Below, one piece after another: positions 1-40,028 of a stretch of 40,028 bases of DNA. The DNA comes from Flavobacterium sp. (lineage in GTDB: Bacteria; Bacteroidota; Bacteroidia; Flavobacteriales; Flavobacteriaceae), in contig JAHEHC010000004.1 of NCBI GenBank assembly GCA_024644805.1, positions 1-40,028 on the forward strand, read 5' to 3'. The notes beneath the pieces are model-generated. The model was not told the origin of the DNA, did not search any database, and saw only the letters and a list, made by a program, of their open reading frames with translations. The translations under genes were made by a program, and so were the position numbers. How positions within the stretch are numbered: position 1 is the stretch's first letter; every line of letters starts with the position of its first letter.

Positions 1-1
1 T

Positions 2-136
2 GTTCCTCTTTCAGCCAAAAATTTAAGCTCTAAACAACATCATTTGTTCTATTTTAGAAAGATCATCTTAAAAGATGGTACAAAAATTGGGAATCTTCGA
101 GTTCAGAAAGATTTTGTTGATCGGTTTATCGAGTAA
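2..136 (+). CDS. 3' end of a CDS truncated by the window start, product unknown (…FYFRKIILKDGTKIGNLRVQKDFVDRFIE*)
   Basis: Open frame from base 2 to TAA at 134-136, 44 codons without a stop; too short for family assignment. Confidence 0.5.
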   Translation, partial: VPLSAKNLSSKQHHLFYFRKIILKDGTKIGNLRVQKDFVDRFIE

Positions 137-207
137 AAAGTATACGATCTATTTTATCAGAATTAAAAAAATAAGTAACTTATAGAACCATTTAAAAAAG
201 TTCAATT

Positions 208-963
208 ATGAGAAATTCAATAGCTATTCTATTAGCACTATTTTGCACGTTCAGCATTGCAAATGCACAGGTTCAGACCCCAAAAGCCCCAAATTCCACA
301 ACCAAGGTCAGCAATGACTGTGAAAGCGGAGATTGCCAAAATGGCTGGGGATACAAGACCTTTTCATATGGATATTATGAAGGTTTTTGGAAAAATGGCA
401 AACGCCATGGATATGGATTGTTCGATTGGGACGATTCAGGAAAATACATCGGATTTTGGGTGAATGATAAAATGACCGGATATGGAACCTATCTTGGAGA
501 TTCCATGGATATGGTTGGAGAATTTGAAGATGGATTCATACAAGGACTTGGGTATATCGTTGAGAATGAAGAATGGGAACAAGGCGTCTATAGTTTAAGT
601 CAGCTTGAAGAGGCTTATACCTTCTATGATAATGGAGTGACAACCGGATGCACTGCTGGAGATTGCCAGAATAAATACGGTCGATATAAATGGAGCAATG
701 GAGATTCCTTCACCGGATTCTTTAAGAATGGAAATATGTTTATGGGAACCTATTTATATTCCAATGGAGATAAATACACCGGGACATTCAACTCAAGCAA
801 CCAATTTCATGGAGAGGGTAGATTCTTCTTCAAGAGTGGAGAATACTATGGAGGCAAATGGAAGAACGGAAATTACCATGGCAGAGGATATTTCCATGAT
901 AAGGAATATGTACAAAAGATTGGAGAGTGGAGCAATGGTACACTGGTAACCAAATTGAACTAA
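208..963 (+). CDS. Secreted MORN-repeat protein
   Basis: N-terminal signal peptide (…LLALFCTFSIANAQ) and repeated YxGxWxNGxxHGxGxY MORN-like units; two CxxGDCQ motifs. Confidence 0.9.
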   Translation: MRNSIAILLALFCTFSIANAQVQTPKAPNSTTKVSNDCESGDCQNGWGYKTFSYGYYEGFWKNGKRHGYGLFDWDDSGKYIGFWVNDKMTGYGTYLGDSMDMVGEFEDGFIQGLGYIVENEEWEQGVYSLSQLEEAYTFYDNGVTTGCTAGDCQNKYGRYKWSNGDSFTGFFKNGNMFMGTYLYSNGDKYTGTFNSSNQFHGEGRFFFKSGEYYGGKWKNGNYHGRGYFHDKEYVQKIGEWSNGTLVTKLN

Positions 964-964
964 A

Positions 965-984
965 AATAGGGCAAATGCCCTATT
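965..984 (+). terminator. Intergenic hairpin AATAGGGC-AAAT-GCCCTATT
   Basis: Perfect 8-bp stem with 4-nt loop just after the stop codon; no strong T-tract follows, so it may be a weak terminator or processing element. Confidence 0.5.
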
Positions 985-1004
985 CAGGTTATTTTAAAGT
1001 TTTA

Positions 1005-1012
1005 TATATTTG
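1005..1012 (+). promoter_or_regulatory. Candidate Bacteroidota -7 element TATATTTG (TAnnTTTG consensus)
   Basis: Exact consensus match about 24 bp before the ATG at 1037. Confidence 0.5.
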
Positions 1013-1036
1013 AAATACACTAAAAATCAAATCATT

Positions 1037-1807
1037 ATGAGAACAAAGATATTAACTACTATCTTTTCAGTTTTATTAGCAGGGATAACTGCATTACAAG
1101 CAAATTATATCGTGCCATTATCAGTAGCAAATTCCAACGATTCTTCAGTACTGGTAAATTGTGTGAGCGGTGACTGTCAGGATGGTTGGGGTAAATATGA
1201 ATATGACAATGGATACTATGATGGATTCTGGCAAAATGGGAAAAAACATGGTTATGGATTGTATAATTGGAACGATTCCGGAAAATATATAGGGAATTGG
1301 GAAAATGATAGTATGAGTGGCTATGGAGTTTATATAGATGAGAACAATGATAATATCATCGGTCAGTATGATGACGGTGAATTGAATGGATTAGGACTCA
1401 CTGTATTTGGTGAAGAATGGAGCCAGGGAATCTATAAAGATGGGAATTTAAAGACCTCATATGATTTCTATACAAATAATGTGGATACCGGCTGTACCGC
1501 TGGTGATTGTCAGGACAAGTACGGACGATGGAAATGGAGCAATGGAGATTCCTTTACCGGCTTCTTTAAGGATGGCAGACTCTTTATGGGAACCTATACT
1601 TTTGCAGGTGGAGGAAAATACAGCGGTATGTTTAACAGCGACAACCAATTCCATGGTACTGGGAGGTATTTCTATGCTGACGGAGCCTATTATGGCGGAC
1701 AATGGAATAATGGTGAGATGCAGGGCAGAGGTTACTACCACAACAAAGATCTTGATCAGCAGATCGGAGTATGGGACAATTCAGTTCTGATTAAATCCAT
1801 GAAATAA
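1037..1807 (+). CDS. Secreted MORN-repeat protein, paralogue of the 208-963 gene
   Basis: Same architecture and CxxGDCQ motifs; ATG at 1037 preferred over the called TTG at 1010, which lies within the putative -7 box; signal peptide MRTKILTTIFSVLLAGITALQA. Confidence 0.88.
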   Translation: MRTKILTTIFSVLLAGITALQANYIVPLSVANSNDSSVLVNCVSGDCQDGWGKYEYDNGYYDGFWQNGKKHGYGLYNWNDSGKYIGNWENDSMSGYGVYIDENNDNIIGQYDDGELNGLGLTVFGEEWSQGIYKDGNLKTSYDFYTNNVDTGCTAGDCQDKYGRWKWSNGDSFTGFFKDGRLFMGTYTFAGGGKYSGMFNSDNQFHGTGRYFYADGAYYGGQWNNGEMQGRGYYHNKDLDQQIGVWDNSVLIKSMK

Positions 1808-1828
1808 CTGAAGCTTAAGAATATAGTT

Positions 1829-1860
1829 AAAACACGACTTAGGTCGTGTTTTTTATTTTT
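1829..1860 (+). terminator. Rho-independent terminator
   Basis: AACACGAC-TTAG-GTCGTGTT stem followed by TTTTATTTTT. Confidence 0.85.
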
Positions 1861-2092
1861 AATTGATTTCATATCATAAAACAGGTATTTTTTGCTATTT
1901 CATTACTGAAATTTCATCATCTATAAGCTAAAAAAATAGCATCGATTGGATCTTTTAAAACAAAATATTGAGGTATCATTGGTAACTCAGGAAGAGATAT
2001 CCATTGAATTTTCTTGAACAGAAACAAAATAAAATAAATGTTTTATATATTTAGAACTCATAAAAATCGAATAATTTAAATACCCTAAGAAA

Positions 2093-2926
2093 ATGAAACC
2101 ATTAAACCGTCTGTTTCTTAATGCATTAATTTTAATGTTAAGTGTATCTCTATTTGCACAAAAGACGCCAAGTAGACCAAATTCAACATCAAACCCCAAT
2201 ACAACGAGCTATAATACATCCAATAAGGAAGTGAACGAGACCCTGAGCTATGTAAATGATATGCTGGCCCGATATAATATTTATAATTCCTCCTTCAAGG
2301 TAGATATGAGTAAGAAAGAGATCAGTTTTATGGATAAATTCTCGATCCTTACCGCAAAATGGGCGGATATAGATTTCTATAATTCCAACAATAATATAGG
2401 ATTTGGTTGTAAGGACGGATCTGATTGTATGGAAGATAGGGATTTTGATACAGGTTCCCTGCAATCTCCAAGATCGTCCTATAGCCTGAGCATCAAAGAA
2501 GATGACGAGAAGATGATCTATCAGACCAATGTGATCGTTGGAAAACTGAATGATATGTTGGAGAGTCTTACCGTAGGAGGAGCAGTATCAAATTCGAGTG
2601 TAGTGGAAAGGAACCTGAAAATAATCAATGATGCATTTGATAAATACAATACCTATGATGCCAAGTTTTCTGTTCGTAATGGAAGGATCTATCTCGATAA
2701 CTCTGTTTCCAATTTCTCGGCCGATATCAATGATGTGATCTTCTACGTTCATTATGAGAACAAGTGGATGGTTCTTAAATGCATAAAGGATGGTTGTTTT
2801 GACGGAACCTCATTCGAAGACGAATATTCCATGAGCTTGAAAACAAGTAGTGGAGCTATTTGTCCTAACATAGATGAGGTACTAGAAGCATTTAACAAGA
2901 TCAGAAGTGATGTTTTGAGTAAATAA
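2093..2926 (+). CDS. Secreted hypothetical protein with two copies of an internal domain
   Basis: Signal peptide (MKPLNRLFLNALILMLSVSLFAQ); internal repeats of a (ND)x(YN)xY…F…C-x-D-G block. Confidence 0.8.
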   Translation: MKPLNRLFLNALILMLSVSLFAQKTPSRPNSTSNPNTTSYNTSNKEVNETLSYVNDMLARYNIYNSSFKVDMSKKEISFMDKFSILTAKWADIDFYNSNNNIGFGCKDGSDCMEDRDFDTGSLQSPRSSYSLSIKEDDEKMIYQTNVIVGKLNDMLESLTVGGAVSNSSVVERNLKIINDAFDKYNTYDAKFSVRNGRIYLDNSVSNFSADINDVIFYVHYENKWMVLKCIKDGCFDGTSFEDEYSMSLKTSSGAICPNIDEVLEAFNKIRSDVLSK

Positions 2927-3032
2927 TAATTGAATTACTAAAAATAAATATTTACCTATTAACTACAAAGACAACCAAAGAATGATATGAAGTTTTTTGT
3001 GGAAGTCCTTCAAAATAAATTAAAGATGATAT

Positions 3033-4307
3033 TTATAATTTAAAGGCTTCTTTTACTTTATCCACATAATCCAATTTCTCCCAGGTAAAGGTCTCGACCT
3101 CTTTCTGGATTTCATTTCCATCCCCCGATTTAAATGTCAACATCTTCTTCTCAGGTGTTCTGCCCATGTGTCCGTATGAAGCAGATTCATAATAAATTGG
3201 ATTTCGAAGCTTCAATCGTTGTTCGATGAAATAAGGACGCATTTCGAATATAGATTCGACAACATTACTGATCTCAGCATCGCTCATATCGATATTTGCT
3301 GTACCAAATGTGTCAACCAGAATACTGGTCGGTTTAGCAAGACCGATGGCATAGCTCACCTGTACCAATGCCTCTTTACACAATCCGGCAGCTACAAGAT
3401 TCTTGGCTATATGCCGCGTAGCATAGGCAGCAGATCGATCTACTTTACTGGGATCCTTTCCGCTGAAAGCACCACCACCATGAGCCCCTTTTCCACCATA
3501 GGTGTCTACTATGATCTTTCTACCAGTTACCCCAGTATCGCCGTGAGGCCCACCAATTACAAAAGTCCCGGTTGGATTAACATGATAGGTGATATCATCA
3601 TTGAACAGGTCCTTGATATTTTTAGGTAGCTTATCGATTACTCTGGGCATGAGTATGGATTTCATATCTTTTTTAATGATCTCCAACATCTCTTCATCGG
3701 CCTTCTTTTTATCCTCTCCTTTGATGAAATCATCGTGTTGAGTTGAAATAACAATGGTGTTGATCTTTTGAGGGATATTGTCATCGCTATATTCGATGGT
3801 TACCTGACTTTTAGAATCGGGTCTCAAGTAATGTATATCCCGATCCTCTTTTCTCAATAAAGCCAGTTCTTGAAGAATACGATGACTTAGATCCAATGCT
3901 AAAGGCATGTAATTATCGGTCTCATTGGTTGCATAGCCAAACATCATACCCTGATCTCCAGCACCTTGTTCTTCTTTATTTTCTTTATCAACACCCTGAT
4001 TAATGTCTGGAGACTGTTCGTGAATCGCTGAAAACACACCACAAGAATTCCCATCGAACATATATTCACTTTTGGTGTAACCTATCTTATTGATCACATC
4101 TCTTGCAATTTTCTGAACATCCAAATAGGTGTTGCTCTTTACTTCACCTGCCAATACTACCTGACCGGTGGTTACCAGAGTTTCACAAGCTACTTTCGAT
4201 TCTGGATCAAAAGCAAGAAAGTGATCTACCAATGCATCGCTGATCTGATCAGCTACTTTATCAGGATGTCCTTCTGAGACACTCTCTGAAGTGAATAGAT
4301 ATGCCAT
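3033..4307 (-). CDS. metK: S-adenosylmethionine synthetase
   Basis: MAYLFTSESVSEGHPDKVADQISDALVD…, GAGDQGMMFGYA, GGGAFSGKDPSKVDRSAAY signatures. ATG at 4307 preferred over the called TTG at 4346, which is inside a leader hairpin. Confidence 0.98.
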   Translation of the reverse strand: MAYLFTSESVSEGHPDKVADQISDALVDHFLAFDPESKVACETLVTTGQVVLAGEVKSNTYLDVQKIARDVINKIGYTKSEYMFDGNSCGVFSAIHEQSPDINQGVDKENKEEQGAGDQGMMFGYATNETDNYMPLALDLSHRILQELALLRKEDRDIHYLRPDSKSQVTIEYSDDNIPQKINTIVISTQHDDFIKGEDKKKADEEMLEIIKKDMKSILMPRVIDKLPKNIKDLFNDDITYHVNPTGTFVIGGPHGDTGVTGRKIIVDTYGGKGAHGGGAFSGKDPSKVDRSAAYATRHIAKNLVAAGLCKEALVQVSYAIGLAKPTSILVDTFGTANIDMSDAEISNVVESIFEMRPYFIEQRLKLRNPIYYESASYGHMGRTPEKKMLTFKSGDGNEIQKEVETFTWEKLDYVDKVKEAFKL

Positions 4308-4329
4308 ATTTAAACTATTTTTTTGAAGA

Positions 4330-4347
4330 TTTGACAATCGTGTCAAA
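4330..4347 (-). promoter_or_regulatory. Leader hairpin downstream of the metK aptamer (candidate expression platform)
   Basis: Perfect 7-bp stem TTTGACA/TGTCAAA with a 4-nt loop; its downstream strand can instead pair over 10 bp with the aptamer loop (4394-4403). Confidence 0.6.
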
Positions 4348-4350
4348 GGA

Positions 4351-4410
4351 AGTTCACACTGCCTTTTAGCATTTTTTTTTGAGGTTGCAATCAGTCAAAT
4401 CTTTCCTCTT
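4351..4410 (-). ncRNA. SAM-II-type (metA motif / SAM_alpha) riboswitch aptamer upstream of metK
   Basis: Minus-strand RNA AAGAGGAAAGAUUUGACUGAUUGCAACCUCAAAAAAAAAUGCUAAAAGGCAGU: P1 GAGG/CCUC, GAUUU…UUGCAA loop, A-rich linker, GCUAAAAGG segment and possible pseudoknot ACUG/CAGU; matches the remembered SAM-II core (…GAUUUAACCGUAUUGCAAGCGCG…AAAUGUAGCUAAAAAGG). Confidence 0.82.
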
Positions 4411-4423
4411 AATTTTTGTTCTG

Positions 4424-4431
4424 CAAAAGTA
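4424..4431 (-). promoter_or_regulatory. Candidate metK promoter -7 element TACTTTTG
   Basis: Exact TAnnTTTG on the minus strand; places the start site only a few nt before the aptamer. Confidence 0.55.
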
Positions 4432-4481
4432 AAAAAATATTGTGAATCCTATTTCTCTTTGTAATTTTTTATCGAAAATAT

Positions 4482-4512
4482 TTGGATAATTGATTATATG
4501 AACAAATATTTG
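4482..4512 (+). promoter_or_regulatory. Candidate metH promoter: TTG (4482-4484), N20, AATATTTG (4505-4512)
   Basis: One mismatch to TAnnTTTG with a TTG at the expected -33 spacing; lies upstream of the S-box. Confidence 0.4.
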
Positions 4513-4543
4513 CGCTATCAAAGTTCAAACACTTATTGAAATT

Positions 4544-4648
4544 GTTATCAAGAAAGGTGGAGGGATTGGACCCTTTGAAACCTTAGCAACCCTTTATCAG
4601 TAAAGTAGGTGCTAAATTCTACTGGATCAAATTGATCAGATAGATAAC
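4544..4648 (+). ncRNA. SAM-I (S-box) riboswitch upstream of metH-metF
   Basis: P1 GTTATC/GATAAC; conserved core ATCAAGAAAGGTGGAGGGATTGGACCCTTTGAAACCTTAGCAACCC; P3 GTAG-GTGCTAAATT-CTAC; P4 GATCA-AAT-TGATC. Confidence 0.95.
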
Positions 4649-4653
4649 CCAAA

Positions 4654-4674
4654 CAGAATTTTCCACAAATTCTG
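4654..4674 (+). promoter_or_regulatory. Terminator-like hairpin after the S-box (candidate expression platform)
   Basis: CAGAATTT-TCCAC-AAATTCTG perfect 8-bp stem; its 5' arm is also complementary to AAATTCT at 4614-4620 inside the aptamer. Confidence 0.6.
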
Positions 4675-4851
4675 ATCATTCTTTATAACATTTTTCTATT
4701 AAGTACGTCACCAATTGACGCATTTGGCTTATGATTGAATGTATGTAATACAGAGAATTAGAAAAATGATAGTAACGACCTATTGTCTATTTTATCAGAA
4801 TGATCCATTACAATGGACCATTAATAGAAAAAAAAATAATTGATCATCACT

Positions 4852-7800
4852 ATGGCAAATGTATTGAAGGAATTGAAGAATAGGATATTAGTGCTTGATG
4901 GAGCCATGGGTACCATGTTGCAGCAATATGATTTCTCAGAAGAGGATTTTCGAGGTGATCGATTTAGGGACTGGGAAGTTTCATTGAAAGGGAATAACGA
5001 CCTGTTGTCGATCACTCAACCTAAAGCAATTTCGGAAATTCATGCCAAGTACCTGGAAGCAGGTGCAGACATTATTGAGACCAACACATTTTCCGCTACG
5101 AGTATAGCCATGGCAGACTATCAAATGGAAGAAATGGTGTATGAAATCAATGTGGAATCAGCCAGGATCGCCAAAGAGATAGCTGAAGAGTTCACAGGAA
5201 GAACTCCTCAAAAACCCAGATTCGTTGCTGGAAGTATCGGTCCTACGAATAAAACGGCAAGTATGTCTCCCGAAGTGAATGATCCCGGATATAGAGCTAT
5301 CACCTTTGACGAGCTAAGATCAGCCTATAAATTGCAAGTTGAAGCCTTATTGGATGGTGGAGTGGATCTATTACTTGTAGAGACCGTTTTTGACACTCTC
5401 AATGCTAAAGCGGCTTTGTTTGCCATTGAAGAGGTCAAGGAAGAACGAAATATCGATGTGCCCATAATGGTGTCCGGTACCATTACGGATGCTTCGGGAA
5501 GAACGTTGTCCGGACAAACGGTAGAAGCTTTTTTAGCCTCTATTTCCCATATTCCATTGTTGAGCATCGGTTTCAATTGTGCTTTGGGTGCAGAGCAACT
5601 CAAGCCCTTTTTAAAAAGACTATCAAGGGATACTTCCTTCTTTACCTCAGCCCATCCAAATGCCGGATTACCCAATGCATTTGGAGAATACGATCAGACA
5701 CCCCAGCAAATGATGCAATTGATCGAGGAATACCTTCAGGAAGGACTGATCAATATAATTGGAGGATGTTGCGGAACCAATCCGGATCATATCAGAAAGA
5801 TCGCTATAATAGCCAGCGAGCACAAACCCAGGAATTGTGCTGAAGTCAAAATTTCAGATAAAAGATACTTGACCCTATCTGGATTGGAATCATTGGTCGT
5901 AACACCAGAGAGCAACTTTATCAATGTGGGTGAACGAACTAATGTAACGGGATCCAGAAAGTTCCTAAGACTCATTCAAGAGGACAACTACGATGAAGCT
6001 ATTGAAATTGCAAGACTTCAAGTTGAGGACGGTGCTCAGATCATCGATGTGAATATGGACGAAGCCATGATAGATGGTGTGCAGGCCATGACCAGATTCC
6101 TTAATCTTATCGCCTCTGAACCGGACATTGCAAGAGTTCCTATTATGATCGATTCATCCAAATGGGAGATCATTGAGGCAGGACTTAAAGTAGTTCAGGG
6201 GAAATGTGTTGTTAACTCGATAAGCTTAAAGGAAGGGGAGGAAGAATTTATCAGACAGGCGAAATTGATAAGACGGTATGGTGCAGCAGTCATCGTCATG
6301 GCATTTGACGAAACAGGGCAGGCAGACAGTTTTCAGAGAAGGATATCTATTTGTAAAAGATCCTATGATATACTGGTGAATACCGTTGGTTTCCCTCCCG
6401 AAGACATCATATTCGATCCCAACATCTTTCCGGTAGCAACTGGTATGGAAGAACATAGAAGGAACGCAATAGATTTTTTCAAGGCTACAAAATGGATCAG
6501 AGAACAGTTAGCCCATTCAAATGTTTCGGGAGGAGTCAGTAATGTGTCCTTTTCATTTCGAGGGAACAACAGCATCAGGGAAGCCATGCATTCGTCCTTC
6601 TTATATCATGCGATCGAGCATGGAATGAACTTGGGAATCGTAAATCCATCCCTATTAGAAGTTTATGACGAGATCGATGAAGAACTATTGGAGCATGTTG
6701 AGGATGTATTATTGGACCGGAGAGAGGATGCCACAGAACGATTGATGGACTATTCAGAGACCGTAAAAGGAATTGTAAAGGAGTCCAATGTGGAAGTTCA
6801 GGAATGGAGAACAGAGCCTTTACAAGACCGAATTACCCACGCATTGGTAAAAGGGATTGATGCATTTATAATCGAAGATGTAGAAGAGGCCAGAATGGAA
6901 TCCGAAAAGCCCATCGATGTCATTGAAGGACATTTGATGATCGGAATGGATGTGGTTGGTGAGTTGTTCGGAAGTGGAAAGATGTTCTTGCCACAAGTGG
7001 TGAAATCGGCCAGAGTGATGAAGAAGGCGGTAGCCTATCTTCAACCTTATATTGAGAAGGAAAAAGGGGGTAGATCAGAATTTGCCGGAAGAATTGTCAT
7101 GGCAACTGTAAAAGGGGATGTACATGATATTGGAAAGAACATAGTGAGTGTTGTACTGGGATGTAATAATTATGAAGTGATCGATCTTGGGGTGATGGTA
7201 CCTCTTGAAAAGATCATCGATACCGCGATCAAGGAACAGGCCGATATCATAGGTCTAAGTGGTTTGATCACTCCATCCTTGGACGAAATGGTTTATGTTT
7301 CCATGGAAATGGAAAAACGCAAATTGAGTATTCCATTGATCGTTGGAGGAGCGACTACGTCAAGGGTGCATTCAGCAGTTAAGATCGCTCCCAATTACAG
7401 TCATGCAGTAGTACATGTCAATGATGCTTCTAAGGCTGTAACAGTAGTGGGCAATCTGTTGAATAAGAACAAAGAACGGTATATGGACCAGATCAGGACG
7501 GAATACAACACATTTAGAGATCAGTTCTTATCACGTAACAGAAAAAAAGAGTTTTTAAGCATTGAAGATGCCAGGAATAATAAATTAAGGATCGATTGGA
7601 GTTCGACCAGGATCATGAAGCCTACCAAATTGGGAATTGATATTTTAGATGATTTCGATCTAACCCTATTATTGGATTTCATCGACTGGACCCCATTCTT
7701 CAGGAGTTGGGAGTTACACGGAAAATTCCCGAACATTTTGGAAGACGAAATAATCGGAGAACAGGCAACAGCCTTGTACCATGATGCTCAGAACTTGTTG

Positions 7801-8520
7801 AAAAGGATTATCGATGAAAGACTTTTAAAAGCAAAAGCAGTATTTGGACTATTCGCTTCGAATTCAGTACATGACGATATAGAACTGTATGATCAAGATA
7901 GGGAGATATTAAATACCTTCATCACGCTTCGTCAGCAATCAAAGAAGAGAGATGGAGTTCCTAATGTAGCTTTGTCCGATTTTATAGCTCCTAAAGAATC
8001 GGGAATTGAAGATTATATGGGTTGTTTTTGTGTTACAGCTGGATTCGGTACGCAGGAATTGGCCCAACAATTTGAAGAGGCTCACGATGATTATAGTTCG
8101 ATTATGATCAAAGCCATTGCCGATAGATTGGCTGAGGCATTTGCCGAGTATCTGCATAAGGAGGTGCGAACCAGATATTGGGGATATGCCTCGAATGAGG
8201 ATCTGTCAAACGAAGACATCATAAAGGAAAACTACCGTGGTATACGTCCAGCACCGGGCTATCCTGCATGTCCAGATCATTTGGAAAAAAAGACCATATG
8301 GGAAGTATTGAATGTAAAGGAAAATATAGGAGTAGAGCTGACGGAAAGTATGGCTATGTGGCCTGCAGCAAGCGTTAGCGGGTATTATTTTGCAAATCCA
8401 GAGGCCAGATATTTCGGTCTGGGAAAAATTAAGAACGATCAATTGGAAGATTATTCCAAGCGAAGAAAAATCTCTGTTGTTGAGGCCGGAAAATGGCTGA
8501 ACCCAAATTTAAATGAATAG
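4852..8520 (+). CDS. metH: B12-dependent methionine synthase, full length (Hcy, pterin, cobalamin and activation domains in one chain)
   Basis: [37 protein letters not shown] (B12-binding DxHxxG), C-terminal AdoMet activation domain [12 protein letters not shown]. Confidence 0.98.
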
Positions 8521-8523
8521 TCA

Positions 8524-9480
8524 ATGAAAGTAACTGACCACATTAAAAATGCCAATGGCAAGACCCAATTCTCATTTGAGATATTACCACCATTAAAAGG
8601 CGAACATCTGCAATCGATCTTCGACAATATCGATCCCTTGATGGAATTCAATCCTCCGTTCATCGATGTGACCTATCACCGTGAAGAATACATATATAAG
8701 GAATTGGAGAACGGTCTGTTGAAGAAGAAGATTGTAAAAAAACGCCCGGGTACGGTTGGGATCTGCGCTGCCATTCAAAATAAGTATCAAGTGGATGCCA
8801 TACCCCATATCCTGTGTGGAGGGTTTACCACTGAAGATACCGAGAACTTTCTAATAGATCTCGATTTTTTAGGAATTCAGAATGTCATGGCCCTTCGGGG
8901 AGACCCGGTCAAGAGTGAAACGTATTTCAAGCCCGATAAGGAAGGGCATGCCTATGCCAGCGATCTGGTGAATCAGATCCAGGAATTGAACCTGGGAAAC
9001 TATCTGGACGATGAGTTATTGAATACGTCCAAGACCGATTTTTGTATTGGAGTAGCGGCTTATCCTGAAAAACATGCAGAGGCTCCAAGTTTGGATAGCG
9101 ATATTTATTTTTTAAAGAAAAAAATTAAGAAGGGGGCCAATTACATCGTTACGCAAATGTTCTTTGATAATCAGAAGTATTTTGACTTCGTTAAGAAATG
9201 CAGGAATGAGGGTATTACAATTCCAATCATACCGGGATTGAAGCCCATTGCTACCAAGAAGCAACTCAATTTAATACCCCATCGTTTTAAAGTGGATCTG
9301 CCTGATGAACTGATACACGAAGTGTTGAATTGCAAGAATAATGAACAGGTCAGACAGGTAGGCGTTGAATGGTGTGTCAACCAGTCTAAAGAACTCAAGA
9401 AAGCAGGTATACCCGTATTGCATTATTATTCCATGGGGAGAAGTGACAATATCAGGTCGATCGCTTCACAAATATTCTAA
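8524..9480 (+). CDS. metF: Methylenetetrahydrofolate reductase
   Basis: FSFEILPPLKG, ALRGDP, FFDNQKYFDFVKKCR…IPIIPGLKPI motifs; 3 nt after metH. Confidence 0.96.
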   Translation: MKVTDHIKNANGKTQFSFEILPPLKGEHLQSIFDNIDPLMEFNPPFIDVTYHREEYIYKELENGLLKKKIVKKRPGTVGICAAIQNKYQVDAIPHILCGGFTTEDTENFLIDLDFLGIQNVMALRGDPVKSETYFKPDKEGHAYASDLVNQIQELNLGNYLDDELLNTSKTDFCIGVAAYPEKHAEAPSLDSDIYFLKKKIKKGANYIVTQMFFDNQKYFDFVKKCRNEGITIPIIPGLKPIATKKQLNLIPHRFKVDLPDELIHEVLNCKNNEQVRQVGVEWCVNQSKELKKAGIPVLHYYSMGRSDNIRSIASQIF

Positions 9481-9481
9481 A

Positions 9482-10012
9482 CTAATTGACTTTTTGAAGT
9501 CGGGCACGCTGAACCACGCTAATAGGGAAGGAGATCACTTCGGGGATCTCCTCGGACAACCCTCCGGTGATCGATTTCTTCTTGGTTTGTGAGGCAACGA
9601 TCTCAAACACCATATAATCCATTTCAAAAGTAATGAACGTGGTTAGGAGGCTTCCCATAACCTCGAATAAGAAATAGATGCGATTCCCAACAACCTTGGC
9701 ATCTAAAAAGATTCCATTATTCTCATCCAAGATGTAATCTCCTTTGGAAGCGTCTTTTTCCTTTAAGGTATAACTTCTGGTCTGCTTATTTTCACCCGCA
9801 CCATAGACGATGGTATAATCATATTTTCCAACAGAATCTGTAGCCAACAGATGAAACTCCATCGGGATATTCTGTTGCCCATTCTCAGAATGGATCGTGA
9901 GTTCTCCTTTATAGTTTCCTAAGTAGGAATCAGGAAATATTTTGTCTGTATGTTCCTGAGCAATACTTATATTTGATATACAAATGATACTGAATATTAA
10001 GAGTAGTTTCAT
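9482..10012 (-). CDS. Secreted hypothetical protein
   Basis: Signal peptide MKLLLIFSIICISNISIAQ; no family recognised. Confidence 0.75.
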   Translation of the reverse strand: MKLLLIFSIICISNISIAQEHTDKIFPDSYLGNYKGELTIHSENGQQNIPMEFHLLATDSVGKYDYTIVYGAGENKQTRSYTLKEKDASKGDYILDENNGIFLDAKVVGNRIYFLFEVMGSLLTTFITFEMDYMVFEIVASQTKKKSITGGLSEEIPEVISFPISVVQRARLQKVN

Positions 10013-10051
10013 CGCCTTTTTTATTTAGTTAAAGTACCAATTAATTTTTAA

Positions 10052-10993
10052 ATGTCAGTTGTCAGAAGAGAATTGGAGATTGCTTATAAAAGAGTCAATC
10101 CCTTTATACATCGAACACCAGTAATGAGATCCCAATCGATCGATGAGATGGTAGGTTGTAATGTGTTCTTTAAGTGTGAGAATTTTCAAAAAACAGGCTC
10201 GTTCAAGATGAGAGGAGCAACCAATGCCATACTCAATTTATCTGATGAACGAAGGCAAAAGGGAGTGATCACACATTCTTCCGGAAATTTTGCACAGGCC
10301 ATATCATTAGCTGCAAAAATACAAGGGGTGAAAGCCTATATTATCATGCCAAATAACGCATCGGAGATCAAAAAGGATGCTGTTAAAGGTTATGGAGGAA
10401 TCATTACATTATCAGATGCAGATATCAATTCCAGAGAACAAGTCACAAGAACAATACAAGAAAGAACACATGCGAATTTTCTGCATCCATCCAATCAGTT
10501 GGATGTTATTTTAGGGCAAAGCACCGCCACGATCGAATTTATGGAACAAAACCCAGAGATGGATTTCATATTGACACCCGTAGGAGGAGGTGGACTAATT
10601 GCAGGAACAGCTCTGGCTGCCCATCATTTTAATAACAATTGTAAAGTGATAGGGGGTGAACCCACTCAAGCTGATGACGCATATCGATCATTGAAAATGG
10701 GTGCGATACAAAAAAACAAAGAAGCGAATACCATTGCAGACGGACTTAGAACCCATCTGGGGGATGTGAATTTTCCAATTATTAAGGAACATGTCTTAAA
10801 GATCATCAGAGTAGATGAAAATGAAATTGTTCAGGCAATGAAAATCATTTGGAATCGTTTGAAAATTATTGTCGAACCATCAAGCGCTGTTCCTTTGGCT
10901 GCATTGTTGAAAGAAAAAGAAAATTTTAAAGGAGATCAGGTAGGTATAATTCTATCCGGAGGTAATGTGGATTTAGGCCAATTACCTTTTTAA
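10052..10993 (+). CDS. PLP-dependent threonine/serine dehydratase or serine racemase-like enzyme
   Basis: KTGSFKMRGA PLP-lysine motif, HSSGNFAQA, VGGGGLIAG. Confidence 0.92.
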   Translation: MSVVRRELEIAYKRVNPFIHRTPVMRSQSIDEMVGCNVFFKCENFQKTGSFKMRGATNAILNLSDERRQKGVITHSSGNFAQAISLAAKIQGVKAYIIMPNNASEIKKDAVKGYGGIITLSDADINSREQVTRTIQERTHANFLHPSNQLDVILGQSTATIEFMEQNPEMDFILTPVGGGGLIAGTALAAHHFNNNCKVIGGEPTQADDAYRSLKMGAIQKNKEANTIADGLRTHLGDVNFPIIKEHVLKIIRVDENEIVQAMKIIWNRLKIIVEPSSAVPLAALLKEKENFKGDQVGIILSGGNVDLGQLPF

Positions 10994-11000
10994 AATTGGT

Positions 11001-11008
11001 TATATTTG
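11001..11008 (+). promoter_or_regulatory. Candidate -7 element TATATTTG
   Basis: Exact TAnnTTTG, 15 nt before ATG 11024. Confidence 0.45.
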
Positions 11009-11023
11009 CACGTTTTTTAATAC

Positions 11024-12133
11024 ATGAGGTATACTCTTTACGTACTATTTATTTTCCTATCATTTCAGATCTCGACAGCTCAACAAAATGAGCTGAAGTT
11101 CTATTCGGTGGAAGCTGAATATTTTACAGGGAGCATTCTTGAACACAATCTCGATATTTCTCATTTGATTACCGGTCTTCCTTCCGGAATGGTCCTTAGT
11201 TTTAACCGAAAAACCTATGGATTTACAGAGATCGAAGGAAGATACAATTATCCTGATTGGGGGTTTACTTTTATTTATCAGGATATGAAGAACCCCATTC
11301 TGGGTGAGAACTATTCATTGTATGGGCATTTTACCTGGTATTTCCTTAACCGCATGCTTCGTGTTGGAATTGCCCAAGGGATAGCCTATAACACTAATCC
11401 CTATGATCCTGAGACCAATTTCGATAACAATGCCTACGGGAGTCATTTATTGAGTTCAACTTTTCTAAGGGCAAATTTCGTAAAAGAGAATCTATGGAAA
11501 GGACTTGGGGTCCATGCCGGGTTTGGAGTGATCCATTATTCAAATGCCAATTACAAAGCCCCCAATAGCAGTACCAATACACTTTATTTCAGCGCAGGAT
11601 TGAACTATACTTTCAATCAGATCAATTTTCCACCCTATATTCCGGTGGGATCCTGGCCCAGTTCCAACTATGCAGAGCGTATAAAATATAATATTGCCTT
11701 TCGTACTGGGGTGAATGAGGCAGACGTAAATGGCTTGGGACAGTATCCATTTGCAACCATTTCACTTTTTGCAGACAAAAGGATCAACTATAAAAGTACT
11801 TTCCAGGTAGGAGTCGATTTCTTCTTTTCAAGATTCTTGGAGGAACTCATAAGATATAGATCCATAGCATTTCCAGGAGATGGTTTGACCGGAGATGAGG
11901 ATTATAGAAGAATAGGGGTATTCCTAGGACATGAACTGCGTTTTAACAGAATAGCCTTTGTGTCTCAACTGGGATATTATGTATATTGGCCCTACGAATT
12001 TGAGAATAGGTTTTATAACAGATTGGGAATCAAAAGATACTTTTTTGAAGACAAGTTCTTTGTTGCCGCAACGGTTAAAGCACATTGGGCAAAAGCTGAG
12101 GCGGTCGAATTTACAATTGGATACCGTTTATAA
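11024..12133 (+). CDS. PagL-like acyloxyacyl hydrolase (lipid A deacylase family) outer-membrane protein
   Basis: Signal peptide, beta-barrel-like alternation, HYSNANYKAPN resembling the PagL H-x-SNA active-site motif. Confidence 0.7.
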   Translation: MRYTLYVLFIFLSFQISTAQQNELKFYSVEAEYFTGSILEHNLDISHLITGLPSGMVLSFNRKTYGFTEIEGRYNYPDWGFTFIYQDMKNPILGENYSLYGHFTWYFLNRMLRVGIAQGIAYNTNPYDPETNFDNNAYGSHLLSSTFLRANFVKENLWKGLGVHAGFGVIHYSNANYKAPNSSTNTLYFSAGLNYTFNQINFPPYIPVGSWPSSNYAERIKYNIAFRTGVNEADVNGLGQYPFATISLFADKRINYKSTFQVGVDFFFSRFLEELIRYRSIAFPGDGLTGDEDYRRIGVFLGHELRFNRIAFVSQLGYYVYWPYEFENRFYNRLGIKRYFFEDKFFVAATVKAHWAKAEAVEFTIGYRL

Positions 12134-12137
12134 CTGA

Positions 12138-12896
12138 ATGATGAGAAAAGCACTTTTTCTTTTTGGTATTTTATCGATCTTCTTAGGATGTGATTCTGAG
12201 AATGCCTGGGACTGTTTCCAGGATTCAGGAGAGATCATCCAGGAGGAGTTTCATGTTGATGGATTCAAGAAGATCATCATCTGGAACAGGGTTAAGTTAT
12301 ACGTCTCTGAGGGTCCTGTTCAACGGGTTGTTGTGGAAACTGGTTCTAATCTATTGAATGAAATAAAGGTTCGTGTAGAGGATAGCATACTAAAGGTGAG
12401 TGACAGGAATAGTTGCAATTATGTTCGTGAATATGGGCTAACCAAAGTATATGTCACCTCACCAAATATAGAACAGATCCAAAATAGTTCCGGACTGGCA
12501 GTGGAAAGTGTAGGAACCATTTCATATAACGATTTGGAGTTGATTTCGGAGGATCCAGATCTGTTAGGGGAGTTTCATAAGGATGGTGATTTCATCTTCA
12601 ATGATCTGAATGTGAATGTCTTAAGGATTTATGCAAATGGGCTTTCCAGGTTCTATCTTAAGGGCAAGGCCTTCAATGCTCATTTTGGGGCAGCAGACGG
12701 AGATGTTCGAATAGAAGCTGGAGAATTGGAAGTACAGAATTTATTTATTTTTCATAGAAGCACCAATAAGATGATCGTAAATCCCATTCAGTCAATACAA
12801 GGGAAAATAATTGGACTGGGTGATGTAATCGCAAAAAACCATCCGCCTATCGTAGAGGTCGAGGAATTATTTACAGGAAAACTTATCTTTGAATAG
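12138..12896 (+). CDS. Lipoprotein with DUF2807/GIN-type putative adhesin domain
   Basis: Lipobox IFLGC; FKKIIIWNRVKLYVSEGPVQRVVVETGSNLL…VEDSILKV is typical of the GIN domain. Confidence 0.75.
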   Translation: MMRKALFLFGILSIFLGCDSENAWDCFQDSGEIIQEEFHVDGFKKIIIWNRVKLYVSEGPVQRVVVETGSNLLNEIKVRVEDSILKVSDRNSCNYVREYGLTKVYVTSPNIEQIQNSSGLAVESVGTISYNDLELISEDPDLLGEFHKDGDFIFNDLNVNVLRIYANGLSRFYLKGKAFNAHFGAADGDVRIEAGELEVQNLFIFHRSTNKMIVNPIQSIQGKIIGLGDVIAKNHPPIVEVEELFTGKLIFE

Positions 12897-13587
12897 TGAG
12901 TTCTGCGAATAGACTCTCCAGATCCCTACCCTTTAAGGTCTCACCTAAACTTTGGTCATGTACAATAGCACCTTTGTTGATTATAATGACATGATCGCAT
13001 AAGGCCTCAACTTCCTGCATGATGTGGGTAGACAATATTACTGTTTTATTCGATTCCTTGACGACCGAGCGGATCAGCTCCCTGATCTCAATGATCTGGT
13101 TGGGATCCAGTCCGGTTGTTGGTTCATCCAATATAAGGACTTCAGGATCATGCAATAGAGCACTGGCTAATCCAACACGTTGCCGATATCCCTTCGATAG
13201 TTGTTCGATCTTCTTGTTTGATTCATTGATCAATCCGGTTTGCTGAATAACCGTTTTTATCCGATCCTTTGAAACCCGGTGTACATTTGAAACGAACTCG
13301 AGATATTCGGCAACATACATATCCAGATATAAAGGATTGTTCTCGGGAAGATAACCAATACATTTTTGAACATCGATTTTTTGTTCTAAGATCGAAAACC
13401 CATTGACAAAAGCATTTCCTCTTGATGGGGTGATAAAGGTGGTTAGGATCTTCATCAAGGTAGATTTACCGGCACCATTGGGTCCCAAGAGACCAACAAT
13501 AGACCCTTTTTCAATGGAAAAGGTCACATCATTCAGTGCTTTATTGTCACCATACGATTTATGGATATTTTCAACCTTGATCGACAT
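12883..13587 (-). CDS. ABC transporter ATP-binding protein, GldA-like (gliding motility family)
   Basis: Walker A GPNGAGKST, signature LSKGYRQRVGLA, Walker B VLILDEPTTGLDP; GYLPENNPLYLDMYVAEYL is GldA-like. Confidence 0.85.
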   Translation of the reverse strand: MSIKVENIHKSYGDNKALNDVTFSIEKGSIVGLLGPNGAGKSTLMKILTTFITPSRGNAFVNGFSILEQKIDVQKCIGYLPENNPLYLDMYVAEYLEFVSNVHRVSKDRIKTVIQQTGLINESNKKIEQLSKGYRQRVGLASALLHDPEVLILDEPTTGLDPNQIIEIRELIRSVVKESNKTVILSTHIMQEVEALCDHVIIINKGAIVHDQSLGETLKGRDLESLFAELTIQR

Positions 13588-13666
13588 AATTTTATTTAAA
13601 GCAAATCTACATAAATTTATTACGTAATTTTATCCAGATTATTTTGTTTCACTTATAATTGTCCAA

Positions 13667-14749
13667 TTGAAAGACAATAAACACTTACGGCATTGGTTAG
13701 ACGATTTTGAACTGGACCATCCATTGGTCATAGCCGGTCCCTGTAGTGCAGAAACGGAAGAACAGCTCATCAACACAGCACACAAATTAAAAGAGACCGA
13801 TGCAACTTTCTTAAGAGCCGGAATCTGGAAACCCCGATCCCGACCAGGGCATTTTGAAGGGGTTGGTGAGGAAGGATTGAAATGGATCAATACTGCGAAG
13901 GATGAGACAGGTCTGTTGACCGCAACCGAAGTAGCCAGCCCTCAGCATGTAGATCTGGCTTTTAAATACGATATCGATCTGCTTTGGATAGGTGCTCGAA
14001 CAACGGTGTCACCATTCATCGTTCAGGAACTTGCCGAAGCATTGAAGGGAACAAAAAAGATCGTTTTGATCAAGAACCCAGTGAATCCCGATCTGTCATT
14101 ATGGCTCGGAGCGGTAGAACGTTTCCATAAATTTGATATTCAGAATCTGGGTGTGATTCACAGGGGATTTCCATCTTACGAGAAGACCAAATACAGGAAC
14201 AACCCTGAATGGCAGATCACCATCGATCTGCAAAATAATTTTCCGAACCTTCCCTTATTGTTAGATCCCTCCCACATTGCTGGAAATAGGGCTTTGATAT
14301 TCGACCTGTGCCAAACAGCATTGGATTTGAATTATGATGGTTTTATGATCGAAACCCATCTCGATCCAGACAAAGCTTGGAGTGATGCAAGTCAGCAAAT
14401 AACTCCAGACACCCTGAGTAAGATCACCAAGAAATTGAAGGTTAGAGAATCGGATAGTGATGTTCTTGAGTATCAAAGCTTGCTTAAAACGATGCGTTCG
14501 GAGATCGAATTGGTTGATCATAAGATATTGGAGATCCTGGCCAAGCGTATGAAGATCGTAGATCAAATAGGGAAATTGAAGAAAGAAAACAATGTTGCTA
14601 TCTTACAATCAAAAAGATGGAATGCGATCTTGTCGAAAATGATCCAGGAAGGAGCCGAAAATAATCTTAGTGAGGCGTTCATTTTGAATATGTTCAAGGC
14701 CATTCATCAGGAATCCATAAATCATCAAAAAAAGATCATAGATAATTGA
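13667..14749 (+). CDS. Bifunctional DAHP synthase / chorismate mutase (AroQ type C-terminal domain)
   Basis: VIAGPCSAE, FLRAGIWKPRSRPG…F.GVGEEGL, plus C-terminal LRSEIELVDHKILEILAKRMKIVDQIGKLK-type mutase; TTG start. Confidence 0.93.
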   Translation: MKDNKHLRHWLDDFELDHPLVIAGPCSAETEEQLINTAHKLKETDATFLRAGIWKPRSRPGHFEGVGEEGLKWINTAKDETGLLTATEVASPQHVDLAFKYDIDLLWIGARTTVSPFIVQELAEALKGTKKIVLIKNPVNPDLSLWLGAVERFHKFDIQNLGVIHRGFPSYEKTKYRNNPEWQITIDLQNNFPNLPLLLDPSHIAGNRALIFDLCQTALDLNYDGFMIETHLDPDKAWSDASQQITPDTLSKITKKLKVRESDSDVLEYQSLLKTMRSEIELVDHKILEILAKRMKIVDQIGKLKKENNVAILQSKRWNAILSKMIQEGAENNLSEAFILNMFKAIHQESINHQKKIIDN

Positions 14750-14765
14750 AAACGAAGTAACGTAA

Positions 14766-15695
14766 ATGAAGGGGATCGTTTATAAATCAACTGGAAGCTG
14801 GTACACCGTCAAAACCGAACAGGGAAACTTCTATGAATGTCGGTTGAAAGGGAAATTCAAGATCAAAGGTATCAAGAATACCAATCCAGTTGCAGTTGGT
14901 GATCGTGTAGAATTTGAATTAGAAAAGAAAGGGAAGCAAGAGAACGGGATCATCAATACGATCATTGATCGGGAAAATTATATCATTAGGAAGTCGGTAA
15001 AGCTTTCTAAACAAACCCATATTATCGCAGCCAATATCGATATGGCCTTTTTGTTGGTCACCCTGACCAATCCGACCACCTATACAACATTTGTCGATCG
15101 CTTCTTAGTTACTGCTGAGGCGTATAGCATCCATACCGTTCTGCTGTTCAACAAGATCGATAGCTACACGAAAGAAGAGTTGGTTGAAGTGATGTACCTG
15201 ATGGATATTTATAGAGAGATCGGTTATGAATGCCTGGATATTTCAGCAAAAACAGGACATCAAATAGATAGGGTCAAATCGATGATGAATGATAAAGTAT
15301 GTGTGTTCGCAGGTCATAGTGGTGTTGGGAAGTCCACATTGATCAATGCATTGGAACCCAATTTGAACTTGAAGACCAAGGAAATTTCAGAGCAGCATCT
15401 GCAGGGTCAGCACACCACCACATTTGCAGAAATGTATGATCTTTCATTTGGAGCTCAGATAATAGATACACCGGGTATCAAGGGGTTTGGCATGGTTGAT
15501 ATGGACCAGGAAGAGTTAGGAGATTATTTTCCTGAATTTTTTAGGAAGAAAGAAGATTGTAAATTTAACAATTGTCTTCATATGGAAGAACCGTCCTGTG
15601 CCGTTAAAGAAGGATTGGAAAATGGGGAACTGGCCTGGTCGAGATACAGGAGTTATAAGCAATTGATGTTAGGTGATGAGGACACATACAGATAA
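14766..15695 (+). CDS. rsgA: Ribosome small-subunit-dependent GTPase A
   Basis: Circularly permuted GTPase motifs: LLFNKID, AGHSGVGKSTLINAL, DTPGIKGFG; C-terminal zinc-binding C-x-FNNCLHMEEPSCAV. Confidence 0.97.
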   Translation: MKGIVYKSTGSWYTVKTEQGNFYECRLKGKFKIKGIKNTNPVAVGDRVEFELEKKGKQENGIINTIIDRENYIIRKSVKLSKQTHIIAANIDMAFLLVTLTNPTTYTTFVDRFLVTAEAYSIHTVLLFNKIDSYTKEELVEVMYLMDIYREIGYECLDISAKTGHQIDRVKSMMNDKVCVFAGHSGVGKSTLINALEPNLNLKTKEISEQHLQGQHTTTFAEMYDLSFGAQIIDTPGIKGFGMVDMDQEELGDYFPEFFRKKEDCKFNNCLHMEEPSCAVKEGLENGELAWSRYRSYKQLMLGDEDTYR

Positions 15696-15709
15696 TATAG
15701 GATGAAGAA

Positions 15710-16162
15710 ATGAGAGTGGTCATACAAAGAGTACGTAAAGCATCGGTTTCCATAGAAGGTAAAGAGGTAGCCAGCATTGATAGAGGCCTTATGATCCTTT
15801 TGGGAATTGAACACGAGGATACAGCTGAAGATATCGATTGGCTTTGTGGAAAAATTGCACGATTGAGGATTTTTGATGATGAGGATGATATTATGAATCT
15901 GTCAATAACAGATATTCAAGGTGACGCTTTGGTGGTGAGTCAGTTTACATTACATGCCTCCACCAAGAAAGGGAACAGACCCTCCTATATTCGCGCTGCC
16001 CGACCGGAGTCTGCAATACCCTTGTATGAGAAATTTGTAAGCAGATTGAGCCAGGATATAGGCAGCCAGGTTAGAACAGGTGAATTTGGCACAATGATGG
16101 ATATCTCATTGGTAAATCAAGGACCGGTAACGATTCTTATTGATTCTAAAATAAGAGAATGA
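15710..16162 (+). CDS. dtd: D-aminoacyl-tRNA deacylase
   Basis: MRVVIQRVRKASVSIEG, VVSQFTLHASTKKGNRPSY. Confidence 0.97.
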   Translation: MRVVIQRVRKASVSIEGKEVASIDRGLMILLGIEHEDTAEDIDWLCGKIARLRIFDDEDDIMNLSITDIQGDALVVSQFTLHASTKKGNRPSYIRAARPESAIPLYEKFVSRLSQDIGSQVRTGEFGTMMDISLVNQGPVTILIDSKIRE

Positions 16163-16186
16163 TATTTTGAACTTAATAGAATAATT

Positions 16187-16513
16187 ATGGATATAAAAAA
16201 CGCTCAACTGGTTGTAGACCATTGGATAAAAGAACATGGAGTTCGATATTTCAATGAGCTTACCAACATGGCACAACTTACCGAGGAAGTTGGTGAGGTA
16301 GCTCGCATAATAGCCAGAAGGTATGGTGAACAGAGTGAAAAGGAAAGCGACAAGGACAAAGACCTTGGGGAAGAATTGGCCGATGTATTGTTCGTAGTTT
16401 TATGCCTGGCCAATCAGACCGGTATCGATCTCCAGGAAGCCTTCGATGCAAAAATCCGTAAAAAGACCGATAGAGATCATAAGCGCCATCAGAATAACGA
16501 TAAACTAAGATAG
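16187..16513 (+). CDS. MazG-like nucleotide pyrophosphohydrolase
   Basis: LTEEVGEVAR…DLGEELADVLFVVLCLAN motif. Confidence 0.92.
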   Translation: MDIKNAQLVVDHWIKEHGVRYFNELTNMAQLTEEVGEVARIIARRYGEQSEKESDKDKDLGEELADVLFVVLCLANQTGIDLQEAFDAKIRKKTDRDHKRHQNNDKLR

Positions 16514-16514
16514 T

Positions 16515-16757
16515 ATGTTTAAAACGATAGTTTCTGCAAAAGGATTCTGGAGCTCGGTGATCTCCATAGGTGTTGCTTTTGCTTTACTCTTTACGATCAT
16601 TAAATGGGCCATCGAGGGATTCAAGATGGAATACTTCACTACTTTGGAAAACCCCTTGTTCTTTGTGCTTGGACTCATCGTCAGTGGATTTGTATATGGA
16701 TTTCTGGTGACCTATGGGAAGTATAGAGGGAAGTACAAGAAAGGAGAACTCAAATAA
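16515..16757 (+). CDS. Small two-TM membrane protein, unknown function
   Basis: Two hydrophobic segments; packed between mazG and aroA with a 1-nt TAATG overlap. Confidence 0.8.
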   Translation: MFKTIVSAKGFWSSVISIGVAFALLFTIIKWAIEGFKMEYFTTLENPLFFVLGLIVSGFVYGFLVTYGKYRGKYKKGELK

Positions 16758-17995
16758 TGAAAGTCAGGCTTTCATACTCCAATCCCAATAGCAATCATTC
16801 CAATCCTGTCATAACCATTACCGGATCCAAGAGTGAGTCCAATCGATTTCTAATTCTTCAAAGACTATATCAGGGAATTCACCTGGAGAACCTGTCCAAT
16901 AGTGATGATACCTTGCTGTTAAAAGAGGGATTGAATTCAAGCATTAGGAATATTGATGTGAATCATGCCGGTACAAGCATGCGGTTTCTGACTGCCTATT
17001 TTTCAATGATCGAGGAGAGTTCGATTTTACTCTCAGGAAGCATGAGAATGCAAGAAAGGCCGATCGGCGTTCTGGTGAATGCTCTAAGAGCCCTGGGTGC
17101 CAATATAAGTTATTTAAATAAAGAGGGATTTCCACCACTTCAGATCAATGGTAAAAAAATAGGTGGTGGAAAAATTGAAATGGATGCCGAGATCAGCAGT
17201 CAGTTTATCAGCGCAATGATGCTCATAGCACCTGCTCTTAAAAAAGGATTGACCATTGAACTAAAAGGGCAGATCGCATCCCGTTCCTATATAGAGCTGA
17301 CACTGGGGGTTCTTAAGAAGATAGGAGTTGATTGTAGATTCATTGAAAATGTGATATCGATACAGCCCTTCAGCTTGGATGAAAAAATCACAATACCGAT
17401 TGAAAGTGATTGGAGCTCTGCATCTTATTGGTATAGTATAGTGGCTATGTCTAAGGGACTTACGGTCACCTTAAAACACTTTAATCCATCCAGTTTACAA
17501 GGGGATTCAATCGTTGCCCCGATCTTCGAGAAACTTGGTGTTTCAACCACCTTCCATTCATCTGGATCGTCGATAACCATCACAAAGAATAATAATGCAC
17601 TTCCGGATATCATACAATTGGACCTCATAGAGACTCCCGATCTGGCACAGACCACTGCGGTTACCTGTTTCGGCCTGGGTGTGGAATGTGTTTTATTGGG
17701 ATTAAAGACTCTTCAGATAAAAGAGACTGACCGATTGACCGCATTAAAAAATGAACTTGAGAAGTTTGGGGCAAATGTTGTGGTCAGTTCCGACTCGATT
17801 AGGGTAAATCCAACCGAAAACATTCATGAGAATGTTGAAATAAATACTTACGATGATCATAGAATGGCATTGTCATTTGCTGCTTTGGCTATGAAAAAAT
17901 CGATCGTGATCGATCGACCCGATGTGGTTTCAAAATCCTATCCTTCCTTCTGGGATGATCTTAAAAAAGCGGGTTTTTCGTTAACCTTTGAATAA
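16757..17995 (+). CDS. aroA: 3-phosphoshikimate 1-carboxyvinyltransferase
   Basis: GSKSESNRFLILQ, NAGTSMRF-like HAGTSMRFLTAYF, KETDRLTALKNELEKFGA, DDHRMALSFA. Confidence 0.95.
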   Translation: MKVRLSYSNPNSNHSNPVITITGSKSESNRFLILQRLYQGIHLENLSNSDDTLLLKEGLNSSIRNIDVNHAGTSMRFLTAYFSMIEESSILLSGSMRMQERPIGVLVNALRALGANISYLNKEGFPPLQINGKKIGGGKIEMDAEISSQFISAMMLIAPALKKGLTIELKGQIASRSYIELTLGVLKKIGVDCRFIENVISIQPFSLDEKITIPIESDWSSASYWYSIVAMSKGLTVTLKHFNPSSLQGDSIVAPIFEKLGVSTTFHSSGSSITITKNNNALPDIIQLDLIETPDLAQTTAVTCFGLGVECVLLGLKTLQIKETDRLTALKNELEKFGANVVVSSDSIRVNPTENIHENVEINTYDDHRMALSFAALAMKKSIVIDRPDVVSKSYPSFWDDLKKAGFSLTFE

Positions 17996-18010
17996 TAAAC
18001 CGTTATTTAC

Positions 18011-18042
18011 TTGACAACCCCTACTGTGAGATTGTATATTTG
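18011..18042 (+). promoter_or_regulatory. Candidate queA promoter: TTG (18011-18013), N21, TATATTTG (18035-18042)
   Basis: Both Bacteroidota-type elements present at usual spacing. Confidence 0.6.
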
Positions 18043-18071
18043 CAGCTTTTAAATTCAAAAGAACATCAGAT

Positions 18072-19127
18072 ATGGGAATGAAACTTTCAAAATTCAACTT
18101 TAAACTTCCAGATAATCTATTGGCCGAATACCCAGCAGCACACCGCGATGAGTCTCGATTAATGGTTTTGAACCGTGAAAAGCATACTATTGAACATAAA
18201 ACGTTTAAAGATCTGATCGATTATTTTGAAGAGGATGATGTTTTGGTATTGAATAATACAAAGGTTTTTCCTGCCCGACTCTTCGGTAATAAAGAAAAGA
18301 CAGGAGCTCGTATTGAGGTCTTCCTCCTCAGGGAATTGAATACAGAGACCAGATTATGGGATGTCTTAGTCGATCCCGCAAGAAAGATCAGAATTGGGAA
18401 TAAATTGTATTTTGGTGCGGATGAGTCTTTAGTTGCTGAGGTGATCGATAATACAACTTCCAGAGGGAGAACTTTGAGATTCTTATTTGACGGTCCTTAT
18501 GATGAATTCAGAAGTAAGTTGAATGAATTGGGAGAAACCCCATTACCAAAATATATCAAGAGAGATGTCGAGCCAGAAGATGCTGAAAGATATCAGACCA
18601 TATTTGCTAAGAATGAGGGAGCTGTTGCTGCTCCAACTGCAGGATTGCACTTCTCAAAGCATCTCTTGAAGCGTTTGGAGATCAAAGGAGTCAACTTTGC
18701 CGAGGTAACCCTTCACGTAGGTTTGGGGACGTTCAGCCCGGTTGAAGTGGAAGACCTTTCCAAGCATAAGATGGATTCAGAAGAGATCATCATCGACGAG
18801 ATCGCTGAACGCATTATCAACTCTGGAATCCAAAATAAAAGAAGAATTTGTGCTGTGGGAACTACTGCAATGAGGGCTCTGGAAAGCTCGGTTTCATCAA
18901 GCGGCACCTTGAACGCCTATTCGGGGTGGACGAACAAATTCATTTTCCCTCCATACGATTTTAGTATCGCCAATATGATGGTTACGAATTTTCATACTCC
19001 AAAGTCGACTTTATTGATGATGGTTTCTGCTTTTGCCGGCCATGAATTTATCAAGGAGGCTTATGAAGAAGCTGTCAAAGAAAAATACCGGTTTTATACG
19101 TATGGGGACGCCATGTTGATCCTCTAA
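18072..19127 (+). CDS. queA: S-adenosylmethionine:tRNA ribosyltransferase-isomerase
   Basis: [67 protein letters not shown]. Confidence 0.97.
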
Positions 19128-19132
19128 CAGAC

Positions 19133-19167
19133 AAAAAAAGATCCTGAAATAGTTCAGGATTTTTTTA
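19133..19167. terminator. Terminator hairpin with A/T tracts on both sides
   Basis: AAAAAAAG-ATCCTGAA-ATAG-TTCAGGAT-TTTTTTATT. Confidence 0.88.
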
Positions 19168-19245
19168 TTCCTAAACTTTTGATTTTCAAATATCAAAATA
19201 AAAAGGTAATTTAGTAATTCTATAGGTACGACAATCCTAAAGCGA

Positions 19246-20904
19246 ATGAAAAAAATTACCTTATTCATTATTTTATTTTCCTGCTCTTTGCTTTCCTTAG
19301 CCCAGGATATGGATGAGGATTATCCAATAAGTTGGGATCTTAATATTGATACCGAAGTCGAACCAATTGTTCTGCCTCCATTGGACATGGAAGGGATCGC
19401 AATTGAAGACAGCATCAATGACCTTGATAAAAGCTTACCCTGGAGATACGGTATTAGCAGGACTGTTCAACTGGATCTTGAAAATAATGGTGTTTGGACC
19501 ACATTACACAATGGAGATCGGATCTGGCAGATCGCAATACAATCACCTGGTGCATTAAATCTCAGCATTAATTTTAACGAATTCTATTTACCGGAAGGTA
19601 GTAAGATGCATCTATACAATGATGAAAAGACCGATGTATCTAAAACCTATTCCAATTCACAGAACAGATCCAACGAAATGCTTGGGTCTTGGTTTATTGA
19701 TGGTGATATTATCTGGGTGGAATATTTTGAACCCAGCTTTGTGGCACATGAACCAAAATTGGAACTAAATGGGATCATTCACGGATACAGAATGGGAAAA
19801 GTGAACCTATTGGTTGATGGTATGAGGGGGTTGAATGATTCCGGCGCATGTAATTATGATGTCAACTGTCCGGTTGGAAGTGATTTTAACTCCACAAAGA
19901 ATATTGTTAAAAAGGCTGTAGCCTTACTCAATCTGGGAAATGGATTTCTTTGTTCTGCAGCCTTGATCAACAATACAAATAGGGATAAAACTCCCTATAT
20001 GCTTACTGCAAATCATTGTCTAAATAATAGCGATCCTTCCTTTTGGTCGGTGCGTTTCAACTGGGTGAGTCCAAGTCCGGTTTGCGGTACAGAAGAGGAA
20101 AGTGCCGATATTATTTCTAATTTCACGATGAGTGGAGCCGAATTGAAAGCAAATAATCCATTAAGTGATTTTGCCTTGGTCGAACTGCATAATGCAATAC
20201 CAAACTCATGGGATGTGACATTTGCCGGTTGGGATAATTCTGAGACCGATCCGTACTTTGAGGTAGGAATACATCATCCTAATGGGGATATTATGAAGAT
20301 CTGTCGGGATGATTCAGGAGCCGTGAAAGATAATGCTAATGGAACCGAGGTTTGGCTGATTGGTGGAGATTCTGTTGGAACCGGAGATGGATGGGAAATC
20401 GGCACGACCGAAAGTGGTTCTTCCGGATCCCCTTTATTCGATCAGGATGGAAGAATAATTGGACAGCTTTATGCAGGATTATCATCCTGTATTGGGACCG
20501 ATGATAATAACGATTATGATATCTATGGAAGATTTGGTGTTTCATGGAATGGCGGTACAACTCCGGAATCCAGATTGATAGACTGGTTGGACCCTTTAGG
20601 AACCGGACAAAATACTACCGATAATTTGTTGAATATATTAGGAGTTCCGGACAACGAGATCGAAGGAAATCTGGAGATCTACCCCAATCCTGCCAGTTCA
20701 ATAATCACCGTGATGAATGGAAGATACCCACATTTGGAATATCAGTTCTTCAATATGTTGGGCCAACAGATACTATCTGGTTCCCTGTCAAATACTATGA
20801 ATGAGATTCAGGTCGATCAATTATCAGAGGGAATCTATTTTCTACATCTGATCGATAAAGAAAGCAATGCCGATATAACCAAGAAGATCATTATTTCAAA
20901 ATAA
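19246..20904 (+). CDS. Secreted trypsin-like serine protease with T9SS type A C-terminal sorting domain
   Basis: Signal peptide; FLCSAALINN…YMLTANHC (His), SDFALVEL (Asp), ESGSSGSPLFDQDGRIIGQL (Ser); C-terminal NLEIYPNPASSIITV…GIYFLHL…KKIIISK. Confidence 0.9.
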   Translation: MKKITLFIILFSCSLLSLAQDMDEDYPISWDLNIDTEVEPIVLPPLDMEGIAIEDSINDLDKSLPWRYGISRTVQLDLENNGVWTTLHNGDRIWQIAIQSPGALNLSINFNEFYLPEGSKMHLYNDEKTDVSKTYSNSQNRSNEMLGSWFIDGDIIWVEYFEPSFVAHEPKLELNGIIHGYRMGKVNLLVDGMRGLNDSGACNYDVNCPVGSDFNSTKNIVKKAVALLNLGNGFLCSAALINNTNRDKTPYMLTANHCLNNSDPSFWSVRFNWVSPSPVCGTEEESADIISNFTMSGAELKANNPLSDFALVELHNAIPNSWDVTFAGWDNSETDPYFEVGIHHPNGDIMKICRDDSGAVKDNANGTEVWLIGGDSVGTGDGWEIGTTESGSSGSPLFDQDGRIIGQLYAGLSSCIGTDDNNDYDIYGRFGVSWNGGTTPESRLIDWLDPLGTGQNTTDNLLNILGVPDNEIEGNLEIYPNPASSIITVMNGRYPHLEYQFFNMLGQQILSGSLSNTMNEIQVDQLSEGIYFLHLIDKESNADITKKIIISK

Positions 20905-20923
20905 GATCATTAGAATATTATTC

Positions 20924-20957
20924 AAAGCCTCTTATTAAAGGGGCTTTTTTATTTGTA
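20924..20957 (+). terminator. Rho-independent terminator
   Basis: AAAGCCTC-N8-GGGGCTTT stem followed by TTTATTTG. Confidence 0.8.
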
Positions 20958-20973
20958 TGCCCGCTAATTGTGA

Positions 20974-20981
20974 TATTTTTG
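20974..20981 (+). promoter_or_regulatory. Candidate rlmN -7 element TATTTTTG
   Basis: Exact TAnnTTTG; 7 nt before the ATG at 20989; TTG at 20953-20955. Confidence 0.55.
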
Positions 20982-20988
20982 TTGTGGA

Positions 20989-22029
20989 ATGAGTACAGAA
21001 AAAATAGATATAAGAACCCTGTCTAAATTGGAATTGAGAACGTTCTTTGAGGAGAATGGCGACCAATCATTTAGAGGGAATCAGGTGTATGAATGGTTGT
21101 GGAATAAAGGAGCACATCGGTTTGAGGATATGACCAATTTATCCAAGGAGATGCGTAACGTCCTCCAGGAACATTTTGTGATCAATCATATTGAGGTCGA
21201 CCGCATGCAGAAAAGCACTGATGGCACCATAAAAAATGCAGTGAGACTTCACGATGGACTCATTGTCGAATCGGTTCTAATTCCGACAAAATCCAGAACC
21301 ACTGCCTGTGTATCCTCGCAGGTAGGCTGTAGTCTGGATTGTACATTTTGTGCTACTGCAAGGCTTAAGAAGATGAGAAACCTAAATCCTGATGAGATAT
21401 TCGATCAGGTGGTTGCTATCGATAAAGAAAGCCGATTGTATCACAACAGGCCGCTTTCAAATATCGTGTTCATGGGAATGGGTGAGCCTTTGATGAACTA
21501 TAAGAATGTGATCAGATCGATCGAGATGATCACTTCCGAAGAAGGACTTGGGATGTCGCCAAAAAGGATCACTCTTTCAACATCTGGAGTTCCAAAGATG
21601 ATCAAAAAAATGGCAGATGATAAGGTGAAATTCAATTTGGCTGTTTCACTTCACTCAGCCATTCAGGAGACCAGAGAGCGATTAATGCCTTTTGCCAAGT
21701 CAATGGACCTTGATGATCTATTGGATTCACTACGATATTGGTTTGATAAGACCAATAAAAGGGTAACTTATGAATATGTTGTTTGGGATGGGATAAATGA
21801 TTCAATGGACCATATTAATGCCTTGGTGAAATTTTGTAAGCAGGTACCCTGTAAAGTAAATATCATAGAGTATAATCAGATCGATGATCCTGGTTTCAAG
21901 CAGGCCAATGATAAAGCAATAGCAGATTATATTCAGGTGCTGGAAAAGAACAGAATACCTGTTACTGTAAGAAGAAGCAGGGGTAAGGATATTGACGCAG
22001 CTTGTGGTCAGCTAGCAAATAAGTCCTAA
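20989..22029 (+). CDS. rlmN: 23S rRNA (A2503-C2) / tRNA methyltransferase, radical SAM
   Basis: SSQVGCSLDCTFCATA radical-SAM cysteines, FMGMGEPLMN, ITLSTSGVPKMI, AVSLHSA, RRSRGKDIDAACGQL. Confidence 0.97.
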   Translation: MSTEKIDIRTLSKLELRTFFEENGDQSFRGNQVYEWLWNKGAHRFEDMTNLSKEMRNVLQEHFVINHIEVDRMQKSTDGTIKNAVRLHDGLIVESVLIPTKSRTTACVSSQVGCSLDCTFCATARLKKMRNLNPDEIFDQVVAIDKESRLYHNRPLSNIVFMGMGEPLMNYKNVIRSIEMITSEEGLGMSPKRITLSTSGVPKMIKKMADDKVKFNLAVSLHSAIQETRERLMPFAKSMDLDDLLDSLRYWFDKTNKRVTYEYVVWDGINDSMDHINALVKFCKQVPCKVNIIEYNQIDDPGFKQANDKAIADYIQVLEKNRIPVTVRRSRGKDIDAACGQLANKS

Positions 22030-22049
22030 TTTACATCGTGCTTTTTATA

Positions 22050-22057
22050 TATCTTTG
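22050..22057 (+). promoter_or_regulatory. Candidate -7 element TATCTTTG for the polyprenyl synthetase gene
   Basis: Exact TAnnTTTG; 7 nt before ATG 22065. Confidence 0.5.
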
Positions 22058-22064
22058 ACCCTAC

Positions 22065-23042
22065 ATGAAGATCGTCTCCCAAATAAAGACACCCATAGAA
22101 TATGAGATGGAACTTTTCGAAAAGAAATTTCTTCTGTCCATGTCGTCCAAGGTGTCTCTTTTCAATAGAATAACGCATTATGTGGTGAACCGTAAAGGAA
22201 AGCAGATGCGACCCATGTTCGTTTTTCTAATAGCCAAGCTTACCAATAACGGAGAGGTAAATGACCGAACCTATAGAGGAGCTTCGGTGATCGAACTGAT
22301 CCATACAGCCACATTGGTTCATGACGATGTGGTGGATGAAAGTAATTACAGAAGGGGTTTTTTCTCTGTAAATGCACTATGGAAGAATAAGATTGCAGTT
22401 CTGGTAGGTGATTATCTATTATCAAAAGGACTTTTGCTATCCATCGATAATGACGATTTCGATCTGCTTAAGATCATTTCGATCGCGGTAAGGGAAATGA
22501 GTGAAGGCGAACTACTGCAAATTGAGAAAGCCCGTAAGTTGGATATCACTGAAGAGGTATATTACAACATCATTCGTCAGAAGACAGCAACTCTCATTGC
22601 TGCTTGTTGCGCCATGGGTGCCCAGTCGGTTCATGCAACTAAGGAAGAGGTGGAGACCATGCGGAATTTCGGGGAACTCATTGGGATGGCATTTCAGATC
22701 AAGGATGATCTATTTGATTATGGAGAAAGAAAGATTGGCAAACCCACAGGTATCGATATCAAAGAACAAAAAATGACTCTTCCCTTGATCTACACACTGA
22801 ATAATTGCAGCAAGAAAGAAAAAAGATGGATCATCAACTCGATCAAGAATCATAATAAAGATAAAGTTAGAGTTAGGGAATTGATCGCTTTGGTAAAATC
22901 AAAAGGGGGATTGGATTATTCGATCTCCAAAATGAAAGAATACCAACAGAAGGCTCTTACTATTCTAAACAATTATCCTGATTCACCGTATAAGAGATCT
23001 CTGGAGCTTATGGTGAATTATGTGATCGATAGAAAAAAATAG
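22065..23042 (+). CDS. Polyprenyl synthetase family protein (octaprenyl/solanesyl diphosphate synthase-like)
   Basis: GKQMRPMFVFL, LIHTATLVHDDVVDE (first Asp-rich motif), GMAFQIKDDLFDY (second). Confidence 0.94.
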   Translation: MKIVSQIKTPIEYEMELFEKKFLLSMSSKVSLFNRITHYVVNRKGKQMRPMFVFLIAKLTNNGEVNDRTYRGASVIELIHTATLVHDDVVDESNYRRGFFSVNALWKNKIAVLVGDYLLSKGLLLSIDNDDFDLLKIISIAVREMSEGELLQIEKARKLDITEEVYYNIIRQKTATLIAACCAMGAQSVHATKEEVETMRNFGELIGMAFQIKDDLFDYGERKIGKPTGIDIKEQKMTLPLIYTLNNCSKKEKRWIINSIKNHNKDKVRVRELIALVKSKGGLDYSISKMKEYQQKALTILNNYPDSPYKRSLELMVNYVIDRKK

Positions 23043-23171
23043 TACAAACAAGTCGTTAAAATTGATATGCTCTAACAGGCGTTTTTAATGGTATTTGGTT
23101 ACATTTACTGAAGGATTTCAACATCCGATCTCACGGATTGATCTCATTCAATTATAAATAATTAAGAACAG

Positions 23172-25133
23172 TTGATCTCAAGGACCACAATAGATAAAGT
23201 ATTTGAAATTTCTCGTTTGGAGGAGGTCATCGGTGATTTTGTTCAACTAAAGAAATCAGGGAGTAATTTTAAAGGGTTGAGTCCCTTTACCGATGAAAGG
23301 ACTCCCAGCTTCATGGTGTCACCGGCCAAGCAGATATGGAAGGATTTTTCCAGTGGCAAGGGAGGGAATGTGATCTCATTCTTGATGGAACATGAACATT
23401 TCACCTATCCTGAGGCCATCAGGTTTCTGGCTAAAAAGTACGGAATTGAAATTGAAGAAACGGTACAGACCGACGAGCAGAAAGAAAAGGCCAGTGAACG
23501 TGAGAGTCTGTATCTGGTAAGTGAATTTGCGAGAGATTATTTTCACGACACCCTGTTGAATTCAGATGAGGGAAAGGCCATAGGATTGAGTTATTTCAAA
23601 GAAAGAGGGTTTACCGATGAGACCATTGAAAAGTTCAAACTGGGATATTCGTTGAATCAATGGGATGCATTTACTCAAAATGCCATAAAAGAAGGGTATT
23701 CGATAAGTTACCTGGAAAAAACGGGTCTTACCATTGTCAATGCCGACAAACAATTCGATCGCTTCAAGGGACGGGTCATGTTTCCCATACATAGTATGAG
23801 TGGGAGGACCTTGGGGTTTGGTGGAAGAATACTTACCAATGATAAGAAGCAGGCCAAGTACATCAATTCTCCGGAAAGCGATATCTACCATAAAAGCAAG
23901 GTGCTCTATGGGATCTATCACTCAAAACAAAAAATTGTAAAAGAGGACACCTGTTATTTGGTAGAAGGCTATACCGATGTGATCCAATTTCATCAGTTGG
24001 GGGTTCAAAATGTGGTGTCATCTTCAGGGACTGCCCTTACAGAGGATCAAATACGATTGATTAGAAGATTGACCAATAATATTACCGTTCTCTTTGATGG
24101 AGATGCGGCTGGGGTCAGAGCCTCCTTGCGGGGTATCGACCTGATCCTGGAGCAGGGCCTTAATGTTAGGATCTGCACTTTTCCGGAAGGAGAGGATCCG
24201 GACAGCTTTGCCCGTAAGAACAGTTTAGAGGAACTGACGAGTTTTCTTAATGAACAGTCTCAGGATTTCATCGCTTTCAAAGCATCACTTCTTGCCTCTG
24301 AGACAAAGAATGATCCCATAAAAAGAGCAGAGACCATACGGGATATCGTGGTGAGTATCGCCAAGATCCCTGATGTGATCAAAAGAGAGGTGTATATCAA
24401 GGAATGCTCCAGGATCATGGATATCTCAGAAGAGGTTCTCTTCAATACCCAGGCTCAGATCCTTTTAAAAGAACAGAAGGACAGAGGTAAAAAGGTACAG
24501 CAACCAACTCAGGCATTTGAAGTTGTTCCAAAAGAACCTGAAGCATCTTCAAAAGTAGATCGTCAGTTTGAATTGGAAAGAAAGATCATAGAATTATTGC
24601 TGCTCTATGGTGTTATTGAAGAGGATTTTGAGGAGGTTACCATCGAAGCCAACGATGAAGGTGAAATAGGTTATAAGCAAGAGGTAATTAAGGCGAAGGT
24701 GTTTGAGAAGATCTATCTCGATCTGCAAGAGGATGAGATCGAGTTTGCCAATGAGGGATTTAAGGAATTGTATTTCGAGATCATCGATCATTATAATAGG
24801 GAACAGGATCTGAAACTGGATCAGTTCATCAACAAGCTGCAACCAGAAAAAGCGGAAACCATCACGCATCTTCTTATGGAAGATGAGAGATACAATCTTC
24901 ACGGATGGAATAGAAAGGATATTTTTGTAAAGGATAAGAAATTTAATATTTCACAGCTGGTAAATGAGACCATATTAAATTTGAGAAGGCATCTGGTCAC
25001 TCAAAAGATTAATGACCTTTCCATGGGATTCAAAGAGAATGAATCTAAAGATAAAAATATTCGATTAAATAATATTGTAGACTATATCACATTAAAAAAG
25101 ATCCTATCTGAGAAATTGAATAGGGTGCTGTGA
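23172..25133 (+). CDS. dnaG: DNA primase
   Basis: GLSPFTDERTPSFMVSPAKQIWKDFSSGKGGNVISFLM, toprim VEGYTDVIQFHQLGVQNVVSSSGTALT, DGDAAG; TTG start. Confidence 0.97.
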   Translation: MISRTTIDKVFEISRLEEVIGDFVQLKKSGSNFKGLSPFTDERTPSFMVSPAKQIWKDFSSGKGGNVISFLMEHEHFTYPEAIRFLAKKYGIEIEETVQTDEQKEKASERESLYLVSEFARDYFHDTLLNSDEGKAIGLSYFKERGFTDETIEKFKLGYSLNQWDAFTQNAIKEGYSISYLEKTGLTIVNADKQFDRFKGRVMFPIHSMSGRTLGFGGRILTNDKKQAKYINSPESDIYHKSKVLYGIYHSKQKIVKEDTCYLVEGYTDVIQFHQLGVQNVVSSSGTALTEDQIRLIRRLTNNITVLFDGDAAGVRASLRGIDLILEQGLNVRICTFPEGEDPDSFARKNSLEELTSFLNEQSQDFIAFKASLLASETKNDPIKRAETIRDIVVSIAKIPDVIKREVYIKECSRIMDISEEVLFNTQAQILLKEQKDRGKKVQQPTQAFEVVPKEPEASSKVDRQFELERKIIELLLLYGVIEEDFEEVTIEANDEGEIGYKQEVIKAKVFEKIYLDLQEDEIEFANEGFKELYFEIIDHYNREQDLKLDQFINKLQPEKAETITHLLMEDERYNLHGWNRKDIFVKDKKFNISQLVNETILNLRRHLVTQKINDLSMGFKENESKDKNIRLNNIVDYITLKKILSEKLNRVL

Positions 25134-25766
25134 TCATCCAAATTGGAACATTCTGGATTGATGGATCAGATCGGCAAGATTGTCCACCTTTAACTTCTTC
25201 AACAATCGTGTCTTGTAGGTACTAACGGTTTTTTCATTGATATTCAAAGCTATTGCTATATCCTTATTTCTCTTACCGCTTGATAATAGGTTCAAAACCT
25301 CGATCTCTCTTGATGATAATTTTTTATACCTGCTTATTGCACTGGTCTCACCAACATTTCTACTGGTAAAAGTTGAGGTTAGTTCTTCGTTGAGGAAAAT
25401 GCCACCTTTTCTAATTTTATCCAAGGCCTTCATAAACATTTTTGTTGAAGCGGTTTTAGGAAGATAACCAGCAGCTCCCGATTTGATGGATCGTAAAGCA
25501 TAGATCTCTTCAGGATGGGTGGAGAAAATTAAAACCCGGGTATTCGGGAATTGTGTTTTTATACTTCGTAAAGCATTGATTCCGTTAATCTGTGGCATAT
25601 CGATCTCCATGATCAGAATATCCGGCTGAAGTTCTTCTAGTTTCTTATAAAGCTCATTTCCATTATTGGCTCTTCCAATAATTTCGAATTCATTTTTATT
25701 CTTCATCAAACAAGCAATCCCCTTCCTGGTGATCGGATGATGATCTGCTAATAGAACTTTCTTCAT
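25134..25766 (-). CDS. NarL/LuxR-type response regulator with atypical receiver (Glu at phospho-acceptor position)
   Basis: Receiver MKKVLLADHHPITRKGI…DILIMEIDMPQINGI…YLPKTAS; HTH LSSREIEVLNLLSSGKRNKDIAIALNINEKTVSTYKTRLLKKL. Confidence 0.93.
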   Translation of the reverse strand: MKKVLLADHHPITRKGIACLMKNKNEFEIIGRANNGNELYKKLEELQPDILIMEIDMPQINGINALRSIKTQFPNTRVLIFSTHPEEIYALRSIKSGAAGYLPKTASTKMFMKALDKIRKGGIFLNEELTSTFTSRNVGETSAISRYKKLSSREIEVLNLLSSGKRNKDIAIALNINEKTVSTYKTRLLKKLKVDNLADLIHQSRMFQFG

Positions 25767-25944
25767 AATATGTCTAAAATATAGCCACTTAAGTAAAAAT
25801 GCTATAAGTGTGAGGTTTTTGTAATATTTTTACTACATGTCAAATCTATAAAAAACAAGGTTTATTATTGAGATAATGAGGGAAAATTCGTTCATCTCCT
25901 TGAATAGTCGTTAAAAAACAATAATTTGAGATAAAAATGTCGGA

Positions 25945-26736
25945 TTATTCGTATAGATTTTCAGGTATTTTACAAATAGGAATAGGAATCATCTTATGCT
26001 GATTGACTTTATTCAGTCTTTTGTAGATTTCAAATACCTTTTGTTGTCGTTCCGTAAAATCTGGGTTTTCTTCATCAAGTTCATCCATTTTCATGGCCCA
26101 CTCCAATTCATCATAGCTTGCACCGATTTGATCTTCATCGGTCCTGTTATCGCCAAATAGCCCATCAGTTGGAGGAGCGTTTAGAATAGACTCCGAGATA
26201 TTAAGATAGTCAGCGAGATGGTAAACTTCACTTTTTAACAGGTCGGCTATAGGACTGAGATCTACCCCTCCATCACCATATTTTGTAAAGAAACCTACAC
26301 CAAAATCTTCTACTTTGTTTCCGGTGCCGGCAACCAGAAATCGATGCAATCCGGCAAAATAATACAATGTGGTCATTCTCAATCGAGCCCTGCTATTGGC
26401 CAGGGACAAGCTGAGGTTCTTATTGTGAATTGGACTCGGAGTAGCTTCTTTGAATTCTTCAAAGACCTTGGTTAGCTCAACCTTTTCACGGATCACATTG
26501 GGAAATTCATTCTGCAACAATCGAATATGTTCTTGGGCTCTTGCAACCTGACTTTCGGCCTGATGTATAGGCATTTCGACACATAAGGTCTTCAGTCGGG
26601 TTCTGGCACATAATGCAGAACATACTGCCGAATCGACACCACCACTAACACCAACAACAAATCCATTCATATTGGATTGTTCGGCATAATCCCTAAGCCA
26701 ATCAACGATATGATCAACAACTTTATCAGTTTGCAT
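25945..26736 (-). CDS. nadE: NAD+ synthetase, ammonia-dependent type (no glutaminase domain)
   Basis: GVSGGVDSAV PP-loop, VAGTGNKVEDFGVGFFTKYGDGGVDLSPIADLLKSEVY. Confidence 0.95.
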   Translation of the reverse strand: MQTDKVVDHIVDWLRDYAEQSNMNGFVVGVSGGVDSAVCSALCARTRLKTLCVEMPIHQAESQVARAQEHIRLLQNEFPNVIREKVELTKVFEEFKEATPSPIHNKNLSLSLANSRARLRMTTLYYFAGLHRFLVAGTGNKVEDFGVGFFTKYGDGGVDLSPIADLLKSEVYHLADYLNISESILNAPPTDGLFGDNRTDEDQIGASYDELEWAMKMDELDEENPDFTERQQKVFEIYKRLNKVNQHKMIPIPICKIPENLYE

Positions 26737-26756
26737 ATTCTATAGGTTTTTAATAA

Positions 26757-26777
26757 TACCTTTGCATTGCAAAAATA
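26757..26777. promoter_or_regulatory. Facing candidate -7 elements: TACCTTTG (+, 26757-26764) and TATTTTTG (-, 26770-26777)
   Basis: Two exact TAnnTTTG matches on opposite strands between nadE and gldB. Confidence 0.45.
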
Positions 26778-26818
26778 GCTTAAATACAAAATAGAAAAAA
26801 AGTATTTACGTTAAACCC

Positions 26819-27793
26819 ATGCAAAGGCGATTAAATATGAAGTACTATTTTATCATGTTCATACTGATTCTCGTAATTGGATGCGATGGGTCCGATTCTG
26901 TTGAGAAAGAGATAGAGAATATCCCAATCGATATGGAAATCATTCGGTTTGATACTGTTTTCGGACAAGCTAACGAAAGGGACCTGCCTGAATTGAAGAA
27001 AACGTACCCCTTTTTCTTTCCAAAACAATATCATGATAGTATCTGGATCAAAAAGATGAAGGATACCCTTCAGCTACAATTGAATGATGAAGTGTTGAAG
27101 GTATTTCCTTCCAACCAGATGCTTGAGGACGATCTGATTGCGCTTTTTCAGCATATTGAATATTATTTTCCAGCCTTTGAGACCCCGGTTGTTGTAACAT
27201 TGACCTCTGATGTAGATTATAGGAATAAAGTATTGTTGTCGGATAATATGTTGATGATCTCATTGGATAATTATTTAGGAACTAATCACCCTTTTTATAT
27301 TGGAATTGCAAAATACATTGCTCAAAATATGGGGAAACATCAGATCGTGCAAGATGTAGCTGCTCTGTATACTGAGAAGGTCATAGTCAAACCCACAGAC
27401 CGAACCTTCCTTTCATCGATGGTATATTACGGTAAACAGCTCTATTTAAAAGATCTGTGGTTACCAAATTCAACAGAAAGTCAGAAATTGGGGTATACCG
27501 AAGACGAATTTAAATGGATATTGGAGAATGAAACAGAGATCTGGCGGTATTTCATCGAGAACGAAGTTTTGTACAGCACCGATCCAAAACTATTAAGTCG
27601 GTTCATTTATCCGGCACCATTCTCAAAATTCTATCTGGAGATCGATAACGATTCGCCGGGGAGTATTGGAAAATTCATTGGCGGGCAAATTGTAAGATCG
27701 TTCATGGAGCGAAACTCTGTTACCGTCCAGCAATTGATGATGATGGAAGCAGAGGATTTATTTATAAAATCAAAATACAAACCCAGAAAATAA
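26819..27793 (+). CDS. gldB: Gliding motility lipoprotein GldB
   Basis: Lipobox ILVIGC; IDMEIIRFDTVF and YFP…D.DYRNKVLLSD… pattern; immediately followed by gldC. Alternative ATG at 26837. Confidence 0.88.
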   Translation: MQRRLNMKYYFIMFILILVIGCDGSDSVEKEIENIPIDMEIIRFDTVFGQANERDLPELKKTYPFFFPKQYHDSIWIKKMKDTLQLQLNDEVLKVFPSNQMLEDDLIALFQHIEYYFPAFETPVVVTLTSDVDYRNKVLLSDNMLMISLDNYLGTNHPFYIGIAKYIAQNMGKHQIVQDVAALYTEKVIVKPTDRTFLSSMVYYGKQLYLKDLWLPNSTESQKLGYTEDEFKWILENETEIWRYFIENEVLYSTDPKLLSRFIYPAPFSKFYLEIDNDSPGSIGKFIGGQIVRSFMERNSVTVQQLMMMEAEDLFIKSKYKPRK

Positions 27794-28134
27794 TGGATAA
27801 GAAAAAAACGTCTACTATATCAATCGATGTCACCTTGGATGCGAATAAGATCCCTGAAAAGTTAAATTGGTCTGCCAAAGACGGAGGCGTTGATAATGAT
27901 GAGTCAAAAGCGATCTTCCTTTCGGTATGGGATCATAAAACCAAAGAGGCACTGAGGATCGATCTGTGGACCAAGGATATGCCTATGGATGAAATGAAGG
28001 TGTTTTTCCATCAAACATTAAGTGCCATGGCCAATACATTTGAACGGGCGACCAATGATGTAAAAATGAGTGCCACCATGCGTGATTTTTGTGATTATTT
28101 TGCCGAAAAACTGGAGCTCAAAAAAGGGAATTGA
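27793..28134 (+). CDS. gldC: Gliding motility protein GldC
   Basis: LRIDLWTKDMPMDEMKVFFHQTLSAMANTFERAT…MRDFCDYFAEKL. Confidence 0.95.
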   Translation: MDKKKTSTISIDVTLDANKIPEKLNWSAKDGGVDNDESKAIFLSVWDHKTKEALRIDLWTKDMPMDEMKVFFHQTLSAMANTFERATNDVKMSATMRDFCDYFAEKLELKKGN

Positions 28135-28136
28135 TC

Positions 28137-28742
28137 CTAACTCTTATTCACCTCTTGGTTGATCGACCCGATATAATCAAGAAGTTCTTCACGACCGATA
28201 CCTTTGCTCGCTGATGTGATAAAATAGGGAGGCATGGTCTCCCAACTCTCCAATAAATTGAGTTTATACCTTTCAATATTCTTTTTCAATGCCATGGGTT
28301 TTAATTTATCGGCCTTGGTGAATAGTATCGCAAAAGGGATCTCATTAATGCCCATCCATTCCATGAATTCAATATCTATATTTTGAGGTTCATGCCTGCA
28401 ATCAATAAGTACAAATGCAAGGACCAATTGCTTTCTTTTTTCAAAATATTGTGTGATAAACTTTTGAAAGACTTTCTTATCGCTTTTTGAAACACGTGCA
28501 TATCCATATCCGGGAAGATCGACCAGATACCAGTTCTTATTGATCAAAAAATGATTGATGAGTTGTGTTTTTCCAGGTCTTCCAGAGGTTTTGGCCAATC
28601 GCTTCTGTTGAACGAGCATATTGATCAACGACGATTTTCCTACATTAGATCTGCCAATAAAAGCGTATTCAGGAAATGGGTCCTTGGGACATTTAGCAAC
28701 ATCACTGTTACTCACAAGAAATTCTGCGGATTTGATTCGCAT
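28137..28742 (-). CDS. engB: Ribosome biogenesis GTP-binding protein YihA/YsxC/EngB
   Basis: EYAFIGRSNVGKSSLIN, DLPGYGYA, TKADKL. Confidence 0.96.
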   Translation of the reverse strand: MRIKSAEFLVSNSDVAKCPKDPFPEYAFIGRSNVGKSSLINMLVQQKRLAKTSGRPGKTQLINHFLINKNWYLVDLPGYGYARVSKSDKKVFQKFITQYFEKRKQLVLAFVLIDCRHEPQNIDIEFMEWMGINEIPFAILFTKADKLKPMALKKNIERYKLNLLESWETMPPYFITSASKGIGREELLDYIGSINQEVNKS

Positions 28743-28745
28743 GTG

Positions 28746-29510
28746 TTAGAAATTTCGATCGCCCAACCATTTATATAAGATCCTATTGAACTCATCGGGA
28801 TGCTCCATCATGGGTGCATGACCACATTTATCAATCCAATACAGATCGGAATCCGGCAATAGTTCATGAAATTCCTCAGCGACCTCCGGAGGGGTTACTG
28901 AGTCATTCTTACCCCAAATAATACAGGTTGGGGTGTTCATGTGCGGTAGATCCTTGGACATATTATGCCTGATGGCACTTTTTGCAATTGCTAATGTCCT
29001 GATTAGTTTGTTGCGATTGTTTACGGAGGCAAATACCTCATCAACGATCTCTTTAGTGGCTGTCGCTGGATCGTAAAAGACATCCTCAGCCTTTTTCTTG
29101 ATATAATTGTAATCGCCCCTTTTTGGAAAGGAGCCACCCATTGCACTTTCATAAAGACCTGAACTTCCGGTTATGATCAATGCTTTTATTTTATCAGGAA
29201 ACGATTTTGTAGAATACAATCCAATATGACCACCCAATGAATTACCAAGTAAAAGGACATCATTCAAATCAATATGATCGATAAAATCAGACACGTATTT
29301 TGAGAAACTCTTAACGTTGGTCTTCAATATGGACATCTTATAAATAGGCAATTCAGGGATGAGTATTCGATATCCCTTTTCAGGAAAGAAGTTGGTCACA
29401 CCATCAAAATTACTTAGACCGCCCATCAAACCGTGAAGGATGACTATTGGAGTTCCTTCACCGATATCCAAATAGGAAAATTTCCCTTCTTTATTGATCG
29501 TATCCGCCAT
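28746..29510 (-). CDS. Alpha/beta hydrolase
   Basis: VILHGLMGGLSNFD, LLGNSLGGHIGLY nucleophile elbow, CGHAPMMEHPDEF. Confidence 0.93.
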   Translation of the reverse strand: MADTINKEGKFSYLDIGEGTPIVILHGLMGGLSNFDGVTNFFPEKGYRILIPELPIYKMSILKTNVKSFSKYVSDFIDHIDLNDVLLLGNSLGGHIGLYSTKSFPDKIKALIITGSSGLYESAMGGSFPKRGDYNYIKKKAEDVFYDPATATKEIVDEVFASVNNRNKLIRTLAIAKSAIRHNMSKDLPHMNTPTCIIWGKNDSVTPPEVAEEFHELLPDSDLYWIDKCGHAPMMEHPDEFNRILYKWLGDRNF

Positions 29511-29534
29511 TCTTTAATAATAGAATATTAAAGG

Positions 29535-29562
29535 CAAAAGTAAGCAATTTTATTGTTTGCAA
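29535..29562 (-). promoter_or_regulatory. Candidate hydrolase-engB promoter: TTG, N17, TACTTTTG
   Basis: Minus-strand TTG (29562-29560) and exact TAnnTTTG (29542-29535). Confidence 0.55.
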
Positions 29563-29615
29563 TTAATTTTTTGCAAAGAGCTGGCTTTCAAATTTTTAAT
29601 AAAAATAATTAAAGA

Positions 29616-29666
29616 GGTGGTAAAACTTATCAACAATGTGGTAAAATGTGGTAAAATGTGGTAAAA
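29616..29666 (+). repeat. Short direct-repeat array GGTGGTAAAA + 3x TGTGGTAAAA; candidate MraZ operator
   Basis: Exact 10-mer at 29637, 29647, 29657; a fourth GGTGGTAAAA at 29616, 21 bp upstream of the first. Confidence 0.85.
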
Positions 29667-29672
29667 GTTATA

Positions 29673-29680
29673 TATATTTG
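29673..29680 (+). promoter_or_regulatory. Candidate dcw cluster promoter -7 element TATATTTG
   Basis: Exact TAnnTTTG immediately after the repeat array, 30 bp before the mraZ ATG. Confidence 0.65.
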
Positions 29681-29710
29681 AAACTATAAATTTTTAAAAT
29701 AAAATCCTAA

Positions 29711-30184
29711 ATGCTCAATTTAATTGGGACATACGAGTGCAAAGCAGATATGAAAGGACGGGTTATGGTTCCAGCCGCATTAAAAAAGCAGCTTGCCCCC
29801 GAATCAGGAAATGGGTTTGTGATCAAACGAGCCGTTTTTCAGCCCTGTCTTGAATTGTATCCTATGAAGGAATGGGAATTACTCATGGAAAAGGTTACCC
29901 AACTCAATCGTTTCAATAGGAAAAACAACGATTTCATCAGACGTTTCACCGCTGGGGTAAAGACCATCGAGATGGATACGGCGGGTAGACTTCTGATTCC
30001 TAAAGATCTTTCATCTTTTGCCGGAATCAGCAAAGAGATTGTTGTCTCGTCTGCCATTAACATTGTTGAGATATGGGATAAGAAGAAGTACGAACAAGCA
30101 ATTAACGATGCAGCCAGTGATTTTGCTGAATTGGCTGAAGAGGTCATGGGAGACGCAAGTGATGCTAACAATGGAATATCATAG
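29711..30184 (+). CDS. mraZ: Transcriptional regulator MraZ
   Basis: GTYECKADMKGRVMVPAALKKQL, DTAGRLLIPKDLSSFAGI (two SpoVT/AbrB-like halves); first gene of the dcw cluster. Confidence 0.96.
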   Translation: MLNLIGTYECKADMKGRVMVPAALKKQLAPESGNGFVIKRAVFQPCLELYPMKEWELLMEKVTQLNRFNRKNNDFIRRFTAGVKTIEMDTAGRLLIPKDLSSFAGISKEIVVSSAINIVEIWDKKKYEQAINDAASDFAELAEEVMGDASDANNGIS

Positions 30185-31067
30185 ACCGGTATTATTATCC
30201 GAATCTGTCGAAGGACTCAATATCAAACCCGACGGGATCTATATTGATGTCACTTTTGGCGGCGGGGGGCACTCACGAGAAATATTAAAAAATTTAGGCG
30301 AAAATGGGAAATTGATCGCTTTTGATCAAGATCCCGATGCGTTGCAAAATTCTATCGATGATCCAAGATTCATTCTTGTCAATGGAAATTTCAGGCATAT
30401 AAAACGCTTCTTAAGATTTCATGGGTATTCACAGGTTGATGGAATTCTGGGAGATTTTGGGGTTTCATCCCATCAATTTGATATAGCTGAAAGAGGATTT
30501 TCTACTCGATTTGAATCTGAATTGGACATGCGCATGGATCAACGATCCGACTTCTCTGCATTCGACTTGATCAATTCCTATTCAGAAAATGATCTGAAGG
30601 AGATCCTGTACAAGTATGGTGAGTTGCGATCAGCTCCCGGAATGGCCAGACTAATTGCCGAAGAGCGTCAGAAGAATCCCATTACCACAACACAGCAACT
30701 GAAAGAGGTCTTAGGTCGTTTCATTCCCAAACATAAGGAGAATAAGATTTTGGCCCAGGTATACCAAGCCATCAGAATTGAGGTCAACCACGAACTGGAA
30801 GCCCTAAAGGAACTATTGATCCAATCCAATGAGTTGCTGAGACCGGGAGGAAGATTGAGCCTGATATCCTATCATTCGTTGGAAGACAGACTGGTAAAAC
30901 GATTTATGAGAAATGGAATGTTCGAAGGAGAACCTGAGAAGGATGTGTTCGGGAAGTTCGAAGTGCCATTCAAACCCGTTGGAAAGTTCATAATTCCATC
31001 AGAGAAAGAGATTAAGAAGAACAACAGGGCTCGAAGTGCCAAATTAAGAATTGCAGAGAAGCTCTGA
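30171..31067 (+). CDS. rsmH: 16S rRNA (cytosine1402-N4)-methyltransferase
   Basis: MEYHRPVLLSESVEGL, DVTFGGGGHS, GDFGVSSHQFD; ATG 30171 chosen over the called upstream start, giving a 14-nt overlap with mraZ. Confidence 0.96.
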   Translation: MEYHRPVLLSESVEGLNIKPDGIYIDVTFGGGGHSREILKNLGENGKLIAFDQDPDALQNSIDDPRFILVNGNFRHIKRFLRFHGYSQVDGILGDFGVSSHQFDIAERGFSTRFESELDMRMDQRSDFSAFDLINSYSENDLKEILYKYGELRSAPGMARLIAEERQKNPITTTQQLKEVLGRFIPKHKENKILAQVYQAIRIEVNHELEALKELLIQSNELLRPGGRLSLISYHSLEDRLVKRFMRNGMFEGEPEKDVFGKFEVPFKPVGKFIIPSEKEIKKNNRARSAKLRIAEKL

Positions 31068-31076
31068 TCAATAAAT

Positions 31077-31403
31077 ATGAAAGACAATTTTTATAACCTG
31101 TTAAAAGGAAAATTCCTTATCAGTGATGAGGCATTTAAGAATTGGCGCTTTATCATCTTTCTGTCTGTCCTGGCTCTAATTATGATAGCCAGCTCTCATA
31201 GTGCCGACAAGAAGGTGCATTATATCGCAAAGCTGAACAACGATGTGAAAGAGTTAAAAAGTGAATATGTCGATGTTAGAATGAAACTAATGCAGGCAAA
31301 AATGGAAAGTAAGATTATCAGTGCCATGGAAAACAGAGGGTTGTATCCATCGGTATTACCCCCTCAAAAAATAATGATCAAATCAACCACCAAACAAGAT
31401 TAG
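31077..31403 (+). CDS. ftsL: FtsL-like division protein
   Basis: Small single-TM coiled-coil protein between rsmH and ftsI. Confidence 0.82.
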   Translation: MKDNFYNLLKGKFLISDEAFKNWRFIIFLSVLALIMIASSHSADKKVHYIAKLNNDVKELKSEYVDVRMKLMQAKMESKIISAMENRGLYPSVLPPQKIMIKSTTKQD

Positions 31404-31404
31404 T

Positions 31405-33405
31405 GTGCCCATAACCGAAAAGAACATATTGAACCGCTTGTATATAATTGCCGGATGTATGTTCGTCTTTGCTATAATAATTGCAGTGAAGTTGATCAAC
31501 TTACAATTCGTGGATGGGGAAAAATATAGAGAACTTGCTGAAAAGAATACGACACGAAATTTTGTGATTCCTGCCAGTCGGGGGAATGTCTACGCTGACG
31601 ATGGAAGTCTGCTGGCCACCTCAGTTCCCAAGTACGATATTCGTTTTGATGCAGTCACAGTGTCTTCATCCGATTTCAATAAATATCTGCCCGGTCTGTC
31701 TGTTGAACTGAGCAAGATGTTTGGAAAATCGGCCTCCTACCATCAAAATAAATTGAGAAAGGCCCGAGCCAATAAGAATCGGTTTTTACTTATTGCAAAG
31801 AATCTGGGGTATTCAGACTATATCAGGATCAAATCATTTCCATTATTCAATCTGGGACCCTATCAAGGAGGCTTTATCACCGAACAAAGAACAGTAAGAG
31901 AACATCCCATTGGAAAAATTGCTGAACGGACCATTGGTCATGAACAAAAGGACAAACCAGGGACCTATAGTGTGGGCCTGGAAGGTGCTTTTCATGAGTA
32001 CCTCCAAGGGAAAAACGGAAAAAGGTTAAAACAAAAGATCGCCAAGGGTCAGTGGAAACCGGTTTTCGACACCAATGAGGTTGAGCCTCAGGATGGTTAT
32101 GACATCATATCCACGATCAATGTCAATATTCAGGATATTGCCCATCATGCCTTACTGAAACAATTGGAATATTATGAGGCCGAACACGGTTGTGTGATCG
32201 TAATGGATGTAAAGACCGGTGAGATCAAGGCAGTCTCAAACCTGGGCAGGACCAGTAAAGGAACGTATTATGAGAAATTGAATTATGCCGTTGGAGAATC
32301 CCATGAGCCGGGTTCTACGTTCAAAGTAATGGCATTTATGGCTGCTCTTGAGGATAAAGTCATTGATACCAGCACGGTGGTCGACACCAAAACAGGCATG
32401 AAGGTTTTTTATAATAGAAAGATCTACGATTCACATCGAGGAGGATATGGTGAGATTTCAGCAGCAAAGGCAATGGAGGTCTCATCGAATATAGGATTGG
32501 CAACGATCATTGACGAGGCTTATTCAAAAGAACCTCAAAAGTTCATAGATAGGATCAATAGCTTTTCCATCAATGAGAAAATTGGAATTCCAATCAAAGG
32601 TGAAGGGAAACCGGTGATCCCAGGACCTGGACATGAATTGTGGAGTAAGAATGCTCTGCCTTCCTTAGCCTATGGCTATAATTTGAAGCTCACCCCACTA
32701 CAGACATTGACCTTTTACAATGCGATTGCCAATGACGGAGTCATGGTAAAGCCCAGATTCATCAGGGAACTGAAGGTGTGGAATCAGCCGGTAAAGAAGT
32801 TTGAGAAGGAGATCATCAATCCCAAGATCTGTTCTCAATCTACCTTGGATCAAATTCAGGATATATTAAAGAACATTGTGGAGCGGGGTACCGGTAAGAA
32901 TCTATATTCACCCTACTTCTCCATGGCCGGAAAAACAGGTACCGCACAAACAGAATACTGGATGGCCGATTGGGATGAGAATCGGAGATATGTATCATCA
33001 TTTGCTGGTTATTTTCCCGCAGTTAACCCAAAGTATTCTTGTATAGTCATCATCCATAAACCCAGTACTCAGAAAGGTTATTATGGAGCCGATGTTTCCG
33101 GACCTGTATTCAAACGAATAGCTCAAAAGATATTCACCGATTCACCACTAATTGCTGAAGTGACAGAAATCGATAAAGAAGAACGAAGGATCGGAGCCGA
33201 TTATAAGAACTATTACAAAGAAGTACAAAGCACCGAGGCAATGATCCCCAATGTGATTGGAATGGCTGGTATGGATGCCGTGTCGCTACTTGAGAACCTG
33301 GGATTAAAAGTGAAGACCATTGGAACTGGAACCGTTTCGAAGCAATCTATTGAGCCCGGAAATAACATTACTAAAGGAAAACAGATCATATTAAACCTAT
33401 CGTGA
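31405..33405 (+). CDS. ftsI: Penicillin-binding protein, division transpeptidase with C-terminal PASTA domain
   Basis: PASRGNVYADDGSLLA, EPGSTFK (SxxK), SSN, KTGTAQ; PASTA-like MIPNVIGMAGMDAVSLLENLGL; GTG start. Confidence 0.95.
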   Translation: MPITEKNILNRLYIIAGCMFVFAIIIAVKLINLQFVDGEKYRELAEKNTTRNFVIPASRGNVYADDGSLLATSVPKYDIRFDAVTVSSSDFNKYLPGLSVELSKMFGKSASYHQNKLRKARANKNRFLLIAKNLGYSDYIRIKSFPLFNLGPYQGGFITEQRTVREHPIGKIAERTIGHEQKDKPGTYSVGLEGAFHEYLQGKNGKRLKQKIAKGQWKPVFDTNEVEPQDGYDIISTINVNIQDIAHHALLKQLEYYEAEHGCVIVMDVKTGEIKAVSNLGRTSKGTYYEKLNYAVGESHEPGSTFKVMAFMAALEDKVIDTSTVVDTKTGMKVFYNRKIYDSHRGGYGEISAAKAMEVSSNIGLATIIDEAYSKEPQKFIDRINSFSINEKIGIPIKGEGKPVIPGPGHELWSKNALPSLAYGYNLKLTPLQTLTFYNAIANDGVMVKPRFIRELKVWNQPVKKFEKEIINPKICSQSTLDQIQDILKNIVERGTGKNLYSPYFSMAGKTGTAQTEYWMADWDENRRYVSSFAGYFPAVNPKYSCIVIIHKPSTQKGYYGADVSGPVFKRIAQKIFTDSPLIAEVTEIDKEERRIGADYKNYYKEVQSTEAMIPNVIGMAGMDAVSLLENLGLKVKTIGTGTVSKQSIEPGNNITKGKQIILNLS

Positions 33406-34865
33406 AAATATTAAAGGACATACTCTATAAAGTAACTATTGAAAAGGTAATAGGCAATACAGGTGTGTCTGTGAACCAGATTGTATTTGATTCCAGGAAA
33501 GTAACTAAGAACGATGTTTTTATTGCCATAAAAGGGGTGGTCTCTAACGGACATGATTATATCTCCAAAGCCATTGAACTTGGTGCGAATACCATTGTTT
33601 GTGAAGATCTGCCTGATGAGATCAGAAAAGGGACTACCTATATACAAGTAGCGAGTTCCTCATCAGCATTGGCCATAATGGCTTCAAATTATTTTGATAA
33701 TCCTTCAGAGAAGATCACGCTAATTGGCGTGACCGGAACCAATGGAAAAACCACCGTCACATCACTGCTCTATCAACTCTTCAAGGATAGAGGTAACAGG
33801 GTTGGACTATTATCAACCGTGAAGATCCTGGTCAATGAAACGGAATACACTGCTACCCATACCACACCTGATCCATTGACCATCAATTATTATCTAAAAG
33901 AAATGGTCGATCAAGGTGTTGAGTATTGCTTTATGGAAGTAAGTTCCCATGGTATTCATCAAAAGCGAACAGATGGTTTGGATTTCAATGGAGGTATTTT
34001 CACCAACCTGAGCCACGATCATTTGGATTACCATTCGGACTTTGATGAGTATAGAGATATTAAGAAATCATTCTTTGACGAACTACCAAAAACAGCATTT
34101 GCCCTAACCAATGCCGACGATAAGAATGGACCTCTGATGCTTCAAAACACGTTGGCTAAGAAATATACCTATGCCTTGAAGACCTATGCCGATTTTAAAG
34201 CTCAGATCCTGGAGAATCAATTCACCGGATTGCTTTTAAAAATTGATAACAATGAGGTATGGGTGAAGTTAATTGGAAATTTCAATGCCTATAATCTATT
34301 GGCCATATATGCTACTGCAACCTTGTTGGGGAAGGATTCCTTGGAAACTCTTCAGCAGATGAGCAAACTTGAGAATGTCAATGGCCGATTCCAATATTCG
34401 ATTTCGGAAAGAAATATCACTTCGATCGTCGATTATGCACACACACCAGATGCCCTGAAGAATGTACTGGAGACCATTAACACGATCAGGACAGGAAATG
34501 AAGAGCTGATCACGGTGGTTGGTTGTGGTGGAGATCGTGACGCAGAAAAAAGACCGAAGATGGGAAAAATTGCAGCCTCACTTAGTACCAAGGTCATCTT
34601 CACCAGTGATAATCCAAGGAGTGAAGATCCAGAGACCATCATTCATGCAATTGAAAAAGGGGTTCCCCCGGAACACTATAAGAAAACCTTATCGATCAGC
34701 GATCGTAAACAAGCCATCAAAACCGCTTGTCAGCTGGCAGAGGATGGAGATATCATACTGGTTGCGGGGAAAGGTCATGAGTCCTACCAGGAGATCAATG
34801 GCGATCGATTTGATTTTGATGATTTTAAAATTGTGAACCAAATTTTAAATGCTTTAAACAAATAA
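33402..34865 (+). CDS. murE: UDP-N-acetylmuramoyl-L-alanyl-D-glutamate--2,6-diaminopimelate ligase
   Basis: [45 protein letters not shown] start. Confidence 0.96.
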
Positions 34866-34867
34866 TT

Positions 34868-36100
34868 ATGCTGTATTATTTATTTGATTTTTTAGAAAAG
34901 AAATACCAGTTGCCTGGAGCAGGGTTATTTCAGTTCATTACGTTTAGAGCAGCATTGGCAGTGATCGTATCGCTTTTGATAGCAACTGTGTACGGTAAGA
35001 AGATCATCAAATACCTTCAAAGAAAACAAATTGGTGAATCGGTTCGTGACCTTGGACTTGATGGACAAAATGAAAAAGCAGGTACCCCTACCATGGGAGG
35101 TGTCATCATCATATTAGCGACCATAGTTCCCGTGCTTCTTTTTGCGAAACTGGAGAATATCTATGTGATCCTGTTAATCACCACCACACTCTGGATGGGG
35201 ATCATCGGATTTATAGATGATTACATTAAGAAATTCAAGAACAACAAGGATGGACTATCCGGAAAATTCAAGGTAATAGGTCAGGTAGGATTGGGACTCA
35301 TTGTAGGTGCAACCATGTACTTCCATCCGGATATCACAGTAAAAAGACAAAAGTTAGCAACTCAAAACACCTTAGAGGTAGTTTCTCAAAGTAAAGTGCC
35401 TGAATTCTATCCTGAAGAGAAGACCTTATTAACGACCATTCCCTTTGTGAAAAAGAACGAGTTTAATTATGAAAGTCTGGTCAGTTGGGCAGGTGAGGGA
35501 GCGAGGAAATATGTATGGCTCATTTTTATTCCAATAGTGATCTTCATTATTACCGCAGTATCCAATGGAGCCAATCTAACCGATGGAATCGATGGATTGG
35601 CGGCTGGAACTTCAGCAATTATAGGGGTCACTCTGGCCATTTTTGCCTGGGTATCGGGTAATGTGATCTTTGCCGATTATCTGAATATCATGTATATCCC
35701 CAATACGGGTGAACTCACCATTTTCATCACGGCCTTTGTTGGAGCCTTGATCGGATTCTTATGGTACAATGCCTATCCGGCACAAGTATTCATGGGAGAT
35801 ACAGGAAGTCTGACCATTGGAGGAATAATCGCTGTGATCGCAATTGCGATTAGAAAGGAATGGCTGATACCGATACTATGTGGAATATTTCTGATGGAAA
35901 ACCTGTCAGTGGTCCTTCAGGTGAGTTGGTTTAAATATACCCGCAAGAAATATGGTGAAGGTAGAAGGATTTTCAGGATGTCGCCATTACATCATCATTA
36001 TCAGATCAAGGGATTCCATGAGAGTAAGATCGTTACCCGATTTTGGATCGTCGGGATTGCCCTTGCGATCCTGACCATCGTGACACTAAAGATAAGATAA
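34868..36100 (+). CDS. mraY: Phospho-N-acetylmuramoyl-pentapeptide-transferase
   Basis: [48 protein letters not shown]. Confidence 0.97.
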
Positions 36101-37434
36101 TGAAAAAACTGGTTGTACTGGGTGCTGGAGAAAGCGGGATAGGTGCTGCCTTATTAGGGAAAAAACAAGGATTTGAAGTATTTGTTTCAGATCTGAATAA
36201 GATAAATCAGAAAAATAAAGAAGTTCTTTTACATCATGAGATCACCTGGGAAGATGGACATCATACCATTGAAAAGATAATCACAGCCGACATAGTCGTC
36301 AAAAGCCCCGGGATTCCAGATACAATACCTCTGATCTTAAAATTGAGAGAAAAAGGGGTCAAAGTAGTTTCTGAAATAGAATTCGCTTTCTATTATTCTG
36401 ATGCTACAATTGTTGGGATTACCGGAAGCAATGGCAAGACCACCGTTGCGACAATGGCCCATGAAATTTTAAGGAATGGGGACCTGAATGTAGCACTGGC
36501 TGGTAACATCGGGAATAGTTTTGCAAGAACTCTGGCCGTTAGCGATTTTCAATTCTTTGTATTGGAATTGAGCAGCTTTCAATTGGACGGGATCATTGAT
36601 TTCGTGCCCCATATAGCCGTATTGACCAATTTGTCACCCGATCATTTGGACCGATACGATAATGATTATTCAAAATATATCGAATCGAAATTCAGGATAC
36701 TGATGAATCAATCTGAAGACGACTATTTCATCTACGATCATGAAGATCTGAAGATTCAGGAATGGCTATCAAATAACAAGGTGAACTCACAACTGATTCC
36801 TTTTTCAATAGAAAAGGAAATGTCAAAAGGAACGTATAAAAGAAATAACAAATTAATAATAACCATTAATAACAACCAATTTACCATGCCCATTACATCA
36901 TTAGGATTAGAAGGAAAACACAACCTGAAGAACGCTATGGCGGCTGCAACAGTTGCCACCTTATTAAAGATCAGAAAGGAGACCATCCGCGAAAGTTTGG
37001 AGAATTTTCACGGGGTAGAGCACCGACTTGAAAAAGTATTGAGGATCAATAAGGTGAACTACATCAATGATTCAAAAGGGACCAACGTCAATGCAACGTT
37101 CTATGCACTGGACAGTATGGAAACTCCCACGGTTTGGATCGTAGGGGGTGTTGACAAGGGGAATGATTATTCAGAATTACTTCCATTGGTCAATGAAAAA
37201 GTAAAGGCGATCATCTGTCTTGGGCTGGATAATCAAAAGATCATTGATGCATTTGGAAATGTTGTGGATATCATGGTGGAGACCCATTCGATGGCAGATG
37301 CCGTCCAGGTGGCTTACCGAATTGCTAAGGCAGGAGATACAGTTCTGCTTTCACCAGCTTGTTCCAGTTTCGATCTCTTTAAGAATTTTGAGGAAAGAGG
37401 AAAAATGTTCAAAGAAGCTGTAAGACAACTATAA
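36100..37434 (+). CDS. murD: UDP-N-acetylmuramoylalanine--D-glutamate ligase
   Basis: VLGAGESGIGAALL, GITGSNGKTT, LSSFQLDGI, INDSKGTNVNAT; ATG 36100 overlaps the mraY stop by 1 nt. Confidence 0.96.
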   Translation: MKKLVVLGAGESGIGAALLGKKQGFEVFVSDLNKINQKNKEVLLHHEITWEDGHHTIEKIITADIVVKSPGIPDTIPLILKLREKGVKVVSEIEFAFYYSDATIVGITGSNGKTTVATMAHEILRNGDLNVALAGNIGNSFARTLAVSDFQFFVLELSSFQLDGIIDFVPHIAVLTNLSPDHLDRYDNDYSKYIESKFRILMNQSEDDYFIYDHEDLKIQEWLSNNKVNSQLIPFSIEKEMSKGTYKRNNKLIITINNNQFTMPITSLGLEGKHNLKNAMAAATVATLLKIRKETIRESLENFHGVEHRLEKVLRINKVNYINDSKGTNVNATFYALDSMETPTVWIVGGVDKGNDYSELLPLVNEKVKAIICLGLDNQKIIDAFGNVVDIMVETHSMADAVQVAYRIAKAGDTVLLSPACSSFDLFKNFEERGKMFKEAVRQL

Positions 37435-37450
37435 AAAAATTAAAAAAAGA

Positions 37451-38632
37451 ATGAGAGCTGTATTCAAGCATATTAAAGGAGATAAGACCATTTGGGCAGT
37501 GGTTGGTTTACTGGCCTTGTTCTCCTTTTTGCCTGTGTATAGTGCCAGCAGCAATTTGGCTTATTTATACGGTGATGGGAATACGATCAAATTCTTGCTG
37601 AAGCATTTTGCACACTTACTATTGGGCTTTGCCATTCTTTACGGCGTACATAAGATCCCCTATCACTATTTCAGAGGATTGTCTATTATAGTATTACCAA
37701 TTGTTTTCATCCTACTTTTAATAACCATGTCGCAAGGAACTACAATAGAGGGATCCAATGCCAGTCGTTGGATACGGGTGCCTTTTGTTGGAGTGACCTT
37801 TCAAACATCTACCTTGGCTGCCGTGGTCCTGATGACCTATGTGGCCCGATATCTATCAAAGATCAAAGATAGATCGGTAACCTTCAAAGAGACACTGTTA
37901 CCCCTCTGGTTGCCGATTTTCCTAATCTTGGCTCTGATACTTCCAGCCAATTTATCTACTACAGCGATCATCTTTTCGATGTTGGTGGTATTGGTCTTTA
38001 TTGGTGGATATCCAATACGTTATTTGGGAATTGTATTGGGAATAGGGCTGTTACTACTCACCATGTTCATCGTAACAGCAAAAGCCTTTCCTGATCTCTT
38101 CCCAAATAGGGTAGATACCTGGATGAGTCGGATCGAAAGTTTTATGGATAATGAAGATACCCCGGCCGATTATCAAATTGAGAAAGCAAAGATCGCTATT
38201 GCCTCGGGAGGTGTTACTGGCCTTGGTCCCGGTAAGAGCATACAAAAGAATTTTTTACCCCAATCGTCTTCCGATTTCATCTACGCGATCATCGTTGAAG
38301 AATTTGGATTGATCGGTGGATTGTTCCTGATGTTCCTATACCTGATGTTGCTGTTCCGAATAGTCATTGTAGCCCATAAATCGGATACAATTTTCGGAAA
38401 GCTATTGGTCATTGGAGTGGGTTTGCCCATTGTCTTTATGGCATTGATCAACATGGCCGTTGCTGTAGAATTGTTCCCGGTTACAGGCCAGACCTTGCCG
38501 CTTATAAGTAGTGGGGGAACTTCCATTTGGATGACCTGTCTGGCAGTTGGAATGATATTGAGTGTTAGCTCAAAAAGAGAAGCTGTTGTGAATGAAGAGA
38601 ACCCTTTAGATATACTCAGTGAAGCCATATAG
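37451..38632 (+). CDS. ftsW: FtsW/RodA/SpoVE-family glycosyltransferase
   Basis: Polytopic; [59 protein letters not shown]. Confidence 0.95.
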
Positions 38633-39707
38633 ATTTATCATATCAGGAGGAGGAACAGGTGGACATATCTACCCGGCCATTGCTATTGCCAATGAATTGA
38701 AGAAGCGCTATGCGAATTCAGAATTTCTCTTTGTTGGGGCTAAGGACCGAATGGAAATGGAGAAAGTACCCCAGGAGGGGTATGAGATCATTGGATTGTG
38801 GATCTCCGGTTTGCAACGCAAGCTAACATTGAAGAATCTATTATTTCCACTGAAATTGTTATCCAGCATCTTAAGATCACGCAGAATATTAAGAACGTTC
38901 AAACCCGATGTTGCCATAGGAACCGGAGGGTATGCCAGTGCTCCCTTGTTACGTGTGGCTTCCAATAAGGGAATCCCTTGTCTGATCCAGGAACAGAATT
39001 CCTATGCCGGTATGACCAATAAGTGGTTAAGTAATAAAGCAAAAAGTATCTGTGTGGCCTATGATGGTATGGAACAGTTCTTTCCAGCGAATAAGATTCA
39101 ACTAACCGGAAATCCGGTTCGACAGGATCTGTTGGATATTCATCATAAAAGAGATGAAGCGATTTCCTTCTTTAAATTGAATAAAGATCGCAAGACACTA
39201 TTGGTCTTAGGAGGAAGTTTGGGTGCAAAAAGGGTCAATCAGTTGATCCAGGAGAAATTACCATTTTTCAGATCCTTAGGAATACAGTTGATCTGGCAAT
39301 GCGGAAAATTATACGTAGACACCTATAAACAATATCAGGAGGATACAGTTCATGTGCATGATTTCCTGAATAGGATGGATCTGGCTTATGCAGCATCCGA
39401 TTTTATCATTTCGAGAGCAGGGGCACTATCGGTCTCAGAATTATGTTTGGTGGGAAAACCGGTGCTATTCATACCCTCACCCAATGTAGCAGAAGATCAT
39501 CAGACCAAGAATGCCATGGCAATTTCAGAAAAGAATGCAGCGTTATTGATTAAGGAACAAGAATTGGATCAACTATTCGAGAAGAGGTTTACTGAACTGT
39601 ATCGATCTGAAGAAAAACAACAATTACTCTCTAAAAACATCAAGGAATTAGGAAGACCTAATGCCACAAAAGATATCCTGATAGAAATTGAAAAATTATT
39701 GGGATAG
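38619..39707 (+). CDS. murG: UDP-N-acetylglucosamine--N-acetylmuramyl-(pentapeptide) pyrophosphoryl-undecaprenol GlcNAc transferase
   Basis: [56 protein letters not shown] start overlapping ftsW by 14 nt. Confidence 0.96.
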
Positions 39708-39724
39708 CTTGGCATTGAAAACGT

Positions 39725-40028
39725 ATGAAAGAATTTAAAGACATAGTAACAATTTATTTTATTGGAATCGGAGGGATCGGAATGAGTGCGCTTGCCAGAT
39801 ATTTCAGTAAGCGGGGCAAGGATGTTTGTGGTTATGACCGTACTCCATCTGAAATCACAAATAATCTAATGTTGGAAGGTGTTGCTGTTCAATTCGAAGA
39901 TGTTGTTCAGGATCTGCCAAAACAAGTGTATGATAAAGACAAGACCCTGGTGATCTATACTCCGGCCATACCCGAATCCAATCAGATCATTACCTGGTTT
40001 CGATCAAACCAGTATTCGATCTACAAGA
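39725..40028 (+). CDS. murC: UDP-N-acetylmuramate--L-alanine ligase, 5' part (truncated by window end)
   Basis: ATG 39725, MKEFKDIVTIYFIGIGGIGMSALARYFSKRGKDVCGYDRTPSEIT…; absent from the supplied ORF track because it has no stop in the window. Confidence 0.92.
   Translation, partial: MKEFKDIVTIYFIGIGGIGMSALARYFSKRGKDVCGYDRTPSEITNNLMLEGVAVQFEDVVQDLPKQVYDKDKTLVIYTPAIPESNQIITWFRSNQYSIYK

Follow-up and report, generated by a model that had tools for sequence, protein, structure and literature searches.

What does a bacterium gain from placing two structurally unrelated sensors of one ligand, S-adenosylmethionine (SAM), in a single short promoter region, and how would each act on the gene behind it? 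The region between metK and metH-metF raises this question in the window, by which we mean the whole stretch of 40,028 nucleotides of Flavobacterium DNA analysed here. Scanning the window by cmscan against all Rfam families at gathering thresholds returned exactly two matches: SAM-I (RF00162) in the plus-strand leader of metH, with 81.9 bits against a cut-off of 44.4 (E=5.7e-18), and the "long loop" SAM-II (RF01726) in the minus-strand leader of metK, with 65.4 bits against a cut-off of 44 (E=1.5e-10). The SAM-I alignment spans model positions 1-108 with all four helices aligned, and a gap of 127 bp separates the two aptamers (Table 1). Each class occurs once in the assembly (2.2 Mb, 87.6% complete). 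With both matches above cut-off and the downstream genes identified by their Pfam domains, the presence of two unrelated SAM aptamer classes back to back between metK and metH-metF is confirmed. A first-pass annotation of the sequence had described just this arrangement, namely a SAM-II-type aptamer for metK and an S-box for metH on opposite strands about 130 bp apart, and its gene names agree with the Pfam domains. It was right about the SAM-II class and wrong about the sub-family: the SAM_alpha model (RF00521) that it had named reaches 20.2 bits at the same site, below its cut-off of 36, and was rejected as the metK aptamer. The absence of a significant SAM_alpha hit thus reflects the wrong Rfam sub-family having been named. 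The annotation had overlooked the recurrence of the pair across the order, the anti-aptamer strands, and the metY/metB character of the SAM-I leader with its additional small ORF ahead of metH. The metK start codon was placed at 4307-4305 by reading the frame and by tblastn matches, and the proteins nearest to MetK come from Gelidibacter (82%) and from G030, a complete genome (81%), followed at 79-80% by Winogradskyella and by members of the genus to which the window belongs. A chimeric contig was considered as the source of the pair and rejected: flavobacteria supply the best matches to MetK, and the layout recurs elsewhere, including in a genome that consists of a single complete contig.

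Table 1. Features of the metK/metH region, ordered by position in the window
Feature	Coordinates	Strand	Basis
metK, S-adenosylmethionine synthetase, 424 aa	3033..4307	minus	Pfam PF00438, PF02772, PF02773 (all three MetK domains)
Anti-aptamer strand GTCAAATCTT, 19-28 nt before the metK start codon	4326..4335	minus	co-varies with aptamer core across families
Alternative hairpin TTTGACA-cgat-TGTCAAA, which would form when the aptamer keeps its own core	4330..4347	minus	sequence
SAM-II long-loop aptamer, P1 GAGG/CCUC, predicted P2 pseudoknot	4356..4414	minus	RF01726, 65.4 bits
Aptamer core strand AAGATTTGAC, predicted partner of the anti-aptamer in the SAM-free state	4394..4403	minus	perfect 10-bp complement downstream, p=0.015 vs shuffled leaders; kept in relatives
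metK promoter, -7 box TACTTTTG, Bacteroidota type TAnnTTTG	4424..4431	minus	sequence; box common to 88/90 SAM-II loci
metH promoter, -7-like box AATATTTG	4505..4512	plus	imperfect TAnnTTTG; conserved in aligned leaders; many family-wide DNA matches start here (query 206)
Conserved block GTTCAAACACTTATTGAA between promoter and P1	4523..4540	plus	kind present in 45/71 GTTATC-type SAM-I leaders
SAM-I (S-box) aptamer, metH leader	4542..4650	plus	RF00162, 81.9 bits
Hairpin CAGAATTT-tccac-AAATTCTG right behind P1	4654..4674	plus	related leaders: different sequence, pairing kept, same place (by eye)
Anti-P1 strand TTCTTTATAACA, complement of the SAM-I P1 5' side with one mismatch	4679..4690	plus	aptamer nucleotide 2 co-varies
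Anti-start strand CATTTTTCTA	4689..4698	plus	10-bp complement of 4759-4768, p=0.03
Small hairpin TACGTC..GACGCA, loop of the sequestering stem	4704..4722	plus	sole terminator-like pattern match
TAGAAAAATG, start-codon region at the ancestral metY/metB start position	4759..4768	plus	family-wide DNA matches and alignment
25-codon ORF (predicted only), stop 8 nt ahead of metH	4766..4843	plus	sequence
metH, B12-dependent methionine synthase, 1222 aa, full-length	4852..8520	plus	Pfam PF02574, PF00809, PF02607, PF02310, PF02965
metF, methylenetetrahydrofolate reductase	8524..9480	plus	Pfam PF02219

The combination extends well beyond the window. In a sample of 248 genomes from the same order (Flavobacteriales, judging from its named members), SAM-II is found in 174/248 and SAM-I in 148/248, and comparison of the per-genome tables places both classes in 139/248. 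Across a phylum sample SAM-I is nearly universal (135/158), and SAM-II, apart from one weak match, occurs outside this order in just one other family of the class. Among the listed sites (150 of each class), at least 25 genomes in five families carry the two aptamers within 140 bp of each other. Further close divergent pairs are present in G030 and 13 more family members, as well as in Winogradskyella jejuensis, Gelidibacter maritimus, Lacinutrix venerupis and two Aequorivita, five named genomes that may overlap with the other sampled ones. In W. jejuensis the two arms carry the genes found in the window, metK behind SAM-II and metH behind SAM-I; among the examined genomes of the window's own genus, the pair was seen in the window genome only. 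In members of one family (f11; G092, G201, G171 and others) the aptamers are just 65-70 bp apart, a spacing that implies facing promoters with overlapping upstream regions and possibly interference between polymerases. Two observations concern detection of SAM-II. Several flavobacterial copies (L098, L117, L136, L205, L293) carry extra hairpins of varying length in the loop before the A-rich stretch, which lower Rfam scores and keep copies hidden, and three strongly reduced genomes of endosymbiont size (0.6 Mb; G038, G142 and G157 of family f16) give weak matches with E of about 5e-4 to 8e-4.

Does such proximity mean that the two sensors work together? The close pairing may well be no more than gene order, inherited or repeatedly formed, with the aptamers as neighbours lacking functional coupling and the use of two classes carrying no meaning, and we rate this reading only a little below an even chance. 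In many relatives the two classes are distant from each other or share a strand, and the divergent partner of SAM-II-metK is variable (metH, metY or a metB-like gene). A second frequent layout indeed has SAM-II-metK followed by a same-strand SAM-I-metY about 1.4-1.5 kb on (L183, L222, L160, L203, L215, L230 and others). On the other hand, none of the 25 pairs lying within 140 bp departs from the divergent orientation, and several families keep a close divergent arrangement with differing genes behind SAM-I; both facts speak against that reading, yet by themselves they are no proof of coupling.

How the SAM-I arm would act is suggested by the leader downstream of the aptamer. Upstream of the aptamer, the first-pass annotation had placed a metH promoter (TTG/-7 at 4482-4512); its -7-like box is conserved in relatives, but it matches TAnnTTTG imperfectly. 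Between this box and P1 lies a block of the GTTCAAACACTTATTGAA type, which recurs in 45/71 GTTATC-type SAM-I leaders against 0.2 expected and is absent in CTTATC-type leaders; it forms a TTCAA/TTGAA inverted repeat outside the Rfam model. Behind the aptamer, the leader holds a complement of the 5' arm of P1, and part of this strand also complements a start-codon region. The second aptamer nucleotide and the anti-P1 strand vary together (T:A 15, A:T 8, others 3; Fisher 7e-5), and the would-be partner of that nucleotide within P1 pairs in just 2/26, as expected for an anti-P1 helix rather than for P1. The second complement behaves likewise: the two strands change together as TGACAT/ATGTCA, GTCATAG/CTATGAC, CATTTTTCTA/TAGAAAAATG and CATTTTTTTTTAA/TTAAAAAAAAATG, and the window's own pair is shared with Lacinutrix, Gelidibacter, Olleya and Aequorivita. 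The genes behind SAM-I are metH-metF in the window, and metH, metY, metX or a metB-like gene among its relatives. Where other families have close pairs, metH stands behind SAM-I, usually 45-65 nt past the aptamer, and the complement reaches its start codon. In 40/49 leaders the start codon of the SAM-I gene has a lower accessibility than in shuffled sequences. Ensemble pairing between P1 and the leader showed no overall excess over shuffles in the same 49 leaders (25/49 below, p=0.13), despite which the complementarity and co-variation are clear at the sequence level. In the window itself, modelled SAM binding shifts the accessibility of the AUG at 4766 slightly in the wrong direction (0.16 to 0.27). 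A start-codon complement that competes with the aptamer is thus conserved among relatives, while the window's own modelled SAM-I switch is weak.

The start codon predicted to be sequestered in the window is not that of metH. Its leader belongs to the long metY/metB type of its family, not to the short metH type, and in the alignment it runs through the post-P1 hairpin, the anti-P1 strand, CATTTTTCTA, the small hairpin and TAGAAAAATG. Family-wide DNA matches in dozens of genomes stop at query position 470, window position 4769, which in relatives lies just beyond the start codon of a metY or metB-like gene. The AUG at 4766 therefore corresponds to the metY/metB start site of relatives, and metH stands behind a captured leader. 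This AUG now opens a 25-codon ORF that has no Pfam match. It is possibly the decayed 5' end of metB, a borderline case in which 12 to 162 of 500 shuffles scored as well as the metB-remnant alignment. Some relatives have SAM-I followed by a metB-like gene, a homoserine dehydrogenase-like gene (read by eye) and metH, and others have metH directly behind the aptamer. The most plausible history of the window is a loss of the first genes, which would have left the leader with its sequestered start codon, the 25-codon ORF and metH. From the position of the ORF stop immediately before metH, we propose that metH is controlled by translational coupling. In another genome of the genus (G250; L126:1501-1580), metH directly follows a SAM-II aptamer whose P2 strand runs straight up to the start codon (GCTAAAACATAATG); here the pseudoknot may occlude the start codon directly, and metH has exchanged its class of SAM sensor inside one genus.

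Capture could also have released metH from control, the leader now governing the 25-codon ORF only and metH being translated from its own AUG. We regard such an escape as rather doubtful, yet it has a clear basis: the complement covers the AUG at 4766 and not that at 4852, the metH start lies 86 nt further on, and the modelled accessibility of the metH AUG in the window is unchanged on binding. Against it, the anti-start pair is perfectly preserved in the window, some relatives have metH in third place in this operon, where it may already have been under the leader, and an ORF that ends 8 nt before metH favours coupling.

The SAM-II arm is more uniform. SAM-II copies, located by their Infernal coordinates, precede metK in 90/91 loci of the order, with the start codon 42-112 nt past the aptamer. 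The Bacteroidota -7 consensus is TAnnTTTG (PMC7366714), and TAnnTT[T/C]G lies 4-25 nt upstream of P1 in 88/90 SAM-II loci against 5.2 expected, which places the aptamer at the very 5' end of the mRNA. Both the metK -7 box proposed in the first-pass annotation, read as TACTTTTG at its position, and the view that each aptamer begins near the 5' end of its own transcript hold up. The covariation that it had suggested looking for in P1 and P2 is also present: P1 holds a compensatory change (UA:28/AU:11, all 39 paired, none broken), P2a is 86% paired with CG and UG variants, and there are 13 double-change cells against 4.4 in shuffles, a count reached in 0/500 shuffles.

Downstream, a strand close to the metK start codon is complementary to the aptamer core, and this complementarity is maintained as the core changes. 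The two strands read GCCAAATC against GATTTGGC in the best-sampled family and GTCAAATC against GATTTGAC in the window and its relatives, and relatives with the core ATTTGTCTGATTGC have the anti-aptamer GCAATC instead. The variable pair inside the core is G:C in 25 and A:T in 3 leaders with zero mismatches, and at the flanking pair a C faces the aptamer in 4/4 leaders where the aptamer has G and in 0/23 where it has A (Fisher 6e-5). Most of the co-variation in the core sets one family against another. Over 89 metK leaders, folded with programs that ignore the SAM-II pseudoknot, the expected number of aptamer-to-leader pairs is 20.0 against 9.3 in dinucleotide shuffles (higher in 86/89), and the folding energy is below that of shuffles in 89/89. 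Modelled SAM binding changes the accessibility of the start region by -0.073 in real leaders and by +0.033 in shuffles, the real value being below the shuffled one in 80/89. Since the leaders are related, p-values of such comparisons are too small by an unquantified factor; the direction of the effects is consistent across most families. The window's leader has 16.8 aptamer-to-leader pairs, matched by 0/20 shuffles, and its start region falls in accessibility from 0.77 to 0.63 on modelled binding. Its global fold is no better than that of shuffles (z=-0.85), so the case for metK is a comparative one.

Either riboswitch, or both, could instead act by premature transcription termination, as SAM-II aptamers often lie upstream of terminators in Proteobacteria (PMC2258182; PMC9481103). 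The metH leader does contain a T-run (CATTTTTCT) and one weak terminator-like match (4706-4720, 0.2 expected). The T-run, however, is not preceded by a G+C-rich stem and forms a co-varying complement of the start region, most relatives offer only the short interval described above between SAM-I and the metH start, where the complement reaches the start codon, and a pattern search returned no terminator-like match in the metK leader. We therefore consider termination unlikely. It is more improbable still that the window's SAM-II is weakened or dead through an extra nucleotide in the P2a linker (GCUAAA-AGG-CAG, one nucleotide longer than the GG of close relatives, with one nucleotide in most copies), which shifts the P2a strand, given that linker length varies (1-2 nt) among otherwise intact copies and that all core positions and the anti-aptamer are kept in an aptamer scoring 65.4 bits.

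Taken together, the two arms are likely to be independent translational OFF switches, each repressing its own operon at high SAM by sequestering a start region. We infer SAM binding, the direction of switching and a translational rather than transcriptional output from the conserved aptamers and the co-varying strands. Without SAM, the metK leader would form a long hairpin in which 4326-4335 pairs with the core at 4394-4403 and the start region is relatively open; with SAM, the pseudoknot would form, and 4326-4335, once released, would re-pair locally and make the start region less accessible. In the metH leader, SAM would favour P1, freeing the strand 4679-4698 to pair with the start codon at 4759-4768, and without SAM the same strand could pair with the 5' side of P1 instead. 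The control is probably exerted by hiding the start codon and not a ribosome-binding site. In F. johnsoniae, translation makes no use of Shine-Dalgarno (SD) sequences and is modulated by the structure around the start codon (PMC6847099), and start-region sequestration is favoured as being consistent with both features. That the two arms respond at different SAM thresholds or employ different mechanisms, as had been suggested, is a conjecture; the comparative evidence suggests that both act on translation initiation, through different anti-aptamer strands. A wider picture is also conceivable, and we offer it tentatively as unlikely to hold in full: a conserved, order-wide SAM node, in which a single short promoter region with an unrelated aptamer on each strand would give SAM synthesis and methionine supply separate and different SAM responses, both by start-region sequestration suited to ribosomes that ignore SD sequences, and which would stay stable while operons are swapped behind the SAM-I arm, as with metH captured behind a metY/metB leader and a remnant start codon.

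Both classes co-occur in more than half of the sampled genomes of a large order, and one promoter region is often common to both. With such co-occurrence, single culturable strains, W. jejuensis among them, can be used to test why several sensor classes exist for one ligand, and the leaders provide a clear model for riboswitch control of translation without Shine-Dalgarno pairing. In an earlier survey, Barrick and Breaker (2007) found no species with both classes, SAM-II there being the RF00521 type only (PMC2258182); the long-loop RF01726 type was described by Weinberg in 2010 from Bacteroidetes and marine sequences (PMC2864571), and a review of tandem riboswitches covers pairs on the same transcript, not divergent ones (PMC9481103). 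No divergent SAM-II/SAM-I pair was found in the open literature searched. Both aptamers are ordinary members of known families; what is apparently undescribed, in that open literature, is their conserved pairing at a close divergent spacing, together with expression platforms directed at the start region.

The metK leader resembles the known RF01726 RNAs in aptamer sequence, in its P1 and predicted P2 pseudoknot and in its site before a SAM-pathway gene (PMC2864571), and differs in features that we did not find described in the literature searched: the link to metK with a conserved anti-aptamer and proposed start-region control, and the close divergent SAM-I. The metH leader shares with other S-box RNAs (RF00162) the whole aptamer, its site before methionine genes and P1 as the switching helix, but would sequester a start codon, that of a small ORF before metH, using a strand whose alternative partner is the 5' arm of P1. 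Tandem bi-mechanism systems (SAM-II/SAM-V and SAM-II/SAM-I-IV; PMC9481103) likewise unite two SAM aptamer classes at one locus, yet on one transcript and for one gene, whereas the window has opposite strands, two transcripts and two operons. In Sinorhizobium, SAM-II controls metA and metZ, the class again repressing a methionine gene, metA at the level of translation; there the SD of metA lies inside the aptamer, whereas in flavobacteria, which make no use of SD sequences, control of the start region would be exerted at a distance (PMC9373788).
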